A stretch of 64,000 nt of DNA from Cystobacter fuscus (GTDB lineage Bacteria; Myxococcota; Myxococcia; Myxococcales; Myxococcaceae), in contig NZ_CP022098.1 of the NCBI RefSeq assembly GCF_002305875.1, positions 4,774,001 to 4,838,000 of the forward strand, in the 5' to 3' direction. Numbering within the stretch: the stretch's first letter is position 1; every line of letters starts with the position of its first letter. Of this stretch, positions 1 through 64,000 are shown piece after piece. The translations under genes were made by a program, and so were the position numbers. The notes below the pieces were generated by a model that saw only the letters and a list, made by a program, of their open reading frames with translations, was not told the origin of the DNA and made no database searches.

Positions 1-368
1 CGCTGGGGTCGCTCGTGGGGTTCGTCACGGTGCTGGGGGTCGCCGCGCGCAATGGTATTCTCCTCGTCAGTCATTACCGTCACCTGGAGGTCGAGGAGGG
101 GATGGCCTTCGGTTTCGAACTCGTCCTGCGTGGCACACTCGAGCGGTTGCAGCCCATGGCCATGACGACCCTGACGACGGCGCTGGCGCTGGTCCCGCTC
201 GTGGTGGGGGGTCTCAAGCCAGGGCAGGAGATCGAACATCCCATGGCGGTCGTCATCCTCGGGGGATTGGCCTCATCCGCCGTGCTGAACGTGTTGCTCG
301 TCCCCTCGCTCTTCCTGCGCTTCGCGAGGGGGCCGTCGAACCACGCGGCTCCGTCATCCCCCCCATGA
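1..368 (+). CDS. RND efflux pump inner-membrane permease, C-terminal end (partial)
   Basis: Only the last ~120 residues of a large RND permease (AcrB/CusA type) are present; the gene begins upstream of the window and the reading frame is open from base 3. The visible part holds the last transmembrane helices, with the family-typical run [13 protein letters not shown], the segment [12 protein letters not shown] and [12 protein letters not shown], which is closer to CusA/heavy-metal or HAE-type pumps than to SecDF. It ends in a short Pro/Ser tail. The protein would sit in the inner membrane and drive proton-coupled export through a periplasmic adaptor and an outer-membrane channel. Substrate cannot be read from this fragment. 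It lies 31 bases upstream of a glycosyltransferase on the same strand. Confidence 0.85.
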
Positions 369-399
369 AACCACTGACCGCCGGGATATAAGGCCACGC

Positions 400-1956
400 A
401 TGACTTCCAGGCCGCTGACCGTGACTGCCGATTCGGGCCCCCCCTTTCCATGGACGCGAGGGGTGTTGCTGGTCAGTGCGGTGCTGACCGTGCTCCGGCT
501 CCTCTACTCGACGCAGGTGCAGCTTGCTCCCCAGGAGGCGTACTACTGGCAATATGCCCGCCACCTGGACTGGTCCTACTTCGATCATCCTCCGATGTGC
601 GCGTGGCTCATCGCCCTGGGAGTGAAGATCGCGGGGACCAGCGAGCTGGGGGTGCGGCTGCTCACGGTGACGTCGGGAACGGTGCTCACGCTGCTGCTCT
701 ATTCGCTCGGGACCCGCCTGTATTCGCCCGCGGTGGGCGCGTTCACGGCGCTCGCGGCCAACATGACGGTGCTCTTCGGGTTGGGCGCGGTGGTGATGAC
801 GCCGGACGTGCCGCTCGTGCTCTTCTGGACGGCGGCGCTGCGTGTGTTGTGCGAGCTGGTGCTCCCGGATGGGAAGGGACCGGGAAGGGGCGCGTTCCGC
901 TGGTACGTGCTGGGCCTGCTCTGTGGGCTCGCGATGCTGTCGAAGTATACCGCCGCGCTGCTGCCCCCGCAGATCCTCGTGACGGCGCTGCTGACGCCGC
1001 GAGGCCGGGCCGCCCTGCGCACGCCTCACCCCTACCTCGCGGTGCTGCTCGCTCTCGCCGTCTTCACGCCGGTCCTCTACTGGAACGCCACGCATGGATG
1101 GGCCTCCTTCTCCTTCCAGACGCGAGGCCGGGCGGAGACGGTGCATGGAGTGCAACCCCATCTCATCGGGCGCTACCTGGGTCTGCAGGCCGTGGCGGTG
1201 GGCCCGTTGTTGTATGGGGCCTTGCTCGCCTCGACGGTGCATGTCGCGCGGCGGGCGTTGAAGGGAGATCCCCGTGCACAACTCCTGGGCCTCGCGAGTC
1301 TGCCCGGACTGCTCGTCTTCACGGCGGTGAGCCCGTTCCACTGGGTGAAGATGAACTGGGTGGCTCCGGCCTACCTGGGCCTGTTCGTGGCGACCGTGGC
1401 TCGGGCGTGGGAACTTCGAGCGGTGCCGTGGCGGCGTGTTCATGGACTGCTCACCCTGAGCACCGGAGGGGCGCTCGTGCTGGGCATGTATCTCATGCCC
1501 TTCTCTCCCCTCATTCCCTTCCGGGAGAAGGACAACCTGGTGAATGGCTGGCGGGAGCTGGCCGCGCACGTGCAAACCTACCGCGAGCAATGGGACGCTT
1601 CCGCCCGGCCTCCCCTGGTCATCGGGTGGGGCTACAAGACGGCGAGCGAGCTGGCCTTCTACCTGCCGGATCATCCTGAAACGCAGTCGGATGGGGCCCT
1701 CGGTGGCTCCGGACTGGCTTATGACTTCTGGATGGACAGGGTGCGCGGGCTGGACACGGATGCGATCATCGTCTCGGACGCGCGGCAGCCCCTGCGCGAC
1801 GCGGAGGAGCGTCTGCGGGACCACTGCGACGAGGTGCGCGCGCTCGAGCCAGTGACAGTGTACCGGGGTTTCCGGCCGGTGACGACCTTCGGTCTCTGGC
1901 ATTGCGAGCACTGGCATGCGTCGAGCGACCGCCGCCGTGGACCGGATGGCCCTTGA
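400..1956 (+). CDS. GT39/ArnT-like membrane glycosyltransferase
   Basis: A 518-residue polytopic membrane protein of the GT-C fold (PMT_2/ArnT-like, GT39). The first helix is followed by the family's extracytoplasmic motif region PQEAYYWQYARHLDWSYFDHPP (residues ~44-65), where the usual Asp-Glu pair is Gln-Glu here. About ten hydrophobic helices follow, then a soluble C-terminal domain. Family members transfer a sugar or aminosugar from a polyprenyl-phosphate donor to lipid A, protein or another acceptor on the periplasmic face. Donor and acceptor are unknown here. The ATG at 400 is 31 bases after the RND stop codon, so the two could be co-transcribed, but no functional link is evident. Confidence 0.82.
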   Translation: MTSRPLTVTADSGPPFPWTRGVLLVSAVLTVLRLLYSTQVQLAPQEAYYWQYARHLDWSYFDHPPMCAWLIALGVKIAGTSELGVRLLTVTSGTVLTLLLYSLGTRLYSPAVGAFTALAANMTVLFGLGAVVMTPDVPLVLFWTAALRVLCELVLPDGKGPGRGAFRWYVLGLLCGLAMLSKYTAALLPPQILVTALLTPRGRAALRTPHPYLAVLLALAVFTPVLYWNATHGWASFSFQTRGRAETVHGVQPHLIGRYLGLQAVAVGPLLYGALLASTVHVARRALKGDPRAQLLGLASLPGLLVFTAVSPFHWVKMNWVAPAYLGLFVATVARAWELRAVPWRRVHGLLTLSTGGALVLGMYLMPFSPLIPFREKDNLVNGWRELAAHVQTYREQWDASARPPLVIGWGYKTASELAFYLPDHPETQSDGALGGSGLAYDFWMDRVRGLDTDAIIVSDARQPLRDAEERLRDHCDEVRALEPVTVYRGFRPVTTFGLWHCEHWHASSDRRRGPDGP

Positions 1957-2214
1957 ACATCTCTCACCACCTCGGGCTCCCGCGTTTCACTGGCAGAGGG
2001 CGCCGATTCTACAAGCCCCTCGTTGGGATGCGCGGCGCCTCGCGGGAAGGTAACGTCCCTCGCGTGGCATGAACGTCAGGGGCACTTGGAACCCTGGAGC
2101 GCCGAATAAGCGGGACGAGCACCCTGTTTCCACCCGAAGGCTTGTAAGTTGGGTTGGCTTGCTGGCGCGACGACGTCATGGGGACCGGGTCCTCGCCAAC
2201 GGGTGTGCTCCTTC

Positions 2215-5200
2215 ATGTTGGATATTCCAGGGTACAGGGTTCTTGGCATCCTCCGGGCCATGGGCTCGAACGCGCTGTTCCAGGCGGTGCGCGAGGCCGA
2301 TGGCCTGCCCGTCATCCTCAAGACGCCCATGGCGGCCTCTCCCGGTCGCATGGAGAGCGAGCGGTACCGGCGGGAGTTCGGCATCCTGCAGCGGCTGCGG
2401 GACGTGCGGGGCGTGGCCAGGCCCTATGCCTGCGAGCGGCTCGGTGAGCGGCCCGTGCTGCTGCTGGAGCGGGTGCAGGGGAAGACCCTGTCCGAGTCCA
2501 CGTCGACGGGGGAGCCCCTGGAGCTGTCCCTCTTCTTGAATCTGGCCCTGTCGCTGGTGTCCACCCTGGGCGAGGTCCACTGCCGCAACGTCATCCACAA
2601 GGACATCAAACCCTCCAACATCATCCTGGAGCCGTCGGGGGAAGCGCGGCTCATCGACTTCGGCGTGGCCACGCTGCAGAAGGTGGAGTACCTGGACGCG
2701 GCGCCGACGCATCTCATCGAAGGCACGCTGGCGTACATGTCGCCGGAGCAGACGGGACGGATGAACCGGGCGGTGGACTACCGCACCGACTTCTACTCCC
2801 TGGGCGTCACCTTCTACGAGTTGCTCACGGGGCAGCGTCCCTTCCAGGGCAAGGATGCGCTCGAGTGGTTTCACGCCCATATGGCGCAGCGGCCCACGCC
2901 TCCGCACGAGCTCCATCCCCAGGTGCCCCCGGCCCTGTCCGCCCTCGTCCTCAAGCTGCTGGCGAAGACCGCCGAGGAGCGCTACCAGAGCACCGAGGGC
3001 CTGCGGGCGGACCTGGAGCGCTGCCGCGAGGCGTTGAGCCAGAACACGCGGGAGGTGTTCGCGCTGGGCACCCAGGACCGGCCCGACCGGTTCCAACTGC
3101 CGCAGCGGCTCTACGGCCGCGAGGCCCAGGTGGCCACCCTGCTCGAGGGCTTCGAGCGGGTGTCGCGCACGGAGAGGCCGGAGCTGTTCCTGGTCAGCGG
3201 GTACTCGGGCATCGGCAAGTCCTCCGTGGTGAACGAGTTGCACAAACCCGTGGTGCAGTGCCGCGGCTTCTTCCTGAGTGGCAAGTTCGAGCAGTTCCAG
3301 CGGGACATTCCCTACGCCACCCTGGCGCAGACCCTTCGCGGGCTGGTGCAGCAATTGCTCGCGGGGAGCGAGGAAGACATCACCCGGTGGCGCCAACAGG
3401 TCAACGACACCTGGGAGGGCCACGGCCAGATGCTCGTGGAGCTGGTGCCCCAGCTGGAGGTGCTGGTGGGCCCCCAGCCCGCGCTCCAGCAGGTGCCCCC
3501 GCGCGAGGCCCAGCGCCGCTTCTATCAGGTGGTCCGCCGGTTCTTCGCCGTGTTCGCCACCCGGGCGCATCCCATGGTGGTGTTCCTGGATGACCTGCAG
3601 TGGGCGGATCTGGCCAGTCTGCAATTGCTTTCTCAATTGCTCACCCACCCGGAGAGCCCCCCGGTGCTGTGGATGGGCGCCTACCGGGACAACGAGGTGA
3701 GCCCCTCGCACCCGCTGATGCAGGTGTTGGAAGGGATTGGTAAGGAGGGGGCGAGGATGACGAACCTCCGCCTGGAGCCACTGAGCGTGGCGCAGGTGGA
3801 GCACATGGTGGCCGACACGCTGCCGGGAGCGGGAAGGGAAGTGGTCGCGCCCCTCTCGGCGCTGGTGCACGAGAAGACGGGGGGCAACCCCTTCTTCCTG
3901 CTGCAGTTGCTGGTGGCGCTCCACCAGGATGGCCTGCTGGTGCGGGTGCCCGGAGACGGCTGGCAGTGGGACGCGGAGGAGGTGCGGGCCCGGGACTACT
4001 CGGAGAACATCGTCGACTTCATGGTGGGCAAGCTGCGCCAGTTCCCCCCGGGCACGCAGCACCTGCTGCGCCTGGCGGCATGCGTGGGCAATGTCTTCTC
4101 ACCCCAGATGCTGGGCTTTCTCGCCGACCTGGGAGACGTGGAACAAGGGCTCGAGCCCGCGTTCCAGGAAGGCATGCTGATGCGCTTGGGCCCGGAGAAG
4201 TACCGCTTCCTGCACGACCGCATCCAGCAGGCGGCCCATCGCCTCCTCTCCGAAGCGGAGCGCGAGGCCGTCCACCTGCGCATCGGCCGCCTGCTGCTCG
4301 AGCGCCTGTCCCAGGACGAGGCGCGCGAGTCACTCTTCGACGTGGTCAGCCAGCTCAACGCCGGGGTGGGCCTGATCGAGGAGGCCACGGAGCGTCACGA
4401 GCTCGCGCGGCTGAACGCCGAGGCGGGGGCCAGGGCCATGGCCGCGGTCGCACTCCGCCCCGCCATCACCTATTTCGCGACGGCCTTCCCGCTCATTCCG
4501 GGAGACCCCTGGGAGACGGATCATGCACTGGCCTTCAAGCTGAAGCTTACCCAGGCGCGCTGTGAGTACATGAGCGGCAACATCCCCGAGGCGCGCCGTC
4601 TGGTGGAGAAGCTCCTTCCCCGGGCGCGCACCCGTTCGGACATCGAGGCCTGCTATGGCTTGAAGCACGACGTCCACTTCGCCGCGGTCGAGCGCCAGGA
4701 AGGCATTGCCTGCATGTTGGAATGTCTGGCGTTGCTGGGCATGCCGCTGCCGCGGGACCCCTCCTGGGAGGAGGCGGTGGCCGCTCATGAAGAGGTGTGG
4801 GTCCTGCTGGGGGAGCGTCCCATCGCGAGCCTCGTCGAGCTGCCACTCACGACGGATCCGGACATGAAGCTGGTCATCAGCGCCCTCTTCAAGCTCTTCA
4901 ATTCCGCGTTCTCCACCAACGCCCACCTGCTCGTCGTCCTCTTGAGCCGGATGGTCTGCCTCTCCCTCCGCCACGGCGTCGTGGATTCCGCCGCGCTCGG
5001 ATTCAGCTGGTTTGGCGTCATCACCGGTTCGCTCTTCAAGCGCTACCGGGATGGCCTTGCCTTCACACGGCTCGCCTACGAATTCGTCGAGCGGTGCAAG
5101 CTGGCCTTCATCCGGCCGGATGTCCTCCTCAGCTCGCAGTTCATCAGCTACTGGAACCAGCCCCTTCCCAAGGCGCAGGAGTTCGTCCTCAGCGGTCTCC

Positions 5201-7491
5201 ATCACGCGCTTCAAGTGGGGAACGTCTCCGCCGCCGCCTATTGTGGCCTGGATATCTTCCTCAACCGCCTGGCCATGGGGCACAACCTGGAGGAGGTCCA
5301 CCAGGAGTCGCTCGCGCGCGGTGAGTTCTTGCGCAAGACGGGCTTCCTGGATCCCCAGGAGTCGCTCCTGCTCAATCAGCGCTACGTGCAGCAGCTGCGC
5401 GGACTCACCCTCTCGTTCGGCACGCTGAACGGGGATGGCTTCGATGAGTGGGCCTTCGAGACCCAACTGCCGACCATTCCCAGGAGAAGCACGCGTGTCT
5501 TCTGGATCACCAGGCTCCAGTCGCGCTTCATGTGCGGCGACTACGCGGAAGCCCGCAGGGCCGCGGACAAGGCGGCCGAGCTCCTACGGGCCCACAACGG
5601 CATTCTCTACTTCCGCGAGTTCCACCTCTACCGCGCCCTGACCCTGGCCGCGTGCTGTGAGGGCTCCCCGCCCGAGGAGCAGCAGCGGTTGCTCGAGAGC
5701 ATCCAGGGTCACCAGCGGCAGCTCGCGGAGTGGGCGGAGAACTGCCCCGAGAACTTCCTCGCGCTCGAGCGGCTGGTGTCCGCGGAGCTGGCTCGCCTCG
5801 CGGGACGGCCGGATGAGGCGACCTGCGCCTACGAAGATGCCATCCACTCGGCGCGAGAGAACGGGGCCACCCAATACGTGGCACTGGCCAGCGAGCTGGC
5901 CGCGAATTTCTGGCGCACGCGGCGGGCTCCCATCGTCGCCCATGCCTTCGCCCGGGAGGCGCGCGCGGCCTACCGGCAGTGGGGCGCCCAGGGCAAGGTC
6001 CAGCACCTGGAGTCCCTCTGGCCCCACCTCTCCGCCCTGGTGGAAACCCCGGAGGCGCTGACCACCAGCAGCACGGAGTCCACCCGCATCGACGCGCTCA
6101 CGCTCGTCAAGGCCCAGCAGGCCGTCTCCAGTGAGATCGAGCTGGAGCGTCTGGTGAAGACGCTGCTGCAAGCGGCCATCGAGAACGCGGGCGCCCAGCG
6201 AGGCGCCCTGTTGCTGCCCGAGGGGGAGTCGCTGTCGGTGGCGGCCACCTCCGATGCTCCGTCGACGGGGACGACCCCCGCGCTGCCCTGGTCGCTGCTC
6301 TCCTACGTGCGGCGCACGAGGGAGCACGTGCTCATCGGCGATGCCTCCAAGCCGCATCCCTTCTATTCCGACACCTACCTGGCGCACAGCGGAGCGCGCT
6401 CGGTGCTGTGTCTGCCCTTGTTGCGGCAGGAGCAGTTCTGCGGAGTGCTGTACCTGGAGAACAACCTGGCGGCCAATGCCTTCAGCCCGGTGCGGCTGGT
6501 GCTGCTGGGACACCTGGCCTCCCAGGCGGCCATCTCCATCGAGAATGCCCGGCTCTACGAGGATGTCCAACGCGCCCGGACGGAGCTGCACCGGGCGAAC
6601 GAAGAGCTGGAGCAGCGGGTGGAGGCGCGTACCCGCGAGCTCAAGCAGGCCCAGGCCCGGCTGGTGGATACGGCGCGCGAGGTGGGCATGGCGGAGGTCG
6701 CCGCCAATGTGCTGCACAACGTGGGCAACGTGCTCACCAGCGCCGTCGTCAACCTCGAGGTGATGCGCAAGGCGGTGGGCTCGCTGCGCGTGGGCCGCGT
6801 GAAGCAGGCGGCGGCGCTCCTCCTGGAACAGCGCGACCACCTGGTGGACTTCTTGACCAACAACCCCCGGGGCCGACACCTGCCGGACTACCTGGGGGTG
6901 CTGGGCGAGGAGTTGGTGAAGGAGCAGACGCGCCTGATGGAGGACCTGGATGCGATGAACCGGCACATCGAGCACATCCGCGCCATCGTCCAGGTGCAAC
7001 AGACGTATGCGAAGCGGTCGCTGATGACGGAGGAGTGCGAGCTGCCGCGGCTCATCGACGACGCGCTGCGCATCCAGATGGAGGGCTTGCAGCGCCATGG
7101 GGTCACCGTGCACCGGGAGTTGTCGGCGGTGCCGCGGGTGAGGGCGGACAAGCACAAGGTGCTGCAAATCCTCATCAACCTCATCAGCAACGCCAAGCAG
7201 GCGTTGGGGCCGATGCCCGAGGGCCAGCGCAACCTGTGGGTGAGGATGAAGGTGGAGGGGCCGGTGGTGCGCATCCAGGTGGTGGATGATGGCGTGGGCA
7301 TTGCCCCCGAGGTGAAGGGCAAGCTGTTCTCCCACGGCTTCACCACGCGCAAGGACGGCCACGGCTTCGGACTGCACTCCAGCGCGCTGGCGGCACAACT
7401 GCTCAATGGCCGCCTGACCATCGAGAGCGAGGGACCCGGCCGGGGCGCCGTGACCACGCTGGAGCTTCCGCTCGACCCGGCGCGCTCGTAG
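2215..7491 (+). CDS. Ser/Thr kinase - AAA ATPase - GAF - histidine kinase fusion (hybrid sensor)
   Basis: A 1,758-residue cytoplasmic signalling protein. An N-terminal Hanks-type kinase (~1-285) has the catalytic loop HKDIKPSN with Asp130 and DFG Asp148. An AAA_16-type NTPase follows, with Walker A GYSGIGKS (329-336) and a Walker B-like VVFLDDLQWAD. A long helical/TPR-like region (~600-1290) leads to a GAF domain (~1300-1445), a coiled coil, a dimerisation helix with likely phosphoacceptor His1501 (NVLHNVGN), and a HATPase domain with DDGVGI (1691-1696) and GHGFGLHSS. The order matches the known trifunctional kinase/ATP-binding/histidine kinase family common in myxobacteria. ATG 2215 is preferred because the kinase domain starts right after it; an in-frame TTG at 2149 would add 22 unrelated residues. 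No partner response regulator is adjacent. Confidence 0.9.
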   Translation: MLDIPGYRVLGILRAMGSNALFQAVREADGLPVILKTPMAASPGRMESERYRREFGILQRLRDVRGVARPYACERLGERPVLLLERVQGKTLSESTSTGEPLELSLFLNLALSLVSTLGEVHCRNVIHKDIKPSNIILEPSGEARLIDFGVATLQKVEYLDAAPTHLIEGTLAYMSPEQTGRMNRAVDYRTDFYSLGVTFYELLTGQRPFQGKDALEWFHAHMAQRPTPPHELHPQVPPALSALVLKLLAKTAEERYQSTEGLRADLERCREALSQNTREVFALGTQDRPDRFQLPQRLYGREAQVATLLEGFERVSRTERPELFLVSGYSGIGKSSVVNELHKPVVQCRGFFLSGKFEQFQRDIPYATLAQTLRGLVQQLLAGSEEDITRWRQQVNDTWEGHGQMLVELVPQLEVLVGPQPALQQVPPREAQRRFYQVVRRFFAVFATRAHPMVVFLDDLQWADLASLQLLSQLLTHPESPPVLWMGAYRDNEVSPSHPLMQVLEGIGKEGARMTNLRLEPLSVAQVEHMVADTLPGAGREVVAPLSALVHEKTGGNPFFLLQLLVALHQDGLLVRVPGDGWQWDAEEVRARDYSENIVDFMVGKLRQFPPGTQHLLRLAACVGNVFSPQMLGFLADLGDVEQGLEPAFQEGMLMRLGPEKYRFLHDRIQQAAHRLLSEAEREAVHLRIGRLLLERLSQDEARESLFDVVSQLNAGVGLIEEATERHELARLNAEAGARAMAAVALRPAITYFATAFPLIPGDPWETDHALAFKLKLTQARCEYMSGNIPEARRLVEKLLPRARTRSDIEACYGLKHDVHFAAVERQEGIACMLECLALLGMPLPRDPSWEEAVAAHEEVWVLLGERPIASLVELPLTTDPDMKLVISALFKLFNSAFSTNAHLLVVLLSRMVCLSLRHGVVDSAALGFSWFGVITGSLFKRYRDGLAFTRLAYEFVERCKLAFIRPDVLLSSQFISYWNQPLPKAQEFVLSGLHHALQVGNVSAAAYCGLDIFLNRLAMGHNLEEVHQESLARGEFLRKTGFLDPQESLLLNQRYVQQLRGLTLSFGTLNGDGFDEWAFETQLPTIPRRSTRVFWITRLQSRFMCGDYAEARRAADKAAELLRAHNGILYFREFHLYRALTLAACCEGSPPEEQQRLLESIQGHQRQLAEWAENCPENFLALERLVSAELARLAGRPDEATCAYEDAIHSARENGATQYVALASELAANFWRTRRAPIVAHAFAREARAAYRQWGAQGKVQHLESLWPHLSALVETPEALTTSSTESTRIDALTLVKAQQAVSSEIELERLVKTLLQAAIENAGAQRGALLLPEGESLSVAATSDAPSTGTTPALPWSLLSYVRRTREHVLIGDASKPHPFYSDTYLAHSGARSVLCLPLLRQEQFCGVLYLENNLAANAFSPVRLVLLGHLASQAAISIENARLYEDVQRARTELHRANEELEQRVEARTRELKQAQARLVDTAREVGMAEVAANVLHNVGNVLTSAVVNLEVMRKAVGSLRVGRVKQAAALLLEQRDHLVDFLTNNPRGRHLPDYLGVLGEELVKEQTRLMEDLDAMNRHIEHIRAIVQVQQTYAKRSLMTEECELPRLIDDALRIQMEGLQRHGVTVHRELSAVPRVRADKHKVLQILINLISNAKQALGPMPEGQRNLWVRMKVEGPVVRIQVVDDGVGIAPEVKGKLFSHGFTTRKDGHGFGLHSSALAAQLLNGRLTIESEGPGRGAVTTLELPLDPARS

Positions 7492-7494
7492 CCG

Positions 7495-7959
7495 TCACCG
7501 CCCGCGGGCCTCGTCTCCTCGCAGGACCATGCACGTGCTGAACACCTTGGCCACGAGGCTGCCCTTGTCGTCCTCGACCTCGCACTCGATCAGCCCGAGC
7601 GTTCGCGTCCGCTTGACCACGCGCCCGGTCGCGCGAAGGCGCGCGTTCCAGATGGGCTTGAGGAACTTCGTCGTGAGATCGAGCGTGGTGAAGCTCTCCT
7701 CGTCCTCGAGCGTCGTGGACATGGCCGCGCCCATCGCCAGATCGGCCAGGTCGCAGATCACTCCCCCATGCAGCGTCCCCATGGGATTGGCATGGCGCGC
7801 CGAGGCGTCCAGCTCCATGACGACGCGGCCTGGCTCGACGCTGGTGAGCAGCAGCCCCAGGAGTCGAGCGATCGGTGGAGGGGGCGTTTCTCCCCGGAGC
7901 ATCTTCTCCATGTCCTGGAGGTGCCGCGTGGTCTTGGGGGAGGGGAGTGGACTGGTCAT
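7495..7959 (-). CDS. PaaI-type hotdog-fold thioesterase
   Basis: A 154-residue single-domain hotdog protein. The signature NPMGTLHGGVICDLADLAMGAA is the PaaI/DUF4442-type active-site segment (HGG turn followed by the long helix). Such enzymes hydrolyse acyl- or aryl-CoA thioesters in the cytoplasm. The ATG at 7959 is preceded by a good ribosome binding site (GAGGAGA, 6 bases upstream of the ATG), which decides it over an upstream in-frame start at 8007. The gene is convergent with the hybrid kinase, with only 3 bases between their stop codons. Its upstream region (7975-8030) is unusually AT-rich and probably carries the promoter. Exact substrate unknown. Confidence 0.85.
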   Translation of the reverse strand: MTSPLPSPKTTRHLQDMEKMLRGETPPPPIARLLGLLLTSVEPGRVVMELDASARHANPMGTLHGGVICDLADLAMGAAMSTTLEDEESFTTLDLTTKFLKPIWNARLRATGRVVKRTRTLGLIECEVEDDKGSLVAKVFSTCMVLRGDEARGR

Positions 7960-8238
7960 GACTTCTCCTCGGCGTGTCTGGGCGGACCCTTTTTGTATTA
8001 CGAGCATAATATATATGGGGCACCAGTTCCAGGGAAGCTTCTCTGTGGCCTCCAGGAAAGAGAAGGGGACTCATCTGGTCTAGGCCCGGATTATTCACCA
8101 GGGGAGAGGAGAAGGAGGGCGGTTGCGGGCGGAACGCCCTGATTTAGCTTGGGTTTGTCCAGAACTCAGGCCGACTCAGAAGCGCCCGCCCGCATGACAC
8201 ACCGTACTCCAGCCGTCCTCCACTTTCATCCCACTTTT

Positions 8239-8617
8239 CCGGTCCACCTCACGAGCGACGCACCACACACCTCCAGCGATGGGGGAGCGCTGTTGCCGAG
8301 GCTGATGGATGAGCGGCTGGGCCTCACCAGCAAGCTGGCCGGGTGCATCCCCGACGCACGCGACCCGGCGCGGGTGGTGCACTCGCGTCTGGAGCGGGTG
8401 CGCCAGCGCGTCTACCAGATGGCCCTGGGCTACGAAGACTGCAACGACGCGCAAGCCCTGCGTCATGACCCGGCCCTCCAGGTGGCGTGCGACCTGATGC
8501 CGCACAGCGGCTCGCCCCTGTCCTCGCAGCCCACGCTCTGCCGCCTGGAGAACGCCGTGGACGGGCCCCGCTGCTCCTGCGCACGGCCACCTGGCCGAGA
8601 CGGCCTCGGACATCTAG
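8239..8617 (+). pseudogene. IS1380-type transposase remnant, copy 1
   Basis: The translation of about 8239-8563 reads like the N-terminal ~110 residues of an IS1380-family transposase (LTSDAPHTSSDGG, LDERLGL-like MDERLGLTSKLAGCIPD, RQRVYQMALGYEDCNDA, LRHDPALQ, SQPTLCRLENAVD). After LENAV the frame is lost. A short piece in another frame (HLAETA) ends at a TAG at 8615-8617. The DDE catalytic core of the normal ~430-residue enzyme is missing, so this is a dead fragment. It stands just upstream of the toxin gene and is repeated downstream of the immunity gene. The stretch 7960-8757 holds no intact gene besides this remnant. Confidence 0.72.
8245..8605 (+). repeat. 361-bp direct repeat, left copy
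   Basis: This stretch matches 11150-11510 base for base as far as I could compare, at a constant offset of 2,905 bp and in the same orientation. It lies within the transposase remnant. Sequence diverges immediately past both ends: on the left there are synonymous differences (CCG GTC against CCA GTT), and on the right ..GGCCTCGGAC.. stands against ..GGCCGAGGTG.. The pair brackets the toxin and immunity genes, so homologous recombination between them could delete or amplify the cassette. Confidence 0.9.
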
Positions 8618-8757
8618 GAGTGATCGTGGTCATCGGGCCAGCGACCCTCACAATGCGCGGGCGGCGGAGACGGCTGAGACTCCGGGCATTTGCCCCCCCT
8701 ATATGGTTGGGCGTCCCGCATCCTATCCTTTAGGGCTGCTACACCTGGGGGCGGCCA

Positions 8758-10413
8758 ATGTTCATGACGCAACAGCACCGAAGTCCTGGGGCGGGGGAGG
8801 GCGGCGGCACGCAGCTCGAGGCTCGGAAGAAGGCGGGGGGCGCGCCACCCTGGGCGCCGGCCGGGGCCCTCTGGCTCATTGTCCTGATTTTCCATGCGGC
8901 CTGCGCGTCGCGGGGGCCCGCGTCAAGCAGGGGGACCGGGGGCGGCCGGGCCGGTGACGAGGCCGCGGAGAGCGAGGCGCGAGCGGCGCCGAGGGAGCTG
9001 CAGCCGGTGCTGGTGGTGTACGCGGCCGAGGTGGAGGCGCGCGGCAGCACGCGGGTGGTGGCCGTCACGCGGGAGGAGTACCAACGCGCGGTGGCGCGAC
9101 TCCTCCAGCACCACCAGGTGCACGGGACGCCCCAGGAGGCCGCTCAGGGGCTGCTCCAGGCCATGCCCGAGGAGGAACTGCTGGCCGAGGTGTACCGGGA
9201 CAAGGTCCTCACCCTGGTGCCGCTCAACGACAAGGGTTCGCTCGTCCCCGAGGCCGAGGCGGCGCTCAAGGCGAAGTACCTCCGGTGGTGTCAGCCACGG
9301 GGCGGCGGTGACTGCTTGGGCCTCTTCACGGATGGGCCCTACCTGCGCACGGACGACAGGCGCACCCTGGCGCTCGCGCTGGCCTTCGGCGGCGTGCTCG
9401 ACGAGACGCGAGCGGCCCTCGGACGCGAGCTCAGCCCGCGGGCGCTGCTCTCCTCCCTGGTGTGGGCCGCGGGCCTGTACCTGGCCCTCTGGCTGCTACC
9501 CGAGCCGAGCACGAAGGCGGCGGCGGCCGCGCTGTCGGTGGTGCTGCTGGCCTGGCTGGGAGTGGACGCCCTGTGGGGCCTCATGGATGGGTGGGCCCGC
9601 ATGGCGCACGCGGCGCACGAGGCCAGCACGTTCGAGGAGCTGCGCGACGCCGGCGAGGCCTTCGGCAAGCGCATAGGCACGGACGCGGCCCGGGCCCTCA
9701 TTCTCGGGGTGGCCACCCTCACTGGGCGGACCCTGGGCGAGGTAGCCACGCACGTGCGCTCGCTGCCGAGGTTCAATCAGGTGCAGGCCCAGTGGGCGGC
9801 CCAGGGAATGGAAGGCTCGGTGGCCGTGGCCATGGAGGAGGCCGCCGCGGTGGAGGTGGTGGTGGAGCAGAGCCGCGCCCTCGTCGTCCTCACCTCCCCG
9901 CAGGCGCCTGTGGCCATCAACGTCCTGACGAGGAGCGGAGGCTCGGGAGCGGGAAGAGGGAACTCGGGCACCGTGGCCATCCAGCACCGCGGGGGCAACA
10001 AGCAAGTCATCCTCAGCAGCGGGGAGCGCTGGCACCTCCCGCGCGGGAAGAGCTACAGGGACATTCCGGGGGAGGACCGGCTCGGCGACGAGCTGCAGGC
10101 GGCCGTGAAGGAGGTGGTGGCGGGGTGGTCGCCGGCGAAGCTTAGAAGGGAGGAGCAAGAGGCCATTAGGGATATGCTCCGGCGCGGTCTTGAGCATCGA
10201 GCGAATCTGCTCGAGCGTCAGGCGCGAGGGCGCTGGGTTGAATCCCAGATGAAGTTGCGGTTCCCGGGCCTGTCGTGGAACAGCCGGGGTGTCGACATCA
10301 CGGGCCCGGGTGGACAGAGTTACCATTACGAAATCCTGTCCGGCACCGAGTCGAACTTCGCGCTGCACGGGCGGCGGATGGCGAGCACCTTCTTCCGCAT
10401 GATCTTCTTCTGA
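8758..10413 (+). CDS. SitA-like polymorphic toxin lipoprotein
   Basis: A 551-residue protein resembling the SitA5-type toxins that myxobacteria transfer by TraA/TraB-dependent outer-membrane exchange. It has a long N-region, a hydrophobic stretch (LWLIVLIF, ~38-45) and a Cys at residue 49 preceded by HAA, an imperfect lipobox. Two hydrophobic segments (SLVWAAGLYLALWLLPE and ALSVVLLAWLGVDALWGL, ~235-285) and the following region are the conserved SitA delivery part. The C-terminal ~100 residues, ending ...YHYEILSGTESNF...RRMASTFFRMIFF, are the candidate toxin, possibly a nuclease fold (inference). Starts at 8758 and 8764 are both possible; GGGGGCGG lies just upstream. The immunity gene follows after 7 bases. 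The TraA/TraB exchange machinery is not in this window. Confidence 0.8.
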   Translation: MFMTQQHRSPGAGEGGGTQLEARKKAGGAPPWAPAGALWLIVLIFHAACASRGPASSRGTGGGRAGDEAAESEARAAPRELQPVLVVYAAEVEARGSTRVVAVTREEYQRAVARLLQHHQVHGTPQEAAQGLLQAMPEEELLAEVYRDKVLTLVPLNDKGSLVPEAEAALKAKYLRWCQPRGGGDCLGLFTDGPYLRTDDRRTLALALAFGGVLDETRAALGRELSPRALLSSLVWAAGLYLALWLLPEPSTKAAAAALSVVLLAWLGVDALWGLMDGWARMAHAAHEASTFEELRDAGEAFGKRIGTDAARALILGVATLTGRTLGEVATHVRSLPRFNQVQAQWAAQGMEGSVAVAMEEAAAVEVVVEQSRALVVLTSPQAPVAINVLTRSGGSGAGRGNSGTVAIQHRGGNKQVILSSGERWHLPRGKSYRDIPGEDRLGDELQAAVKEVVAGWSPAKLRREEQEAIRDMLRRGLEHRANLLERQARGRWVESQMKLRFPGLSWNSRGVDITGPGGQSYHYEILSGTESNFALHGRRMASTFFRMIFF

Positions 10414-10420
10414 GGCCCGA

Positions 10421-11041
10421 GTGACTCCCAACATCCACTACGAAAAGCGAGAGATTGGCGGCGAGCGGCTGGAGCTGAAGAAGGGCCCGATCTACTGGCT
10501 CGGCCCGGACCTCACGGTGCGCGACTCCACTGTCATCATCAGTGCGGCTGGGCGCTCGCTGGTGCCCCTGGGGGGGCAGTTCATCAACTGCACCATCCAG
10601 GCGAAAGGCCAGTTGAAGGGCGTGGTGTGGGCGCAGATGATGTTCAAGGGGTGTCGATTCAAGGGCTGTTTCAGGGGCAACGAGTTCGGGTTCCGCGAGG
10701 CCCTTGTTGACACGTCGCGGTTCAAGCCGGGCGGGATCGAGGACTGCGACTTCTCCGAGGCCGAGCTCCATGCGGTTGGCTTCAACGGTTGTGACATGAG
10801 CACCATCCGCCTACCACGGTGGCCGTGCTTCACCTTCGTGGATCCAGTCAGGCACGCGACGGCGCTGCGGCAGCACGCATGGCCGGGGCTGTTCGGCAAG
10901 GTCACAGTCGAGGTCGCGTGCGATTCGCCCGCAGGCTCAGTCGCGGTGACGTGGCACGCACCCACCGTGGCCGAGAAGATGGAGACGACGGTGGAGGAAC
11001 TGCGCGCCGCGCTGGAGACGGCCCCGGGGATCTTCATGTAG
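10421..11041 (+). CDS. putative immunity protein for the SitA-like toxin (SitI)
   Basis: A 206-residue protein with no signal peptide, so probably cytoplasmic. The middle region shows loose pentapeptide-like strands (GQFINCTIQAKGQLKG, MMFKGCRFKGCFRGNEFG), which suggests a small right-handed beta-helix, followed by a mixed C-terminal domain. The GTG start is 7 bases after the toxin stop, with TGAGG 5 bases before it, so translation is likely coupled, as expected for toxin and antidote. Specific binding to the toxin C-terminus is inferred from position and from the known SitA-SitI gene order, not from a recognised domain. Base composition is slightly less GC-rich than its neighbours. Confidence 0.68.
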   Translation: MTPNIHYEKREIGGERLELKKGPIYWLGPDLTVRDSTVIISAAGRSLVPLGGQFINCTIQAKGQLKGVVWAQMMFKGCRFKGCFRGNEFGFREALVDTSRFKPGGIEDCDFSEAELHAVGFNGCDMSTIRLPRWPCFTFVDPVRHATALRQHAWPGLFGKVTVEVACDSPAGSVAVTWHAPTVAEKMETTVEELRAALETAPGIFM

Positions 11042-11076
11042 GGCGAGGCTCCAGCTCGCGCAGGGACGAAAGAAAA

Positions 11077-11106
11077 CCCCGGCCCGAGGAGACCTCGGAA
11101 CCGGGG
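11077..11106. terminator. hairpin after the immunity gene
   Basis: CCCCGG-C-CCGAGG-AGA-CCTCGG-AA-CCGGGG forms a 12-bp stem interrupted by a 1x2 bulge, with a three-base loop. It lies 36 bases after the immunity stop. An A-rich run (GAAAGAAAA) precedes it, which on the minus strand becomes a T-rich tail, so it could stop transcription from either side. Confidence 0.5.
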
Positions 11107-11143
11107 CTGTCGTCGCAGTGCGTTTAGGTGGTGGAACCCCGTA

Positions 11144-11564
11144 CCAGTTCACCTCACGAGCGACGCACCACACACCTCCAGCGATGGGGGAGCGCTGTTG
11201 CCGAGGCTGATGGATGAGCGGCTGGGCCTCACCAGCAAGCTGGCCGGGTGCATCCCCGACGCACGCGACCCGGCGCGGGTGGTGCACTCGCGTCTGGAGC
11301 GGGTGCGCCAGCGCGTCTACCAGATGGCCCTGGGCTACGAAGACTGCAACGACGCGCAAGCCCTGCGTCATGACCCGGCCCTCCAGGTGGCGTGCGACCT
11401 GATGCCGCACAGCGGCTCGCCCCTGTCCTCGCAGCCCACGCTCTGCCGCCTGGAGAACGCCGTGGACGGGCCCCGCTGCTCCTGCGCACGGCCACCTGGC
11501 CGAGACGGCCGAGGTGCGCCTGGTGCCGCGCGCGAGTCGCTGCCATCCAACCCCACGGATTTAG
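11144..11564 (+). pseudogene. IS1380-type transposase remnant, copy 2
   Basis: A second copy of the N-terminal transposase piece, identical to copy 1 over 361 bp. It differs on both sides: upstream it reads PVPVHLTS where copy 1 reads TFPVHLTS, and after HLAETA it continues EVRLVPRASR before a TAG at 11562-11564, instead of stopping at once. The catalytic core is missing here too. With copy 1 it brackets the 2.5-kb toxin/immunity cassette. From 11565 to 11728 I see nothing beyond the L,D-transpeptidase leader. Confidence 0.7.
11150..11510 (+). repeat. 361-bp direct repeat, right copy
   Basis: Direct-orientation duplicate of 8245-8605 (offset 2,905 bp), lying inside transposase remnant 2. No flanking target-site duplication or terminal inverted repeat was recognised, so the pair is better seen as residual IS sequence kept similar by recombination than as an active composite transposon. 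Confidence 0.9.
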
Positions 11565-11728
11565 TTCCCCTTTGCCAACCCGACTGCCGCTCACCTGACA
11601 GATAGGGGCAACGAGCCAGCTCGTGCCCCCTGGGTCTGCCCACGGCCCCTTCGCGGCTTCTCGCCATGCCCTGGTGAATATCCGGGCTAGGCTCGAGGGC
11701 GTCCACTCTCTTCTGAACGAGGTGCTCC

Positions 11729-12604
11729 ATGCCCACGGATTCCGCTGGTTCCTCGACGCCCCCCGCCGCCGCGCCCGCCGCCGGTGCGGGCGGTCAGGCC
11801 CCCTTGCTCAACGCGCGCTTCGCCCCCGTGCCGGAGCTGGCGGGGGTGCTCGCCGGCCAGCCTCCGCTCGGGAAGGGCTCGAAGGGGGCGGGCGTGCGCG
11901 CCGTGCAGCAGGCCCTGCTCGACATGGGCTTCAGCGTCCCCGGGGGCGGCGCGGATGGCATCTTCGGCGCGCAGTCGGCCAAGGCCGTGCGCAACTTCCA
12001 GGTGCATGCCCGCTCGGCCCATTCCGGGGTGCAGCCCACCGGCACCGTGGACACCGCCACCCTGCGCGCCCTCGATGCGCTCGCCCCGGCGCCGGGACAG
12101 CGCGGCCAGACGCAGCATCTGCCCCCGCCCCAGTACAAGGGCACGCCCGTGCGCGTGGTGGTGGTGAAGGACGAGCACCGCACCTTCCTCTTCGACGTCC
12201 AGGGCCGGCTCCAGTCCATCTTCGGCAACGCCGTGGGCACGGGCACCACCCGGACCGACTCCGGCCTGAAGAAGGTGACGGGCAAGCTCAACGAGGCCCA
12301 GTCGATCGATCTCGGCAAGAAGCTGTGGGGTGGCCCCGTCTTCGGGCCGCGCATCATCGATCTCTCGTGGGCCGATGGCTCCCGCTCGGGCGAGGAGCTG
12401 CATGGCACCAGCGCTCCCGCCCAGCTCGGGGAGGATGTCTCGCACGGGTGCGTTCGCCACGACAACGCCGACATCATCGTCCTCTCCGACGCCCTGAAGG
12501 TCGGCGACATGGTGGCCGTGGTCGACAGCATCACCGATTCGAACCTGGGAACCCCGCCTGCTGCTCCGCCCGACCTCTCGGGAGCGGTGGCCTCACGCAA
12601 GTAG
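11729..12604 (+). CDS. L,D-transpeptidase with peptidoglycan-binding domain
   Basis: A 291-residue protein. After a Pro/Ala-rich start comes a PG_binding_1 domain (~45-115: GKGSKGAGVRAVQQALLDMGF, DGIFGAQSAKAVRNFQ), then a YkuD-type catalytic domain (~145-270) with HGTSAP and the active-site motif SHGCVRHDNAD, with Cys241 as nucleophile and His239. Family enzymes make 3-3 peptidoglycan cross-links or attach proteins to the wall. No clear signal peptide is visible at the chosen ATG, which is preceded by GAGGTG; export may use another route, or the substrate may be met outside the normal cell wall. The gene is convergent with the CHAT-WD40 gene, and their 3' ends overlap by 12 bases. Confidence 0.86.
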   Translation: MPTDSAGSSTPPAAAPAAGAGGQAPLLNARFAPVPELAGVLAGQPPLGKGSKGAGVRAVQQALLDMGFSVPGGGADGIFGAQSAKAVRNFQVHARSAHSGVQPTGTVDTATLRALDALAPAPGQRGQTQHLPPPQYKGTPVRVVVVKDEHRTFLFDVQGRLQSIFGNAVGTGTTRTDSGLKKVTGKLNEAQSIDLGKKLWGGPVFGPRIIDLSWADGSRSGEELHGTSAPAQLGEDVSHGCVRHDNADIIVLSDALKVGDMVAVVDSITDSNLGTPPAAPPDLSGAVASRK

Positions 12605-15600
12605 CCCGGCGTCCCTCTCGGTGTGGCGCCCCCGCGCCTGCTCGTCACGGGCATGGGCCTCGCGCGCTTCCTCGGGGCGCTCGCCCAGGTAGCGCTGGCG
12701 CTGCCGTACCTCCAGGCTCGCGCTGGTCAGTTGGCGCAGGCGCTCGCGCAGCGTCTCCACCCCCAGCCCCCACACCCGCACGGAGCCATCGTTCAGGGCA
12801 ATCGCCAACACGTCGCCCCCAGGGCTGAAGGCCGTCACCGTCACCTGCTCCCCGTGACCGGTGAGCACCAGGGGCTCGCCGCTCCCATCCGCGGGCCACA
12901 CCCGCACCGTTCCGTCCCCCGAGGCCGTCACCACCCGCGTGCCTCGGGGATCGAACCGGGCGGTGTGTCCTCGGAGGACCACCGTTTCCTCCACCGCCTC
13001 GGCGGACCACACCCGCACCGTCTTGTCCAGGGAGGCGGTCAACACCCGCGCCCCGTGTGGGCTGAACTCCGCGCTCACCACCGCCTGCTCATGCCCCTCG
13101 AGCACCACCGGCTCGCCGAGCCCGTCCGCGCGCCATAGCCGCGCCGTCCCGTCATCCGAGGCCGTCACCACCCGCGCTCCGTCCGGGCTGAAGGCCGCCG
13201 CCACCACCCGGGCCGAGTGCCCGTGGAGCACCACCGGCTCGCCGAGCCCATCCGTGCGCCACACCCGGGCCGTCCCATCATCCGAGGCCGTCACCACGCT
13301 CGTCCCGTCCGGGCTGAAGGCCGCGCTCCGGAGGTAGCTCGTGTGCCCGTGGAGCACCACCGGCTCGCCGAGCCCATCCGCGCGCCACATCCGGGCCGTC
13401 CCATCCCACGAGGCCGTCACCACGCGCTCCCCGTCCGGGCTGAAGGCCGCCGTCACCACCCGGCCCGTGTGGCCGTGGAGCACCATCGGCTCGCCGCGCC
13501 CGTCCGTGCGCCACAGCCGGGCCGTCCCATCATCCGAGGCCGTCACCACGCGCTCTCCGTCTGGAGCAAAGGCGACCGTCCGGATCTCCGCCCCATGCCC
13601 CTTGAGCAGCACTGGCTCCGTGCCACCGCTCAGCCACCACACCCCCGCCGTGCCATCCGCATACGCGGTCGCGAGCCTCTCTCCGCGAGGGCTGAAGGCC
13701 AGGGCTCGCACCGTGCCCGCACGGCGAGGCAGCGTGAGTGCACGCGGCTGGGCTCGCCAGCGCCACACGCGCGCACTTCCATCCCGGGAGGCCGTCACCA
13801 CCCTTTCCCCGTCCGCACTGAAGCTCGCGGACAGCACCTCGTCCGTGTGCCCCAGCAGCTCCGTGGTCGGACCCGTCCCGTCCGTGTGCCGCACCCGCGC
13901 CCTGCCGTCCCGAGAGGCCGTCACCACCCATCGGCCATCCGGGCTGAAGGCCACCGAGAGGGACTCCCTGGTGTCTCCCGCGAGCCTCATCCCCTCGCCT
14001 TTGCCGTCCGCCCGCCACAGGCAAACCGATCCATCCGCATGCGCGCTCGCCACCAGCCCTCCTTCTGGGCTGAAGGCCACCGCGTTGACGATGCCGGAGT
14101 CGCTGTGCTGCACGCTGGGCACCTCCTGCCCATCCGCGCACCACACCCGCACCGCTCCATCCACCGAGGCCGTGGCCACCCGCTCCCCGTCCGGGCTGAA
14201 GACCGCGGCCCGCACGTCGCCGGGGTGGAAGAGCACGGCCAGCTCGCCCCGTCCATCCGCGTGCCATACCCGCGCCGTCCAGTCTCGCGACGCCGTCACC
14301 ACGCGCTGCCCATCCGGACTGAAGGCCGCCGTCACCACGCCCTGCTCGTGGCCTCGGAGCACCACGGGCACTCCTGTTCCATCCGCGCGCCACACCCGCG
14401 CCGTCCCATCCCGTGACGCCGTCACCACCCACCGGCCATCCGGGCTGAAGGCCACGGCCAGCACCTCGCCCATGTGCCCCGCGAGCAGCTCCGCACCCGA
14501 GTCGCCCTCCACCCACCACACCCGGGCGGTGTGATCCGCCGAGGCCGTCACCACCCGCCGCCCATCCGGGCTGAAGGCCACGGCCAGCACCTCTCCGCCG
14601 TGTCCCTCGAGCACCCGCGGCATGCCGGTGCCATCCGCGCGCCACACCCGCGCCGTCCCGTCCCGCGACGCCGTCACCACCCACCGGCCATCCGCGCTGA
14701 TCGCCGCCGCGCGCACCGGCCCCCGGTGGCCCCGCAGCACCGCCGAGGCGAGCGGCTGCTGGAGCACCTCCAGCGCCGTCTGCGTCCACGCCAGGTGTTG
14801 TTCGGGCTCGCGCACCTCCAGCAGCACCAGCAGGGCCGCCGTGGGATCCTCCCCACGCAGCTTGTCCGCCACGATCAGCCGGGCGAAGTCCCGCAGCCGC
14901 TCCTGGTACGCGCGCTCCTCCCACGCCAGGCGCTCCGCCCGCTCCCAGCTCGCACCGAGGAACAGGTGCACCCGCTCGTCCAGCTCGTCCGGGTGGGCCT
15001 GCTGGAATTCCAGGGCGTCCTCCAGCCGCCGGCCGCGCAGCAGGTAGTCCTCCGCGTGCGCCGACTCCCCGTGGGCACGCCACGCCTCCGCCGCCGCGCG
15101 CAGCTCGAGCTTCCTGCGCCGGCGCTCCTGGCCATCCCGGATCCACTCGGCCAGGGGCAGCCAGTGGCGCAACAGCGCCTCGTGGGCCACCTCGATGGAG
15201 ACCTCGCCCCCTTCCGCGCCACCACCGAGCACCAGCACCCGGCTCTCCACGAGCCGCCCCAGCACGGTGTCGAAGGCGCGGCGCGCTCGCTCCTCGAGGG
15301 GACGCACCTGCTCGCGTTCCACGCGCTGGCAGGTGAAAGGGGCCGCGCCCTGGCGCACGTCCACCAGCTCCATCAGGAGCCGGCGCAGCTGGTGTCGCTC
15401 GTCCTCGTCCAGCCCCAGGTACAGCCGATCCAACTCCTGCGCGAGCGCCCCGGCCACTCCGCCCAGGGCCTCGTAGGCGCCGTGCTTGAGCCATCTCCCC
15501 TCACGCAGGCGCCACAGCCGCTCCAGCGCATGGGCCAGCAGGGGCAGGGCTCCCGGCTGGCGCTCCACCTCCCGCAGGAGCCGCTCCGTCAGCCCTTCCT

Positions 15601-17304
15601 CCAGCCGCAAGCCCTGCCGCCGCGCGGGGTACTCGATGGCCTCGCGCAGCTCACCCACCGTCATCTCCGGCACCAGCAGCAGGCGCTCGCCCTCGAAGAG
15701 CACCGCGTCCAGCCGCGGCCCGCTCTCCCCCAGCCGCACCTCCGCGCAGCGTCCCAGGTAGTCCATCCGCAGCGTGGCGAGCACCACCGTGCCCCGCTCG
15801 GGCTCCCGCGAGGACTCCCACAGCGCACACAGCAGCTCCATGCGCTCGTCCTCACCCAGCCGGGTGAAGGCCTCGTCCAGCGGGTCCACCACCAGGAGCT
15901 TGCGCTTGCCCGGGGAGGCTCGCGCCGAACGCACCACCTCCAGCGCGCCGGTCTCGCCCGCGCGCACCCACGTGAGCTCCCAACGCTCGGGGGACAGCGC
16001 CGGCAGCAGCCCCGCCCGGAGCAGCGAGGACTTGCCACTTCCGGAGGCGCCGGCGAGGACCAGGAAGGAGGAGAAGCGCCCCTCCGCGGCGGCCTCCATC
16101 CGCTGGAGCAGTGTCTGGCGGAGCGGACCGCGGCCGAAGAAGCGCCGGTGGTCTCCCGGCTCGAAGGGCCGCAGGCCGCAATACGGAGGGAAGATGAAGG
16201 GGCGCAGGTCCGGCCCGTCACCCGCGCGGGCGTAGAGTTGGAGCGAGGCCCCATCCATTCGAGCCCCCTCGAGCCGCAGGGCCTTGCGCGCCTCGGCCAG
16301 TGCCTGCTCCAGCGAGGTGTGGTGCCCGAGCAGCTCGCCATAGAGCGCGCGGGTGAGGATGACGGAGCCCGCCGTGGACAGTGGCAGCCGGGAGGCGACC
16401 ACCGCGGAGAGTCCCGCGCGGTGAAGCTCGCGGGCGGGGCTGCCCAGGTGTTTGCCTGGGAGCCCCGTGTCGCCCCCACGGCAGGCGGACAGCACCACCA
16501 TGCGGATCCTCCCGGCGTGCGGCTCGAGCGCGGCCCGGAGCGTGGCGGCGTCCACCACGTGCGGCTCTCCTTCCCTCCACGAGGAGTTCCAGGCGAGGCC
16601 GTACGCCCCGGGCTCCGAGGGGACGCCATGACACAGCAGGTGGAGTGCGGCGAGCGGCTCCTCACGCTCCCGCAGGGCCCGCTCGAGCGAGGCGAGGCTC
16701 ACCTGGGGGAGTACGTCCCGGCGCGGATCGAAGTCATACCCGGCACGGGCGCAGGCCTCGGCGAGGGCGCGCTGGTGCGCCGCGGCGGGCACGTCCCCCG
16801 CCCAGGCGAAGAGGATGCGGCCTCCCTCGGGCGGGGGAGAGGAGATGGGGGCGCGGTCCGCGTCCCGGGTCGCTCGTAGCACAGGGTGCAGCCCGCGAGG
16901 TCGCTCAGCGCCTGGCCGGTGGGCTCCAGCGTGAGCAGCTCCCATGGGAGCGCGCACAGCTCGGCGGGCTCCAGGCGCAGGGTGAGTCGCACCGGCTGGC
17001 CCGCCTCCAGCGCCCGCCGCAGCCGTTGCTCGTCCTCGGCCCAACCCAGGGGCGCGAGGAAGGCGCGCAGCAGCTCCCCGAGCCGCTGGGCGGCGTTGGG
17101 GCTGGGGTGGCTGGAGCCCAGGCTGGCCAGGTCCTCCAGGGCGTGCTCCCAGGCAAAGGAGGCTCGCGCGGAGGTGCCCTCCTCGCGCAGGCGCAGGTAG
17201 TCGCGCGGCTGGAAGAGGAAGCGGTCGGCGTCGCGCATGCGCTCGACGGAGACGAGGTGGAGCGTGAGTTCCAGCGGGCCGGGGGCCTCGAGGTGCGCGA
17301 TCAC
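12593..17304 (-). CDS. CHAT peptidase - STAND NTPase - 16x WD40 protein, frame broken near 5' end
   Basis: The encoded protein would have ~1,570 residues. The N-terminal CHAT region starts at ATG 17304 (ELTLHLVSVERMRDADRF...LCALPWELLTLEPTG). The CHAT His (LLCHG, codon 16628-16630) and Cys (LSACRGGD, codon 16481-16483) lie in a different frame. A one-base-type shift is therefore needed at about 16815-16865, near a GGGGG run at 16833-16837. An nSTAND1 NTPase follows (Walker A GASGSGKSS, about 16028-16052), then 16 WD40 repeats (about 12640-14740). Repeat 15 lacks about 8 residues. CHAT proteins are caspase-like Cys proteases; STAND-WD40 proteins act as sensors that oligomerise. It may be a pseudogene, a sequencing error or a recoded gene. 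The apparent extension of the downstream frame up to 17380 is low-complexity shadow. Confidence 0.82.
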
Positions 17305-17687
17305 GGCTCAGCCCACGTGCGGCCATTCGTGGAAGTAACGCCGGTACAGCTCGCTCTCCTCCGGGCAGACATCCCCACATCCGCTTTCCGGGCCAGGTAC
17401 ACCCCCCCGCCCGCCTGCACCGTCCCGCCCACCGTATACAGGCGCGTGTCGCTCACGTCCCGAGTATCCGCCAGGCCCTACCCATGCGTCCCTCTTTATT
17501 TCGGAGCGTTCCTTCGCCTGCCTCGTGTCTCGCGTGCACGGCGGAGGCGTGCGCGGATTGCCTCCTTGGCGGGTCGGAGCCTTCCTGTTTCTTTTCCCTT
17601 TCGAGCCATGTAAATCCAGAAATACTGTCTAAATACAAAAGAACTGTGTATCCTCCGCCACCGAGCGCTGTTCGGGAGAGCTGGATG
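17305..17687. other. divergent intergenic region with AT-rich patch
   Basis: About 380 bases separate the CHAT-WD40 gene from the hydrolase lipoprotein gene. No gene was recognised. The section 17580-17655 is markedly AT-rich for this genome (CTAAATACAAAAGAACTG and nearby), consistent with a promoter for the lipoprotein gene, but no convincing -35/-10 pair could be assigned. Confidence 0.45.
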
Positions 17688-18710
17688 ATGAAGTCGCTGA
17701 AGCCCACCTTGTCACTGTGTGCGTTGTTGTCACTCGCGGCGTGTGGTCCCCTCGAGGACGAGGGACCGTTCCCCGGAGACGCGCTGGCCATCCAGGAGCA
17801 GGAAGAGATCTCCTCCTGCGTGGCGCCCACCGCGGCGCAGTGCTGGAAGATGCTGCCCACGGACACCAACTTCGGCGGAAGGACCACGTCCTGGAACGCC
17901 GCGCACTATGCCCTGCGGCCCAACAGCCCCAGCAAGAGCAGCCTGGTCGTGATGCTGCATGGGGTGGGCTCGAGCGCCGGCAACTTCTATCACAGCACTG
18001 GCTACGCCACCGCGGCGACCAGCTTCTTCGCGAGCGCCGTGAACAAGGGCTATCGCGTGCTCGGGCTCACGCACCGCAACTCCCCGAACATCCGCGAGGT
18101 CTGCGGCACCAACGTGGACTGCCACCTGCCCACGCGCCGCACCTTCATCACGGGCGTCGTGCAGCCGGGCTCCGCCGTGACGGACATGGGCTACTACGAC
18201 GGCATCGAGGCCCGCCTCGTCCGGCTGCTCGTGACCCTGCGCGATGGCCAGGATCCGTCCGGAGGGTGGGGGGCCTACCTCACGCCCTCCAACTGCACGG
18301 GCACCCGGAACACGACCCTTCCCTGTGGCATCGTCTGGAACAAGCTCATCGTCGCGGGACACTCCCAGGGCGCGGGGCATGCGGCCGTCATCGGCAAGGA
18401 TCATCTGGTCGACACCGTCGTCATGCTGGCGGGCCCGACCGACCGCACTCCCGAGCAGACGGTTCCCAGCTACACGTTGGCTTCGAGCGGACTGGCGACG
18501 CCCGCGGGAGGCGGCAACTACCGGGGCCTGGTCCATACCAAGGACAGCTTCGTGACGGCGTCGACCATCCACTGGGACGCCAGCCGGTTGAACGCCGGGG
18601 CCTACGGGAAGACGACCACGAGCACCGCCGATCACTGCGGCACGTCTCCGCACTCCTGCGTCATCGAGAGCGCTTCGTTCTACGCCACCTGGCAGGGGTT
18701 CTGGCCGTAG
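17688..18710 (+). CDS. alpha/beta-hydrolase lipoprotein (BPSS1187-like)
   Basis: A 340-residue exported protein. The signal MKSLKPTLSLCALLSLAAC gives a clean lipobox (SLAAC), so it is probably lipid-anchored. The mature part has an alpha/beta-hydrolase core: VVMLHGVGSSAGNF (oxyanion region), the nucleophile elbow AGHSQGAGH, and a late His (HWDA or ADHCGTSPH) completing the triad. Several Cys residues suggest disulfides in the periplasm or outside. The substrate is unknown; esterase or lipase activity is a family expectation only. ATG 17688 is chosen because GGGAGAG ends 7 bases before it; the adjacent ATG 17685 would be only 4 bases away. Confidence 0.78.
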   Translation: MKSLKPTLSLCALLSLAACGPLEDEGPFPGDALAIQEQEEISSCVAPTAAQCWKMLPTDTNFGGRTTSWNAAHYALRPNSPSKSSLVVMLHGVGSSAGNFYHSTGYATAATSFFASAVNKGYRVLGLTHRNSPNIREVCGTNVDCHLPTRRTFITGVVQPGSAVTDMGYYDGIEARLVRLLVTLRDGQDPSGGWGAYLTPSNCTGTRNTTLPCGIVWNKLIVAGHSQGAGHAAVIGKDHLVDTVVMLAGPTDRTPEQTVPSYTLASSGLATPAGGGNYRGLVHTKDSFVTASTIHWDASRLNAGAYGKTTTSTADHCGTSPHSCVIESASFYATWQGFWP

Positions 18711-18825
18711 GCCACCCGCGGACGGATGCGCCGCGTGGAAGTTTGTAGTGACACTCCACGACTTCCTGGGAAGGAGCGCCAGCGCCGCTCACCCCGTGTC
18801 CACACCGGGTTAGCATGGAGGTCGC

Positions 18826-19473
18826 ATGCTCTTCGGACGGAAAACCCCCCCTTCTCGCTCGGAGCTCATCGTCGCGGCGGATCGCGCCCGCTCCAAAGGC
18901 AAACTCAAGCGGGCCATTATTGGCTACCGCAAGGCATTGGAGTTGGAGCCGAAGGATCCCGCGGTGCTCGGCAAGCTGGCGCCCCTGCTCGCCCGGACGA
19001 ATGAAGACGAGGCCTCGCTCAAGCTCTTCCGGGAGGCGGCCCAGGTTCACCTGGACAAGGGCTTCGCCGACAAGGCGCTGGCCGTCTACACCCAGGCGGC
19101 GGAGACGTTCCCGGCCCAGGTGGGTCTGTGGCAGCAGGTGTCGCGGATGCACCTGGAGAAGGGGCGTCAGGCCGACGCGGTGCGGATGCTCCTGCGCGGC
19201 CGTTTCGCCCTCCAGCGCAAGCACGAGCGCCCCCAGGCCATCATCCTGCTGAGGGAAGCGCTGCGGTTGGATCCCTCGCTCTTCGCGCCCAGGTTGGATC
19301 TGGCGCGGCTGCTTGCCCGGCAGAAGCAGCCGGCCGAGGCCCAGGCGTTGATCGAGCCGATGCTGCACCTGACGGGCGCACAGCTCCGTCAGGTGCGGTG
19401 GACTCAACTGTGCATCGCTCCGGGGTTCGGCAACGCGTGGCTGTGGCTACGCGCCGCGCTGTCGGGGCGCTGA
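18826..19473 (+). CDS. tetratricopeptide repeat protein
   Basis: A 215-residue protein made mostly of TPR helices: RAIIGYRKALELEPKDPAVLGKLA, KALAVYTQAAETFP, AIILLREALRLDPSLF and ARLLARQKQPAEAQALIEPML are recognisable units. There is no signal peptide. TPR proteins act as protein-interaction scaffolds; no partner is indicated by the neighbours. The last ~25 residues break from the TPR pattern (WTQLCIAPGFGNAWLWLRA) and overlap the 3' end of the convergent MYXO-CTERM gene by 27 bases, so the C-terminus may have been recently altered or extended. Confidence 0.78.
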   Translation: MLFGRKTPPSRSELIVAADRARSKGKLKRAIIGYRKALELEPKDPAVLGKLAPLLARTNEDEASLKLFREAAQVHLDKGFADKALAVYTQAAETFPAQVGLWQQVSRMHLEKGRQADAVRMLLRGRFALQRKHERPQAIILLREALRLDPSLFAPRLDLARLLARQKQPAEAQALIEPMLHLTGAQLRQVRWTQLCIAPGFGNAWLWLRAALSGR

Positions 19474-22224
19474 GCCGCGCTGGTCGCGCCGGCGCAGGGC
19501 CAGCAACGCCAACAGGCCCAGCACCGAGGGCATGGGCACGGCGCTGCAGCCTCCACCCGCGAGCGAGCGGTTGTCATCCAGCACCCGCCAGGTGTGCTCG
19601 ACGGGCGTTGGATCCACGTTGCCCGCGACGTCCACCGCGCGAGCGCGCAGCGTGTGCTGGCCCGGAGTGACGACGTAGGTGGCCTCACAGGGCTGGTAGG
19701 GCCCGTCATCCAGGCTGCACTCGAAGCGGGCACCCGGATCGTCCGAGGAGAACTCGAACCCGGCGTTGGGGTTGGGGCCAATGGCGGGCGGGCCCCGGAC
19801 GAGCGTGGTGTCGGGCGGCTCCGAGGTGCAGACGGAGGGCTGGCCCTGGCAGCGATAGCCCGGCTCGATGGCGCACGCCGCGCCGCAGCCGTCGCCCGAG
19901 GCCGTGTTCGCGTCGTCACACGCCTCGCCCTGCTCGGTGAGGCCGTTGCCGCAGACATTGGCGAGCACGCAGGTGTGGGTGGCCGGGCTGCACACGCCCT
20001 CACAGGCGTTGGACGAGGTGCACGCCTGGCCCAGGTTCAGGCGGCAGCGGGGCGAACATGCATCACCGTCCTCCAGGTTGCCGTCGTCGCACGCCTCGGT
20101 GCCCGCCACCTGGCCGTCACCGCACGAGGTGACGCACACGCTGGGTGACCCGCTGCAGTAGTAGCCCGTCTCCTGCTGGCAGGTGGCACCGCAGCCATCG
20201 CCCGCCTGGGTGTTGTCGTCATCGCACTGCTCGCCGATGTCCGGCACGCCGTCGCCGCACACCTGGGTGCACTCCGTCCCCGGCGAGGGGCAGGTCCAGC
20301 CCGCTTCGATCTGGCACGTGCTGGAGCAGCCATCGCCCGACTTCGTGTTGCCGTGATCGCACTGCTCGGCGCCCGCCACGATGCCGTCACCGCAGAGGGT
20401 CGCACAGGTGCTCGGCGTACCGCTGCAGGAATAACCCGGATCCACGCGGCAGCCCGGCGAGCAGCCATCGCCCGCGCTCTTGTTGCCATCGTCGCAGGTC
20501 TCGTTCGCCTCCAGCACGCCATTGCCACACGTCTCGGCGCACGAGGACGGAGCGCTCTGGGGCTCGGAGCAGGCGTAGCCCGGCTCCACCCGGCACTCGG
20601 TGGCGCATCCATCCCCCGAGTTCAGGTTTCCGTCATCGCACTGCTCGCCCTGCTCGAGCTTGCCATTGCCACAGCTCTTCACGCACGGCGCGCCCGCGGT
20701 GGGGCACACATAGCCCAGCTCGAGGGTGCAGGCCGGCGAGCACCCATCTCCCAGGGAGACGTTGCCGTCGTCGCACAGCTCGCCCGGGTCCATCCGGCCA
20801 TTGCCACACACGGTGCCGCACACGGACGGCTCCCCGTGGCACTCATAGCCATTCTCCACACGGCACGCGGCGGAGCAGCCATCGGAGTTGAAGGTGTTGC
20901 GGTCATCGCACTGCTCACCCGGGTTGATGACGCCATCTCCGCACTGCTGGACACAGGCGCTGCCCGCGGTCGGGCACGCGTACCCTGTCTCCACCCGGCA
21001 GCGCGCATCACAGCCATCGCCCGTGGTCAGGTTGCCGTCGTCGCACTGCTCGCCCGGGTTGAGCGCGCCATTGCCACACGTCCGCGCGCACCGGCTGGGC
21101 TCGCCCGTGCAGCCGTAGGCCGGCTCGATGCCGCAGGTGGCGCCGCAGCCGTCGTTGGCGGTGCTGTTGCCGTCATCGCACTCCTCGCGGGGAGAGATGA
21201 CTCCGTCCCCACACTTGTCGTCGTACGCATCCACGAACAGGTAGCGGAAGGCGTTGGGCGGACCGTCTTCGTTTTCGTTGCACAGCTCCAGCCGGTTGAG
21301 CCCGGTGCGCCAGCGCGCCGTGGTGCCCAGCTCGCGGATGATGTTCTTCTGCCAGGGCTGGCCCCCCGGTTGGCTGATGACGGTGGGGGTGAAGGCCGCG
21401 CCGTTCACCGACGCGGTATCGAACTGGTTGTCGTTGAAGGTCGCCACGCGCATGCGGAAGCGCGAGAGCGTGGTGGTCGAGGGGATGATGAAGTCCTGGT
21501 ACACGCAGGTGCTCACTCCCTGCGGGGCCATGAAGCGCGCCGTCTGGACTTCCTGCGGCCAGTCGCCCCCCTCGCGCCCGCCCGTGGTGGCGCCCGTGGT
21601 GGTGCCCCGGTAGGACCAGTGCGGATCCGCCGCGGTTCCCTCCAGGCGGCGGTTGTTCGCGTCCACGCCCGTGTTGAACAGCGTCACGCCCGCGCGCACG
21701 CACCGGCTCGGAGAGCCCGCGCACGCCTGGCCCGGCTCCACCTCGCACAGGCGGTTGCAGCCGTCGCCGTCGAAGCGGTTGCCGTCGTCGCAGATCTCCT
21801 GCGCGTAGTTCGGGTAGGAGCGGTTGTCGAGCGTGCCATTGCCGCACAAGGACAGGTCGCACGTCGCGGAGCAGCCGTTGCCGTTGTCCGCGGTGTTGCC
21901 GTCGTCGCACAGCTCGCCCGAGTTGACCACGCCGTTGCCGCACAGGCTCGCCAGGGAACACGGCTTGCCGGGGATGTGGCAGAGGAAGCCGTCCTCCAGC
22001 TTGCCGGTGGCGCTACAGCCGTCACCGCCCTGGGTGTTGCCGTCGTCACACTCCTCGCCGGGCTGCAGCTTGCCGTCCGCGACGAGGGCCTGGCTGACCC
22101 GCGTGAGCAGGGCAGGGGTGGCGGAGGGCGGCTCCTGCTGCGTCTGGCAGCCCACCGAGGTGAAGAGGAGGGTGAGCCCGACAAGCGCCGGGCGAGTCCA
22201 TGCTGTCTTGGGATGCATGTTCAT
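19447..22224 (-). CDS. DUF4215 cysteine-rich repeat protein with MYXO-CTERM tail
   Basis: A 925-residue exported protein. The N-terminal signal ends TSVGC, a possible lipobox. About 13 DUF4215/myxococcal Cys-rich repeats of the form CGNGxxxxGExCDDGN follow, with a ~110-residue insertion after the third unit. Then comes an Ig-like segment (FECSLDDGPYQPCEATYVV). The end is a MYXO-CTERM sorting signal: GGGCSAVP, a short hydrophobic helix and RRR. Such tails are processed by myxosortase and anchor proteins at the cell surface. ATG 22224 is preceded by AGGTGA at 8 bases, which decides it over a GTG at 22236 overlapping the upstream stop. It follows the OmpA gene directly, so the two are an operon. 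Confidence 0.87.
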   Translation of the reverse strand: MNMHPKTAWTRPALVGLTLLFTSVGCQTQQEPPSATPALLTRVSQALVADGKLQPGEECDDGNTQGGDGCSATGKLEDGFLCHIPGKPCSLASLCGNGVVNSGELCDDGNTADNGNGCSATCDLSLCGNGTLDNRSYPNYAQEICDDGNRFDGDGCNRLCEVEPGQACAGSPSRCVRAGVTLFNTGVDANNRRLEGTAADPHWSYRGTTTGATTGGREGGDWPQEVQTARFMAPQGVSTCVYQDFIIPSTTTLSRFRMRVATFNDNQFDTASVNGAAFTPTVISQPGGQPWQKNIIRELGTTARWRTGLNRLELCNENEDGPPNAFRYLFVDAYDDKCGDGVISPREECDDGNSTANDGCGATCGIEPAYGCTGEPSRCARTCGNGALNPGEQCDDGNLTTGDGCDARCRVETGYACPTAGSACVQQCGDGVINPGEQCDDRNTFNSDGCSAACRVENGYECHGEPSVCGTVCGNGRMDPGELCDDGNVSLGDGCSPACTLELGYVCPTAGAPCVKSCGNGKLEQGEQCDDGNLNSGDGCATECRVEPGYACSEPQSAPSSCAETCGNGVLEANETCDDGNKSAGDGCSPGCRVDPGYSCSGTPSTCATLCGDGIVAGAEQCDHGNTKSGDGCSSTCQIEAGWTCPSPGTECTQVCGDGVPDIGEQCDDDNTQAGDGCGATCQQETGYYCSGSPSVCVTSCGDGQVAGTEACDDGNLEDGDACSPRCRLNLGQACTSSNACEGVCSPATHTCVLANVCGNGLTEQGEACDDANTASGDGCGAACAIEPGYRCQGQPSVCTSEPPDTTLVRGPPAIGPNPNAGFEFSSDDPGARFECSLDDGPYQPCEATYVVTPGQHTLRARAVDVAGNVDPTPVEHTWRVLDDNRSLAGGGCSAVPMPSVLGLLALLALRRRDQRGSAPRQRGA

Positions 22225-22232
22225 GGTTGGTT

Positions 22233-24071
22233 TCACCTGGCGGTGTCGGAGTTGGGTGTGCCCTGCTGGGTTTCCACGCCCTCGGCGTCGCCGACGATGT
22301 GGAACTCCACGCGGCGGTTCTTCGCGCGGCCTTCCTTGGTGGTGTTGTCCGCGAGGGGCTTCGCCGGGCCGAAGCCCTTCGCCTGGAGCCGCTCGCGCGG
22401 GATGCCCTTGCCCTCGAGGTACTTCACGACGGACTCGGCGCGGCGCTGCGACAGCTCGGTGTTGTACTGCGCATCGCCCTGGTTGTCGGAGTGGCCCTCC
22501 ACGCGCATCCGCTCGATCTCCGGGTGCTCGCGGAGAATGGAGGCCACGTCATCCAGCAGCTTGTAGCTGCGCCTGTCGATGACGTCCTTGTTCACCTCGA
22601 AGTAGACGGACTCGAGGATGTCGAGGCGTCCCGTCTCCAGGCGCACGCGCTGCTTCTGCTTGCAGCCGTTGTTCTCCGGGGTGCCGGGCTCGTCCGGGCA
22701 GTTGTCCAGCCGGTCGACGACGCTGTCCCTATCGCGATCCTTGTCCGGGCAGCCCTTGTTCGCCGCCACTCCGGCCTCGTTCGGGCAGGCGTCCCGTGCG
22801 TCGGCCACGCCGTCCCCGTCGTTGTCGGGATCCGGGCAGCCGTCCTCGTCCTGGAAGCCGTCCTTGTCCTCGGCCTGCTGGGGGCAGCGATCCTTCGAGT
22901 CGGTGATGCCGTCACCGTCCGAGTCCGGCTCGTCCGGGCAGCCGTCGCCGTCCTCGAAGCCGTTGACGTTCTCCGCCTGCTGGGGGCAGCGATCCACCAG
23001 GTTGGGCAGACCATCGCCATCGTCGTCCTTGTCCGGGCAGCCACCCAACTGCTCGAGGCCCGCGTCCCGGGGGCACTGGTCCGCGCGGTTCTTCACGCCA
23101 TCGCCATCCGCGTCCAGCTCGGGGCAGAGCGCCACCGGGTACGACTGGCCCTCCACGCACACGGGCTTGTCCTCCGGCGCGAAGGCCACCCCCGCGAGCA
23201 CGCGGACGGCGGGCGTGCCCACCGTGGTGCCGAAGCCCGGGCCGCCCATGGCGTACAGCTCCACGGGGCCCACCGGGGCGCGCACGCCGAGCAGGGCCTC
23301 CATCGACAGGGGGGAGCGCGCCAGGGGCGCCGTGCCCCGCAGGAGCAGCTCGCCCTTCACCTTCTTCACCAGCGGGCCGGTGACGTTGACGCCGCCGTTG
23401 AGCTCCACGCCCAGCTCATCCCGGGGCTGGCTCGTCCCGGAGGTGAGCACGTACGTCTTCGTGCGCACCAGCGCGCCCACGTCGGCGCCCACGCGCCACC
23501 CCGCGCCCAACTGCTTGCCCAGGCCCACTCGGGGCGTGAAGGTGAAGCCCTCATCCCGCGTCAGGGCCTCCGCGCTGCCCAGCGGGAGCGCGACGCCCAG
23601 GTGCAGGCCAAGGTCCAGTGCGTCCGCGTTCGCCTCGGACAGGAGCCGCGCGCGGCCCTGCACCCAGGGGGTGCCCAGCGCGAACGAGGAGGGGGCCGAG
23701 AGTCCCACGGAGCCCGGGTTTCCGGCCCACTGGCCCACGATGGGCACCTGCGCGCCGAGCTCGAGCCAGTCATGGAGCGCATACGCGCCGCTCAGGTGCC
23801 CCGTCACCCGGTCGCTGACGATGACGGCGCTGCGCTCGCCGTTCTCCACCAGCACCAGGGGGTTGAGTTCCCAGTGCCCCGTCAGCGCGAGGCGGTAGCG
23901 GCCCTGCCGCAGTTGATCTCCCGTGGACAGCACCAGGCTGTCTCTCGCACCCGGGTTGAGTTGGAGCCGCTCGAGCTCGAATCCAGGAATGCTCGAGTCC
24001 TGGGCCAGTGCGCTCCAGGTCCCGAGCATGACGACACCAGTGATACAGCGTTGCAACACACGAATGAACAA
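22233..24071 (-). CDS. OmpA-family outer membrane protein with type 3 calcium-binding repeats
   Basis: A 612-residue protein. A signal peptide (ITGVVMLGTWSALA) is followed by a transmembrane beta-barrel region (~25-330, many alternating GY/GAQVP strands), then five Asp-rich thrombospondin type 3 repeats (DADGDGVKNRADQCP and similar, ~345-480), then an OmpA C-terminal domain (~495-600: VYFEVNKDVIDRRS, RMRVEGHSDNQGDAQYN, LSQRRAESVVKYL, NRRVEF) that binds peptidoglycan. The TTG start at 24071 is supported by a GGAGG-type site about 10 bases upstream. The protein would link outer membrane and wall and may present the Cys-rich MYXO-CTERM partner encoded downstream. Confidence 0.87.
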   Translation of the reverse strand: MFIRVLQRCITGVVMLGTWSALAQDSSIPGFELERLQLNPGARDSLVLSTGDQLRQGRYRLALTGHWELNPLVLVENGERSAVIVSDRVTGHLSGAYALHDWLELGAQVPIVGQWAGNPGSVGLSAPSSFALGTPWVQGRARLLSEANADALDLGLHLGVALPLGSAEALTRDEGFTFTPRVGLGKQLGAGWRVGADVGALVRTKTYVLTSGTSQPRDELGVELNGGVNVTGPLVKKVKGELLLRGTAPLARSPLSMEALLGVRAPVGPVELYAMGGPGFGTTVGTPAVRVLAGVAFAPEDKPVCVEGQSYPVALCPELDADGDGVKNRADQCPRDAGLEQLGGCPDKDDDGDGLPNLVDRCPQQAENVNGFEDGDGCPDEPDSDGDGITDSKDRCPQQAEDKDGFQDEDGCPDPDNDGDGVADARDACPNEAGVAANKGCPDKDRDRDSVVDRLDNCPDEPGTPENNGCKQKQRVRLETGRLDILESVYFEVNKDVIDRRSYKLLDDVASILREHPEIERMRVEGHSDNQGDAQYNTELSQRRAESVVKYLEGKGIPRERLQAKGFGPAKPLADNTTKEGRAKNRRVEFHIVGDAEGVETQQGTPNSDTAR

Positions 24072-24133
24072 GGTTCCCCCTCCTCCACGACACTCAATGG
24101 ACCACGGGAGTTGACGGTCCCGGGAGGGGGTAC

Positions 24134-24139
24134 AATATA
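24134..24139 (-). promoter_or_regulatory. possible -10 element for the OmpA gene
   Basis: On the minus strand TATATT lies in a short AT-rich patch 62 bases upstream of the OmpA start. The hexamer 17 bases further upstream (GTCAAC) is a poor -35, so only the -10 is suggested. The 95 bases between the OmpA start and the end of the UvrA-like gene otherwise hold nothing recognisable. Confidence 0.28.
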
Positions 24140-24166
24140 CGCTTCATACCAGATCTGTTGACTGGT

Positions 24167-26743
24167 TCACGGTTCGGGGCCGCCTGGAGAATCGAGGCTT
24201 GCCGAGCGCCCGGTTTCGAGGACGCGCGCGAGGAAGGGCGCGGTGCGGCTCTTCACCACGCGTGCCACCTGCGCGGGGGTTCCGGAGACGACCACCCGGC
24301 CTCCCTCGGCACCGGCGCCCGGGCCGATGTCGATGACCCAGTCGCTCTGTGCCACGACGCGCATGTCGTGCTCGACGAGGATGACGGTGTTGCCCTGCTC
24401 GACCAGCCCGTTGAGCTGCGTCAGCAGCTTCTCGACGTCCGCGGGGTGCAGGCCCGTGGTGGGCTCGTCCAGGACGTAGAGCGTGTTGCCGCGCTGCACC
24501 CGCTGAAGCTCCGTGGCGAGTTTGATCCGCTGGGCCTCGCCGCCGGACAGCTCGGTCGCGGGCTGGCCCAGGCGCAGGTAGCCGAGGCCCACGTCCCGCA
24601 GGACACTCAAGGCGCGTTGCACGTGGGGCTCGTCGGCGAAGAACGCGTGCGCTCCGTCCACCGTCATGCCCAACACGTCGGCGATGCTCTGGTCCCTGTA
24701 TTTGATTTCCAGCGTCTTCGCGTTGTAGCGGGCGCCGTGGCACGTGGGGCAGGGGGCGAACACATCGGGCAGGAAGATCAGCTCCACGCTGACGAAGCCC
24801 TCGCCCTCGCATGTCTCGCAGCGTCCCTTGGGCACGTTGAAGGAGAACCGTCCCGCGTCATAGCGGCGGGAGCGCGCGGCCGGTGTCGCGGCGAAGAGCT
24901 TCCGGATGGTGTCGAAGAGCCCCGTGTAGGTCGCCAGATTGGAGCGCGGGGTGCGGCCGATCGGCTTCTGATCCACCCGCACCAGGCGCGTGACGCCTTC
25001 CAGTCCCGAGGAGATCCGGCCGCCCACCGGCTCGACGGGAGGACGCTCCAGCTCCTCGCCTTCCTCTTCCTCCGGGGGCGGCGCATGGCCCAGCCGCGCC
25101 GACACCAGCTCCACCAGTACCTGGCTCACGAGGCTCGACTTGCCCGAGCCGGAGATGCCCGTCACCGTCGTGAACACGCCCAGCGGGAAGTCCACGTCGA
25201 GCGCGTGCAGGTTGTTGCGGCTGACGCCTTCCAGGCGCAGCCAGCCCCGGGGCGAGCGGGGTTCGCGTCCCGGAGCCTCGTCGTGTCCGAGGAGATAGCG
25301 GCGGGTCTGGGACTGCTCGATGCGCTCGAGCCCCTCGGGCGGACCGCTGTAGAGCACGTGGCCCCCCTGTTCGCCCGCCGCCGGTCCCACGTCGACGATC
25401 CAGTCCGCCTCGCGAATCACCTCCACCTCGTGCTCGACCACGAAGAGGGAGTTGCCGGCGTTCTTCAGTTGTCCGAGCGCCGCGAGCAACGCCTGGGTGT
25501 CCGCCGGATGGAGGCCCGCGGAGGGCTCGTCGAGCACGTACACCACGCCGAACAACTGGGAGCGGATCTGCGTGGCGAGCCGCAGCCGTTGCAGCTCTCC
25601 GGGCGAGAGGGTGGGGGTGCTGCGCTCGAGCGACAGGTAGCCGAGCCCCAGCTCGGTCAGCACCTGGATGCGCCCCAGCAGTTCGCGAGCGAACCGCTCG
25701 GCGACGAGCGCCTTCTCCGGGTGCTCCCGCCGCAGCTTCGCCATCCCCGGTGCCGTGCCCTCCACCGTGGGGCGCAGCACCTCGGCGACGCGGGTGAGGG
25801 GCAGCCGTGACAGCTCGCCGATGTCCAGGCCCGCGAAGGTGACGGAGAGCGCCTCACGGCGCAGCCGCTTGCCCTCGCACTCGGGGCACTCGGTGCTCAG
25901 CAGGTAGCGCGACACCCGCTTCTTGATGGACGCGCTCTCCGTGGTGGCGAAGGTCTGCAACACATAGCGGCGGGCGCTCGTGAACGTGCCCATGTAGCTG
26001 GGCGGCTCCTTGCGCTTGAGCGCCCGGCGCGTCTCCGCGGGGGTGAAGCCGGCGTACACCGGAACGGTGGGCTGCTCCTCCGTGAAGAGGATCCAGTCCC
26101 GGTCCTTCTGGGGCAGCTCGCGCCAGGGACGATCCACGTCGTAGCCGAGCGACACGAGGATGTCGCGCAGGTTCTGGCCGTGCCAGGCGGGGGGCCACGC
26201 GGCGATCGCCCGCTCGCGGATGGTGAGCGAGTCATCCGGCACCATGGAGCGCTCGGTGGCCTCGTAGATGCGCCCGAGCCCGTGGCAGCGCGGACAAGCG
26301 CCCGCGGGCGTGTTGGGCGAGAACGCCTCCGCGGCGAGGTGCTCCTGATGGGGCGGATAGTGTCCGGCGCGCGAATAGAGCAGGCGCAGCGAGTTGGACA
26401 GCGTGGTGACGCTGCCCACGGACGAGCGCGTCGTGGGCGAGCCACGCTGCTGCTGGAGCGCCACCGCCGGGGGCAGGCCCTCGATGGAGTCGACCTCGGG
26501 CACACCCACCTGATCCATCAGCCGCCGCGCATAGGGGGCCACGGACTCGAAGTAGCGCCGCTGGGCCTCCGCGTAGAGCGTGCCGAACGCGAGCGACGAC
26601 TTGCCCGAGCCCGACACGCCCGTGAAGACGACCAGCGCATCGCGCGGGATGTCGACGTCGACGTTCTTGAGGTTGTTCTCGCGGGCGCCACGGACCCTGA
26701 CGACGCCCTTCACTCCACCGCCACCACCACCACCATCGGGCAT
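24167..26743 (-). CDS. short UvrA-like ABC ATPase (excinuclease A paralogue)
   Basis: An 858-residue twin-ABC protein. Walker A sites are [12 protein letters not shown] (N-terminal) and [11 protein letters not shown] (middle). ABC signatures are [11 protein letters not shown], slightly altered, and [11 protein letters not shown]. Zinc-binding Cys pairs include CPRCHG, CPECEG and CETCEG...CPTCHG. UvrA proper has about 940-970 residues, and this one is about 100 shorter with a reduced insertion region, as in UvrA2/DrrC-type paralogues linked to drug or DNA-damage tolerance. It would bind DNA in the cytoplasm; repair activity is unproven. ATG 26743 lies 8 bases after the MMPL stop, making it the last gene of the sterol unit. 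A run of Gly codons follows the start. Confidence 0.85.
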
Positions 26744-26751
26744 GCTGGAAC

Positions 26752-29016
26752 TCACTGTTTCGGGGCTTCGGGCCGCGAGTCCTCGGGGGCGTGGGTGCCG
26801 CCGAGCAGGCGCACGAGTGGCGCGGGGGCCCACCAGTTGAACTCCCCCATGAGCCGCATCATCGCGGGGACGATGAGCACCCGGACGAGCGTGGCGTCCA
26901 GGGCCACGGCGATGGCCATGCCCACGCCCATGGCCTTCACCACCACCGCCTGGGCGAGCGAGAACGCCGCGAACACCGCGACCATGATGGCGGCGGCGCT
27001 GGTGATGAGGCGGCCCGTGCGCTCCAGGCCCTCGGCCACCGAGTGCGCGTTGTCGTGCGTGCGCAGCCACTCCTCGCGCATGCGCGTGAGCAGCAGGACC
27101 TCGTAGTCCATGGACAGGCCGAAGAGCGCGCAGAACAGGAGGATGGGCAGCGAGGGCTCGATGGCGCGCGGCTCGAACGCGAGCAGGCCGCTCAGGTGGC
27201 CTTCCTGGAAGATCCACACCAGCGCGCCGAACGAGCCCGCGATGGACAGCAGGTTCATCAGGAGCGCCTTGAGCGGGAGGATCACCGAGCGAAGCAGCAC
27301 GAACAGCACCACGTAGGTGAGCCCCATGACGAAGAGCACCGCGTGGGGCGAGTGCCCGACGATGAAGGCCGCGCCGTCCACGTCCGCCGCCGTCTGGCCA
27401 CCCACGAGGAACTGCCCGTCACCCACCGCGCGCTCCTGGCGGATGGCGCGGACGACTTCACGGGCCTCGGCGCTCGCGGCCGCATGGGGCGTGAGCACCT
27501 GCATCACCGCGATGTTTCCCTTGATGAATGCCTCGAGCGCGAGATCGAACTCGGGCGGCCGGGCGGCGGGCTCCTCGGCCAGCGCGGCGTAGCGGTTCGC
27601 GCTGATGCCCGGGTCCAGGTCGACGATGCTCTCCACGCCCTGGACCCCGGGGAGTTTGGCCAGGCGGCGGCTCGTGGCGTACAGCGCGCGGGCGCGCTCC
27701 GGGGTGAAGGCGTCGCCCGAGGGGAACTGGACCGTCACCAGGATGCGTGTGGCGGCCTGCGAGGGAAACAGGTTCTTGAGGGCCTCGGCGCCGCGCCGTG
27801 CCTCCGTTTCGGCGGGCAGGGCGGTGATGTCCGTGGCGGCGAGCTGGAGCCGCTGGAAGGGAAGGCCAATGGCCACGAGCACGGTGAGCGTGGGCAACAG
27901 CACGAGCCAGGGGTGCTTCATCACCCACATGGCCAGCCGGTGCCAGAGGCCCTTGCCCTCGCCGAAGCGCGGAATGGGCAGGCGGCCCCAGTCCACCCGG
28001 GGGCCGAGCACGGACAGGAGCGCGGGCAGGAACGTGAGGGAGTAGATCACCGCGAACGCCACCACGACGGCCCCGCCCAGGCCCATGGCGCTCAGGTACG
28101 AGCCTGGGTAGAAGAGCAACCCCGACAGGCCCACCGCCACCGCGAGGCCGGAGAACGCCACCGCGCGGCCCGCCGTGTCCACCGTCTTCACCACCGCCGC
28201 CTCCACCGTGGCGCCGTGCTCGAGCTCGTCACGGAAGCGGCTCACGATGAAGAGCGAATAGTCGATCGCCACGCCCAGGCCGATGAGCGTCACGACGTTG
28301 ATGGTGTACTGCGCCATGTCCGTCACGTGCGCGAGCAGCATCACGCCCGACACGCCCGTCATCACCGCGAGCCCGCCCACGGCGATGGGCAGCAGCGACG
28401 CGCCCAGGGTGCGGAACACCCACAGCAGCACGATCAACGCGAGGGGGAAGGAGATGAGCTCCGCCTTGAGCAGATCATGCTCGAGCAGCCGATCCAACGC
28501 CTCCACGAAGGCGACCTTGCCCGTCACCAGCACGCCGAGCTTGTCGCTGGTGAGCGCCCGGCGCACGGTGGGGAAGGCGCGCGCCGCCTCGCGCTCGTCG
28601 CCCTTGAGCCGCACGAGCGCCAGCACGTCATGGCCGCTGGCGGAGAGGAGCCGGCTGGCGAGCTGCTCGGGGGCGCCCTGGGGGGACACCACGGCGCTCA
28701 CCTCGGGCAGCTTGCCCACGGGGCCGAGCACCTCCTCCAGTGCCTGGGTGAAGCGCGCGTCGTCCGTCTTCCACTCGTCCGAGTGGAAGATGACGGCGAG
28801 CGTGGTGTCGTTGGACGCCGCGGAGATGCCCCGCGACAGCTCCGCCGCGTGTGCCGCTTCCGTCCCCCGCACCGTGCCGGTGCTCAACTGTCCGCCGCGC
28901 AGGATGCCGAGGAGCGCGAGGACGAGCACTCCCGCGGTGAGGAGGAAGACCACGCCGCGGTGGCGGTGAACCGCCCGGCCGAGCCAGGCGAAGACGGAGG
29001 GTTCCGAGGGCGTCAT
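26752..29016 (-). CDS. MMPL-family RND transporter (candidate sterol/triterpenoid exporter)
   Basis: A 754-residue inner-membrane protein with two copies of the MMPL/SSD-like six-helix block (about 185-360 and 560-730), each preceded by a large periplasmic loop and by helix TM1 or TM7. Typical motifs are [18 protein letters not shown] and [18 protein letters not shown], with the proton-relay Asp-Tyr pair in both. Family members export lipids and hydrophobic molecules, including the hopanoid transporter HpnN and the bacterial sterol transporter BstA. It is 11 bases downstream of the cyclase gene and clearly co-transcribed, so a role in moving the cyclised triterpenoid between membranes is a reasonable inference. 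Drug export coupled to the UvrA paralogue is an alternative. Confidence 0.85.
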
Positions 29017-29027
29017 GGACGCGCTGT

Positions 29028-30989
29028 CTACCGCACTGGCGACAGGGCCCAGAGCGGAAACACGTCGAGGTAGTGATCGTAGTGGATGCCGCTCGTCTTA
29101 TTGAACATCCCCGCGATGTGCTCCTCGGGGTAGCTGCCGTCCGGACGCTGCCGCTCCACGAGGAAGCCCAGGGCGCGCTGGACCTCGGGCGAGTCGCGCC
29201 GGCCCGCCTTGCTCAACGCGAGCACCGCCCACGACGTCATCACCGCCTGGCCCTGCTCGGCCTGCACGTAGCGCCGCTGCCGGCAGCTCTCGGGTGTCTC
29301 GCCCCAGCTCCCGTCCGCGTTCTGCTTGGAGAGCAGGAAGTCGCAGGCGCGCTGGAGGGTCGGATGACTCGGAGAGTACCCCGCGGCGACGAGGCCCCAG
29401 ATGCCGAACCACGCCCCATACGTGAAGCAGATGCCCCAGCTTCCCTCCCACGAGCCGTCCGGTCGCTGGGCCCGCTCCACGTAGCGCGCGCCGCGCTTCA
29501 TCGCCGCGTCGATCTCCTTCGCGCGTACCCCCGGGAAGCGCTCCCGGAAGCGCGCCAGCGCCTGCATGCAGGACGAGCTGCACTCGACGTAGGACGGGTC
29601 GATCATGATGTCCGAGAAGCAATCGGACGGGTTGAGCAGCTCGAGCCACTTGGGGCCGCGCGTGAGCTCGTACGTGGCCCAGCCGCCGTCCTCGTTCTGC
29701 ATGGACAGCATCAGGTCCACCGCGTCCGTGAGCCGCTCCTGGGACAGGGGCGAGTCGACGAAGGGCTCGAGCGCGAGCGCCGCCTTGAGGCCCTCGGCGG
29801 TGCAGTCGCTGATGGGCCAGCCGTGGTCGCGCGTGGAGAAGGGCCAGCCGCCCTTGGAGCGGTGGCGGTAGTAGCGCTCGGCGTTGGGCGTGTCCTCGCG
29901 CACCTGGCTGCGGTCGATGAAGTCGAAGACCGAGCGCAAGAACGGCAGGTTCTCCTGGATGCGGCCGCTGGCGACCACCGCCTGGGCGGCGAACGCCGTG
30001 TCCCAGAGCTCCGAGGAGTTGTAGCCATTCATCTTCACGCCGTCCGGCCCCTTCCACAGGTAGTCGGGGAGCTGGGCGAGGTGGGCCCGCAGCTCGGCGC
30101 CGCCGGGACGCTCGAAGTGCCACACCAGCACGTGCAAGAGCTTGTTCACCGGGCCGATGCAGATGTAGCGCGTGTTCTCGTCCTCCTGGCGGATGTGATC
30201 CAACACGAAGGACAGGGAGCGCTCGCGCAGCCGCGTGGACGCCTGGGTCTCATAGACACCCATGAGCCAGTTGGCCGCGAGCACGAGCGCCGAGCGCGGC
30301 ACCTGCGAGTCGGTGGGCGACACGCGCGTGCGCTGGGCCGGCCAGTCGATCTGCTCGTAGGGCGTCGTGTACAGCTCCCGGCGCAACTGCTGGAGCAGGG
30401 GCGAGTCGGGGATGCGCGCCTTCTTGCCGTAGAGCCAGCTCATGGGCAGGTAGACCATGCGGCAGTGGCACCAGAAGCGCGAGGGGTGCACGGGAAGCGC
30501 CTCGGGCAGCAGCCACAGCTCGGGCAGGAGCGGATCCAACCCCTCGTACTCGTGCAGGCGGAGCACCGAGAGGAAGAACTTGCCCCAGGGCGCGGAGGTG
30601 AGCGCGCCTCCGTGCGCGAGGATCCACTGGCGCGCGGACGTGGCGGCGGGGTCCTCCGCGCTCACGCCGAGCAGACGCAGGGCCACGTAGCAGAGGGTGG
30701 AGGTGAAGACGTAGCTGGACGCCTCCACGTGCAGACCGAAGCCGCCGTCCTTGTTCTGCACGCCCTTGAGGTAGCGCACCATGCCCTCGCGCGTGGCGGC
30801 ATCGAGCTCGAGCCCCACGGCGTGCGCGGTGCCCACGTACATGGGCAGCATGAAGAGGGGACCGCCATAGTCGCCCTTGAGCGAGCCCTCCGGGGAGAGC
30901 AGCTCCGAGAGGTGGGTGATGGCGGCGGAGAGGGAGGAGTCGACCGTGCGCCGCGCGCCGGCAGTGGAATCAGGAGCCATGTTGCGCAT
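29028..30989 (-). CDS. 2,3-oxidosqualene cyclase, cycloartenol synthase type
   Basis: A 653-residue terpene cyclase/mutase of two alpha-barrel domains with QW repeats (QNKDGGFG, QNEDGGWATYE, QRPDGSWEGSWG, QNADGSWGE, QRPDGSYPEE). The acid motif is SDCTAE with Asp395, as in oxidosqualene cyclases; the DXDD motif of squalene-hopene cyclases is absent. Residues aligned with the plant cycloartenol synthase determinants Tyr410, His477 and Ile481 are Tyr323 (GYNSSELWDT), His389 and Ile393 (DHGWPISDCTAE). The enzyme should cyclise (S)-2,3-oxidosqualene to cycloartenol at the membrane. Stigmatella is known to make cycloartenol. ATG 30989 has AAGGAA about 7 bases upstream. It lies 17 bases downstream of the gene that would make its substrate. 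Confidence 0.9.
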   Translation of the reverse strand: MRNMAPDSTAGARRTVDSSLSAAITHLSELLSPEGSLKGDYGGPLFMLPMYVGTAHAVGLELDAATREGMVRYLKGVQNKDGGFGLHVEASSYVFTSTLCYVALRLLGVSAEDPAATSARQWILAHGGALTSAPWGKFFLSVLRLHEYEGLDPLLPELWLLPEALPVHPSRFWCHCRMVYLPMSWLYGKKARIPDSPLLQQLRRELYTTPYEQIDWPAQRTRVSPTDSQVPRSALVLAANWLMGVYETQASTRLRERSLSFVLDHIRQEDENTRYICIGPVNKLLHVLVWHFERPGGAELRAHLAQLPDYLWKGPDGVKMNGYNSSELWDTAFAAQAVVASGRIQENLPFLRSVFDFIDRSQVREDTPNAERYYRHRSKGGWPFSTRDHGWPISDCTAEGLKAALALEPFVDSPLSQERLTDAVDLMLSMQNEDGGWATYELTRGPKWLELLNPSDCFSDIMIDPSYVECSSSCMQALARFRERFPGVRAKEIDAAMKRGARYVERAQRPDGSWEGSWGICFTYGAWFGIWGLVAAGYSPSHPTLQRACDFLLSKQNADGSWGETPESCRQRRYVQAEQGQAVMTSWAVLALSKAGRRDSPEVQRALGFLVERQRPDGSYPEEHIAGMFNKTSGIHYDHYLDVFPLWALSPVR

Positions 30990-31006
30990 GTGCGTGTTCC
31001 TTCGCG

Positions 31007-34000
31007 TTACCCGGCCGAGAGGCGTTGGTGGTGGTTGGGCGCCTGGAGCCAGAGCTCCGCGTAGCGGGCCTGGAGCGTGGTGTCATCGGCGTGGTGGTTC
31101 ATGCAGTCGGTGATGAGCGCCTCCACCTCCGCGCGGGGAATCTTCACCGGCTGGCCCGCGACGAACATGGCGTCGTTGCCCCGGGCGAGCACGAGCGTGC
31201 GCGCCGCCATCCACAGCGGCAGCAGGCAGAAGAGCCGCAACTGGGGCGCGGTGGCGGGGATGGCGAGCGCATAGCTCAGCCCGTCGTCGAGGTTCTTCCG
31301 GGCGATCTCGAAGAGCGGCGCGACGGCGGCGTGCGCCCGGGCACGCTGCGCGGGGTCCGTCAGCTCCGCCACGCCCAGGCCGCCCGCGGCGCACAGGGCG
31401 CGGGGGATGAAGGACCAGCCCCGCTCCTCGCGATCGTCCGTCACGTCCTTGAGGATGTTGACGAGCTGGAGCCCGGTGCCGAAGGCCTCCGCGTGCAGGC
31501 GCATCGTCTGGGCCTGCTCCGGCGTCACCTCGCCGCCCAGCTCCTCCAGGAACAGCTCCGTCGTCAGGTGGCCCACGGTGCCCGCCACGAAGTAGCAGTA
31601 GCGCTCCAGGTCGGCCACCGTGTGCAGCGCCACGATGTCGTCGGCGCCGCGCTCCCGGTGGGCGTAGATGGCCATGCCGCGCGCCATCTCCGACGTCCAG
31701 CGCGCCAGGCTCGCCTGGATGTTCTCCGGCAGCGTGTGGAAGACGCGCATGACGGTGGGCAGGGCGCGCGACAGGGCCAGCTCGGCGTCCTGGCCCACAA
31801 TGGGCTTGAACGCCTCGGTGAAGGCCTCCGGCTCCTTGTGGCCGCGCAGCACGTCCAGGAAGCACGCGAAGAGCGGCTCCTTGGCGGCGAGCGGCACGGA
31901 CGGGTGGTCCTCGATGGTGTCGGCGACGCGGCACAGCAGGTAGCCCAGCGTCATGGCCACCTCGAGGTTGCCGGGCAGCAGGGCGATGGGCCGCGCGAAG
32001 GTGCGCGAGACCTCGCCGAGGCTCTCCTTGCAGAAGATCCAATCCGCCTCGGAGCGGCCGGAAGGAACGGACGGAGCGGAGGTCGCGCGGCGCAGGGGCT
32101 CGGGCCGCTCGCGCCGCAGGGTCTCGTAGAGCGCGAGTGCGTCGAGGCTCTCCGCGCACTCCTCCCAGGGCGCGACCTGGAACGGGCCTCGTGCCTCGTC
32201 GTGGAGGCCCTCGGCGAGCGCCGTCGCGAGCAGGGCCTCCGCGGCCTCCATCGCCTCGGGGTAGGGGGCGCGCACGGAGATCAGGGCCTGGAGCGCGATC
32301 GCCGTGAGCCACCGGCGCTCGGCGTCCCCCTGGACGGGGATTCCTTCCGTGAAGGCACCGTCCTCGGCCTGCCGCTCGACGAGCCAGCGCGCCGCGCGGC
32401 GCAGCCGGGAGTGCGTGGTGGGTCCCCTGGCGGCGAGCAGGGCCTCCATGGCCCACGCCGTGGCGGCGACACGGCCCTCGGAGCCGAGGGGGGCCCAGGA
32501 GCCGTCGGGCGACTGCGTCTCGCTCAGCCAGCGGGCCGCGCGCTCGAGCGCGGGAGTGATGCGCGCGTCGAACATGCCGGGCTGCCGGCGCTGGATGATC
32601 TTCAACGCCTCGCAGGCCAGGGCGGTGGCGCGCAGCTCCCCCACGCCCCGGCCGCCCGCGCGCGTCCTGTCGAAGGTCCGGGCCGCGAAGCCGCCGGCCA
32701 TCGTCTGGCACCCGAGCAACACGTCCACGCCCTCGGAGATGCCCACGATGGGCTCCTGCACCCAGGTGGAGCCGCCCAGCAGCAGGTGGAAGAGTCCGGC
32801 GAGGTCCGCCGTGGCGATGGAGGGCGGCTGGGCACCCGGAGCCTCGTGCTCCTCGAGCTCGAGCAGGCGCCGCAGGCCCTCGTGCGCGAGGTGGCGGCGC
32901 CACAGGCTCATCCGCGCCGAGATGCCCGCGCGCATGTCCGTGCGGGTGATGGCGCGCATGACGCGGATCGCCCCCGCGCGCAGCATGTCATCCGGCCGCT
33001 GCTTGAGCTGCGTGGCGAAGGACTCCAGCTCCCGGAGGAGGAAATCCGTGGCCTGCTCCATGGCCTGGGCGAGCGGCGGGGGCGGGGCCTGGCGGCGCGG
33101 GGAGGGCTCTCCCTCCTCCGCCTCGCTCCGGAGCATGTCCCGCACGGGGATGAACTCCTTGAGCAGGGGAATGGGGTGGGTGGGGGTGCCACGTCCGCGG
33201 TAGCGCTGATGCACCCCGCCCGGCACGAGGCTGGCGGCGGGCCACTGCATCCACTCGCCATACGCGGCCAGCTCGGTGGACACACTCTTGAGCCCGCCGC
33301 GGCGTATCGCCGAGCGCGCCGTGCTGTTCATGGCCTCCGCGGCGATGCGCATGAAGATGCCGCCGAAGCTCGACGTGCGCTCCTCCTGGCCACAGAGGAT
33401 GCGCATCGTCTGGCCGCGCGCCTCGGCGTTCTCGCGCAGCACGTCGAACATGGCCTCGCGCACGCCCGTGGCGCTCGGATCCTCGCGTCGGAAGCAGTGG
33501 TAGAGAGCGCTGGCGAGCAGCTCCGGCACGTAGCCGCGGCGCTCCTCGGCGTAGCGCTCGAGGTCCTCGTGCGCGGCCACGCTGCGCGCGTCGAGGAAGC
33601 CCATGCTCAGGCCGATGGCGGTCATCGGGTGCACGTGGCCGAGCGCGTCGCCCACGAGCGCGACGTGGCCCCGGCCGAAGTCGGAGCGCGGACGGAAGCG
33701 GTTGGCGGCCCAGGTGACGGGGCCCTCGGCGAGCGCGCGCCGGAAGGCGGGCAGCAGCGCGGGAGGCAACACCGGGCTGAAGGCATCCCACAGGAAGGTG
33801 GGGTTGCGCTGGGCCGCGCCGTAGCGCAGGGGCACGTCCAGGCAGCCCCGCACCCGATCGGGGCCGATCCGGTAGAGGAGCGCCGGTCCGGGACCGCCGA
33901 GCAGCACGTGCCCGAAGCCCTCGAAGGGCAGCTCCAGTCCGCGCAGCTCCACCGAGGCCATATAGGAGAGCAGCGTGCTGTTCTCCTCCAGGCCGAGCTG

Positions 34001-34498
34001 CCGGCGCACCACGGACGCCCGTCCATCCGCCCCGATGATGCGCGCCGCGGTGACCTCCACCTGGGCGCCCCGCTCCCGGTCATCCACGCGCAGCACGTGC
34101 CCTTCCATGCCCGCCAGCCGTGCGTACGTCACCAGCTCCACGCCCGCCAGGCCCGCGGCCTCCTCGCGCAGCCCCTCGACCAGGGTGTCGTGGGCACACG
34201 TGAGCGCCACGCCCTGGGGGTAGGCCATCTCGATGGGCGTGCTGCCATCGTCCGGGAAGATCTTGAAGCCGAAGCTCGTGCGGGCGTGGGCCCAGTCCGA
34301 GCGGCGGATGCGCAGCGAGTCGAGCACGCCGACCCCCGGGGGGTGGATGAACTCGCCCGCGAAGCGCCGACACGCTTGCGGATTGGCCTCGAGCACGAGC
34401 ACCCGCGCGCCCCGGTGGGCGAAGGCGATGGCGGTGACCAGTCCCGCGGGCCCTCCGCCGATGACCGCCACGTCGTAGTGCTTTCGTGTGAATCTCAT
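31007..34498 (-). CDS. squalene epoxidase-like / squalene synthase fusion
   Basis: A 1,163-residue fusion. Residues 1-~420 are an FAD monooxygenase: VIGGGPAGLVTA (dinucleotide fold), GADGRASVVRRQLG (DG motif), ALVGDALGHVHP with Asp284 (GD motif). Residues ~480-810 form a helical region with QW-like repeats (QSPDGSWAP, QAEDGAFTE) resembling half of a terpene-cyclase barrel but lacking catalytic acids. Residues ~815-1150 are a squalene/phytoene synthase with both Asp-rich motifs, DTIED (860-864) and KDVTDD (Asp1018, 1021, 1022). It could make squalene from farnesyl diphosphate and epoxidise it. Plain squalene or phytoene synthesis plus another oxidation is possible. ATG 34498 is chosen because the flavin fold begins right after it; the ribosome site is weak. 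Confidence 0.85.
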   Translation of the reverse strand: MRFTRKHYDVAVIGGGPAGLVTAIAFAHRGARVLVLEANPQACRRFAGEFIHPPGVGVLDSLRIRRSDWAHARTSFGFKIFPDDGSTPIEMAYPQGVALTCAHDTLVEGLREEAAGLAGVELVTYARLAGMEGHVLRVDDRERGAQVEVTAARIIGADGRASVVRRQLGLEENSTLLSYMASVELRGLELPFEGFGHVLLGGPGPALLYRIGPDRVRGCLDVPLRYGAAQRNPTFLWDAFSPVLPPALLPAFRRALAEGPVTWAANRFRPRSDFGRGHVALVGDALGHVHPMTAIGLSMGFLDARSVAAHEDLERYAEERRGYVPELLASALYHCFRREDPSATGVREAMFDVLRENAEARGQTMRILCGQEERTSSFGGIFMRIAAEAMNSTARSAIRRGGLKSVSTELAAYGEWMQWPAASLVPGGVHQRYRGRGTPTHPIPLLKEFIPVRDMLRSEAEEGEPSPRRQAPPPPLAQAMEQATDFLLRELESFATQLKQRPDDMLRAGAIRVMRAITRTDMRAGISARMSLWRRHLAHEGLRRLLELEEHEAPGAQPPSIATADLAGLFHLLLGGSTWVQEPIVGISEGVDVLLGCQTMAGGFAARTFDRTRAGGRGVGELRATALACEALKIIQRRQPGMFDARITPALERAARWLSETQSPDGSWAPLGSEGRVAATAWAMEALLAARGPTTHSRLRRAARWLVERQAEDGAFTEGIPVQGDAERRWLTAIALQALISVRAPYPEAMEAAEALLATALAEGLHDEARGPFQVAPWEECAESLDALALYETLRRERPEPLRRATSAPSVPSGRSEADWIFCKESLGEVSRTFARPIALLPGNLEVAMTLGYLLCRVADTIEDHPSVPLAAKEPLFACFLDVLRGHKEPEAFTEAFKPIVGQDAELALSRALPTVMRVFHTLPENIQASLARWTSEMARGMAIYAHRERGADDIVALHTVADLERYCYFVAGTVGHLTTELFLEELGGEVTPEQAQTMRLHAEAFGTGLQLVNILKDVTDDREERGWSFIPRALCAAGGLGVAELTDPAQRARAHAAVAPLFEIARKNLDDGLSYALAIPATAPQLRLFCLLPLWMAARTLVLARGNDAMFVAGQPVKIPRAEVEALITDCMNHHADDTTLQARYAELWLQAPNHHQRLSAG

Positions 34499-34934
34499 CG
34501 TCGCAATCCGTTCCATGCCGCGCGTGGCGGCGTCATCGAGAGGCCAGGAGCCGAGACCCGAGCCATGGCGGATGCCGACCCGGCCGAACCGGCACTCGCA
34601 CTCATGACTGGCCTCATGGACAGGCTCCTGGACGGGCGAAAGAACTCCAGGTTGCGTCCTGTAGCAAACCGCGTGATGGATCGCGAGGCCATCGACAGTG
34701 GTCCAGGTTCCCGAGCAATGAATGGACCCGAGTGGTGACACGGGCCCGTCACCACGGGAGCGCCATGGACGGGCCATTGACTCCCGCGTCAGCCCCTTGG
34801 GTCGCGTGCCTCCAGGCAGAGCAGGAGGGCAGGGGCCTCGCGTGGGTGCGTCTTGCCAGCACCTCTCGACGCTCTACCCTGAAATGGGAGGGCCGTAGCG
34901 CATCGCGCGACCCTGAGTAGAAAGGAGAAACGTC
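34499..34934. other. divergent intergenic region between sterol unit and hsp20 gene
   Basis: About 436 bases with no supported gene. It must contain the promoter of the four-gene sterol unit (minus strand) and that of the small heat shock gene. A weak sigma-A-like pair for the latter is listed separately. No riboswitch or clear operator was recognised. Confidence 0.5.
34853..34880 (+). promoter_or_regulatory. weak sigma-A-like promoter for hsp20
   Basis: TTGCCA (34853-34858), a 16-base spacer and TACCCT (34875-34880) lie 54 bases upstream of the Hsp20 start. The -35 is fair (5 of 6), the -10 poor (3 of 6). No CIRCE element was seen nearby. Confidence 0.3.
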
Positions 34935-35441
34935 ATGTCTGATCTTCCCGTGCGTCGAGGCAGTGGTACTTCGTCCCTGGGTCGATGGCCAAGGACGGCC
35001 GATCCCTTCGAGCAGATGAAGGAATTGATGGGATTCGATCCGTTCGACCAGGTGGATCGCCTGTTGGGGGCCGACCGGTCGTGGAGCTTCACCCCAGCCT
35101 TCGAGGTGAAGGAGACGAAGGACTCGTACATCTTCAAGGCGGATCTTCCCGGCATCAGGGAGGAGGATCTGGAGATCTCCCTCACCGGAGACCGGCTCAC
35201 CATCAGCGGCAAGCGAGAGAACGAGAAGAAGGAGGAATCCGACCGTTTCTACGCCTATGAGCGCAGCTTCGGCTCCTTCAGCCGTTCGTTCACCCTGCCG
35301 GAAGGGGTGGACGCGGAGCACTGCAACGCGGACCTGAAGGACGGCGTGCTCAACCTGCGGCTGCCCAAGGTGCCCGAGGTGCAGCCCAAGCGCATCCAGG
35401 TGAGCAGCGGCTCGAAGGACAAGGGCCACGTGAAGGCCTGA
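34935..35441 (+). CDS. small heat shock protein, Hsp20/alpha-crystallin family
   Basis: A 168-residue cytoplasmic ATP-independent holdase chaperone. The N-terminal arm (DPFEQMKELMGFDPFDQVDRLL) is typical for class A bacterial sHsps. The alpha-crystallin domain runs from ~50 to 150 (FEVKETKDSYIFKADLPG, LTISGKRE, FGSFSRSFTLPEGVD, LKDGVLNLRLPKV). The C-terminal tail has no clear IXI motif. It resembles SP21/HspA of Stigmatella, a stress and fruiting-body protein. AAAGGAGAAACGTC directly before the ATG is a strong ribosome site. A good hairpin follows the gene, so it is monocistronic. Confidence 0.93.
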   Translation: MSDLPVRRGSGTSSLGRWPRTADPFEQMKELMGFDPFDQVDRLLGADRSWSFTPAFEVKETKDSYIFKADLPGIREEDLEISLTGDRLTISGKRENEKKEESDRFYAYERSFGSFSRSFTLPEGVDAEHCNADLKDGVLNLRLPKVPEVQPKRIQVSSGSKDKGHVKA

Positions 35442-35450
35442 GGCCGCGTG

Positions 35451-35478
35451 GGAGGCGGGTACACGCTCCCGCCTCCCG
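35451..35478 (+). terminator. hairpin terminator after hsp20
   Basis: GGGAGGCGGG and CCCGCCTCCC form a perfect 10-bp stem around an 8-base loop, starting 10 bases after the stop codon. There is no T-run, as is common in high-GC terminators. Confidence 0.6.
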
Positions 35479-35541
35479 GCATCGCCGCTGGACTTCTTCC
35501 TGGCTCGTGGATAGAGCCCGGACACCTTCCGGGCCCCCTCC

Positions 35542-36279
35542 ATGAGCCTCTCACCGCCTGTCACCACCCCTTCCCACGTCACCTCCTCGCTGCGTGAGCT
35601 TGGCTATGCCGTGCTCGACCGGGCGGGACTGTGTGAACACGTGGGGACTTCGGCCGCCGCGCTCGAGGCCCTGCGTCCGACCTGGAACGAGCTGCCGCCC
35701 GACGCCTACCTGCGCGACGGGGGCCGCTATCGCTCGCGCCGGCATTCGTGCTTCGTCGTCGAGGGGGCGGCCGTCACCCAGGTGCCCCACCGCGCGCACT
35801 GGCAGCCGGTCGAATACAACGCGCTGCACGGCGGGCTGGAGCGCTGGTTCGAGCCCATGACGCCGACCGTGGTCGCGCAGCCCGTCTGGCCGCGCCTGTT
35901 GAGCCGGCTCGCCGCGTATTGCTCCGAGCTGCGGGGCGCGCGGCCCTGGTTCGTCGAGGCGCACCAATTCCGCATCGACACGACGGATGGCATTGGCCGG
36001 CCGACGCCCGAGGGAGCGCATCGGGATGGCGTGGACTTCGTCGCCGTCCTGCTCATCGGGCGCGAGGGCATCAAGGGCGGAGAGACGCGGGTGTTCGAGG
36101 CCCATGGCCCCCACGGCATCCGCTTCACGCTGACCGAGCCCTGGTCGCTGCTCCTGCTCGATGACGAGCGCGTCATCCACGAGAGCACGCCCATCCAGCC
36201 GCTGGCCGGGCAGGGGCACCGGGATACGCTGGTGCTGACCTTCCGTGCCAACGGTTTCCAGGGTCCCCCCACCCCGTAG
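35542..36279 (+). CDS. 2-oxoglutarate/Fe(II) dioxygenase family protein
   Basis: A 245-residue protein of the 2OG-Fe dioxygenase family that includes L-isoleucine 4-hydroxylase-type amino-acid hydroxylases. The iron ligands are probably the His and Asp of AHRDGVDF and the late His of RVIHESTPI; the Arg after it (GHRDTLVLTFR) would bind 2-oxoglutarate. The fold is a cytoplasmic jelly-roll. A free amino acid or a related small molecule is the likely substrate, but none is indicated by context. The start ATG 35542 has no strong ribosome site. The neighbours on both sides appear to be separate units. Confidence 0.78.
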   Translation: MSLSPPVTTPSHVTSSLRELGYAVLDRAGLCEHVGTSAAALEALRPTWNELPPDAYLRDGGRYRSRRHSCFVVEGAAVTQVPHRAHWQPVEYNALHGGLERWFEPMTPTVVAQPVWPRLLSRLAAYCSELRGARPWFVEAHQFRIDTTDGIGRPTPEGAHRDGVDFVAVLLIGREGIKGGETRVFEAHGPHGIRFTLTEPWSLLLLDDERVIHESTPIQPLAGQGHRDTLVLTFRANGFQGPPTP

Positions 36280-36309
36280 CGCCCGCGAGGCGAGGTGTCA
36301 GGCGGGCGC
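36279..36309 (+). terminator. possible hairpin after dioxygenase gene
   Basis: GCGCCCGC and GCGGGCGC form an 8-bp perfect stem with a 15-base loop, starting at the last base of the stop codon. Weak because of the long loop and missing T-run. Confidence 0.35.
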
Positions 36310-36398
36310 TCGCTTCCGCAAGACACGAGCGGCTGAACATCCATGCTCTTATGTAGCCGGTGCACGGGTGCGCCCAGGCCCCCGTGAGGAGATCGACC

Positions 36399-36869
36399 AT
36401 GTTCCTCATCGAGACCGAGAACGACTTGTTGCAGGCCTTCCGCCCCCGTGACCGGGAGAAGGTCGAGCTTCCCAAGGACATCCGCTTCCCGCTGTTCGTG
36501 CGGGACTATTTCGCGTGGGTGGAGCCCGCGGGGACCCGGGTCTTCCTGGTGTGCCCCTCGCCGCAGGGCAAGCGGCCCATGGGCATCGCCTTCCGCCGCG
36601 ACTCGCACGGAGGCCCCGCGCCCTCCCAGATGTGCGACTGGTGCCACTCCTACGGCTCGTCCAACGAGATCGGGCTGCTCACCACGGACGTCAATTCCAA
36701 GCGCCGGGTGGGCGTCAACCTCTGCCAGGACCTGCGCTGCAAGGAGAAGCTGGAGTCGGCGGCGGACCTGTCCGGCCGTCATTTCCGCGACGTCATCCCC
36801 CCGCTGATGGAGCGCATGCAGCGCTTCGCCCGCGAGGCGTTGCGCATCGAGTCCGTGCCGGAGCAGTGA
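36399..36869 (+). CDS. FBP-domain zinc protein (EF-G-binding type)
   Basis: A 156-residue cytoplasmic protein. The C-terminal half carries a treble-clef zinc site of FBP_C type: CDWCHS near residue 86 and CQDLRCKEKL near residue 115, with a beta-hairpin (IGLLTTDVNSKRRVGVNL) between them. Proteins with this domain include the FusB/FusC-like EF-G-binding proteins, which release EF-G from the ribosome. Whether this one acts on EF-G is unknown. ATG 36399 follows GAGGAG about 9 bases upstream. No operon partner is evident. Confidence 0.75.
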   Translation: MFLIETENDLLQAFRPRDREKVELPKDIRFPLFVRDYFAWVEPAGTRVFLVCPSPQGKRPMGIAFRRDSHGGPAPSQMCDWCHSYGSSNEIGLLTTDVNSKRRVGVNLCQDLRCKEKLESAADLSGRHFRDVIPPLMERMQRFAREALRIESVPEQ

Positions 36870-36976
36870 GTCCCCACGGGGCCTCTTCTTCGTGAACAGA
36901 GGCGCGGAGCCTCCACCGCGCGTTCGACGCAAGTGGTGTAAACGGCAGCCGTCGCATCGACTGTCGGGGAGACTCC

Positions 36977-38248
36977 ATGAACGTCACGAAGAACATGCGG
37001 TGGATGCAGTGGATGGTGTTGTGGGGCGTGGTCGCGGGTCCCGTGCTCGGCTGCGGTGGGAAGCCACCGGTCACGCCGACTCCGCCCGCGGGAGAGCGGA
37101 TCGTGTTGCGCGTCCCGCTCTACTCGTGGATTCCCGATGCCGCGGGGGACAAGTTCCAGGCCCTGTCCGCGCGCGTCGAGGCCGAGTTCGAGGCCGAGCA
37201 CCCGGAGGTGGACCTCGACGTCAATCCCTCCTGCTTCCAGGATGATCTCTACGAGCCCTCGCAGCTCGCGCGCTCGCTCCGGGGAGAAGGGGAGTGCCCC
37301 TATGACGTCGTCGAGGTGGACACCTCCCTGCTCGGCGAGCTCGTGGGCACCGGCGCCGTGCGGCCCTGGTCCGCGCTCCCCGAGGGTCCCCGCTGGCACC
37401 CCGCGGGCGTGTCCGCCTCCACGTTCGAGGGCAAGCTCTACGGCGTGCCGCACTGGCAATGCGCCCACTACATCATCTCCCGCGACGAGGCCGTGAGCCG
37501 CGCGCACACGGTGGATGAGCTGGTCCAGGCCCTCGCGGCGCTCAACACCCCCGCCATGGATCTCTCGGCCAACCTCCTGGGGAGCTGGAACCTGCCCTCG
37601 CTCTACCTCGATGCCTGGACGGATACCCACGGCCCCGCGAACGTGCAGTCCGCCGTCACCACCGAGCACTACGACACGGACGTGCTCGCCGGCATGAAGA
37701 AGCTCGCCAGCGCCTGCGCCACCGCCGAGGGCAATCCCTGCATCGATGGCACGTACGACGCCGAGGAGAACCTCGACGTGCCCGATGTCCTGCTCGCCGA
37801 GGGCCGCGCCGACGCCACCCTGGGCTTCTCGGAGCGGCTGCACGGCATCCTCAAGAAGCTCCCGTCGGCGGACAGCCGCGCCGCGCTGCGCATCTCCCCC
37901 GCGCCCCTGGGTCAGGGCAATCAACCCCTGCTCTTCACCGACTCGTTCTTCCTGGGCGAGCGCTGCACCGGGGCGTGCGAGCAGGCCGCCCAGGCGTTCG
38001 TCGCGTACATGACCCGCACGAGCACCTATCAGTGGATCGTCCTCGGCGAGGACGCGCCCGCCGAGGGCCGGGTGCCGCGCTACCTCATGCCCGCCAACCT
38101 GGACGTGTATGAGCTGCCCGGCGTGAAGGCCGATCCCTTCTACCCCGTCATCGGGGCGGCCACCGCCACCGGCGCGCCCTTTCCCAACACGGGCCTGTTG
38201 AACATCCGCAAGTCCATGCGCGACGCCATCCTCGGCGCGCTCCAGTAG
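36977..38248 (+). CDS. thiaminase I-like (thiamine pyridinylase) lipoprotein
   Basis: A 423-residue secreted lipoprotein (VLWGVVAGPVLGC lipobox) with a periplasmic-binding-protein fold. It aligns by eye with bacterial thiaminase I over its length: the start VLRVPLYSWIPD, YGVPHWQCAHYIISR with Cys162 at the place of the catalytic Cys113, LYLDAWTDTHG, GFSERLHG with Glu286 at the place of the catalytic Glu241, and PRYLMPANLDVYE near the end. Thiaminase I cleaves thiamine by exchanging its thiazole for another base. A role in degrading prey thiamine, or in salvage, is inference. Extra Cys pairs suggest disulfides. GGGGAGA precedes the ATG. It is convergent with the acyl-CoA dehydrogenase gene. Confidence 0.8.
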   Translation: MNVTKNMRWMQWMVLWGVVAGPVLGCGGKPPVTPTPPAGERIVLRVPLYSWIPDAAGDKFQALSARVEAEFEAEHPEVDLDVNPSCFQDDLYEPSQLARSLRGEGECPYDVVEVDTSLLGELVGTGAVRPWSALPEGPRWHPAGVSASTFEGKLYGVPHWQCAHYIISRDEAVSRAHTVDELVQALAALNTPAMDLSANLLGSWNLPSLYLDAWTDTHGPANVQSAVTTEHYDTDVLAGMKKLASACATAEGNPCIDGTYDAEENLDVPDVLLAEGRADATLGFSERLHGILKKLPSADSRAALRISPAPLGQGNQPLLFTDSFFLGERCTGACEQAAQAFVAYMTRTSTYQWIVLGEDAPAEGRVPRYLMPANLDVYELPGVKADPFYPVIGAATATGAPFPNTGLLNIRKSMRDAILGALQ

Positions 38249-38258
38249 CAGCCGCGGC

Positions 38259-39446
38259 TCACAGCAGGGGCGCGACCGGATCCACGCCCAGCAGCACGCC
38301 GCCAATGGTCTCGAGGACCACCGAGCCCACCATGGCGTGCTGCGTGGCCACGTGGACGTCGCGCATGCAGCGCTGTAGCGGGGAGGCGCGGTGGACGGAC
38401 ACACCTCCACCCGCCTCGTACATGGCATCCACCACGCGCGCCGCGCTGCGCATGGCATGGGCATAGGACAGCCGCAGCTCGGCCCGGTGGCGCACCGTCA
38501 GCTCCCGGCGCACGCCCGCCTCGAAGGTGACGTTCACCGTCTCCAGCAGCAGGGCCCGCGCGGCGCGCAGCGTGGCCTCGGCCTCGGCGAAGGAGTGCTG
38601 CACCACGCCGCGCGTGGCCAGCAGGCGTCCCGTGGGCATGAGCTTCTTGCTCTGCGCCAGCGTCGCGAGCTCGTCGATCGCCCGGCGGGCAATGCCGAGC
38701 CCCACCGCCGGCAGGCCCACCCCCAACAACCCCATCGCGGGAAAGGCATAGAGGGGACGGTCCAGGCGCGGGCGCTCGGCGACGAGGGAGAAGGAGCGCT
38801 CGGCGGGCACGAAGATGTCCTGCACCGAGATGTCCCCGCTGCCCGTGCCACTCAGGCCCATGGCGTTCCAGGTGTCGTGCAGCGTCGCGTCCGAGGCGGG
38901 GAAGCAGAACGTGCGGATCTCGGGCATGCCCTCGCGCACCATGCGGGGCGCTCCGTCCTTCGTCACCACCGCGCCGCCCACCAGCCAGCGGCAGTTCTGG
39001 CTCCCGCTCGCCCAGGCCCAGCGGCCCGTGAGGCGATAGCCCCCCTCGACGAGCTCGGCGCGTCCCGTCGGCGCGGCCACGCCTCCGATGATGACGTCCG
39101 ACGCATTGAAGATGGTGCGCGCCGCGGACTCGGGCAGCCAGGCGGCGACCATCGCGGTACACGCGCCGATCATCACGTTCCAGCCCACCGAGCCATCCGC
39201 CCGGGACAGCTCCTCCACGATCTCGATGATCCGGGCGGGATGCAGCTCGAGTCCGCCATAGGCCTCGGGCAGCACCATGCGGAAGAACCCGACATCGGCC
39301 AGTTCCCGCGCGAGCGCCGCGGGCAGCCGGCGGGCGGATTCGATCTCCTCGGAACGGGCGGACAGCTCGGGTGCGAGGCGCCGGGCCTCGGCCAGCAGGG
39401 GATGCTCGGAGGACGTCGTTACAGCGGACGGGGATGAGGTCGTCAT
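38259..39446 (-). CDS. acyl-CoA dehydrogenase-like flavoenzyme
   Basis: A 395-residue protein of the acyl-CoA dehydrogenase fold, closest in style to the HsaA/DszC/FMN-dependent monooxygenase subgroup. It shows VLPEAYGGLELHP, SRADGSVGWNVMIGA, RLTGRWAWASGSQNCRW and SGTGSGDISVQDIFVP. The C-terminal helical domain contains a hydroxylase-like segment (EAGGGVSVHRASPLQRCMRDVHVATQHAMV) instead of the usual catalytic Glu loop. That ending is typical for two-component flavin monooxygenases, so oxygenation is as likely as beta-oxidation. The start ATG at 39446 lacks a strong ribosome site. The 53-base gap to the carotenoid oxygenase upstream suggests possible co-transcription. Confidence 0.78.
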   Translation of the reverse strand: MTTSSPSAVTTSSEHPLLAEARRLAPELSARSEEIESARRLPAALARELADVGFFRMVLPEAYGGLELHPARIIEIVEELSRADGSVGWNVMIGACTAMVAAWLPESAARTIFNASDVIIGGVAAPTGRAELVEGGYRLTGRWAWASGSQNCRWLVGGAVVTKDGAPRMVREGMPEIRTFCFPASDATLHDTWNAMGLSGTGSGDISVQDIFVPAERSFSLVAERPRLDRPLYAFPAMGLLGVGLPAVGLGIARRAIDELATLAQSKKLMPTGRLLATRGVVQHSFAEAEATLRAARALLLETVNVTFEAGVRRELTVRHRAELRLSYAHAMRSAARVVDAMYEAGGGVSVHRASPLQRCMRDVHVATQHAMVGSVVLETIGGVLLGVDPVAPLL

Positions 39447-39499
39447 GCCCGGAAGTGTACGAGGCGCGGCACGGACGTAGCCAGTGGCGGTCCCCGGCG

Positions 39500-40948
39500 T
39501 CAGCGCGCCGTCACCCAGGTGCCATGGAAGGTGAAGGGGAAGGCGTGATCCAACCAGGCCCGGCCCACCGGTCCCGCCTCGGGCGCCTTCGCGTCCAGCA
39601 CCGCCACGTACGTCCGGTCGCTCGTGGCATCGTAGGTCTGCACCAGCAGCCAGCCGTCGTCCTCGGCCGAGCCCCCGGCCCGCGGGACGAAGATGGGCTC
39701 GGCGGGATGGTGCCCGGCGCCCAGCGTCACCACCGTCTCCGCGCCCGTCCACATGTCCACCTTCACCAGCACGTCATGGGCTCCTCGCCAGGTGTCGGGG
39801 CCCGAGTGCGCCACCACGTACGTGTAGCGGTGGCGCGCCCCGGCCCGCAGCGGCGTGGCACTGGGAAACTCGCAGCTTCGGTCCGAGACCTGCTCGGAGC
39901 GCAACCAGCCGGCCTCCACGTCCAACGTCGCCCGGTGCAGCCGGCCCTGGGCGTCCGTGCTGGTCCAGCCGCGGGGCAGCTCGGCCAGCCACTGGTTGGT
40001 GCCGAAGTCCGGGTAGCGCACGTAGTCCACGTGGAGGAGTCCGGCGTCCTCGAACGCATTGCCGAAGTGCCAGGCATGGAAGGGCTCGGCCGGAAAGCGC
40101 ACCACCTGGGCGGGCGCATCGATGGGAACGACGAGGACCTCCGTTCCCAGCTTCGGACGCCACTCGAGATTGTCCGACACGCTGCCCTGGCCGAGCAGCA
40201 CCCGGAAGAGGTTCAGGCGCACCGGCGACACGAAGAAGACCAGGTGGTGATCGGTGGCGATGAAGTCGTGGACCAGCGTCGGACCGGGCAGGGGCACGCT
40301 GCCCAGGCGGCGCACGGGTCCGGCGTCGGGCAGCTCGTACAGATCGAGTTGGGTGACACGCCCGTAGCGCACCCCGAAGTTGTAGGACGCCCGCCGCGAC
40401 ACCACGGGATGCGGGTGGGCGGAGAAGGCCGGTCCCACCACGCCTCCGAGGTCCGTCTCCCCCAGGGTGCTCAGGTCCTCCAGGGACAGCTCCGTGGGCA
40501 GGGCGGCCTCCACCAGGGCGAAGAGCCGTCCGTCCCACGCCAGGGGGGAGGTGTTGGCCGCGTTCTTCACCCCGCCGAACAGCCGCCGCCACAGCGTGGG
40601 CGCTCGGGTGCCATAGTTGCTGTAGAGCACCTGGCCCGCATCGCGCTCGGCGCGGATGCTCGGAGTGTCGATGGCGCGCGCCGCCCCCTGGGCCTGGCCG
40701 CCCGCGAAGCGCACTGCCAGCACGCCGCCATCCCCGTCGAACAAATGGCCGTAGCTCTGCCCCCCCACGCCGAACGCCACCGGCCCCACGCGCACCAGGG
40801 TCCCGTTCAACTCCTCGGGCAGCCGGCCCTCCACGCGCATCGGTTCGAAGCCATGGGTCCGAGACAGGTCCCGGTAGGCCTTGAGCCAGGAGGGACTCTC
40901 GGCGGAACGGAGGGCGGAGGCGGCACGCGTCATGGGGTCTTCGGGCAA
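39500..40948 (-). CDS. carotenoid cleavage oxygenase family protein
   Basis: A 482-residue protein of the RPE65/carotenoid oxygenase family, a seven-bladed propeller with a four-His iron site. The iron ligands are readable in AHPHPV, LVHDF, FHAWHFGNAF and the C-terminal FTFHGTW. It would cleave a polyene or stilbene-like double bond with O2; apocarotenoid formation is likely because myxobacteria make carotenoids. The TTG at 40948 is chosen because AAGGAGGG lies 9 bases upstream; ATG 40933 has no such site. The gene is divergent from a TetR regulator that probably controls it. Confidence 0.85.
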   Translation of the reverse strand: MPEDPMTRAASALRSAESPSWLKAYRDLSRTHGFEPMRVEGRLPEELNGTLVRVGPVAFGVGGQSYGHLFDGDGGVLAVRFAGGQAQGAARAIDTPSIRAERDAGQVLYSNYGTRAPTLWRRLFGGVKNAANTSPLAWDGRLFALVEAALPTELSLEDLSTLGETDLGGVVGPAFSAHPHPVVSRRASYNFGVRYGRVTQLDLYELPDAGPVRRLGSVPLPGPTLVHDFIATDHHLVFFVSPVRLNLFRVLLGQGSVSDNLEWRPKLGTEVLVVPIDAPAQVVRFPAEPFHAWHFGNAFEDAGLLHVDYVRYPDFGTNQWLAELPRGWTSTDAQGRLHRATLDVEAGWLRSEQVSDRSCEFPSATPLRAGARHRYTYVVAHSGPDTWRGAHDVLVKVDMWTGAETVVTLGAGHHPAEPIFVPRAGGSAEDDGWLLVQTYDATSDRTYVAVLDAKAPEAGPVGRAWLDHAFPFTFHGTWVTAR

Positions 40949-41014
40949 GAGGGGAAGCCCTCCTTATAGTTGCCCCCCCTGTCGCGCTCGCCGCGCGGAG
41001 TCTTCCGTTGGTGC

Positions 41015-41026
41015 TGACGGTGTCAA
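41015..41026 (-). promoter_or_regulatory. candidate TetR operator overlapping a -35 box
   Basis: TGAC-GGT-GTCA (41015-41025) is a perfect 4-3-4 inverted repeat in the 158-base divergent region. On the minus strand TTGACA (41026 to 41021) is a perfect -35 hexamer pointing at the carotenoid oxygenase gene, though its -10 region is poor. Binding by the neighbouring TetR protein would block this promoter; this is an inference. Confidence 0.35.
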
Positions 41027-41106
41027 CATGTAGGGTGCCGGGGCCCCCTTCCCCGTGCTCCGGCATGTCGCCCGAGCGTGGTGTGCCCAAGGGGAGAGGA
41101 GAAGGC

Positions 41107-41748
41107 ATGGCGGTGCGGGGTGCCCGGAAGAAGGTGGCGGACAAGGCGCACTATCACCATGGCGACCTGCGCCGGGCGCTGCTGGACGCGTCCCTGGAGC
41201 TCATCTCCCAGGAGGGCTTTGGCGCCCTGTCCCTTCGGGAGGTGGCGCGGCGGGCCGGGGTGACGCACGCGGCGCCCTACCGGCACTTCGCGGACAAGGA
41301 GGCGCTGCTGGCGGCGGTGGCCGAGGAGGGTTTTCGCTCGATGACGGCGCGCATGCGCCAGGACATGGCCCGGGAGCCGACGCCCCTCCAACGCCTGATG
41401 GCCTGTGGGGTGGCCTATGTCCTCTTCGCCGTGGAGAACGCCGCGCACTTCCGGGTGATGTTCGGTCCCCACTTCACCCGGCCCCTGACGCCCTCCGGCT
41501 CCCAGGAGGAGGGCAACTCGTTCCAGGTGCTGGTGGACGTCCTCCTCGAGGCCCAGCGGGCCGGAGAGGTGCGCGCGGGCGAGCCCCATGCGCTCGCGCT
41601 CACGTGCTGGTCCCTGGTTCATGGTCTGGCCTCACTGTGGGTGGATCGCCAGTTGGAGCACACGGGGTTGAGCACGGGGGTCGAGGCGCTGGCCCGGGAG
41701 CAGACGCGGATGTTGATGAGGGGTCTGGCGCTCACCCCGGTCGAGTGA
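41107..41748 (+). CDS. TetR/AcrR-family transcriptional regulator (WHG domain)
   Basis: A 213-residue repressor. The N-terminal helix-turn-helix is clear (YHHGDLRRALLDASLELISQ, ALSLREVARRAGVTHAAPYRHFADKEALLAAV). The C-terminal ligand domain has the WHG-type features of its subfamily (CWSLVHGLASLWVD). ATG 41107 follows GAGAGGAGAAGGC, which decides it over upstream in-frame starts. It is divergent from the carotenoid oxygenase gene and probably regulates that gene and itself. The ligand is unknown. Confidence 0.88.
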   Translation: MAVRGARKKVADKAHYHHGDLRRALLDASLELISQEGFGALSLREVARRAGVTHAAPYRHFADKEALLAAVAEEGFRSMTARMRQDMAREPTPLQRLMACGVAYVLFAVENAAHFRVMFGPHFTRPLTPSGSQEEGNSFQVLVDVLLEAQRAGEVRAGEPHALALTCWSLVHGLASLWVDRQLEHTGLSTGVEALAREQTRMLMRGLALTPVE

Positions 41749-41761
41749 GGCGCCCTCCGCC

Positions 41762-41798
41762 GCCCATTTCCCCATTGCGTGCGCGGCGACAAATGGGC
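41762..41798 (+). terminator. possible hairpin after tetR gene
   Basis: GCCCATTT and AAATGGGC form a perfect 8-bp stem, with a 21-base loop that can itself pair partly. It lies 14 bases after the TetR stop and before the hybrid kinase start. Confidence 0.38.
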
Positions 41799-41835
41799 AT
41801 GTCTTCTGGATCCACCCCCATGAGCCGAGCATTCG

Positions 41836-44800
41836 ATGAGTTCTTCCCAGGCCGATGAGCTGCGGCTCCTGCGTGCGGAAGTCGAGCGCCTGCGCGGGTT
41901 GCTCCATCGGGGAGGGATCGACCCCAACGCTTCCCAGGAGGCGAGCTACCGGCGGATCGTGGAGAGCGCGATCGACTTCGCCGTGATCGCCCTGGACCTC
42001 GAGGGGCGGATCACGCACTGGAACGAGGGGGCCCGGCGCATCCTCGGGTGGACGCAGGAGCGGATCCGCGGCGAGCCGGCCGCCGTGTTCTTCACCGAGG
42101 AGGACCGGGCACGGGGCATCCCGGAGCTGGAGATGGGCAAGGCGCTGGCGGGAGGCCGCGCCGTCGACGAGCGCTGGCACCAGCGGGAGGACGGCTCCCG
42201 GTTCTGGGCGAGCGGCGAGATGATGCCGCTCAAGGACGAGCGGGGCACGCCCATCGGCTTCGTGAAGATCCTGCGCGATCGCACCCCGCAGAAGCGGCTC
42301 GAGGAGGAGCGCGAGCGCTTCATCCTCCTGGCCGAGCAATCCACCGACTTCGTGTGCCTCGCCGACGCGGAGGGCCGGGGGCTGTTCATCAACCAGGCCG
42401 GGCGACGCCTGGTGGGCCTGCCGGAGGGGGACATCCGCGCCATGGGCCTCGCGGACTTCTTCCCGCCCGCGGAGCGCGGCTTCCTCCAGGACGTCATCCT
42501 GCCCATGCAGCGCGCCATGGGGCACTGGCGGGGCCGGGTCCACCTCCAGCACCATGGCACCGGGGCGCTCATCCGGGTGGACTGCAACGCCTTCGTCCTG
42601 CGCGACGCGGCGGGCCGCCTCACCGGCTACGCGCTCCTCAACCGGGACATCACCGCGCTCGAGCTGGCCGAGTCCGCGCTGCGCCGGAGCGATGAGCGCT
42701 TGCAGCTCGCCCTGAAGGCCTCCGGTTCGGTGGGCGTCTGGGACTGGGACATCCTGGCCGACAAGCTCTACCAGGATGCCCGCTGCGCCCGGCTCTTCTC
42801 CGTCGCGCCGGAGGTGGCCACCGCCGGGGCTCCGCTCGCGACCTTCCTCGGCGGCATCCACCCCGAGGATCGGGAGCGGGTGGGGCGGGAGATCCAGCGC
42901 GGCCTCGACAGGGAGCTCGAGTACGAGAGCGAGTACCGGGTGACGCCCGGGGGCGAGGTGCGGTGGATCCAGGTCCGGGGACGCATCTACCGGGACGAGC
43001 AGGGCAGGCCCGTGCGGTTTCCGGGCATCGTCATCGATATCACCGAGCGCAAGCGGGCGGAGTTGCGCCAGCACGCGCTGCTGGAGCTGAGCGATCGGCT
43101 GCGCAACCTGAACGGGACGCGTGAGATCGCCATCCTGGGCGCGCAGCTGATCGGCCGCACGTTGGGCCTGTCCCGGGTGGGCTTCGCCCTGGTCGATCTG
43201 GACACCGAGATCCTCACCGTCGAGCAGGACTGGTCCAACGGAGAGGTCGCGGGCATCGCGGGCGGCTATCCCTTCACCGTCTTCGACTCCGCCCTGGAGC
43301 TGTTGAGGCGCGGCCAGTCCCTCGTGGAGACGGATGCCGAGATGGCGGAGTGGATCCCCGCCGCGGAGCTGCCCAACTACCGTGCCCTGGACATGCGCGG
43401 CTTCGCCGGCCTGCCGCTCATGCGCAACGATCGGCTCGTTGGCTTCGTCTATGCGCACAGCTCCCTGCCTCGCGCCTGGCAGGAGGCGGACGTGGGCTTC
43501 ATCCGGGAGGTCTCCGTCCGCACGTGGGAGGCCATCGAGCGGGCCCAGGCCGAGCAGCGGCTGCGCGAGAGCGAGCAGGATCTGCGGCAGATCACGGATC
43601 AGGCGCCGGAGATGATCGGCTACGTCGATCGCGACCTCGTCTACCGGTTCGTCAACCGCACCTACGAGGAGTGGTTCGCCCGGCCCCTGGATCGGATCAT
43701 CGGCAAGTCCGCGCTCGAGCTGCTGGGGGAGGAGGCCTTCGCGCTGCGCGAGCCCTACTTCCGGCGCGCGCTCGAGGGAGAGGCGACCTCCTTCGAGGCG
43801 CCGCTGTACATCCCGGGGCGCAGCCCGCGCGAGCTGGAGCTGCGCTTCTTTCCCCGAAGGGATCTGGAGGGCAACGTCCAGGGCGTCTACCTCTTCATCC
43901 TGGACAACACGGACCGCAAGCGCGCCGAGCGCGCCCTGCTCGAGGCCAACAAGCGCCTGGAGCTGCGGGTCGAGGAGCGCACGCGGGAGCGGGATCGCAT
44001 CTGGAATCACTCCGATGACCTGATGGGGGTGATGAGCACCGATGGGTTCCTCAAGTCCATCAATCCCGCCTGGAGCCGCCTGCTGGGGGTCGACGCGGAG
44101 TCGCTGCTGATGAGCCACTTCCTGGACCTCATCCACCCGGACGACCATGCCTCCGTGGGAGCGGTCGTGGCGAGCCTGAGCCGGGGTGAGCGCGTGCACC
44201 GCATGGAGAACCGCCTGCGGCGCGTGGACGGCTCCTACCGCTCCCTGTCCTGGACCGCGGTGCCCGGCGACGACAAGGTCTTCTATGCCATCGGCCGGGA
44301 CGTCACCGCCGAGCGCGAGACCGCCGCGCTCCAGCAGCGGCTGTTCGACGTGCTCGACCAGTCTCCCGACTTCATCGGCATCGCCGAGCCCCAGGGCCGG
44401 ATCCTCTATGTCAACGCCTCCGGCCGGAGGATGGTCGGTCTGTCCGGACCGGGCGGGGTGGCCGTGCGCACCGTGCTCGAGTTCTTCTCGCCCGAGGATC
44501 GGCCGCTCATCGAGGGCACGGCGCTGCCCACGGCCCTGCGGGAAGGCAAGTGGGTGGGCCGCTGCCGCTTCCGTCACCTCACGACGGGGGTGGACATCCC
44601 GGTGGAGTACAACGTGTTCGCCACGCGTGACGGAGAGGGCCAGCTGCTCGGTCTCGGCATGGTGACGCGGGACATCACCCGGCAGCTCCAGCACGAGCAG
44701 ACCCTGCGCGAGACGGAAGACAAGCTGCGTCAGTCCCAGAAGATGGAGGCGGTGGGGCAGCTCACGGGGGGCATCGCGCACGACTTCAACAACCTGCTGG

Positions 44801-45903
44801 GCGGCATCATCGGCTCCATGGAGATGCTGCGGCGGCGCATCGAGGCGGGTCGCTACTCGGAGGTGGACAAGTACATCAACGCCACCATGAACTCGGCGCG
44901 CCGGGCCGCCTCGCTCACCGCGCGCCTGCTCGCCTTCGGCCGCCGCCAGTCGCTCGACGTGAAGCCCACGGACATCAACGCGCTCGTCATGTCCATGGCG
45001 GAGCTGCTGCGCCGCACCCTGGGCGAGAGCATCTCGCTCAAGACGATGCTCGACCCGGTCCTGTGGCCGGCGAGGACGGACGCCAACCAGTTCGAGAACG
45101 CGCTGCTCAACCTGGCCATCAACGCCCGCGACGCCATGCCCCAGGGTGGCAAGCTCACGGTGGAGACGCGCAACACGCGGCTGGACGAGGCCTATGCGCG
45201 CGGGGTGGAGGGGCTCAGGCCCGGCGACTTCGTGGTCATGTGCGTGAGCGACACGGGCCATGGCATGCCCCCGGAGGTCATCGCCCGCGCCTTCGAGCCC
45301 TTCTTCACCACCAAGCCCATCGGCCAGGGCACGGGGCTCGGCCTGTCGATGATCTACGGCTTCGCCCGGCAGGTGGACGGCCACGTGCGCATCTACTCCG
45401 AGGTGGGTCGGGGCACGACGATCAAGCTCTACATGCCGCGTCATGTCGGCGCGGGCGCCCAGGTGGGGGAGGCGAGGCCGGAGATCGTGCCCCTGCCGCG
45501 CGCCCAGGAAGGGGAGACGGTCCTCGTGGTCGAGGATGATCCCGCCGTGCGCATGCTGGTGCTGGAGATCCTCGAGGACCTGGGCTACGCGGCCCTCGAG
45601 GCGAAGGACGCGCGCTCGGCGCTGCCGATCCTCGAGGGGAAGGAGCGGATCGATCTGCTGGTGACGGACGTGGGCCTGCCCGGGGGGATGAACGGGCGCC
45701 AGATGGCGGAGGTGGCGCGCCAGCACCGGCCAGAGCTCCAGGTGCTGTTCATCACCGGCTACGCGGAGGGGGCGTCGGTGCGCGGCGGGTTCCTCGCCCC
45801 CGGCATGGAGATGATCACCAAGCCCTTCGCGCTGGACGTGCTGGCGGCGCGCATCCGGGAGATGATCGAGCGGAAACCGTCGTCCCGGCCTCCGGACAAT
45901 TGA
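41836..45903 (+). CDS. multi-PAS/GAF hybrid histidine kinase with receiver domain
   Basis: A 1,355-residue cytoplasmic hybrid sensor kinase without transmembrane segments. After a short coiled coil come PAS domains at ~40-150, 160-290 and 300-410 (the third with a PAC motif GEVRWIQVRG), a GAF domain ~415-575, and PAS domains ~580-700, 715-830 and 835-955. A HisKA domain follows with phosphoacceptor His982 (GGIAHDFNNLL), a HATPase (NARDAMPQGG, DTGHGMP, GTGLGLSM) and a C-terminal receiver with Asp1278 (VTDVGLPGG) and a Lys near ITKPF. Phosphate presumably moves from His982 to Asp1278 and on to an unlinked Hpt or regulator. The sensed signals are unknown. No cognate regulator is adjacent. Confidence 0.92.
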   Translation: MSSSQADELRLLRAEVERLRGLLHRGGIDPNASQEASYRRIVESAIDFAVIALDLEGRITHWNEGARRILGWTQERIRGEPAAVFFTEEDRARGIPELEMGKALAGGRAVDERWHQREDGSRFWASGEMMPLKDERGTPIGFVKILRDRTPQKRLEEERERFILLAEQSTDFVCLADAEGRGLFINQAGRRLVGLPEGDIRAMGLADFFPPAERGFLQDVILPMQRAMGHWRGRVHLQHHGTGALIRVDCNAFVLRDAAGRLTGYALLNRDITALELAESALRRSDERLQLALKASGSVGVWDWDILADKLYQDARCARLFSVAPEVATAGAPLATFLGGIHPEDRERVGREIQRGLDRELEYESEYRVTPGGEVRWIQVRGRIYRDEQGRPVRFPGIVIDITERKRAELRQHALLELSDRLRNLNGTREIAILGAQLIGRTLGLSRVGFALVDLDTEILTVEQDWSNGEVAGIAGGYPFTVFDSALELLRRGQSLVETDAEMAEWIPAAELPNYRALDMRGFAGLPLMRNDRLVGFVYAHSSLPRAWQEADVGFIREVSVRTWEAIERAQAEQRLRESEQDLRQITDQAPEMIGYVDRDLVYRFVNRTYEEWFARPLDRIIGKSALELLGEEAFALREPYFRRALEGEATSFEAPLYIPGRSPRELELRFFPRRDLEGNVQGVYLFILDNTDRKRAERALLEANKRLELRVEERTRERDRIWNHSDDLMGVMSTDGFLKSINPAWSRLLGVDAESLLMSHFLDLIHPDDHASVGAVVASLSRGERVHRMENRLRRVDGSYRSLSWTAVPGDDKVFYAIGRDVTAERETAALQQRLFDVLDQSPDFIGIAEPQGRILYVNASGRRMVGLSGPGGVAVRTVLEFFSPEDRPLIEGTALPTALREGKWVGRCRFRHLTTGVDIPVEYNVFATRDGEGQLLGLGMVTRDITRQLQHEQTLRETEDKLRQSQKMEAVGQLTGGIAHDFNNLLGGIIGSMEMLRRRIEAGRYSEVDKYINATMNSARRAASLTARLLAFGRRQSLDVKPTDINALVMSMAELLRRTLGESISLKTMLDPVLWPARTDANQFENALLNLAINARDAMPQGGKLTVETRNTRLDEAYARGVEGLRPGDFVVMCVSDTGHGMPPEVIARAFEPFFTTKPIGQGTGLGLSMIYGFARQVDGHVRIYSEVGRGTTIKLYMPRHVGAGAQVGEARPEIVPLPRAQEGETVLVVEDDPAVRMLVLEILEDLGYAALEAKDARSALPILEGKERIDLLVTDVGLPGGMNGRQMAEVARQHRPELQVLFITGYAEGASVRGGFLAPGMEMITKPFALDVLAARIREMIERKPSSRPPDN

Positions 45904-45935
45904 CCGGGGGGGCGCCTCGGCTAGGTTGGCGTCCC

Positions 45936-47261
45936 ATGGGCTACCTTCCCGAGTCAGAGACCCCCGAGAAGCGCGTGCGCGCCCGGGAGCTGGGCTTGCC
46001 CTTGGGCCGCTTCAAGCCCGGCCGGCACAACGCCATCACCGACGTGGAGGGCGTGCTCGTCGGGCACAGCACCATCATCCAGGGCGAGGGGCCGCTGCGG
46101 CCGGGGCATGGGCCGGTGCGCACGGGCGTCACCGCCATCCTGCCCAACCGGCGCGACATCTTCATGGAGCGCATGACGGGCGGGGGCTTCGTGCTCAACG
46201 GGGCCGGCGAGGTGTCCGGCATGACGCAGCTCATGGAGTGGGGGCTGGTGGAGACGCCCATCCTGCTCACCAACACCATGGCCGTGGGCGCGGTGTCCGA
46301 CGCGGTGACGCGCCACATGGTGGAGCAGAACCCGGGCATCGGCGACGAGCACGACGTCATCATCCCCATCGTCGGCGAGTGCGACGACAGCTACCTCAAC
46401 GACATCTCCGGCCGGCACGTCAAGCGCGAGCACGTCTACGAGGCCATCCGCACGGCCTCGGACGGCCCGGTGGCCGAGGGCAACGTGGGTGGCGGCACCG
46501 GCATGCTCACGTGCGACTTCAAGGGCGGCATCGGCACCTCCTCGCGCAAGCTGCCCGAGTCCCTGGGCGGCTACACCCTGGGCGTGCTGGTGATGTCCAA
46601 CTTCGGCAAGATGCACAACCTGCGCGTGGGCGGGCTGCCCGTGGGCGAGCTGCTCGCCGAGAAGTTCAAGCACATGCCCCGGCGCACGCAGAACTACGGC
46701 TCCATCATCTCCGTGGTGGCCACGGACGCGCCCCTGCTCACCAATCAGATCAACCGCCTGTGCAAGCGCGTGGCGCTGGGCATCGGCCGGGTGGGCAGCT
46801 ACGCGGCGCACGGCTCGGGGGAGATCGTGGTGGGCTTCTCCACCGCCAACGTCATCCCCCGGCGCACCCAGAAGATGGTCTACAAGCTGAAGATCCTCCT
46901 GGATCAGCGCTTGGATCCCCTCTACGAGGCGGTGATGGAGGCCACCGAGGAGGCCATCCTCAACGCCATGTGCATGGCCACGTCGATGACGGGGGTCAAC
47001 GGCAACTTCGTGCCGGCGCTGCCCCTGGACGAGGTGCGCCGGTTCGTGAGCGCCTGCCAGCCCATCTTCTCCTCGGTGAAGAAGCGTGCCCAGCAGGCGG
47101 GCACCCCCGGGGGGAAGGGCAAGCCGGCCGAGGGGGACAAGCCCGAGCACGCCAAGCTCCGGGGCGCCGAGGGGATTCCCTATCCCACCCGGCCGGCGCC
47201 GGAGGTGGAGCCGGGGCGGGACATCGAGGACTCCTCTTCCAAGAAGAGTTCTGATACGTAG
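45936..47261 (+). CDS. P1-family (DmpA/BapA-type) aminopeptidase
   Basis: A 441-residue enzyme of the DmpA/ornithine-acetyltransferase fold. Conserved segments are GLPLGRFKPGRHNAITDVEG, VGHSTI, RTGVTAILP, GGGTGMLTCDFKGGIGTSSR and YTLGVLVMSNFG. Family members self-cleave and use the freed N-terminal Ser as nucleophile; that Ser is probably the one in LVMSNFG. They release N-terminal D-, beta- or L-amino acids. The C-terminal ~55 residues are a Lys/Gly/Pro/Ser-rich extension beyond the usual ~370-residue length. ATG 45936 begins 33 bases after the kinase stop. Confidence 0.85.
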   Translation: MGYLPESETPEKRVRARELGLPLGRFKPGRHNAITDVEGVLVGHSTIIQGEGPLRPGHGPVRTGVTAILPNRRDIFMERMTGGGFVLNGAGEVSGMTQLMEWGLVETPILLTNTMAVGAVSDAVTRHMVEQNPGIGDEHDVIIPIVGECDDSYLNDISGRHVKREHVYEAIRTASDGPVAEGNVGGGTGMLTCDFKGGIGTSSRKLPESLGGYTLGVLVMSNFGKMHNLRVGGLPVGELLAEKFKHMPRRTQNYGSIISVVATDAPLLTNQINRLCKRVALGIGRVGSYAAHGSGEIVVGFSTANVIPRRTQKMVYKLKILLDQRLDPLYEAVMEATEEAILNAMCMATSMTGVNGNFVPALPLDEVRRFVSACQPIFSSVKKRAQQAGTPGGKGKPAEGDKPEHAKLRGAEGIPYPTRPAPEVEPGRDIEDSSSKKSSDT

Positions 47262-47301
47262 GCGGCTTTCGTCCGTCCTACCTCACCCAGGAGTCACCCA
47301 G

Positions 47302-47415
47302 ATGGCCCGTAGCAAGAGCAAGCACCGCCGCGTGCAGAACATCATCCGCCAGAAGTGGAAGCGCCAGCTCAAGCGCAAGGCGGCCGCCGCCAAGGAAGCC
47401 GCCGCGAAGAAGTAG
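47302..47415 (+). CDS. 37-residue highly basic peptide (unknown)
   Basis: A tiny reading frame encoding MARSKSKHRRVQN followed by more Arg/Lys and an Ala/Lys helix. Roughly 15 of 37 residues are Lys or Arg. AGGAG about 9 bases upstream gives a good ribosome site, and a convergent-style hairpin follows. The composition resembles small ribosomal proteins such as bTHX or bS22, or an RNA-binding peptide, but no family was recognised. It lies 40 bases after the P1 peptidase stop and could share its transcript. Confidence 0.62.
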   Translation: MARSKSKHRRVQNIIRQKWKRQLKRKAAAAKEAAAKK

Positions 47416-47448
47416 TCTCGCGGCTCGGACCCGCTCCGCACGTGCCCG

Positions 47449-47470
47449 CCCGCCGGTGTCTACTGGCGGG
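47449..47470. terminator. hairpin between convergent genes
   Basis: CCCGCC-GG...CT-GGCGGG forms a stem of about 9 bp with a short loop between the basic-peptide gene and the lipoprotein gene, overlapping the latter's stop codon. It may serve both directions. Confidence 0.42.
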
Positions 47471-47945
47471 TCGCCGTGAAGGGGCGGGTGACCGAGCATC
47501 TCCGGGTGCTCCCCGTCGAGGTGCTCGCGAAGTTGCCCTGCCAGTCGCCGATCAGCTTGTCCACGCCTCCGTCACCCACCCCGGCGACGTAGCGCCCCGT
47601 CAGGCTCTCCGACTCGAGGTCCGCCGTGCCCCCGTCCATGCTCCCCACGCGGCCGCCCAGCAGGTTGAAGTCGTTCGTCTCGTAGAGTGTGCCGCGCAGC
47701 GTCAAGCCGTCCAACTGGGCAGTCAACTCACTGCCCTGGCGCGTCATGTCCAGGGAGCCCTGGGGCAACGTCACCGTCACCCCCTGGCACGTGCCGGGTG
47801 TCATCCCGTCGCCGAACTCGAGGGTATAGCGCCCGTCGACGGGCGAGCACTGGATGCAGCCTTGGGATGAGCCGCCACACCCCGCCGCGCTCAGGGATAC
47901 GAGGAGGGCGGCGAGTGGGGGCGAGGGGATCCGTCCAGAAGTCAT
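47460..47945 (-). CDS. small putative lipoprotein
   Basis: A 161-residue exported protein of unknown function. The signal PLAALLVSLSAAGC gives a lipobox (SAAGC) and is followed by a Cys-rich start (GGSSQGCIQCSP). The mature part is a likely beta-sandwich or small barrel (YTLEFGDGMTPGTCQGVTVTLPQG, ELTAQLDGLTLRGTLYET, DWQGNF), similar in style to many myxobacterial lipoproteins. The gene is convergent with the basic-peptide gene and divergent from the permease gene. Confidence 0.7.
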   Translation of the reverse strand: MTSGRIPSPPLAALLVSLSAAGCGGSSQGCIQCSPVDGRYTLEFGDGMTPGTCQGVTVTLPQGSLDMTRQGSELTAQLDGLTLRGTLYETNDFNLLGGRVGSMDGGTADLESESLTGRYVAGVGDGGVDKLIGDWQGNFASTSTGSTRRCSVTRPFTATRQ

Positions 47946-48049
47946 GACTTGTCTCCCACGAAGGGGGGGAATGGACTTCCCGCGAGGAAACGAGGTTCCT
48001 AGGTTTGTCGTGTCCTGGGCGGGGTTGGTGTGGGTGGGGGTGTGGGGTG

Positions 48050-49198
48050 GTGACGGGGTTCGATACGAAGCGGTGTTCCAATCTTATCTTCGCCGGACTT
48101 TTCGTCCTGGCGCTCATCCTCTTCTCGCGCATCCTGCTGCCGTTCTTGATGCCGGTGTTGCTGGGGGGCTTCCTGGTGGTGCTCTTCCAGCCCCTGCAGG
48201 ACGCGCTGGCGCGCTCGCGCTTCAAGCTGTCGGCGCCGGTGTGCGCGGGGTTGAGCACGATGGCCGTGTTCCTGCTCATCCTGGTGCCGCTGGTGGTGGT
48301 GGGCTGGCTGGTGGTGCGCGAGGTGCTCGAGCTGGTGGAGCACGCGCAGGTCGTGTTCGACCATGTGGACCTGCGTGAGCGGATGGCGGCGGGGCTGCCG
48401 CGCGGGTTGCGGCGCTACGCGCTGGGCCTGCACGGCACGCGCACCGAGGAGGCGCTGACGGAGGCGATGTCCAGCGGGGTGTCGGTGCTCACCAACCTCC
48501 TGGGCGCGGGCACGGAGCTCATCGTCGATCTCTTCCTGATGATCGTGGCGATGTACTACTTCTTCCTGGATGGCCGGCGGCTGTGGGCCGAGGGCACGCA
48601 GCTGGTGCCCATGGACAAGCGCTACATCCAGGCGTTCGCCAAGGAGTTCACCGACGTGGCGCACGCCATCATCTATGGCAACACCATCACCTCGCTCGTG
48701 CAGGGGTTGCTGGGGGTGGTGGGGCTGATGCTGGTGAAGGTGCCACACGCGGGGGTGTGGGGCGCGGCCATGGCGGTGGTGGCCATGGTGCCCGTGGGAG
48801 GCACGGCGCTCGTGTGGGGCCCCATTGGCCTGGTGCTCCTGATGATGGGCAAGGTGAACGAGGGCATCTTCCTCCTGGCCTGGGGCGCCTTCGTGGTGAG
48901 CAGCATCGACAACGTCATCCGGCCGAGGCTGTGCGGCTCGCGCATGACGCTCCACCCGCTGCTCGTCTTCCTGTCCATCTTCGGCGGCCTGGCGGTGTTC
49001 GGGATGATGGGGCTGCTGGTGGGGCCGCTCATCGCCTCGCTCTTCATGGCCATGGTGCGCATCTACCGGCGCGACTTCCTCGGGCTGCGCGCGCGAGGAG
49101 CGCCGCCCGCGGTGGCTCCCGCCGCGACCGCCACCAGCACCTCGTCCACCGCGCCGACCGCTCCGGTGGGCCCCACGCCCGCGGCGGTCGAGGTCTGA
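48050..49198 (+). CDS. AI-2E family permease-like membrane protein
   Basis: A 382-residue inner-membrane protein with the family topology: an N-terminal helix pair (LIFAGLFVLALILFSRILLPFLMPV), a soluble helical segment, then about six helices with GNTITSLVQGLLGVVGLM, VPVGGTALVWGP and SSIDNVIRPRLCGSRM, followed by LLVFLSIFGGLAVFGMMGLLVGPL. Family members include putative AI-2 exporters and Na+/H+ antiporters; the substrate is unknown. The start is uncertain: GTG 48050 is preferred (purine-rich GGGGGTG upstream), and in-frame GTG 48047 or TTG 48005 are possible. The C-terminus is Ala/Thr/Pro-rich. Confidence 0.82.
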   Translation: MTGFDTKRCSNLIFAGLFVLALILFSRILLPFLMPVLLGGFLVVLFQPLQDALARSRFKLSAPVCAGLSTMAVFLLILVPLVVVGWLVVREVLELVEHAQVVFDHVDLRERMAAGLPRGLRRYALGLHGTRTEEALTEAMSSGVSVLTNLLGAGTELIVDLFLMIVAMYYFFLDGRRLWAEGTQLVPMDKRYIQAFAKEFTDVAHAIIYGNTITSLVQGLLGVVGLMLVKVPHAGVWGAAMAVVAMVPVGGTALVWGPIGLVLLMMGKVNEGIFLLAWGAFVVSSIDNVIRPRLCGSRMTLHPLLVFLSIFGGLAVFGMMGLLVGPLIASLFMAMVRIYRRDFLGLRARGAPPAVAPAATATSTSSTAPTAPVGPTPAAVEV

Positions 49199-49250
49199 CG
49201 CACCGCGAGCCTGGACAAGGGCCCGCGCGGTGGGTGAGGCTGCCGGGCAC

Positions 49251-50846
49251 ATGAAGGTTTCAGGACTCAGGCTGTGTCGCTGGAGCGCGGTGCTGGGCCT
49301 GGCCGCCGTGCTGCTCACTTCCCAGGTCGCGCTCGCCGCGCGCGTGGCGGTCTCCGCGCTCGAGGGAGACCCCAAGGGCAAGCTCCGGGCGCAGGTGACG
49401 GCCGCCCTGCGCAAGACGCGCAAGGTGCAGGTGTCGCCCCCCACGGCCTGGACGCAGGCGGCGGGCAAGCAGGGGTTGAAGGGCCCCGCGGCCGTGACTC
49501 CCGCGGCGGTCAAGCGCCTGGCGCCCAAGCTCCGGGTGGACGCCGTCCTCACGGGCTCGGCGGGGCGGGAACTCGACGTGCGATTGATGAACCAGGAGGG
49601 CCAGGTGGTGTGGTCCGAGAGCTATCCGCTCAAGCGCGGGTTGCTCGCGCCCAAGGACGCGGCCCGGCTCGCCCAGGCGGTGGCCACGGCCCCCACCACC
49701 GCGCCCGAGCCCCCGGCACCGACCCCGGCGGCCTCGTCGCCGCTCCCGCCCCTTCCCCCGCCGCCGTCCCGCGCCGAGCCCCAGGCCCGCGCCGAGCCGA
49801 GCGAGGCGCCCCGGGTGGTGCCGCCCGAGCCGCCCGCGAAGGGGAAGGACGCGCCCGCGGCGCCCAGGGCCCCCGCTCCGGGCAAGGCCGGGCGTTCCGC
49901 CGCGCTCGCGTGGGTGGAGCTGGACGACGAGTCGCACACCTTCGTGGCGGGCAGCGGGGGAGGCGTCGCCGACGAGGAGCAGGTGAAGGACGTCCCCGAG
50001 CGTCCCGGCGCGCATCCCCCCCGGGTGCGGGTGCTGGTGGGCGCGGTGGTGACGTGGCGCTCGTACTGTGCGCGGCCGGGCGTCGAGTCCTGTGCCGCCT
50101 TCGATGCGCGGCCCCCCGAGCAGCAACTGGGGGACACCGCCGACTACGCTGCCCAGGCGCCCTACGCGGGCGTCGCCGCCGAGGCGGAGGTGTTCCCCCT
50201 GGCGCACCGCACGTCGCTCCTGCGGGGGCTGGGGCTCACCCTGGCCTATCAGCGCAGCTTCGCGCCGACGACGGTGGTGGTGACTACGCCCACCGGCTCC
50301 ACGCCCCGGCGCGAGGTGACGGCCACGGACACGGCCTATGGCGCCATGCTCGCCTGGCGCTACTTCTTCGCCCGCGGGGGCTCGGACGCGCCGCTGTGGG
50401 GGTACGCCGGCGTGCGGCTGGGCCTGCTCGGCCGGGAGTTCGGCCTGGACGAGACGTTGAACGCGGCCCTGCCGCTGGTGCACCGCTTCTCGCCGGCGGT
50501 GGGGCTGGACGTCTCGGTGCCGCTGCTCGAGCTCGTGCGCGTGGAGGCCGCGGGCCGCTTCTTCTTCCCGTCCTCGCCGGGGCACTCGCTGCTGGGTGGC
50601 GGGGACGATGGCCCGTACCCCTCGGAGGTGCGTGACTACGGCACGGCGGTGTCGAGCCTCGGTTGGTCGGCCGAGGTGGGGGTCGCCGGTGAGGTGTGGG
50701 GCCCCTTCGGCTACAGCGTGCGGGGGCACGTGGAGGGCTACCGGGACGGCTTCACGGGGCAGGGGGCGCGGCGCGGGTGGACCGAGGGCGGCGTGGCCCA
50801 GGAGTCGTACCTGAGCGTCCTCGCGGGCGTCACCGCCTCCTGGTGA
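49251..50846 (+). CDS. exported protein, likely outer-membrane barrel with Pro-rich linker
   Basis: A 531-residue protein of no recognised family. A signal peptide (WSAVLGLAAVLLTSQVALAA) leads to an N-terminal alpha/beta domain (~30-140, VAVSALEGDPKGKLRAQV, VDAVLTGSAGRELDVRLM) like the TolB-N/curli-assembly type that handles families of paralogous exported proteins. A Pro/Ala-rich linker (~150-220) follows, then a C-terminal half with alternating aromatic strands (VRVLVGAVVTWRSY, LTLAYQRSFAP, MLAWRYFFARG, YAGVRLGLLGREF) ending ...GVTASW, typical of an outer-membrane barrel with a terminal aromatic residue. ATG 49251 is chosen for the signal peptide. Confidence 0.68.
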   Translation: MKVSGLRLCRWSAVLGLAAVLLTSQVALAARVAVSALEGDPKGKLRAQVTAALRKTRKVQVSPPTAWTQAAGKQGLKGPAAVTPAAVKRLAPKLRVDAVLTGSAGRELDVRLMNQEGQVVWSESYPLKRGLLAPKDAARLAQAVATAPTTAPEPPAPTPAASSPLPPLPPPPSRAEPQARAEPSEAPRVVPPEPPAKGKDAPAAPRAPAPGKAGRSAALAWVELDDESHTFVAGSGGGVADEEQVKDVPERPGAHPPRVRVLVGAVVTWRSYCARPGVESCAAFDARPPEQQLGDTADYAAQAPYAGVAAEAEVFPLAHRTSLLRGLGLTLAYQRSFAPTTVVVTTPTGSTPRREVTATDTAYGAMLAWRYFFARGGSDAPLWGYAGVRLGLLGREFGLDETLNAALPLVHRFSPAVGLDVSVPLLELVRVEAAGRFFFPSSPGHSLLGGGDDGPYPSEVRDYGTAVSSLGWSAEVGVAGEVWGPFGYSVRGHVEGYRDGFTGQGARRGWTEGGVAQESYLSVLAGVTASW

Positions 50847-50855
50847 GCCCGCGCG

Positions 50856-51581
50856 TCACACCGAGATGATGCCCTTGCGGATGCCCTCGGTGACGGCCTC
50901 GGTGCGGTTGGTGACCTCGAGCTTGCGGTAGATGTGCTCCAGGTGGGTGCGGATGGTGGCCTTGGAGATGGAGAGCACCTGGGCCGCCTCGCTGTTGGAC
51001 ACGCCCTTGGCGATGAGCTGGAGGATCTCCTTCTCCCGGTCCGACAGGGGCTTGACCGGAGGCCCCCCGGCGTCGCCCACCGGAGCGTCGGGCGGCTTGG
51101 ACGCGGGCGGGGTGGGCGCGGGGGCCACGGGATCCGGGCTCACGCGGAAGTGGCGCAGCAGGCGGCGCGCGAGGCTCGGCTGGATGACGGTGCCTCCGGC
51201 GCGTACCTCCTTGATGGCCTCGATGATCTTGTCGACGGGCGTGCCCTTGAGCAGGTAGCCCGAGGCGCCAGCCTTCACCGCCTCGAGCACTTTGTCCTCC
51301 TCCTCGAAGATGGTGAAGATGAGGATCTCCACGTGGGGCCAGTTCGCCTTGACGTGGCGCGTGACGTCGATGCCGCTCATGCGGGGCAGTCCCAGGTCCA
51401 ACAGCAGCACATGGGGCTGGCAGCGCGGCACCTCCTCGAGCGCGGCCTCGCCCGAGAGCGCGGTGCCGACGATCTCCAGCTCCTGGCGGCCCTCGAACAG
51501 CTTGAGCTGGCTCTTGAGGATGAGCTTCTGGTCCTCGACGACGAGAACGCGGATGGGGGACTCGGTGCTCGCTTCGGTCAT
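50856..51581 (-). CDS. NarL/FixJ-type response regulator
   Basis: A 241-residue DNA-binding regulator. The receiver domain (~10-125) has Asp62 as phosphoacceptor (LLLDLGLP) and Lys in YLLKG. A Pro-rich linker (~145-178) joins it to a LuxR-type helix-turn-helix (~178-236: LSDREKEILQLIAKGVSNSEAAQVL, ATIRTHLEHIYRKLEV). Its ATG overlaps the stop codon of the upstream histidine kinase by 4 bases (ATGA), so the two are translationally coupled and form a cognate pair. Target genes are unknown; the divergent or adjacent genes give no clear hint. Confidence 0.92.
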   Translation of the reverse strand: MTEASTESPIRVLVVEDQKLILKSQLKLFEGRQELEIVGTALSGEAALEEVPRCQPHVLLLDLGLPRMSGIDVTRHVKANWPHVEILIFTIFEEEDKVLEAVKAGASGYLLKGTPVDKIIEAIKEVRAGGTVIQPSLARRLLRHFRVSPDPVAPAPTPPASKPPDAPVGDAGGPPVKPLSDREKEILQLIAKGVSNSEAAQVLSISKATIRTHLEHIYRKLEVTNRTEAVTEGIRKGIISV

Positions 51582-52858
51582 GGGCGGGAGGGGAGGGAGA
51601 AGGAGACGCGGGTGCCCTTGCCGGGTGCCGAGTCCACGAGGAGGGTGGCACCGAGCTTCATGGCCCGCTCGTGCATGTTGAGCAGGCCGTAGTGGCCACG
51701 GGGGGTGTGCTGGGGATCGAAGCCCTTGCCGTCATCGCGCACGAGCAGGTGGATGCGCTCGGGATCGTAGTCCAGGCGCACGTCGACCTGCCGGGGCTCG
51801 GCGTGCTTGGCGGCGTTGGTCAGACATTCCTGGAGGATGCGGAAGAGGGCGAGCTGGGCGTCCGGCGCGAGCTGGCGTGACAGGCCGGTGCGCTCGAAGC
51901 GGACGTTGAGCTGGGTGCGCTGCTGGAACGTCTTCACGTACTCCTCGAGCCCCTGGGCCAGCTCGAAGTCCTCGCGCATCATCTGCAGGCTGCGGCGCAG
52001 CTCCTCGATGGACTCCTCGGCGTTGCTCTTGAGCTCCTGGATCTCCGCGCGCAGGGGGCCGCCCTGGGCGAGCCCGAGGATGTACTCCGTCTGGATGATC
52101 ATCGAGGAGAGCGAGGCGCCCAGCCCATCGTGGATTTCGCGCGCCAGGCGGTTGCGCTCCTCGACGAGGGCCATCTCCTTGAGATCCGACTGCATCTCCA
52201 CCACCTCGCGGTGGGCGGCCGTCTCGCGGTCGTTCAGGTAGGAGAGCACGTAGATGATGATGACGTTGAGGCCCAGGTACCAGAAGAGGGTGAGCACCTC
52301 GATGGCGGACACCTCGCGGTCGAGCAGCAGATCCAACCGGAGGATGACGGGGAGCGACAGCAGCGCGGGGACGATCGCCAGGGGCTTGGGGAAGAGGAGG
52401 GCGAAGAGGGTGGTGAAGAGCAGCTGGGTGGCGAGCAGCGGGCTCTGCAAGCCACCGCCCACCTGGGGCTTGGCGAGCACGACGACCATGATGACCACGT
52501 CGAGGCAGAGCGTGACGTAGGTGACCCACCGGCCGGCCCGGGGATGATCGATGACGAGGAAGTTGGCGACGCTGTAGAGCAGCATCGCGAAGTAGCCGGC
52601 GAAGGACAGGGGGCCCAGCAGTCCGAAGTAGAAGGACCAGCGGGGCACCGCGAGGATGGCCAGGCCCAGGGAGAGGAACATGAGCCGCGCGTAGAAGAGG
52701 GCGCGGGCCCGGGTGACGAAGCGCTCCTGCTCCCACGAGGCCGCGGCCTGCTCGGCGGAGACGTTGTCCGTGAGGTTGCGCCGCTCGAGCACCGCGCGCA
52801 CCCGGGCGCGTCGGTGCGACTCGGGAGTGGTGTGATCGAGGCCGACGACGGGTTCCAT
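51578..52858 (-). CDS. NarX/DesK-type membrane histidine kinase
   Basis: A 426-residue sensor kinase with about six transmembrane helices (~55-210), a HisKA_3 dimerisation domain with His243 (LAREIHDGLGASLSSM) and a C-terminal HATPase (ECLTNAAKHAEP, VRDDGKGFDP, GHYGLLNMHERA). No large periplasmic domain is present, so the signal is likely sensed in the membrane. It phosphorylates the LuxR-type regulator encoded directly downstream with a 4-base overlap. ATG 52858 is chosen; sequence upstream in the same frame is low-complexity shadow. Confidence 0.9.
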   Translation of the reverse strand: MEPVVGLDHTTPESHRRARVRAVLERRNLTDNVSAEQAAASWEQERFVTRARALFYARLMFLSLGLAILAVPRWSFYFGLLGPLSFAGYFAMLLYSVANFLVIDHPRAGRWVTYVTLCLDVVIMVVVLAKPQVGGGLQSPLLATQLLFTTLFALLFPKPLAIVPALLSLPVILRLDLLLDREVSAIEVLTLFWYLGLNVIIIYVLSYLNDRETAAHREVVEMQSDLKEMALVEERNRLAREIHDGLGASLSSMIIQTEYILGLAQGGPLRAEIQELKSNAEESIEELRRSLQMMREDFELAQGLEEYVKTFQQRTQLNVRFERTGLSRQLAPDAQLALFRILQECLTNAAKHAEPRQVDVRLDYDPERIHLLVRDDGKGFDPQHTPRGHYGLLNMHERAMKLGATLLVDSAPGKGTRVSFSLPSRP

Positions 52859-52952
52859 CAGACCCGCGAGCTTAGAGGACGCGCCGGGTTCCCGGTAATC
52901 CTCCGAACGACCGAGGTCGCCCGCCCACCAGGTGGGGGAGGGCGGAGTGGGC

Positions 52953-53303
52953 TCACGGGGTGGGGCAGGCCTTGAGCGCGTCGGGCTGGCGGGCGAAGAC
53001 GTGCTCCAGACGATCCTGGGTCTCGCCGGTGGCCTCGTTGAACAGGGGCGTGCCGCCCGTGTACATGGTGCCCTCGGCGTGGCCATAGCGGTCCAGCTTG
53101 TGCTCCTGGAGCCAGCGGTCCACGCACGCCTCCTGGGCGGCCCTCGAGCCTCCATCCTCGGCCGGGGCGCCCGCGTCCCGGACGGACAGGGCCGCGTCGG
53201 TGGAGGCGGTCTCCTCCTTGGGTGCGGGGGCTTCGGCGGTCTTCTTGGTGGGGCAACCGGTGGTGAGGCAGGCGGCGGCGAGCAGGATGAGCGCGTGTCT
53301 CAT
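52953..53303 (-). CDS. small lipoprotein of unknown function
   Basis: A 116-residue protein with a short signal and clear lipobox (MRHALILLAAACLTTGC). A charged Ala/Glu/Lys-rich linker (~25-55) precedes a small conserved-looking C-terminal domain containing two Cys (EACVDRWLQEHKLDRYGH, TPLFNEATGETQDRLEHV, ALKACPTP), possibly a disulfide. GAGG lies just before the ATG. Located 94 bases upstream of the two-component genes on the same strand. No function can be assigned. Confidence 0.72.
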   Translation of the reverse strand: MRHALILLAAACLTTGCPTKKTAEAPAPKEETASTDAALSVRDAGAPAEDGGSRAAQEACVDRWLQEHKLDRYGHAEGTMYTGGTPLFNEATGETQDRLEHVFARQPDALKACPTP

Positions 53304-53451
53304 GGATCCTCGGGGAGGACGGCGAGTGGAGGCTCGGGCGGGGAACCGGAGCGCGGCGGGAAGATAGGCATGGGGCGTGGGCGAGGGGCAGCTTTTCACC
53401 GGGCCCGGGGTTGACGGCGGCGAGGGGTTGGGCGAGACGGAGGCCATGGCC

Positions 53452-53718
53452 ATGGTCCGCATCCCCACCGCCTGGCGCGGCCTCTCGGGAAGACAGGGCG
53501 AAGTGAGGGTTCCGGGCGCCACCGTGGGCGAGGTGCTCGAGCACCTGGGTCGGCTCCACCCGGAGCTGGGCGCGCGGGTGCTCGACGAGCGGGGCGCGGT
53601 GAGGCGCTACGTCAACGTGTTCCTCAACGACGAGGACATCCGCTTCCTGGAGGAGCTGGCCACGCCCGTGGCGGACGCGGACCGCCTCTCCCTCATTCCG
53701 GCCATGGCGGGCGGGTAG
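53452..53718 (+). CDS. MoaD/ThiS-type ubiquitin-fold sulfur carrier (CysO-like)
   Basis: An 88-residue beta-grasp protein ending in AMAGG; the C-terminal Gly-Gly is the hallmark of MoaD/ThiS/CysO sulfur carriers, which are adenylated and thiocarboxylated there. The segment RRYVNVFLNDEDIRFLEEL and the ending ADADRLSLIPAMAGG are very close in style to mycobacterial CysO, which feeds cysteine synthesis. GGAGG 8 bases before ATG 53452 decides the start over ATG 53446. The next gene, 3 bases downstream, encodes a JAMM peptidase, repeating the CysO-Mec pairing. No E1-like activating enzyme or CysM is adjacent. Confidence 0.82.
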   Translation: MVRIPTAWRGLSGRQGEVRVPGATVGEVLEHLGRLHPELGARVLDERGAVRRYVNVFLNDEDIRFLEELATPVADADRLSLIPAMAGG

Positions 53719-53721
53719 GGC

Positions 53722-54228
53722 GTGGCCTCCGCCCATGGCGCTCCCCTCCCTGGTGGCGAGGACGGGGCGCTCCTGCCGGACGACCTGGGCGACGTCGTGC
53801 GCCACCTGGAGTCCGCCTGGCCGCGCGAGGGCTGTGGGGTGCTGCTGCGCGCGGGGCGCACGGGGCCCTGGCGGTGCCGCCCCCTGCGCAACGTTCAGGA
53901 CGCGCTCCATGAGGAGGATCCGGTGCGCTTTCCTCGCACCGCCCGGACCGCCTATGCTTTCGAGCTGCGGGAGTGGCTCGGCGTCCTTCTGGAGGCCGAG
54001 GCGCGGGGAGAGGTGGTGGCCTGTGTGTACCACTCCCATGTGGACGGCCCGGCGGACTTCTCCCCCGAGGATTCCCGCCAGGCGGCGCCGGACGGCCAGC
54101 CCCTGCTGCCAGGGGTGAGCTACCTGGTGATGGCGGTGCGGGCGGGGTGCGTCACGGCCGCGTCACTGGCGCGCTGGGAGGCGGGAGGTTTTCGCTCCAG
54201 GCCGCTCGCCTCCACGGAAATCCCCTGA
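53722..54228 (+). CDS. JAMM/MPN+ metallopeptidase (Mec-like)
   Basis: A 168-residue zinc peptidase of the Mov34/PAD-1 family. The JAMM motif is complete: HSHVDGPADFSPED (HxHx7SxxD), with an upstream Glu in REGCGVLL. In the CysO system, Mec releases cysteine from the CysO-cysteine adduct; other relatives are deubiquitinase-like. The GTG start at 53722 lies 3 bases after the stop of the carrier gene, so coupling is very likely. It acts in the cytoplasm. The nearby sulfur genes (APS kinase, LarE) support a sulfur-transfer role, but the exact substrate is inference. Confidence 0.82.
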   Translation: MASAHGAPLPGGEDGALLPDDLGDVVRHLESAWPREGCGVLLRAGRTGPWRCRPLRNVQDALHEEDPVRFPRTARTAYAFELREWLGVLLEAEARGEVVACVYHSHVDGPADFSPEDSRQAAPDGQPLLPGVSYLVMAVRAGCVTAASLARWEAGGFRSRPLASTEIP

Positions 54229-54282
54229 GAAGACGAGCGCTTGTCCAGTTGTTCTCTCTACCTGCGGAAAGGTAGGCGCGAA

Positions 54283-54312
54283 TTGTCAAACGACCGGTTT
54301 TTCGTCTATAAC
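54283..54312 (+). promoter_or_regulatory. sigma-A-like promoter of the APS-kinase gene
   Basis: TTGTCA (54283-54288), an 18-base spacer and TATAAC (54307-54312): both hexamers match the consensus at 5 of 6 positions, which is rare in this GC-rich sequence. It lies 80 bases upstream of the start codon, giving a leader of about 75 bases. Confidence 0.6.
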
Positions 54313-54392
54313 GCCCCGGACTTTTGATCTGCCGCGCTCTTGGGGGGCTCCGAAGGTAAACGCCCTGGGAAGCGCAGGGAGTTTGAACCCGT

Positions 54393-55175
54393 ATGGCGCA
54401 GACGCTTGGTTTCACCGTGTGGCTGACCGGCATGTCCGGAACTGGCAAGAGTACGATGGCCGCCTACATCGCGGCCCGGCTCCGCCAGGTCGACCGCAAC
54501 GTGGAGATTATCGACGAGAACGAAGTGGGCAGCGAGCTGTGGCAGGGCCTGGGCGACAGCAAGGACGAGCGCATGACGATCGTCCGGCGGCTGGGGTACG
54601 TGGCCGGCCTGCTCACTCGCAACAACGTGGCGGTGCTGGTGCCCTGCGTGAGCCCCTACAAGGCGGGCCGCGAGGACAACCGCCGCACCATTGGCCGCTA
54701 CATCGAGGTGTACGTCGACTGTCCGACCGAGAAGCTCATCGAGCGCGACAGTACAGGGCGCTACAAGAAGGCGCTCGGCGGGGAGATCCCCAACTTCATC
54801 GGCATCACCGAGCCGTATGAGCCGCCCGCCTCGGCCGAGGTGGTGATCCACTCGGATCAGGAGAGCGTGGAGGAGGGGGCGGCGAAGATCTTCCAGTCGC
54901 TGCTGGACCTCGGCTACGTGACCACGGACGAGCTGAAGATCATCACCGGCAAGAAGATGAAGGCGCAGCCGCCCACGCAGGTGGAGGTGACGCGGGTGTC
55001 CTCGGCCAAGCCGCCCAAGGCGGCCAAGGTGGGCAAGGCGTCGGCCAAGGCGGACAAGGGCCCGAAGGCCTCGTCCAAGGGCGCCAAGGCGCGTCCCGCG
55101 GCGCGGGCGGCCCGGGTGGCCAAGCCCACCAAGGCGGCCAAGAAGGCGTCCTCTTCCAAGCGCAAGGCCCGCTAG
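54393..55175 (+). CDS. divergent adenylyl-sulfate kinase (APS kinase) with Lys/Ala-rich tail
   Basis: A 260-residue protein. The first ~180 residues are an APS-kinase P-loop domain: Walker A GMSGTGKS (13-20), the YVDCPTEKLIERDSTGRYKKAL segment and a VPCVSPYKAGRE loop in place of FISP. The usual DGDNVR substrate motif reads DENEVG, so specificity may differ from APS. The last ~75 residues are a Lys/Ala/Pro-rich, histone H1-like tail absent from normal CysC (~200 residues); it may bind nucleic acid or polyphosphate. It has its own good promoter and terminator. No sulfate-assimilation genes (cysD, cysN, cysH) are nearby. Confidence 0.82.
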   Translation: MAQTLGFTVWLTGMSGTGKSTMAAYIAARLRQVDRNVEIIDENEVGSELWQGLGDSKDERMTIVRRLGYVAGLLTRNNVAVLVPCVSPYKAGREDNRRTIGRYIEVYVDCPTEKLIERDSTGRYKKALGGEIPNFIGITEPYEPPASAEVVIHSDQESVEEGAAKIFQSLLDLGYVTTDELKIITGKKMKAQPPTQVEVTRVSSAKPPKAAKVGKASAKADKGPKASSKGAKARPAARAARVAKPTKAAKKASSSKRKAR

Positions 55176-55209
55176 CCGGGCGGCCTCGGAGCGTTGGCCC
55201 CTCCACGGA

Positions 55210-55247
55210 CCCTCGGGTTGCATGGGCAACCCGGGGGTTCTTCGTTT
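55210..55247 (+). terminator. strong rho-independent terminator after the APS-kinase gene
   Basis: CCCTCGGGTTGC-ATGG-GCAACCCGGGGG forms a 12-bp stem (one G-T pair) with a 4-base loop, followed by the T-rich tail TTCTTCGTTT. It isolates the APS-kinase transcript from larE. Confidence 0.78.
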
Positions 55248-55260
55248 ATAGAGGGCCCCC

Positions 55261-56145
55261 ATGCTGACCCCCGAGCGCATCCAGGCCCTGTGTGAGTCCT
55301 CCCGCCCCAAGCTCGAGGTGATGCGCGCCGGGCTGCGCGCGCACGGTTCGGCGTTGGTGGCCTTCTCCGGCGGGGTGGACTCCACCTTCGTGCTGAAGGT
55401 TGCCGTGGAGGAGCTGGGCGAGCGCGCCCTGGCGCTCACGGCGCTGTCGGCCTCGGTGGCCCCCGAGGAGGAGCGCGAGGCGCGCGAGCTGGCCGCCCGG
55501 CTCGGCGCCCGGCACGTGGTGGTCTCCAGCGACGAGCTGTCCAACCCCCAGTACGCCGCCAACCCCACCAACCGCTGCTACTTCTGCAAGACGGAGCTGT
55601 ACGACTTGTGCGAGGCCCAGCGCCGGGAGCGGGGCCTGGCGGTGGTGCTGGACGGCTTCAACGCGGACGACTTCAAGGATCACCGCCCGGGGCACAAGGC
55701 CGCCCAGGAGCACGCGGTGCGCTCGCCCCTGGCGCTCGCGGGGCTGACCAAGGAGGAGATCCGCGCCTGGAGCCACGCCCTGGGGCTGCCCACCTGGGAC
55801 AAGCCGCAGATGGCGTGCCTGGCGTCGCGCATCCCCTATGGCACCTCGGTCACCCGCGAGCGGCTCTTCCAGATCGCCGGCGCCGAGTCCGAGCTGCGCA
55901 GGCGCGGCTTCCGCCAGTTCCGCGTGCGCTACCACCAGGAGGTGGCACGCATCGAGCTGGCCGCCGAGGAGTACGAGCGCTTCCTGTCCGCCGAGCTGCG
56001 GCGCGAGGTGGACGCCGCCTTCAAGGCCCTGGGCTTCAAGTTCGTGGCCCTGGACCTCGAGCCCTTCCGCTCCGGGCGGATGAACGACGCGGCCGGCATC
56101 TCCAAGCCCTCCGCCGACGTCCATCCGCTGCCCGTCGTGAGCTGA
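55261..56145 (+). CDS. larE: LarE, ATP-dependent sacrificial sulfur transferase
   Basis: A 294-residue PP-loop enzyme: SGGVDS at 36-41 binds ATP. LarE adds sulfur to the carboxylates of P2CMN during synthesis of the nickel-pincer cofactor. This protein has three Cys, Cys106 and Cys109 (NRCYFCK) and Cys186 (ACLASRIPYG). That is the pattern of [4Fe-4S] LarE enzymes, which can use external sulfide, rather than of single-Cys sacrificial types. LarB and LarC are not in the window. The ATG is only 14 bases past the terminator tail; TATAGA at 55247-55252 could be a -10 for a nearly leaderless mRNA (speculative). Confidence 0.9.
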   Translation: MLTPERIQALCESSRPKLEVMRAGLRAHGSALVAFSGGVDSTFVLKVAVEELGERALALTALSASVAPEEEREARELAARLGARHVVVSSDELSNPQYAANPTNRCYFCKTELYDLCEAQRRERGLAVVLDGFNADDFKDHRPGHKAAQEHAVRSPLALAGLTKEEIRAWSHALGLPTWDKPQMACLASRIPYGTSVTRERLFQIAGAESELRRRGFRQFRVRYHQEVARIELAAEEYERFLSAELRREVDAAFKALGFKFVALDLEPFRSGRMNDAAGISKPSADVHPLPVVS

Positions 56146-56288
56146 GCGGCAGCTGAGCCGGGAGCTGATCCGACAGGTCGGCGAGCCGGAAGTTGGATCC
56201 TGTTTCGGATCGAACGTAGAGCTTGCCCGCGCGAGCGCGAACCCCCGCCCCGGGTGATCCCCCAGGTCAGTGGGTTTCTTGCGATCTC

Positions 56289-56335
56289 TCGCACATGTGC
56301 GACAACGTGCGCACCTGTAGGAGACAACGCACATG
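56289..56335. promoter_or_regulatory. palindrome and interleaved repeats upstream of RHH gene
   Basis: TCGCACATGTGCGA (56289-56302) is a perfect 14-bp palindrome. GTGCGCAC (56307-56314) is a second one. CGCACATG occurs at 56290-56297 and again at 56328-56335 over the start codon; GACAACG occurs at 56301-56307 and 56323-56329, 22 bp apart. This is the sort of operator a ribbon-helix-helix autorepressor would use. Confidence 0.42.
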
Positions 56336-56497
56336 GACATGAATCCTCGCCTCACCTCGGTGGTGTTCCGTCTCAGCCGCGAGAAGCTGGATGCGCTCAA
56401 GGAGCTGTCGCGCTCGACGAGGATCCGCCAGAGCGAGTACCTGCGCGAGGCCATCTCGGACCTGCTGACGAAGTACGAGGACAGCCTGGTCGACTGA
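56333..56497 (+). CDS. ribbon-helix-helix (CopG/Arc-type) DNA-binding protein
   Basis: A 54-residue protein. A beta-strand (LTSVVFRLSREKLDAL) followed by two helices (KELSRSTRIRQSEYLREAISDLLTKYE) is the RHH fold; it would bind DNA as a dimer of strands. AGGAGA 8 bases before the ATG is a good ribosome site; a second ATG lies two codons later. No toxin gene follows, as the next gene is convergent, so it is more likely a stand-alone regulator than an antitoxin. The palindromes just upstream suggest autoregulation. Confidence 0.78.
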   Translation: MDMNPRLTSVVFRLSREKLDALKELSRSTRIRQSEYLREAISDLLTKYEDSLVD

Positions 56498-56511
56498 GGG
56501 GCTGGGAGCGC

Positions 56512-58428
56512 CTAGCCGTCGCGGGAGTGGCGGCAGGCGCCGGAGTGACACGCCGGGCCATGGCTGTGGGCCCGGCGGGGACGCCAGCGCAGCGGCGCCC
56601 GGAGGGGGGAAGCGGCGCGGCCCGGGCCGGGGGCGTCGGGGGCGGCGGGGGCATGGTGCGCATGACCGCAGGCCGGTCCGTGCACGTGCAACTGGGAGAT
56701 GCGCTCCGCGGAGGAGTCGCTGGTCTCCGCGCCCGGAGCGGTGGGCCACATCTGCGCGAGGAAGGCGTGGGGGCCCTGCCGCAGCAGCGAGGCGAGGAAG
56801 ACGGCGCCCAGGAGGATCAACCCCACCCACTCGAGCACTCCGCCATGCGCCTCGTGGGGCTGGTGCGCCAGACCCGTCTGGGCTGGCAGCAGCGCGTTGA
56901 GCACGAGCCCCATGCCGATGGAGCTGAGCGCCACGACGCCCGCGAAGGCCGCGGTCACCTTGCGCCCATGCAGCCGGGCCATGACGGCGAAGGTGGTGAT
57001 GTTGGTGGCCGGACCGGTGAGGAGGAAGGCCAGCGCGGCGCCCGGGGACATGCCCTTGTGCAGGAGCACCGCCACCAGGGGCGTGGCGCCCGAGGCGCAC
57101 ACGAAGCTGGGCACGCCGAGCAGCGCGAAGAGGGGCACGTCCACGCCCGGCGGGAGGCGGGAGAGCCATTGCGCCTGGAGCAGGGGCTCGATGAGGGCCG
57201 CGAGTCCCAGGCCCACGAGGATCCACGGCGCGGTGTGGTCCACGGACTCGACGAGTCCCTCCCGCAGGCCATGGGCGAGGCGCTGACGCAGGGGCGGAAC
57301 GGCCTGCCCGGTGGAGGAGGAGGGGGAGGGGGCTGGGGAGGTGGGAACCAGCCGACCCACGAGGACGCCGGAGAGCACGGCCACGGCGAAGGCACCGCCC
57401 AGGCGCGCGAGGGTGAGGGGCCAGCCGATGAGGGGCACCGACATGATCAACGCGCTCACCCCCAGCTCCGGCGCGGCCACGAGGAAGGACAGCGCGGCGG
57501 CGACGGGGACGCCCTTGCGGATGAGGCCCCGGTACACGGGGAGCACGCCGCAGGAGCACAGCGCCAGGGGCATGCCCACCACGCTGCCGCGCAGGGCCTG
57601 GGACAGGGAGGAGCCGCGCCGCAGCCACCCCAGCGAGGCCTCTCCGAGGAAGGCCTGGATCAGCCCGGAGAGCACATAGGCGACGAGCAGCGCGGGCGCC
57701 GTCTCCAGGGAGAGCGAGAGGAAGGTGGCCCCCGCGCCGAGCTCGCCGGGTTGGGCGCCCAGCACCGGGTGCGCGTGGGAGATGAGCCCGAGCAGCGCCA
57801 CGGCCGCGACCGCCCCGAGCCCCGCGGTGAGCCGTTGCGAGGCGTCCTGGGACTCGAGACCCGGGCGTCCCCGGAGCAGGGCGGGCAGGAGCGCTCCGGC
57901 GGTGAAGGACTGGAAGAGGGCGGCGGCCCGTAGGGCGCCGGGGGCCTGCACTCCACCGCCCCAGCCGAGGCTCACCGCGCCGACGAGCATCACGCCCGCC
58001 AGCAGTACGCTGGCGCCCAGGGCACCGGTGCGGGGACGCACGAGCCACCACAGACCCAGCGCGAGGGGGAGCCGGTGCAGGACCACCGCGAGCACGGTGA
58101 GCGCATCACCCTGGGGGCCGAGCAGCGACAGGGCCCGTCCTTCCAGGGCCGCGTGTGCCACCAGTCCCGCGACGGCGAGCACCCCTCCGGCCGAGGCCGG
58201 CATCCGTCGGCGTGACGCCAGCGCCAGCCCTCCGCCCACCGCCGCCGCGCCCAGCGCCTCCGGGCCCGCCAACGACACCCCGTGGGGGAGGATGTGCACC
58301 AGCACCAGACCCCCCAGCGCGACGAAGAGGAAGCCCTCCACCGCCACGCGCGCCGTCCTCCGCCCCTTGACGAACCAATCCACCAGGGGGGCCAGCATCC
58401 ATGCAGCCAGACTGAGAGACAGGGTCAT
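56512..58428 (-). CDS. SO_0444-type Cu/Zn efflux permease with ZIP-like N-terminus and His-rich tail
   Basis: A 638-residue membrane protein. The first ~240 residues are ZIP-like helices (HILPHGVSLAGPEALG, VVLHRLPLALGLWW, with His in the helices). From ~270 comes the permease of the ArsP/DUF318 type with LALCSCGVLPVYRGLIRKG and FVCASGATPLVAVLLHKG repeated in two halves, plus GPATNITTF. The tail is rich in His and Cys (HVHGPACGHAHHAP, HSHGPACHSGACRHSRDG), a likely metal-binding region. Family members export Cu or Zn. It is 79 bases downstream of the MerC-domain gene on the same strand, so the two form an operon. ATG 58428 follows GGAAGG. Confidence 0.83.
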   Translation of the reverse strand: MTLSLSLAAWMLAPLVDWFVKGRRTARVAVEGFLFVALGGLVLVHILPHGVSLAGPEALGAAAVGGGLALASRRRMPASAGGVLAVAGLVAHAALEGRALSLLGPQGDALTVLAVVLHRLPLALGLWWLVRPRTGALGASVLLAGVMLVGAVSLGWGGGVQAPGALRAAALFQSFTAGALLPALLRGRPGLESQDASQRLTAGLGAVAAVALLGLISHAHPVLGAQPGELGAGATFLSLSLETAPALLVAYVLSGLIQAFLGEASLGWLRRGSSLSQALRGSVVGMPLALCSCGVLPVYRGLIRKGVPVAAALSFLVAAPELGVSALIMSVPLIGWPLTLARLGGAFAVAVLSGVLVGRLVPTSPAPSPSSSTGQAVPPLRQRLAHGLREGLVESVDHTAPWILVGLGLAALIEPLLQAQWLSRLPPGVDVPLFALLGVPSFVCASGATPLVAVLLHKGMSPGAALAFLLTGPATNITTFAVMARLHGRKVTAAFAGVVALSSIGMGLVLNALLPAQTGLAHQPHEAHGGVLEWVGLILLGAVFLASLLRQGPHAFLAQMWPTAPGAETSDSSAERISQLHVHGPACGHAHHAPAAPDAPGPGRAASPLRAPLRWRPRRAHSHGPACHSGACRHSRDG

Positions 58429-58507
58429 CGAGCCTTCCCGGTAATTCGAGATGGAACGGGAATCTTGCGCTTTTGTGCGGAACGGAACAAGCCCGGGTGG
58501 GGGTTCG

Positions 58508-58951
58508 TCAGCGGGCGTTGACGACGGCCTCGGCGCAGCAGTCCTGGCAGCGGCGGCGGTTGAACCCATGCGCGATGACCAGCACGGTGGCGCCCAGGGC
58601 GGTGACCGCCGTCTCCCGCGCGCTCTCGTGCTCCAGGAGCTGGGCGAGGATCAACAGGCCCAGCCCCAGGGCGCCGAGGGCGAGGACGCGCCCATCCCGG
58701 TGTCGCCTGAAGCCCGGAACGAAGCTGACCCCGCCGAGCACGGCCGCCAGCATCACCATGCCGAGGTGGATGGGCGTCTCTTCCAGGGCCTGGCTCATCA
58801 CCGCCGGCAGCGCGCCCAGCACCAGGGGTAGCACCAGACAATGGACCATGCACAGCAGCGACAGCGCCTGCCCCCATCGGTCCCAACGCCCCGTGCTGGA
58901 GCTGTCATGAAATCCCGTGGCGGGAGCAACCCGAATTCGTGGTCCGAACAT
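58508..58951 (-). CDS. MerC-domain membrane protein
   Basis: A 147-residue protein with four hydrophobic segments. The first contains LSLLCMVHCLVLPLV, the Cys pair expected of MerC-type metal transporters; the last region is Cys-rich (RRRCQDCCAEAV). MerC family proteins carry mercury or are found in zinc regulons. The start ATG 58951 is chosen because of the signal-free N-terminus and the promoter sequence before it; a further upstream start is possible. It heads the operon with the Cu/Zn permease and is divergent from the His-rich protein gene. Confidence 0.8.
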   Translation of the reverse strand: MFGPRIRVAPATGFHDSSSTGRWDRWGQALSLLCMVHCLVLPLVLGALPAVMSQALEETPIHLGMVMLAAVLGGVSFVPGFRRHRDGRVLALGALGLGLLILAQLLEHESARETAVTALGATVLVIAHGFNRRRCQDCCAEAVVNAR

Positions 58952-58971
58952 CCGGCAACCGTATTGTAGAA

Positions 58972-58984
58972 GCAACGATGTTGC
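58972..58984. promoter_or_regulatory. inverted repeat in divergent metal promoter region
   Basis: GCAAC-GAT-GTTGC is a perfect 5-3-5 inverted repeat 20 bases upstream of the MerC-domain gene, with partial symmetry outside (AGAA...ATTT). In an otherwise metal-related region it is a candidate Fur/Zur-family operator. This is inference from position only. Confidence 0.35.
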
Positions 58985-59213
58985 ATTTGAAATCTCGAGG
59001 CCCGTCGAGACGAAGGGGGGCGCCAGGGCTGGCCGGGTTGCCTGGATGGACCGAGCGCGGCGACTCGAGATTCGCCCTCGCTCTCGAGCGGAAAAGGACC
59101 CGCCCTCCTTGCTGGTCGGTTTCGATTCCGCGGGTGGCCTCCTACCGTGAAGGGTGGACCGGTCCGAGAGCGGGCCGATCGGCAACGCCGTACGAACGGA
59201 AGGGATGGATGAA

Positions 59214-59564
59214 ATGAGCCACCACCAGCACCACGAGGCGCATGACCATCAGCACGCCAGCGGCTGTGGCCACATCGCCGTGCAGCACGATGACCATGTG
59301 GACTACCTGCACGAGGGCCATCTGCACCGGCCGTCGGGGCAGCAGGTGGGCGAGTGCCGCATCGAGGCCGGTGCGGCCAACCCCGTGGAGTGCACGCCCC
59401 AGCACGCCTGTGCCGACCATGCGAAGGAGCACCAGCACGGCCCCACGTGTGGCCACCAGACGGTTCCCCATGGCGACCATGTGGACTACCTGGTGAACGG
59501 CCACCTGCACCACCCGCACGGGCCCCACTGCGATGACCACGGCGCGCTGCGCGTCGTGACCTGA
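59214..59564 (+). CDS. His-rich metal-binding protein with duplicated motif
   Basis: A 116-residue soluble protein, about one quarter His. The motif HxDHVDYLxxGHLHxP occurs twice (HDDHVDYLHEGHLHRP near residue 25 and HGDHVDYLVNGHLHHP near residue 86), each followed or preceded by Cys-His clusters (GCGHIAVQH, TCGHQTVPH). The two units are an internal duplication. It is likely a zinc reservoir or chaperone. GGAAGGG 9 bases before ATG 59214 decides the start over ATG 59205. It is divergent from the MerC-domain/permease operon, with the inverted repeat in between. Confidence 0.75.
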   Translation: MSHHQHHEAHDHQHASGCGHIAVQHDDHVDYLHEGHLHRPSGQQVGECRIEAGAANPVECTPQHACADHAKEHQHGPTCGHQTVPHGDHVDYLVNGHLHHPHGPHCDDHGALRVVT

Positions 59565-59582
59565 ACCGCTCATCGGCCCTGC

Positions 59583-60443
59583 TCAGGCCGCCTGGACGTC
59601 CGCCTCTTCGGGACTACTGATGAAGGGCGGCTCGAGCGGCAGTCGCGGCGGCCGGGCGCGCTCCTCGTGTGGGAACGGATCCTTGTCGGCCGGGTAGCGC
59701 ACCTCCCAGAGCAACAAGCCCTGGGCGGGGGCCTTGAGCCCGGGGATGGAAACGCCCGTGTCGAGCGCGGCGCGATAGTGCTCCTCGGACAGGCCCCCGG
59801 CGGCGGTGAGCAGGGCGGTGCCCACCAGGTAGCGCACCTGGTAGCGCCCGAAGCCATCCCCCTTCAGCCGCGCCTCGAACAGACCGCCGCCCAACGCGTG
59901 CAGGGTGGCCGACTCCAGCGTGCGCGGCTTGCGCAGGCTGGAGTTCTCGTGGAACGCCCTGAAGTCACGGCATCCCACCGCTGCCCCGAGCAGCTCCGCC
60001 ACCCGCTCCGGCGTGGGCACGTGGCCCTCCAACCGGGGCTCCTGACGGGCATCCATCGCGAACGGCCGCCAGGCCTCGGCCACCTCACCCCCCAACTGGA
60101 CGCGGTAGCGGTACTCCTTCCCGCTGGCACTCCATTGAGAGTGGAAGCCCTCTGGTGGACGCCGGGCCACGCACAACCCCAGGTCCGGGGGCAGGTGGGG
60201 TGGGAGCCTTTCCGACAGCATCTCCGAGGTGTAGCAGGGAGGCAGGCGGAGGCTGGCCACCTGCATGCGGGCATGGACGCCGCGGTCGGTGCGGCCCGCC
60301 GGCATGATGGGGTAGGGGACACCCGCCTTGCGCAGGGAGTCCTCGAGTACTTCCTGGACGGTGGGGCCCTCGGGCTGGCGCTGGAAGCCCCGGAAGGTCG
60401 TGCCTCGATACCAGATCCACAGGGCGGCAGGCGTGCGTTTCAT
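59583..60443 (-). CDS. truA: tRNA pseudouridine synthase A
   Basis: A 286-residue TruA. The catalytic Asp53 lies in AGRTDRGVHA; other family segments are YRGTTFRGFQRQP at the start and GDGFGRYQVRYLVGTAL near the C-terminus. It isomerises U38-U40 in the tRNA anticodon stem. The ATG at 60443 begins right at the conserved WIWYRGTTF strand; the same frame upstream is shadow. The ~25-residue C-terminal tail (ERARPPRLPLEPPFISSPEE) is an extension of no known role. Confidence 0.92.
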   Translation of the reverse strand: MKRTPAALWIWYRGTTFRGFQRQPEGPTVQEVLEDSLRKAGVPYPIMPAGRTDRGVHARMQVASLRLPPCYTSEMLSERLPPHLPPDLGLCVARRPPEGFHSQWSASGKEYRYRVQLGGEVAEAWRPFAMDARQEPRLEGHVPTPERVAELLGAAVGCRDFRAFHENSSLRKPRTLESATLHALGGGLFEARLKGDGFGRYQVRYLVGTALLTAAGGLSEEHYRAALDTGVSIPGLKAPAQGLLLWEVRYPADKDPFPHEERARPPRLPLEPPFISSPEEADVQAA

Positions 60444-60509
60444 GAAGGGTCGAGGAGGGGCGGCAGGGGCGTTGCGGTAGCTCGCGGAGCCTAGGATACT
60501 TCGCGCCTC

Positions 60510-61457
60510 ATGTCGGCCGCACAAGACCTCCACGTTCCCGAACAGGCCCAGCCTCCCTCTCAATGGCTCTATCGCCAGGGAGATCTCGTCCTCGGGCCCC
60601 TGACCGGCCAACAGCTGGTGGACAAGCTCTACGCGGGAGGCATCACCGGCGACACCGAGGTGTCCTCGTCGGGCCCGAGTGGCTTCCGCAAGATCAAGGA
60701 TCTGGAGCCCTTCCAGCTGCACGTGGCCCAGGCGGTGGTGAAGCTGCGCGTGGAGGAGGAGGCCCGGGCCGCGCGGGCGCGCCGCAACCGGCAGCAGGCG
60801 GTGGCTGGCGCCATGACACTCGGTCTGTTCTCCGCGCTCGGCTTCGGCGCCTGGCAGCTCTCGCGCTACGCCGCCGTGTACCTGCCGGGTGGCGGCGAGG
60901 AGTTCTCCCTCCAGGTGGACCCGCCCGTCATCACCCCCGCGCGCCGCTCCATTCCCGAGGAGCTCTTCGACTACCCGGGCGAGCCCAAGCGCGCCCCGAC
61001 GCGCCCCGTCGAACCCGCGCCGGACAAGCCCGCCGCGGTGGACGCGCCCACGGGCGACAAGCCGCCAGAGAAGGTGGCCTCCGTGGAGCCCAAGCCGGGC
61101 CGCAAGAGCGGCGGCCGTCCCACGGGCCGTGTCTCCACGGACCCCGACGGCCTGTCCACCGAGGTCAACTACGACATGGGGGCCATCAACCGGGTGGTGA
61201 AGGCCCAGCAGGGCACGCTCAGCCACTGCTTCAAGGAAGAGGTCGAGCGCAGCCCGGGCTTCGCGGCCAAGGTGCCGCTGGAGTTCACCATCGGCAACGA
61301 CGGCCGGGTGGCGCAGCTGTGGATCGACAACCCCAAGCTCAAGAAGGGGCCGCTCTTCGACTGTCTGCTCGGCGAACTGAAGAAGTGGCCCTTCAAGGCC
61401 TACACGGGGGAGCGCGCCACGGTGAACCTGGCGTTCACCATCGGCAAGAAGCGCTAG
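60510..61457 (+). CDS. GYF_2-domain protein with AgmX/PglI-type C-terminus
   Basis: A 315-residue inner-membrane protein. The N-terminal GYF_2 domain (~17-70: QWLYRQGDLVLGPLTGQQLVDKLYAGGIT) is cytoplasmic. One transmembrane helix follows (~98-118, VAGAMTLGLFSALGFGAWQL), then a Pro-rich periplasmic linker (~150-215) and a TonB-like AgmX/PglI C-terminal domain (~220-315: INRVVKAQQGTLSHCFKEEVER, VPLEFTIGNDGRV, VNLAFTIGKK). Such proteins occur with adventurous gliding or energy-transducing complexes in Myxococcus. No TolQ/TolR-like genes are next to it. It is divergent from truA. Confidence 0.8.
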   Translation: MSAAQDLHVPEQAQPPSQWLYRQGDLVLGPLTGQQLVDKLYAGGITGDTEVSSSGPSGFRKIKDLEPFQLHVAQAVVKLRVEEEARAARARRNRQQAVAGAMTLGLFSALGFGAWQLSRYAAVYLPGGGEEFSLQVDPPVITPARRSIPEELFDYPGEPKRAPTRPVEPAPDKPAAVDAPTGDKPPEKVASVEPKPGRKSGGRPTGRVSTDPDGLSTEVNYDMGAINRVVKAQQGTLSHCFKEEVERSPGFAAKVPLEFTIGNDGRVAQLWIDNPKLKKGPLFDCLLGELKKWPFKAYTGERATVNLAFTIGKKR

Positions 61458-61512
61458 GGGGGCGGCGGGCCGCTTTTTTGCCCCTCCCGTCTTCCTGACG
61501 GATACAGGGTGC

Positions 61513-62145
61513 ATGCTCTCTGTAGCCGAAGCCGACATCGACAAGAAGGCCGCCTCCGTGCCCCCGGGCACCTTCCGCCACACCGTGCTCGTGGCCGCCA
61601 AGCGCTTCAAGTCCACCTGGGCGGAGCTGGGCAAGCTGCTCGTGCAGGTCAGGGACGAGAACCTCTGGGAGCCCTGGGGCTACGCCTCCTTCGAGGCCTA
61701 TTGCCTCAAGGAGCTGCACATCAAGAAGCAGACCGCGCTCAAGCTCACGCGCTCCTTCAGCTTCCTGGCCCGCCACGAGGACGCCGAGGAGGTGGCCCAG
61801 CCGGAATTCCCCCAGAAGGCCCCCCCCTTCGAGGTCATCGAGGTGCTCGCCGACGCCGAGGAGCGGGGCCAGCTCTCCCCCCAGGAGTACCGTTCACTCC
61901 GTGACAGCATCTGGGACGCCGACAAGCCCGTCAGCGAGCTGAAGCGGGAGGTGACCGAGCGCTTCCCCCGGCCCCCCCCGGAGCCCCCTCCGGAGGGCAT
62001 TCAGGTGAAGAAATTGGCCCAGATGGCGCGTAAGCTGGCGGCCGAAGTGTCCGGATGTCGGCGAGTCCCCCACGCCGTCGCTGAGCGGGCGAGCGCCCTG
62101 GCCCAGGATCTCGAGGAGTGCGCTTCGAGCGTGAATGACGCCTGA
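61513..62145 (+). CDS. conserved hypothetical helical protein
   Basis: A 210-residue protein of unknown function. It is mostly helical: a first domain (~20-110) with FRHTVLVAAKRFKSTWAELGKLLVQVRDENLWEPWGYASFEAYC, somewhat like regulatory or ParB-associated helical proteins, a Pro-rich linker (PRPPPEPPPEG ~155-165), and a C-terminal helix pair with Cys. No signal peptide or catalytic motif. It lies between the AgmX-type gene and clpX on the same strand, 55 bases after the former. No function should be assumed. Confidence 0.68.
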   Translation: MLSVAEADIDKKAASVPPGTFRHTVLVAAKRFKSTWAELGKLLVQVRDENLWEPWGYASFEAYCLKELHIKKQTALKLTRSFSFLARHEDAEEVAQPEFPQKAPPFEVIEVLADAEERGQLSPQEYRSLRDSIWDADKPVSELKREVTERFPRPPPEPPPEGIQVKKLAQMARKLAAEVSGCRRVPHAVAERASALAQDLEECASSVNDA

Positions 62146-62351
62146 ACGAGTGTTACTCAACGCTGACCTCGTCCAGCGGTGCACAAGCCGATGGGCGCCA
62201 CATTCGGGATGGGCTTCCTGTGGATTCGGGAGGCGCCTATATTTCGCTCGACGGTTGTTCGCGACGTGGGCAGCCGGGCGACTTGGGTGTGGTGAGGGTG
62301 TCGGCTAGGCAGGCTCCGGGGGACCGGGGTCGGTAGAACTCGGAGGCGGCA

Positions 62352-63629
62352 GTGAAGAAGGAGCACCACGTCAACCTGTCCTGCTCGTTCTGCGGCAAGT
62401 CGCAGCGCGAGGTCCGCAAGCTCATCGCGGGCCCCACGGTGTACATCTGCGACGAGTGCATCAAGCTGTGTAACGACATCATCGCGGACGAGAACGAACG
62501 CGAGGAGGGCAAGCCGCAGGTCAGCCTGCCCACGCCGATGGAGATCAAGGCGTTCCTCGACGACTACGTCATCGGCCAGGACCAGGCGAAGAAGGTCCTG
62601 TCGGTCGCCGTGTACAACCACTACAAGCGCATCTACCAGAAGAAGCCGGCGGCCCGGCCTCGTCCGGGGATGAAGCCCTCGGGCTCCGAGGACGTGGAGC
62701 TGAGCAAGAGCAACATCCTGCTCGTGGGCCCCACGGGCAGCGGCAAGACGCTGCTGGCCCAGTCGCTCGCGCGCTTCCTCAACGTTCCCTTCACCATCGC
62801 CGACGCCACCAGCCTCACCGAGGCCGGCTACGTGGGCGAGGACGTGGAGAACATCATCCAGAACCTGCTCCACAACGCCGACTACGACGTGGAGAAGGCG
62901 GCGCGCGGCATCGTCTATATCGACGAGATCGACAAGATCGCGCGCAAGGGTGACACGCCGAGCGCCACGCGCGACGTGGGCGGCGAGGGCGTGCAGCAGG
63001 CGCTCTTGAAGATCATCGAGGGCACGCGCGCCAACGTCACGCCGCGGGGTGGCAAGAAGTACAACCAGCAGGAGTACGTGCAGGTTGATACGACGAACAT
63101 CCTGTTCATCTGCGGCGGCGCCTTCCACGGCATCGACGGCGTCATCAAGCGCCGCGTGGGTGAGAAGGGCCTGGGCTTCGGCGCGAAGATCACCCACCGC
63201 GAGGAGCGCAGCGTGGGCGAGCTGCTCGCCATGGTGGAGCCGGAGGATCTGATGAAGTTCGGGATGATTCCCGAGTTCATCGGCCGTCTGCCGGTGGTGG
63301 CGACGCTCAACGACCTGAAGGAAGAGGATCTCATCACGATCCTCACCCAGCCCAAGAACGCCCTCATCAAGCAGTACCAGAAGCTCTTCGAGATGGAGAA
63401 GGTGAAGCTGACCTTCACCAAGGAAGCGCTCAAGGCGATCGCCCGCGAGGCCATGCGTCGCAACTCCGGAGCGCGCGGCCTGCGCGCCATCCTCGAGGAC
63501 GCCATGCTCGACATCATGTACGACGTGCCGTACCGGGACGGCGTGAAGGAGTGCAAGATCACCGAGACGGTGGTGACCAAGCACGACGCGCCCCAACTGG
63601 TGCTGGAGAAGGAAAAGAAGTCGGCGTGA
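62352..63629 (+). CDS. clpX: ClpX, ATP-binding subunit of ClpXP protease
   Basis: A 425-residue AAA+ unfoldase, nearly full family length. The N-terminal zinc domain has Cys11, Cys14, Cys33 and Cys36. The AAA core has Walker A GPTGSGKT (126-133), Walker [11 protein letters not shown], the pore loop GYVGEDVE and a sensor 2 GARGLR. The IGF-like loop that docks on ClpP falls around LGFGAKI. It unfolds substrates for ClpP in the cytoplasm. The GTG start at 62352 has GGAGG about 6 bases upstream. clpP is not in the window. The 206 bases upstream have an AT-rich spot (CCTATATTTCG near 62238), a possible promoter. Confidence 0.96.
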
Positions 63630-63651
63630 GTGTCCGCCAGGGCCTCCCTTG

Positions 63652-63673
63652 CCTCTCCCCTTCCGGGGGGAGG
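63652..63673 (+). terminator. possible hairpin after clpX
   Basis: CCTCTCCCC-TTCC-GGGGGGAGG forms a 9-bp stem (one G-T pair) with a 4-base loop, 22 bases after the clpX stop codon. There is no T-run. Confidence 0.45.
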
Positions 63674-63809
63674 AGGGCGGGGGAGTGTCCCGGGCGATTG
63701 TATCGCTCCCGCTTCATGGCCTCTTCGATTCTGTCCCGATTCTGAAAGAGCGCCGCCGCGGCAGATTGACCTCCGTGGGTGCGACTTCCGCACCTCGCTG
63801 GAGGCGGTC

Positions 63810-64000
63810 ATGGCTCGGAAGATCTGGTTCATCACGGGAATCTCGCGCGGTTTCGGCAAGGCGCTCGCCCAGGCGGTGTTGGCCCGGGGAGACGTCGTCA
63901 TCGGCACGACGCGCGATGGCGCGGCCGGGCTCGACGCGGGGGCGGGAGCGCTGCACGTGTTGCCGCTGGAGATCACGGACAAGGCGGCCATCGCGAGCTG
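63810..64000 (+). CDS. short-chain dehydrogenase/reductase, N-terminal part (partial)
   Basis: Only the first 63 residues are in the window; the gene continues past its end. The start shows the SDR cofactor-binding fold: WFITGISRGFGKALAQAVLARGD, with the TGxxxGxG-like glycine motif (TGISRGFG), and the following LEITDKAAI strand that contacts the adenine ring. It is an oxidoreductase using NAD(P); the catalytic Tyr-x3-Lys lies outside the window. GGAGG 6 bases before ATG 63810 supports the start. Confidence 0.85.
   Translation, partial: MARKIWFITGISRGFGKALAQAVLARGDVVIGTTRDGAAGLDAGAGALHVLPLEITDKAAIAS

Follow-up and report, generated by a model that had tools for sequence, protein, structure and literature searches.

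A predicted cycloartenol synthase of Cystobacter fuscus lies in an operon with a fused epoxidase-synthase gene and a lipid transporter, and the pathway appears to have been replaced in place

The oxidosqualene cyclase of Cystobacter fuscus DSM 52655, a strain whose genome forms one contig of 12,349,744 bp (PMC5658505), belongs to a three-gene operon in which it is preceded by a gene that joins squalene epoxidase, a cyclase-like toroid and squalene synthase in one frame and is followed by an MmpL3-like transporter (Table 1). Judged by its residues, cycloartenol is the best prediction for its product, and almost certainly the right one. The locus is best read as one in which the genes for making cycloartenol were exchanged in place, while the transporter already there stayed and the predicted product remained the same; in the simplest account, the fused epoxidase-synthase gene, probably together with its own cyclase, took over the site of the native genes, next to a transporter that had been inherited vertically. 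Taken as a whole, this explanation (a cycloartenol synthase in a three-gene operon, fused upstream enzymes, a transporter and pathway replacement) is very likely correct. As far as the searched literature shows, it is the operon, with its fused gene and apparent replacement, that is new, and not the triad of product-site residues. The window is the whole stretch of DNA analysed, 64,000 nucleotides long, and all positions refer to it unless stated otherwise.

Table 1. Features of the cyclase operon, with positions in the window
Feature	Position	Strand	Basis or remark
Oxidosqualene cyclase, predicted cycloartenol synthase, 653 aa	29028..30989	-	Pfam SQHop_cyclase C/N, NCBIfam, human LSS, AF2 model
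Tyr323 codon (human T381 / Arabidopsis Y410 position)	30021..30023	-	
His389 codon (human C449 / Arabidopsis H477 position)	29823..29825	-	
Ile393 codon (human V453 / Arabidopsis I481 position)	29811..29813	-	
DCTAE motif, catalytic Asp395	29793..29807	-	Asp395 codon = 29805-29807
Triple fusion, 1163 aa: squalene epoxidase + cyclase-like toroid + squalene synthase	31007..34498	-	Pfam; open frame and architecture kept in G001, G003
Squalene epoxidase (FAD mono-oxygenase) domain	33173..34492	-	PF01494, PF08491; GGGPAG, VGDA motifs
Degenerate cyclase-like alpha-alpha toroid, approximate limits	32078..33070	-	PF13243 E=1.5e-7; squalene-hopene cyclase PDB matches E ~5e-9
Squalene synthase domain, DTIED and DVTDD aspartate motifs	31043..32050	-	PF00494 E=2e-44; squalene synthase 7wgh E=1e-21
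MmpL3-like RND/MMPL lipid transporter	26752..29016	-	PF03176 E=1e-76; MmpL3 structures E=1.6e-81

A sequence-only reading of this DNA had assigned Tyr323, His389 and Ile393 to the positions that determine the product in plant cycloartenol synthase. The open reading frame coordinates and an alignment with the human lanosterol synthase of structure 1W6K (626 positions aligned, 48% of them identical; match to human LSS at E=1.5e-194) bear this out: the three residues face human Thr381, Cys449 and Val453, through whose numbering Arabidopsis Tyr410, His477 and Ile481 were equated with them. The span given for them, 29796-30023, places the residues exactly and stops one codon before Glu399 of DCTAE, which is immaterial. 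The claim that DCTAE stands in place of the hopene-cyclase DXDD was also correct, the motif beginning at Asp395; Asp395-Cys396 and Cys470 correspond to human D455, C456 and C533, making up a DCTAE-type acid motif with its supporting cysteine pair. The remaining catalytic positions checked (Tyr98, His232, Trp387, Phe444, Asp455, Cys456, Tyr503, Cys533, Trp581 and Phe696 in human numbering) are all kept. The Cystobacter and human enzymes thus share the fold and the catalytic residues checked but differ at the product sites, Y/H/I in the former and T/C/V in the latter.

Family assignment and fold agree. The cyclase scores 621 bits on TIGR01787 (cut-off 323) and 820 bits on TIGR03463 (E=1e-246), just under the curated cut-off of 851; most myxobacterial relatives also fall below that value, so it is the cut-off that is tight and not the protein that is unusual. 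In its AlphaFold model (mean pLDDT 92.7), the enzyme is a two-domain alpha-alpha barrel; 644 residues superpose on 1W6K at 1.6 A (Z 49.2), a better fit than that to squalene-hopene cyclase (Z 43.7). With the TIGR03463 E value and this superposition, the likeness is one of family homology, not chance. An enzyme acting on a substrate other than oxidosqualene, be it a squalene-hopene cyclase or a further kind of triterpene cyclase, would share the common fold and a distant homology, but the probability of such an identity is negligible: the motif is DCTAE and not DXDD, TIGR01507 reaches 242 bits against a cut-off of 431, and an epoxidase adjoins the cyclase. Elsewhere in the genome, a smaller cyclase-like protein is found at G000:C1:5788474-5789091 (L002), in an open reading frame of 394 codons; this protein or a homologue may be the one in structure 8PAK, a 361-residue C. 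fuscus protein described as squalene-hopene cyclase.

Cycloartenol, the product that the sequence-only reading had predicted, agrees with published lipid data from the same species, and is already established for it: Wei et al. (2016; PMC4919349) measured cycloartenol in C. fuscus DSM 2262 cells, list D187_003104 of this strain as a cycloartenol synthase, and showed that every bacterial enzyme tested was sorted by Ile or Val at human position 453. In the same source, human positions 381, 449 and 453 read T/C,Q/V in lanosterol enzymes and Y/H/I in cycloartenol enzymes, and Bode et al. (2003) are cited for an earlier cloning of the Stigmatella enzyme. DSM 2262 is a different strain from DSM 52655, and the present cyclase adds one more strain only; in the passages of PMC4919349 covered here, neither the fused gene nor the transporter figures. 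The triad predicts the type of enzyme and not the sterol content of the cell, since Corallococcus coralloides, in which the cyclase gene is present, showed squalene only (PMC4919349). Among the three sites, the Ile/Val position is the informative one, as Wei et al. state.

The triad is not a rarity: Y/H/I is carried by 84 of 89 related bacterial loci, a set biased towards close relatives because the retrieval patterns included the DCTAE region, and the five exceptions have Y/Q/V, Y/N/V or E/Q/V. A gammaproteobacterial cyclase (L063, 6764-8947) has Glu/Gln/Val at these sites, unlike plant or animal enzymes. Across the 89 loci, His accompanies Ile in every case (84/84), and Val is always found together with Gln or Asn (5/5). 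Tyr, present in four of the five Val-type enzymes, does not discriminate among these loci. The three residues are therefore not three independent lines of evidence: His travels with Ile, and Tyr occurs in Val-type enzymes as well. Relatives of the cyclase at E <=1e-120 were found in 56 of the 195 Myxococcota genomes sampled.

In plant mutants, the purity of the product is set by second-shell positions as well, and not by the three residues alone. The Cystobacter enzyme could on this account make lanosterol, or a mixture of lanosterol, parkeol and 9beta-lanosta-7,24-dienol, despite its plant-type residues, and lanosterol was reported earlier from some other C. fuscus strains, according to work cited in PMC4919349. 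Such an outcome is nevertheless very improbable, given that Ile tracked cycloartenol in all bacteria tested by Wei et al., DSM 2262 included, and that His and Ile do not vary among 23 aligned sequences, which take in Methyloceanibacter, a genus that makes cycloartenol.

On the minus strand, the fused gene is separated from the cyclase by 17 bases, and the cyclase from the MMPL transporter by 11. The outer domains of the fused protein keep their FAD and aspartate-rich motifs intact and are assigned with ample margins: the epoxidase scores 68.5 bits on PF08491 (cut-off 20.1) and 88.8 bits on PF01494 (cut-off 22), and the synthase scores 152.7 bits on PF00494 (cut-off 26). The synthase falls below the cut-off of the TIGR01559 equivalog (115 against 287 bits), and it is the pathway context that points to squalene as its product. 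The toroid between them, modelled with low confidence in the predicted structure of the fused protein, was searched for DXDD and DCTAE, and neither was found. The fusion is not an artefact of assembly or a frameshift: the same open frame is present in two further Cystobacter genomes (G001 and G003; 92-98% identity across domains), the start MRFTRKHYDV is kept in all three, and the same epoxidase-toroid-synthase fusion, in the same gene order, recurs in the Polyangiaceae MAG OFTM3 (L039). Among the loci examined, the triple fusion is confined to the three Cystobacter genomes and this one Polyangiaceae genome bin; in the others, epoxidase and synthase are separate. The L039 epoxidase and synthase are 56% and 54% identical to those of Cystobacter, its toroid is more decayed, and its cyclase is not the closest to the Cystobacter cyclase in the tree. 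Neither the triple fusion nor an in-place replacement was described in the open-access literature searched.

A single protein that joins an epoxidase to a cyclase is encoded in genome G094 (L144:2849-6550, minus strand), where a frame of 1234 codons fuses squalene epoxidase to a full oxidosqualene cyclase and is predicted to be bifunctional; its epoxidase is 44% identical to that of the window, and its cyclase has DCTAE and His/Val at the product sites, without the Tyr. This protein hints that the toroid may be a decayed cyclase, and one may speculate that the toroid derives from an epoxidase-cyclase fusion of this kind. At the other end of the locus, the transporter is followed by an 858-residue ABC ATPase resembling UvrA (24167-26743, minus strand); of the loci examined, only those of the three Cystobacter genomes have it there, and although co-transcription is possible, it looks unrelated.

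The transporter (258 bits on PF03176) has MmpL3 as its nearest solved structures (E=1.6e-81), and the far weaker match to HpnN (5e-5) argues against a hopanoid transporter of the HpnN type. Within the GTDB family, its orthologues at >=62% identity are found in exactly the 14 genomes that have a main-clade cyclase and in none of the 33 others, and in the 13 genomes with both genes on one contig they lie 24-5113 bases apart. The Fisher value for this co-occurrence, 3e-12, overstates independence because the genomes are related. The linkage is not limited to Myxococcaceae: in G189 (L145:7670-14489), a member of Myxococcota outside the family, cyclase, synthase, epoxidase and the same MMPL transporter lie side by side. 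It is reasonable to suppose from the linkage to the cyclase that the transporter exports or traffics cycloartenol, since a sterol RND transporter, BstA, exists in Methylococcus, where it is encoded near sterol genes and is said to resemble HpnN (PMC10942540). The Cystobacter protein, BstA and MmpL3, a trehalose monomycolate exporter, all belong to the MMPL/RND superfamily, and the latter two are lipid transporters; the Cystobacter protein is closer to MmpL3 than to HpnN.

The history of the locus differs from gene to gene. The Stigmatella, Corallococcus, Myxococcus and Citreicoccus loci carry a divergently transcribed epoxidase, a separate synthase, a cyclase and an orthologous MMPL transporter. 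In Stigmatella aurantiaca DW4/3-1, presumably our locus L118, the cyclase (STAUR_5418) has Y/H/I, DCTAE and an adjacent MmpL-like transporter, as in Cystobacter, and is 57% identical to the Cystobacter enzyme; by contrast, its squalene synthase gene is separate and not fused, and its divergently transcribed epoxidase is only 29% identical. Mean identity between Cystobacter and Stigmatella, set against that between Stigmatella and Corallococcus, is 67% versus 68% for the transporter, 57% versus 68% for the cyclase, 37% versus 56% for the synthase and 29% versus 55% for the epoxidase. By these values, the transporter looks vertically inherited with those of Stigmatella and Corallococcus, although the base of its tree is poorly resolved. 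Epoxidase and synthase clearly are not: under the AU test, a Myxococcaceae clade with Cystobacter in it is rejected for both (p ~1e-90 and p ~1e-63), and in their trees Cystobacter stands beside the Polyangiaceae MAGs L039 and L042. The cyclase is probably not vertical with Stigmatella and Corallococcus either, a grouping with these two being rejected at p=6e-6. Pure vertical descent with Stigmatella and Corallococcus is therefore dismissed by the AU rejections for all three enzymes. In the Myxococcaceae MAG PMG_225 (L072:2758-6637), a second, truncated epoxidase and cyclase sequence lies beside an intact set, as if the locus had been partly duplicated.

Whether the cyclase arrived with the fused gene is a separate matter. 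Placing Cystobacter as sister to all Myxococcaceae, L041 included, is compatible with the AU test (p=0.054), which would allow an old cyclase beside a newly acquired fused gene; the vertical neighbour, the transporter, is in keeping with this. That course is unlikely, if far from negligible, as the grouping of Cystobacter with Stigmatella, Corallococcus and G009 is rejected at p=0.0014 and the cyclases of Cystobacter and Stigmatella are less alike than those of Stigmatella and Corallococcus, whereas the transporters are equidistant. Tree conflict alone gives no direction, and the collinear order epoxidase-synthase-cyclase is also found in the Polyangiaceae MAG L042; the Cystobacter arrangement might accordingly be ancestral, the other Myxococcaceae having swapped in a divergent epoxidase and a separate synthase. 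We regard this reverse course as improbable: every other Myxococcaceae cyclase locus examined in this clade has the Stigmatella-type set, those of the deep MAGs L041 and L123 too, and a single change in Cystobacter is then simpler.

Residues, fold, order of the genes, fusion, conflict between the trees and linkage of the transporter are shown by the sequences and models, whereas the product, the activity of the fused domains, what the transporter does and which way the replacement ran are inferred from them. In the pathway proposed, the synthase domain of the fused protein would convert farnesyl diphosphate to squalene and its epoxidase domain squalene to 2,3-oxidosqualene, which the cyclase would turn into the protosteryl cation with Asp395 as the acid. 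His389 and Ile393, with Tyr323, would favour loss of the C19 proton and so closure of the cyclopropane ring of cycloartenol, and the transporter probably removes cycloartenol from the inner membrane. The Myxococcaceae pathway genes beside the resident transporter would have given way to the present epoxidase and synthase and, most likely, to the present cyclase as well. A more specific version is plausible, with the balance tilting somewhat against it: one polypeptide may carry FPP to oxidosqualene, its dead cyclase half serving as scaffold or substrate channel, and hand the product on to the adjacent cycloartenol synthase, the cassette having displaced native epoxidase, synthase and cyclase in place and left the native MmpL-type transporter to serve an unchanged product. 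As to other sterol genes, matches to the fatty-acid hydroxylase family were seen, which may or may not include a sterol C4 oxidase, and a search for ERG24 returned no match in the C. fuscus genome, nor in the control genomes, so that this negative carries no weight.

The sterol genes of Myxococcaceae have been described as vertically inherited on the strength of a cyclase tree with one vertical clade (PMC12004948), a view with consequences for the question whether early eukaryotes received their sterols from myxobacteria. At this same locus, the epoxidase and synthase of Cystobacter point to a different history, with the transporter as the fixed point, and the replacement reading would qualify the published single vertical clade of Myxococcaceae cyclases (PMC12004948). 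The fusion offers a ready-made tool for one-protein production of oxidosqualene, and the conserved transporter is a testable candidate for moving bacterial sterols.
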